Source of the DNA: JAFGIT01 sp016929465 [NCBI: Candidatus Coatesbacteria bacterium]
GTDB lineage: Bacteria; B130-G9
NCBI GenBank assembly: GCA_016929465.1
Contig: JAFGIT010000035.1
Span: forward strand, 1 to 5,194
Reading direction: 5' to 3'
Length of the DNA: 5,194 bases
Positions 1 through 5,194 of this stretch are shown here, in pieces; position 1 is the stretch's first letter, and every line of letters starts with the position of its first letter. The position numbers were made by a program, and so were the translations under genes. The notes under the pieces are model-generated. The model ran no database searches. It worked only from the letters and a program-made list of their open reading frames with translations, and was not told the origin of the DNA.

Positions 1-405
1 GCCAAGCATATCGATTGTCTCGGCGTCCTTACCTTCGTTGAAAAGCTCCATCGCGTCCCATACTTTCAGGATGAGCGGTCGATGTCCCGGCGAGGCGCTT
101 GCGGCAATCTTGCGGAAGTCTTCTGCACTTACGTTAATTCGACCGTTTCGGGTATCGGTGCAGATTGAGCGGAGCAGGTCGATGAGATGCCTCTCGTCAT
201 TCCTCGGATTGACCTTCGCGAGCGCGCCAGATAAGCGCTGAAGCAAATTGGGATCACGACTGGAAGAAAGAACTTGAAGAGCGGCCCTGCAGGCCATGTT
301 TGGAGTGAATTCGCCAGACGAAACACCGGTCTCTATCCTGGCCACGGCGGCAGAAAAGTCATTCTGCCCCAATGCTTGACGCACATCCTCTATCGCCGAT
401 GTCAC
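1..405 (-). CDS. Unrecognised helical protein, N-terminal part (runs off left edge)
   Basis: An open frame of 135 codons runs from GTG at 405-403 to the window edge with no stop, so the C-terminus is missing. An in-frame TAA lies 12 codons upstream of the GTG, and no ATG or TTG lies between them, which makes GTG the only ordinary start. A G-rich stretch (420-417) 11 nt upstream is a poor ribosome binding site. The product begins MTSAIEDVRQALGQ and is rich in Ala, Leu, Arg and Glu with regularly spaced hydrophobics. I see a run of amphipathic helices, possibly a helical-repeat (TPR/HEAT-like) fold, but no catalytic motif, signal peptide or membrane segment. I do not recognise the family. The opposite frames give short, compositionally odd peptides. 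It lies about 495 nt beyond the end of the DUF1464 gene with a repeat element between, so it is probably a separate transcription unit. Confidence 0.6.
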   Translation of the reverse strand, partial: MTSAIEDVRQALGQNDFSAAVARIETGVSSGEFTPNMACRAALQVLSSSRDPNLLQRLSGALAKVNPRNDERHLIDLLRSICTDTRNGRINVSAEDFRKIAASASPGHRPLILKVWDAMELFNEGKDAETIDMLG

Positions 406-462
406 TTCTACAAGATCCCCACATTGTAAGGATTAATCATATAGACCAGTTTTCTGGCGCAA

Positions 463-491
463 CTCTTACTACATTTTTATCCCCACGTCAA
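463..491 (-). promoter_or_regulatory. Possible promoter for the left-edge gene
   Basis: On the minus strand TTGACG (491-486) is followed after 17 nt by the poor -10 candidate TAAGAG (468-463). The -35 sits inside GGGCTTGACG, nearly the same string as the -35 region at 4456-4447 (GGGCTTGACA). An alternative TATA-like element, CTATATGA, lies at 444-437, close to the GTG at 405. Only the -35 is good, so this is a tentative call. Confidence 0.25.
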
Positions 492-544
492 GCCCAAATG
501 GGCACTAGTTCCCAAAAGACGAAAGCAGAACAACAGGAAAAGCC

Positions 545-612
545 CCGAGGAGAAACGAGGGAACAGTCTCGGACCTTCTGCAGGTCCGTTCCACCCCTGC
601 AAAGGGAGGTGA
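545..612 (+). promoter_or_regulatory. Competing hairpins around a perfect Shine-Dalgarno sequence
   Basis: Read on the plus strand, three helices can form. Helix A pairs 570-576 with 582-588 (CGGACCT/AGGTCCG, 7 bp). Helix B pairs 579-584 with 596-601 (TGCAGG/CCTGCA, 6 bp). Helix C pairs 592-597 with 605-611 (CACCCC with GG-A-GGTG, one bulged A), covering the GGAGGTGA at 605-612. A and C can coexist, while B excludes both, so B would free the ribosome site. No good start follows: GTG inside the site gives a 5-codon frame and TTG 629 is 16 nt away. The pairing is visible in the sequence. A regulatory role is inference. Confidence 0.25.
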
Positions 613-769
613 CATCGAATTCGTAGGTTTGGCCTTTGGAGGCTGCGCCGTAAATCGACTGGCGAGGAATTCATGTTTATTTCACATAACGACTCTCGCT
701 CTTTCTTGGTGGATCGTCAAAATCGGGCAAGTATTGTCAATTAATGCCGCGATCATGCGGAATGGCCTA

Positions 770-849
770 GTAGGGACGGTGGCTTGTCCCCGCCCTTCGC
801 CGGACGCGGTTCAAGTCACGAAGCGGGCAGGCACAAGGCCAGCCCCTAC
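770..849. repeat. 80-bp inverted-repeat element (MITE/REP-like)
   Basis: Two imperfect terminal inverted repeats, 770-795 and 825-849, start with GTAGGG and end with CCCTAC. After allowing a one-base gap and a few substitutions they match over about 25 bp. The inner flanks (TTCG at 796-799 and CGAA at 819-822) extend the stem across a short bulge, so the whole element folds into a long hairpin. Its translated frames give peptide strings of the RAGTRPAPT and RHKASPYG type. From general knowledge these recur as spurious ORFs wherever this kind of dispersed palindrome sits in bacterial genomes. No transposase and no clear target-site duplication are seen. It lies in the intergenic gap just after the operon, a usual place for such elements. 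Confidence 0.65.
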
Positions 850-872
850 GGAACGCCCTCATGTCGATCTAT

Positions 873-896
873 GGCACAGCCTTTTCGGCCTGCACC
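873..896 (-). terminator. Terminator-like hairpin after the DUF1464 gene
   Basis: Three nucleotides past the TGA stop at 900, the minus strand reads GGTGCAGGCC-GAAAA-GGCTGTGCC. It can fold into about 9 base pairs with two G·U wobbles and one bulged G. No U-tract follows, so it is either a weak intrinsic terminator or a 3'-end stabiliser for the operon mRNA. Confidence 0.35.
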
Positions 897-899
897 AGT

Positions 900-1886
900 T
901 CAGATTCCCATGTTCTCGACCAACGCCCCATATCTGCCTCCGAGTATGCCCTCCCCAATCAGATAAGCCCCACAGGCAGCTTCCTTGGCCACTTCCGAGA
1001 TTCTGCCCACCTTTGCTACCGGCGCATACATCTTGAACCTGTTGAACAACTCCCGTTGAATAGCATCCTGACATATCAGCCGGCCAGAGATGATTATCTC
1101 TCGCGGTTTGCGAAGGGAGACCATCAACGCGGCAACGTCTTTTTCGAGGCTTTCCCCGAGGAGCCTGAGAGCCTCCGACCCGGAGAGAATATCCTCCGGC
1201 TCGCTCTCTTTGCTCGCGATGAAATCCCTCAGGCCGCCCTTGAACACAGCCTCTTGTGTCACTGGGGGCTTTAGCCGGATCGCAATCTCCGCGTCCATTC
1301 CTCCTCCAGCGATGAAGCCAGGGCTGCCGCAGGTTCCTCCGATACCGTCGGTGATCTTACCGCCTTCGACTGCCATGGCCGCCGTGAAGGCATATCCGAC
1401 CTCGACCAGGACAAAAGAAGTCTCATCGAAGGGGATGCTCAAACGCTCCGATTGGTCCTTGATCGCAAGTGCCACACAGCAGACCTTGTCTGCGGTCCCC
1501 ATGTCGAGCCGATTCCATTTCCGAAATTCGGGCACCGTCGGGAGGTGAACCACGCCAGGCGTGAAGAAGACCGGCAATGCCTCGGCCTTCATCTTCAGAA
1601 GCAGCCTCTTTATGCCCTCATTCACTGCCAGTTTCGTGTCGAGCGGGATCATCTTCCCAATATCCTCGTCGGTCATATCCTCGATCTTCTTCCTGGGAAT
1701 TCCATAGCCCGATGGACCGACTATCGCATCCAGAGGCAGTAGAGCTCGGACCCTCTCCAAGAGCATCTCCGGCCTACCGAGGACATCTTCGGTTTTTATC
1801 GCCTCATCGATCAGAATTTCCCGGTAATTCCCCAATCCAAACAGGTCGAAGCTGCAGGTCCCGGGGTCGATTCCAATTACCCTCAA
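900..1886 (-). CDS. DUF1464 family protein, ASKHA-fold kinase-like (predicted butyrate kinase group)
   Basis: The product is 328 residues, full length for DUF1464, a mainly archaeal family sometimes annotated as predicted butyrate kinase. The reaction has not been shown, to my knowledge. The layout fits an acetate/sugar kinase-Hsc70-actin fold. A phosphate-1 type loop IDPGT lies at residues 6-10 after a short strand, GPSGYG is at 57-62, MGTADK at 129-134, a second Gly-rich strand-turn region at 161-190 (GIGGTCGSPG), and IIISGR at 264-269. It should be cytoplasmic, with no signal or membrane segment. The TTG start at 1886 is chosen because it overlaps the upstream TGA as TTGA, has AAAGGA 8 nt upstream, and puts MRVIGIDPGT at the N-terminus. 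A TTG at 1973 would add 29 residues lying over the radical SAM C-terminus. The first internal ATG (residue 41) is beyond the phosphate loop, so a non-ATG start is required. It is the last gene of the operon. Confidence 0.85.
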   Translation of the reverse strand: MRVIGIDPGTCSFDLFGLGNYREILIDEAIKTEDVLGRPEMLLERVRALLPLDAIVGPSGYGIPRKKIEDMTDEDIGKMIPLDTKLAVNEGIKRLLLKMKAEALPVFFTPGVVHLPTVPEFRKWNRLDMGTADKVCCVALAIKDQSERLSIPFDETSFVLVEVGYAFTAAMAVEGGKITDGIGGTCGSPGFIAGGGMDAEIAIRLKPPVTQEAVFKGGLRDFIASKESEPEDILSGSEALRLLGESLEKDVAALMVSLRKPREIIISGRLICQDAIQRELFNRFKMYAPVAKVGRISEVAKEAACGAYLIGEGILGGRYGALVENMGI

Positions 1887-2896
1887 TTCGTATTTCCTTT
1901 CAATGGACAGGATGGATCCGAGGCGGTCCAGCTTCCTGTTAGGGCGAAAGCCCTGGATCTGCAGCCGCCGCAATCGTCAATGTGCCTACATATCCGGCAC
2001 GCGCCACTCCTCCGCTCCCGGTCGCGCACCTCCGACACCAGCTGGGAATCCTGCATCTCCTTCCAGAGCGCTGTGAGTGTGCTGCCCTTCACGCTACCCA
2101 TGCTGACCGGCGCGAATGTGCAGGGTCGGACCGCTCCGTCGGTTTCGATGAAGATATATTCGCCAAAAACGCAGCGTGAAAGGTCAGGGACAAGTATCCC
2201 GTCCTCCGCCTCTCTTTCAAAGGAGATGCCCTCCTCCAACAGGAAAGGCTTGAAGAATGGCTCATCGACATACATGTCCATTCCGACAGATTCCCTCAGT
2301 CCAATTAGCTCTTTGAACAACTCCCGGTATTGAGCGCCTGTCAGAGCGTATTCAGAGTAATTCTGACACGGCTTCAGCCCAAGGATCGTGATCTTCGAAT
2401 AGCCCAGCTCTTTGACAAAGCGAAAGATGTTCGAGACCTCGTGCAGATTGTGCTTTCCAATGGTGACAGGGCACGAATCGAGTATCCCGAATTCCCCCGC
2501 GAGCGCAACAGACTCCCTCAGCCGGGAGAAGCTCGCGCCGATTCTCGTGCTCTCGTAGCTGCCCCTGTCGGCGCCATCGATGCTGATCATGAGTCTCACG
2601 GCTGATTCCGCCAAACGCTCCACACTCATGCGGTTCAGCAACATGCCGTTGCTTATTAGATAGAGCCTAATTCCGCGCCTGTGCAGGATGTCTATGATGT
2701 CCCAGAGTTCATCTCTCAGGAGCGCCTCGCCCCCCTCGAGTATGACCCATCCAGGATTTAAGGCCGGTATCTCCTCTGCGACGCTAAGGAGAGTCTCCGA
2801 GTCGAGCTCCTCCTGGGCCATTCCACGACAGTGGACGCATTTGAGATTGCATCGGTTGGTGATCGCCCAATCGATAAGATGGGGATTGTCTAGCAA
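1883..2896 (-). CDS. Radical SAM/SPASM domain protein
   Basis: The product is 337 residues. The radical SAM core carries CNLKCVHC (Cys16, 20, 23), the CxxxCxxC ligands of the SAM-binding 4Fe-4S cluster, followed by LEGGEAL at 53-59, which corresponds to the GGEP motif with Ala in place of Pro. The C-terminal third has a seven-cysteine SPASM pattern: Cys242-x11-Gly254-x4-Cys259, then Cys300-x2-Cys303-x5-Cys309-x2-Cys312, then Cys330. This predicts auxiliary 4Fe-4S clusters, as in peptide-modifying and heme/PQQ-type maturases. The substrate is unknown. It is cytoplasmic and oxygen-sensitive by family expectation. The TTG start at 2896 has GGAG 5 nt upstream and overlaps the methyltransferase stop by 7 nt. 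The first internal ATG (residue 26) lies after the cluster motif, so it cannot be the start. Its TGA overlaps the next gene's TTG. AhbC/AhbD-type heme enzymes and RiPP maturases are the nearest functional analogies I can name, but neither is proven. Confidence 0.9.
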   Translation of the reverse strand: MLDNPHLIDWAITNRCNLKCVHCRGMAQEELDSETLLSVAEEIPALNPGWVILEGGEALLRDELWDIIDILHRRGIRLYLISNGMLLNRMSVERLAESAVRLMISIDGADRGSYESTRIGASFSRLRESVALAGEFGILDSCPVTIGKHNLHEVSNIFRFVKELGYSKITILGLKPCQNYSEYALTGAQYRELFKELIGLRESVGMDMYVDEPFFKPFLLEEGISFEREAEDGILVPDLSRCVFGEYIFIETDGAVRPCTFAPVSMGSVKGSTLTALWKEMQDSQLVSEVRDRERRSGACRICRHIDDCGGCRSRAFALTGSWTASDPSCPLKGNTN

Positions 2897-3687
2897 CTCT
2901 TCTCCGCGACGAAGATCATCTCTGGAGAATCATCTGTCAGGGGTGATTTGTCGAAGTTGCCGAAGAGGTCGATAATATCGAATCCTGCCCGGACAAGCAG
3001 ATGCTCGACCTCATAGCGGAAGAAGTAGCGGAATGGAAAAGCCTGAACGAACCGCTCCGTCCTTCCGTCGGGATGAGTGCAATAGTAGATTATTTCGACC
3101 TCGTTGAATTGCTCAGTGCGGTGGAATGCCTTGGTTCGGTTTGTCCGCCTTAGCCTCCGACCGTCTGGCATCTCGAATTCGGGCGTATCCTCGACTTCTT
3201 TCATATAGATCGTATCATACATGCGTCTCGGATAAGTCTGAAAGAGCTCGAGAATAAACCTCCCGCCCGGGGCAAGATGCCGGCGGACGCAATTCAGGCA
3301 GGCTAGTTGCGCTTGAACTGAGATAAGGTGCTGAAAAGATCGAAACGGCGTAGTTATCAGGCCAAATTGGCCCTCAAGGTCGAATGCGGTCATATCACCG
3401 AGTATAAGCGAGATTCGCTCCCGCACCTCCGGAGGCTGCGCTTGCAGCTTGCTTTTGCAGGCGCCCAACATGCTCTCGGATATGTCGAGGCCCACGATAT
3501 CAAAGCCCGCGGCGGCGATCGGTATGAGTATTCGTCCCGTTCCACACCCAAGCTCGAGCACCCGGCCATGAGATAAACGGGCTGCCTCAACATAGAAATC
3601 AAGGTCAGCCCGTTTCGCATATGCGGGAACCAAATCGTAATACTCTGAAAGGAAAGGCTCGTACTTGTAGACGCCTTGTCGGCTCAC
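2890..3687 (-). CDS. Class I SAM-dependent methyltransferase
   Basis: The product is 265 residues and cytoplasmic. Motif I is VLELGCGTG at residues 43-51, followed by GLDIS at 66-70, whose Asp68 is the expected ribose-binding acid. GDM at 97-99 is the next binding loop and LAPGGRFILEL at 138-148 is the post-catalytic strand. The C-terminal part (about 155-245) is mostly beta and aromatic-rich, as in Methyltransf_25/11-type enzymes that act on small molecules or cofactors. The sequence does not tell the acceptor. The N-terminus (KYEPFLSEYYDLV) is the typical lead-in helix of this group. GTG at 3687 is supported by AAGGAG (3700-3695) 7 nt upstream, and no ATG occurs before residue 74, which is past motif I. 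It is the first gene of the operon, and its stop lies inside the first codons of the radical SAM gene. Confidence 0.9.
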   Translation of the reverse strand: MSRQGVYKYEPFLSEYYDLVPAYAKRADLDFYVEAARLSHGRVLELGCGTGRILIPIAAAGFDIVGLDISESMLGACKSKLQAQPPEVRERISLILGDMTAFDLEGQFGLITTPFRSFQHLISVQAQLACLNCVRRHLAPGGRFILELFQTYPRRMYDTIYMKEVEDTPEFEMPDGRRLRRTNRTKAFHRTEQFNEVEIIYYCTHPDGRTERFVQAFPFRYFFRYEVEHLLVRAGFDIIDLFGNFDKSPLTDDSPEMIFVAEKSC

Positions 3688-3694
3688 GGTGTCT

Positions 3695-3700
3695 CTCCTT
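3695..3700 (-). promoter_or_regulatory. Ribosome binding site of the methyltransferase gene
   Basis: AAGGAG on the minus strand, 7 nt before GTG at 3687, fixes the non-ATG start of the operon. Confidence 0.7.
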
Positions 3701-3728
3701 CAGTCTTTGTGATCTGATTGATTGGGCA

Positions 3729-3811
3729 TTGGTTGGGCCGGTCCCTTCTGGGACATAACCAAACTCATCTCTCGACCAATTAAGGTCTGTTGACGGGTCC
3801 CCGCCCATCAA
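3729..3811 (-). promoter_or_regulatory. Structured 5' leader of the operon: three consecutive hairpins
   Basis: In transcript order: UUGAUGGG-CGGGGA-CCCGUCAA (3811-3790, 8 pairs including one U·G), GACC-UUAAUU-GGUC (3787-3774), and a compound hairpin (3762-3729). The last pairs TTGGTT with AACCAA over 6 bp, has an asymmetric internal loop, and is capped by GTCCC-AGAA-GGGAC. They fill most of the 126-nt leader expected from the extended -10 at 3821-3829 and end about 30 nt before the ribosome binding site. The first could instead be a terminator for the cold-shock gene, though no U-tract follows. I recognise no known riboswitch. Confidence 0.35.
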
Positions 3812-3820
3812 TCGCAGATC

Positions 3821-3829
3821 ATATTACCA
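3821..3829 (-). promoter_or_regulatory. Extended -10 promoter candidate for the operon
   Basis: TGGTAATAT on the minus strand fits the TGn plus -10 pattern, with TAATAT matching TATAAT at four of six positions. No good -35 is visible 17 nt upstream, as is usual for extended -10 promoters. It would start transcription near 3814. Read-through from the cold-shock gene is the alternative. Confidence 0.3.
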
Positions 3830-3848
3830 TTAGTCGGACAGTTAAATT

Positions 3849-4052
3849 CTAGCTCTCATCCAGTCGCATGTTCGCTGCACGGATGCCTTTCGGTCCCTTC
3901 TCTATCGAGAAGTCCACCTTTCTACCCTCCTCGAGCGCGTCGTACTCGACACCCTCAAGAGCTGAACGATGGAAGAAGACCTCGTTGCCGTCCTCTCCGC
4001 GGATGAAACCGAAGCCTCGGTCTCTAATGAGTCTTTTAATCTCGCCTTTCAA
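3849..4052 (-). CDS. Cold-shock domain protein (CspA family)
   Basis: The product is 67 residues, the normal length for a single cold-shock domain. It is a five-stranded OB-fold protein that binds single-stranded RNA/DNA in the cytoplasm and acts as an RNA chaperone. RNP1 is RGFGFI at residues 12-17 and RNP2 is VFFHRS at 25-30, both intact. KGPKGIRAANMRL at 52-64 is the standard final strand. The start is TTG at 4052, giving MKGEIKRLIRDRGFGFI. The in-frame GTG at 4061 is part of the Shine-Dalgarno sequence itself (GGAGGTGA, 4065-4058), which sits 5 nt before the TTG. The next ATG is residue 62, so a non-ATG start is required. It is followed by 161 nt before the methyltransferase gene and is probably its own transcription unit with a leader of about 100 nt. 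Confidence 0.93.
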   Translation of the reverse strand: MKGEIKRLIRDRGFGFIRGEDGNEVFFHRSALEGVEYDALEEGRKVDFSIEKGPKGIRAANMRLDES

Positions 4053-4057
4053 ATCTT

Positions 4058-4065
4058 TCACCTCC
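4058..4065 (-). promoter_or_regulatory. Perfect ribosome binding site of the cold-shock gene
   Basis: GGAGGTGA is fully complementary to the 3' end of 16S rRNA. It decides the start: it contains the upstream GTG (4061-4059) and leaves 5 nt to TTG 4052. Confidence 0.8.
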
Positions 4066-4159
4066 TTTCCTAAAAAATTCCCACTATTATTCTATATATC
4101 GAGTGCTAAATAAACTTATGCATCATGAGGTCTGGGAGCGAAGTAGTCATGGGATATGC

Positions 4160-4191
4160 TATATAGGGGGGAACTCAGCCTAGCCTGTCAA
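4160..4191 (-). promoter_or_regulatory. Candidate cold-shock gene promoter with a long spacer
   Basis: TTGACA (4191-4186) and TATATA (4165-4160) lie on the minus strand 20 nt apart, longer than the usual 17. This would start transcription near 4153 and give a leader of about 100 nt. Long leaders are typical of cold-shock genes. An alternative, promoter-like AT-rich segment, with TAGAAT at 4094-4089, lies closer to the gene but has no matching -35. Confidence 0.35.
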
Positions 4192-4248
4192 ATTCCGAAA
4201 GTAATTCGGCCAAAAGAAAGAATTCGGGGATCCGAATCTCGGTCCCCC
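4166..4248. repeat. Hairpin-rich segment with interchangeable CCGAA/TTCGG arms
   Basis: An outer helix (GGGGGG 4166-4171 with TCCCCC 4243-4248, one G·T pair) encloses two perfect hairpins: CCGAA-agtaa-TTCGG (4195-4209) and ATTCGG-ggat-CCGAAT (4222-4237). Either CCGAA arm can pair with either TTCGG arm, so alternative folds exist. It is not a tRNA: the T-arm does not pair and the would-be anticodon loop has A at position 33. It overlaps the candidate cold-shock promoter. A remnant of a structured RNA, an operator or a terminator are all possible. Confidence 0.35.
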
Positions 4249-4423
4249 GGACTTCATATAATCTCACTAACTCTCTGTCCTGCCTCAAAAGCAAAGCCCC
4301 GCAGGACATACCCTTCTCTCAGTCTGCTGGCAAAAAAGCCATTACGTCTCAAGTCTCGGCTCAAATTCGCTCAAGGACTCATTCCCCGCGATGATAGCCC
4401 AAGACTAAAACTCTATAATGTGG

Positions 4424-4452
4424 AACATAAGTCCCATTAAAAGCAATGTCAA
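4424..4452 (-). promoter_or_regulatory. Sigma70-like promoter without an obvious gene
   Basis: On the minus strand a perfect TTGACA (4452-4447) is followed after exactly 17 nt by TATGTT (4429-4424), matching TATAAT at four of six positions. Transcription would begin near 4417 and run towards the cold-shock gene. The only frame behind it is the 36-codon one at 4364-4254, so it may serve a small RNA, a small or decayed gene, or a very long cold-shock leader. Confidence 0.4.
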
Positions 4453-4500
4453 GCCCGATTTTTCAAATTCTCATTGGCAGATACGGGCTTGGAATGGATA

Positions 4501-4516
4501 TTGCCAGGCTTGGCAA
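4501..4516. repeat. Perfect 6-bp hairpin
   Basis: TTGCCA-ggct-TGGCAA is a perfect inverted repeat in the gene-free interval. No U-tract follows on either strand. It could be a secondary terminator for the gene ending at 4602. Confidence 0.35.
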
Positions 4517-4575
4517 CTTGCAGATCACCATTTCCTCATTCGGCTGCGCGCCGTTGCTCCGGTTGGCAAATGCCG

Positions 4576-4593
4576 GCTGCATGTCCTTGCAGC
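4576..4593 (-). terminator. Terminator-like hairpin after the 155-residue gene
   Basis: GCTGCA-aggaca-TGCAGC on the minus strand begins 8 nt past the TAG stop at 4602. It is a perfect 6-bp stem without a U-tract, so termination strength is uncertain. Confidence 0.35.
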
Positions 4594-4601
4594 GTCCGAT
4601 C

Positions 4602-5069
4602 CTAACCGGATGAATCCGCTATAGGACGGTATTGACGAATACTCATCGAACCAAGGTGCGGACTTATATCGTCGTGAACCAAGCCCACTCTGAGAAGCGA
4701 AACCTCCCCCAACTCAAGCCAATTCAGATTTGGCTTCAGGAAAAACACTGCCGAGTCTTTCTCAATCTCTGCCTCGAGCCGTCCGAGAATACGGGCTTCA
4801 TCTTCACCATACCACTCTAAATAAGCCTTGTTCGTGGGCAGACTATCAGGCTGCCGAAACGTCAAGATGACTATATCATAAACAGCTGTCGATATGTTTG
4901 TTCGCCCACTGCTCAGGCAACCCTCCGGAAGCTCCTTGCCCGGACATAGATCGAGTCTGGCGCCATCAGCCCCACTCGGACTTCCATAGGTGTAGAAAAG
5001 CTGCTCCGGCTGTGCTCCAAGATGACTTCTCCACCTCGCTCTCAGAAGAGATGCAATGTCGCCTCTCAC
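4602..5069 (-). CDS. Unrecognised 155-residue protein
   Basis: The frame has ordinary codon use and a balanced, soluble-protein composition. It begins MRGDIASLLRARWRSHLG, has strand-like stretches (AVYDIVILTF about 62-71, AVFFLKPNLNWLEL about 106-119) and an acidic helix (EDEARILGRLEAEIEKD about 88-104). I see no signal peptide, membrane segment, metal cluster or known catalytic motif, and I do not recognise a family. GTG 5069 has AGGA (5078-5075) 5 nt upstream. It also forms a GTGA overlap with a frame that ends at 5066, which supports it. The frame stays open for 16 more codons upstream, to a TAG at 5120-5118, and that stretch (IIVLEQSNDRIRV) also looks protein-like. A rare ATT start or a frameshift joining it to the upstream frame therefore remains possible. 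No ATG is available at either place. Confidence 0.6.
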   Translation of the reverse strand: MRGDIASLLRARWRSHLGAQPEQLFYTYGSPSGADGARLDLCPGKELPEGCLSSGRTNISTAVYDIVILTFRQPDSLPTNKAYLEWYGEDEARILGRLEAEIEKDSAVFFLKPNLNWLELGEVSLLRVGLVHDDISPHLGSMSIRQYRPIADSSG

Positions 5070-5194
5070 CCGGATCCTGTCATTTGATTGCTCCAGGACA
5101 ATAATACTAGGCTGCTCCTAAGAATCTGTGCAATGAAGAAGTCAGTTGATGTGATGTAGATGCACGTGCTAACACGTGTTCTCAGCGGAAATAA
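5066..5194 (-). CDS. Possible C-terminal end of an upstream gene (runs off right edge)
   Basis: A frame enters from the right edge and is open for 42 codons to TGA 5068-5066, where it overlaps the next gene's GTG as GTGA. The residues, including TSTDFFIAQILRSSLVLLS, are plausible as protein, but a run this short can occur by chance. It contains the tandem CACGTG palindromes. A one-base shift near 5112 would fuse it to the 4602-5069 frame, so it could also be the N-terminal part of the same gene. Confidence 0.25.
   Translation of the reverse strand, partial: LFPLRTRVSTCIYITSTDFFIAQILRSSLVLLSWSNQMTGSG
5162..5180. repeat. Tandem CACGTG palindromes one helical turn apart
   Basis: GCACGTGC (5162-5169) and AACACGTGTT (5171-5180) are each perfect palindromes. 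Their CACGTG cores at 5163 and 5173 are 10 bp apart, so they face the same side of the helix. Together they can also fold as a hairpin (GCACGTG-CTAA-CACGTGT). This fits a two-site operator for a dimeric regulator, or a hairpin at the RNA level. Confidence 0.3.

Follow-up and report, generated by a model that had tools for sequence, protein, structure and literature searches.

A gene pair encoding a radical SAM/SPASM enzyme and a DUF1464 protein was found to recur across about nine bacterial phyla, going by the record labels, and in one archaeon, and the module formed by the two proteins probably makes or modifies a small molecule. The pair was analyzed in a stretch of DNA of 5,194 nucleotides (the window), where it is preceded by a gene for a SAM-dependent methyltransferase. 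This third gene is best read as a lineage-specific addition to the conserved pair.

Operon structure

The three genes form a minus-strand operon (Table 1). They had been described from the sequence alone as overlapping by 7 and 4 nt, and the open reading frames were indeed found in this arrangement. The 7-nt overlap between the methyltransferase and radical SAM genes follows from the ORF reading; the DUF1464 gene, whose TTG start codon runs into the radical SAM stop codon, shares 4 nt with the radical SAM gene, in TTGA, and in its longest form the DUF1464 ORF starts at position 1973. The operon was confirmed: the gene order exceeds chance because both the order and the overlapping methyltransferase-radical SAM junctions recur in two further genomes, G002 (locus L012) and G003 (loci L013/L030). 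DUF1464 was present in all four genomes of the window's phylum that were examined. In another of these genomes, G001, the methyltransferase gene is followed by a contig end where the first part of the radical SAM gene is fused to the middle of DUF1464, and this broken pair reflects either a misassembly or a deletion. A consensus scan gave a single weak promoter-like match at 3845-3818, a candidate for which function is not implied. An Rfam scan of 13 sources (the window, L012, and 11 of the other 22 paired loci) returned three tRNAs and nothing else.

Table 1. Genes of the operon in the window.
Product	Position	Strand	Length	Start codon	Remark
SAM-dependent methyltransferase	2890..3687	-	265 aa	GTG	accessory gene
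Radical SAM/SPASM enzyme	1883..2896	-	337 aa	TTG	first gene of the conserved pair
DUF1464 (PF07318), predicted ASKHA fold, kinase-like	900..1886	-	328 aa	TTG	second gene of the conserved pair

Conservation of the radical SAM-DUF1464 pair

GTDB species genomes were scanned with a DUF1464 alignment, which yielded 150 confirmed relatives; the best 80 of these were analyzed. Among them, all of the 21 closest loci (L017-L037) carry a radical SAM homologue, 41-61% identical, upstream of DUF1464 on the same strand. The same arrangement, with 43% identity, was observed at L082 from an archaeal MAG. The paired loci are labeled Zixibacteria, Aminicenantes, WOR-3, Chloroflexota/Dehalococcoidia, Acidobacteriota, Deltaproteobacteria, Latescibacterota, Peptococcaceae, and Auribacterota; most of the source records are MAGs, whose contigs are possibly misbinned. 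One MAG (L031) is labeled Euryarchaeota, and its DUF1464 sits within the bacterial clade. Examination of 23 pair junctions revealed a 4-nt overlap in 11, a 1-nt overlap in three, and gaps of 1-400 nt in eight; L030 lacks a start codon at the matching place and therefore stands outside the overlap counts. The radical SAM genes of L022 and L023 are truncated by contig ends.

Furthermore, DUF1464 was present in seven of 386 relatives, and a radical SAM homologue at E ≤ 1e-60 was detected in four of the 386, in each case adjoining DUF1464 (at most five candidates were scored per genome). Protein distances of radical SAM and DUF1464 were strongly correlated, with a Mantel r of 0.90 for 18 of the 24 paired loci, L018, L022, L023, L032, L034, and L036 being left out as partial or close copies. 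The correlation was 0.80 without L037 and L082 (16 loci), and 0 of 2000 permutations reached a value as high. Other neighbors differ from locus to locus, and none common to the paired loci was found among those listed. Aldehyde ferredoxin oxidoreductase was considered as a partner without success: it is encoded in 19 of 25 paired genomes, yet absent from G154, which is 97% complete. Among the loci examined, its gene adjoins the operon only in L012.

The methyltransferase did not follow this pattern. It matched Methyltransf_25 in Pfam with 66 bits, and its nearest NCBIfam model was daptide_MTase (NF041820) with 120.1 bits against a cut-off of 175. The copies in G001-G003 are 65-71% identical. 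The methyltransferase gene adjoins the pair at one of 22 loci (L017-L037 and L082), namely L030 from the window's phylum, and is absent beside the pair at 19; the remaining two, L022 and L023, begin inside the radical SAM gene. At L029 and L032, two WOR-3 loci among these 19, methyltransferase genes with weak partial similarity lie 333 and 345 nt upstream, which is too few to restore the triad. A sequence-only reading had looked to a triad conserved across distant taxa as the sign of a dedicated pathway; such co-occurrence was found for two of the three genes, radical SAM and DUF1464, but not for the methyltransferase, which was seen next to them in the window's phylum alone. The triad as a single conserved unit was hence rejected.

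Radical SAM/SPASM enzyme

The Pfam models Radical_SAM (55 bits) and SPASM (28 bits) both matched above their cut-offs. Cysteines 16, 20, and 23 of the CxxxCxxC motif and the seven SPASM cysteines 242, 259, 300, 303, 309, 312, and 330 were invariant in 20 of 20 aligned relatives, so that the motifs are intact, as had been noted from the sequence. Structure prediction gave a model with a pLDDT of 89.7, for which Foldseek returned anSME, PqqE, and SuiB as the closest solved folds. The best NCBIfam match was heme b synthase AhbD (TIGR04545) with 157.9 bits against a cut-off of 500; this model matches 20 of 20 radical SAM members, many of which also match the GeoRSP, mycofactocin, and PqqE models. 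The window protein stayed below the cut-off of every family shown, with the AhbD, TIGR04053, NirJ2, and GeoRSP models leading. Apparently, the enzyme belongs to an AhbD/NirJ/PqqE/MftC-like group, in which the profiles place it below family cut-offs. The protein begins at its radical SAM core, without an N-terminal peptide-binding domain.

DUF1464 protein

The window protein is a full-length member of the DUF1464 family (PF07318, 277.3 bits; curated cut-off 23.5), a family with one copy in all but one of the 26 genomes examined. In an alignment of 49 DUF1464 sequences chosen by hand, the GIDPGT motif was mostly invariant or nearly so, R122, K123, D128, D133, K134, E162, D198, and E200 were invariant, and one cysteine (C136) was nearly invariant, none being fully so. 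A sequence search gave no solved DUF1464 structure. The predicted structure (pLDDT 90.8) matched acetate, propionate, and butyrate kinases along its length; comparison with the acetate/butyrate kinase fold yielded Z scores of 20.0-23.2 with 287-301 residues aligned at an rmsd of 3.3-4.0 (top 23 rows). A profile of butyrate kinases taken from the genomes studied matched DUF1464 with a probability of 96.6%, and acetate kinase alone gave a weak partial profile match (18.5%). The predicted fold and the butyrate kinase profile thus agree in presenting DUF1464 as an ASKHA-fold protein, as proposed earlier, and with this fold it would very likely bind ATP.

Acid kinases use a catalytic Arg pair, an Asp, and a His. 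At these positions the window protein has Pro and Ala for the Arg pair, Pro for the Asp, and Val for the His, according to a profile alignment that is uncertain in these stretches. Because the catalytic residues do not align, DUF1464 was not classed as an acetate/butyrate kinase. Activity on short-chain acids is disfavored by these residues, and the protein is likely an ATP-using enzyme with a substrate other than that of the acid kinases. Judging by the fold, the phosphorylation proposed earlier is plausible, but the alignment does not recover the catalytic residues of acid kinases. DUF1464 as a plain substitute for acetate/butyrate kinase was also rejected: PF00871 was found in 16 of 31 genomes, all 16 among the 25 with the pair (G001, with its pair broken by the contig end, included), and was absent from all six examined genomes without the pair.

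Origin of DUF1464 and its context in archaea

A tree was calculated from 52 of 84 DUF1464 proteins; 32 had been removed by a hand list as close relatives or, in one case, a partial locus, their identities not being measured individually. With L082 set aside, the 18 paired rows formed one clade among archaeal DUF1464 with a support of 100/100, and a single clade of all 19 paired rows was not rejected (p-AU 0.44). This placement suggests an archaeal origin of DUF1464; the direction of transfer is only a reading, since the root of the tree was not inferred.

Within the sequence available, a tetrahydromethanopterin (H4MPT)-type gene (TIGR00284-type or beta-RFAP-synthase-type cluster) was found near 27 of 60 unpaired DUF1464 loci. 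These comprise 19 loci from Asgard archaea, six from other archaea (Nezhaarchaeota, Thermoprotei, Altiarchaeales, ANME-1, Thermofilaceae, and Nitrososphaerales), and two from one bacterial genus (G100/G366). Neither cluster was in reach at the other 33 loci, many of which belong to Methanoperedens, other Methanosarcinales, and Calditenuaceae-like archaea. A MoaC-type gene lies near several Methanoperedens DUF1464 loci. Profiles identified cluster representatives as pterin-binding and GHMP kinase domains (as in RFAP synthase), DUF447, GTP cyclohydrolase, archaeal dihydroneopterin aldolase, MptE-like, flavoprotein, and PTPS. The neighbors of L010 include FolB, FolK, and a beta-RFAP synthase family protein, together with matches below cut-off to TIGR00284 and to the (5-formylfuran-3-yl)methyl phosphate synthase type. 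A Thermofilaceae genome contains two DUF1464 copies, and a copy of beta-RFAP synthase is present on the contig of each; on one of these contigs the two matches are separated by 38 nt. DUF1464 was absent from M. jannaschii and M. acetivorans, which served as controls with the beta-RFAP family; it therefore cannot be a universal step of H4MPT synthesis. Among the control genomes, that of Sulfolobus acidocaldarius does carry DUF1464. A 2011 estimate, given in PMC3087415, put the number of unknown proteins in methanopterin synthesis at seven.

The beta-RFAP model (TIGR00144) exceeded its cut-off in one of 26 paired-genome handles (L017 and G154, apparently one and the same genome, being counted separately), that of the archaeon carrying L082, and in five of six unpaired genomes. 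Weak matches below cut-off were obtained in three other paired genomes, and beta-RFAP synthase was found in none of the four genomes of the window's phylum. TIGR00284 exceeded its cut-off in none of 25 paired versus three of six unpaired genomes; it reached 165-254 bits, below cut-off, in the L082 archaeon, G411, and G100, and less than 20 bits in three other paired genomes. The L082 archaeon has the pair together with both kinds of H4MPT gene, TIGR00284 being below cut-off. TIGR00144 also matches in Haloferax volcanii and is an imperfect H4MPT marker, since a methanopterin role in Haloferax is considered unlikely in PMC8305020. H4MPT synthesis as known was rejected for the window's organism, in whose genome (86% complete) neither beta-RFAP synthase nor TIGR00284 was over cut-off. 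With neither marker over cut-off in the paired bacteria, the bacterial pair does not serve the known form of H4MPT synthesis, and its product cannot be read from the archaeal gene neighborhoods.

Discussion

Our preferred reading, which we put forward tentatively, is a two-enzyme module in which the radical SAM enzyme and an ATP-using DUF1464 protein act on one small molecule; DUF1464 would be archaeal-derived and the module transferred among anaerobes, with a methyltransferase added in one lineage. DUF1464 would most likely phosphorylate a small polar biosynthetic intermediate rather than a short-chain acid. This molecule would also undergo a radical reaction catalyzed by the radical SAM/SPASM enzyme, either preceding or following the action of DUF1464, as the gene linkage, the overlap in translation, and the agreement of the protein distances suggest. 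In the window's phylum, the methyltransferase, translated ahead of the pair, may add a methyl group, a role to which the gene overlap points. DUF1464 may have come from archaeal C1-coenzyme (H4MPT) biosynthesis and then been joined by the radical SAM enzyme; horizontal transfer would then have distributed the pair among anaerobic bacteria. Since the H4MPT markers tested are missing from these bacteria, the product there would be another small molecule, perhaps a cofactor. The genes and their linkage, the folds as predicted, the distribution, and the gene contexts were observed; the reaction, the substrate, the order of the steps, and the archaeal origin are what we infer here. A more far-reaching version appears rather doubtful to us, namely that an undescribed two-enzyme cofactor or metabolite pathway, made of a radical SAM enzyme and an archaeal C1-coenzyme kinase, was passed on in one piece through about nine bacterial phyla of anaerobes and that DUF1464 is a kinase step without an assigned enzyme in H4MPT-type biosynthesis of those archaea that have it.

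By analogy with ASKHA proteins that activate radical or corrinoid enzymes, DUF1464 might use ATP to activate or repair the radical SAM enzyme, or the target of that enzyme, instead of being a metabolite kinase. The tight linkage to radical SAM and the loss of the acid-kinase catalytic residues would fit such a role, which we nevertheless regard as unlikely: the radical SAM profile scored no more than 195 bits across 24 genomes whose DUF1464 is unpaired, compared with 466-626 bits in three paired genomes, many unpaired DUF1464 genes lie within biosynthetic clusters, and C136 alone, nearly invariant in 49 rows, does not make a conserved cluster-binding cysteine set. H4MPT or folate-type biosynthesis in the window's organism itself is very improbable; archaeal and G100/G366 relatives do sit in H4MPT-type clusters, but the counts of one in 26 paired handles for beta-RFAP synthase and zero in 25 for TIGR00284 oppose it.

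Modification of a tetrapyrrole would require a divergent heme-type radical SAM enzyme, kin of AhbD and NirJ, with DUF1464 and the methyltransferase acting on the same tetrapyrrole. We consider this distinctly unlikely, since the AhbD model, although it ranks first among NCBIfam models for the window protein and matches all 20 members, gives that protein 158 bits against a cut-off of 500, many members match the GeoRSP, mycofactocin, and PqqE models as well, and no tetrapyrrole gene was recognized by eye among the neighbors listed. The closest Foldseek folds (anSME, PqqE, SuiB) and the daptide_MTase match recall a RiPP-like maturation, in which a precursor peptide encoded at a distance would be modified by the radical SAM/SPASM enzyme together with a methyltransferase of daptide-like type, DUF1464 serving as a helper. 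This reading is disfavored and has a small probability in our view. No precursor peptide was found in the operon, as had been stated before, and a search within 700 bp on each side of 23 loci (some with shorter flanks) revealed no small ORF common beyond closely related locus pairs; the radical SAM enzyme also lacks the N-terminal peptide-binding domain. A gene for a PqqD-type peptide chaperone occurs in some of the paired genomes (12 of 25), that of the window among them, but was not found in the 97% complete G154.

The two-enzyme reading would give the uncharacterized DUF1464 family a testable role as the ATP-using step of archaeal C1-coenzyme synthesis and, where a specific radical SAM enzyme accompanies it, an equally testable role in a small-molecule pathway of uncultured anaerobic bacteria.

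Comparison with known systems

No papers naming DUF1464, COG2441, or PF07318 were found in a search outside which most subscription journals lay. COG2441, the DUF1464/PF07318 family, is presumably the entry described as 'predicted butyrate kinase'. Acetate and butyrate kinases (PF00871) share the ASKHA fold over the whole length of the protein, but differ by an identity of only about 10-18% and by other residues at the positions of the catalytic Arg, Asp, and His in the profile alignment. The daptide methyltransferase NF041820 is the best match of the window methyltransferase, below cut-off, and a nearby precursor peptide was not found. With AhbD and the NirJ/PqqE/MftC group, the radical SAM enzyme has in common the CxxxCxxC motif, the 7-Cys SPASM domain, and profile matches, full length for AhbD; it differs in lying far below the cut-offs and in having DUF1464 as its partner. 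DUF1464 recurs near H4MPT clusters (MptA, MptD, MptE-like, beta-RFAP synthase, TIGR00284, DUF447) in a number of archaeal lineages and in G100/G366, whereas neither a TIGR00284-type nor a beta-RFAP-type cluster was seen near the 23 paired loci within the sequence available. Within the DUF1464 family itself, the unpaired members are mostly archaeal and without the radical SAM partner, whereas the full-length window protein, in a genome without the H4MPT markers tested, is paired with a radical SAM/SPASM enzyme.

Genes around the operon

Besides the operon, the window includes the features tabulated below. By eye, no cold-shock domain gene was noticed adjoining the operon in G002 or G003, two other genomes of the same phylum.

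Further genes in the window
Feature	Position	Strand	Remark
Cold-shock domain protein gene	3849-4061	minus	62.9 bits; upstream of methyltransferase
ORF	4602-5069	minus	no family over cut-off in profile search
ORF	1-405	minus	no family over cut-off in profile search

In G002, an aldehyde ferredoxin oxidoreductase gene (L012:9554-11455) is located downstream of DUF1464, two genes away, and this family was found in 19 of 25 genomes with the radical SAM-DUF1464 pair. The paired genome G154 carries three butyrate-kinase-like genes in tandem (L108:993-4220). At a contig end of G001, also from this phylum, the radical SAM gene breaks off after its start and continues as the middle of DUF1464 (L014:9709-10096), representing either a misassembly or a deletion.

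DUF1464 in genomes labeled as archaeal

The paired locus L031 belongs to a MAG labeled Euryarchaeota UBA287; its DUF1464 falls into the bacterial clade, and the beta-RFAP synthase model gave no match over the cut-off in this MAG. Possibly, the label is wrong or the contig was misbinned.

In a Thermoprotei genome, an unpaired DUF1464 gene lies two ORFs from a gene (L088:1162-2664) whose product is a radical SAM protein of distant similarity (26% identity). The Thermofilaceae genome G409 contains two DUF1464 copies, located on contigs C163 and C43 (L071), and each is accompanied by its own copy of beta-RFAP synthase, a marker of tetrahydromethanopterin biosynthesis, on the same contig.
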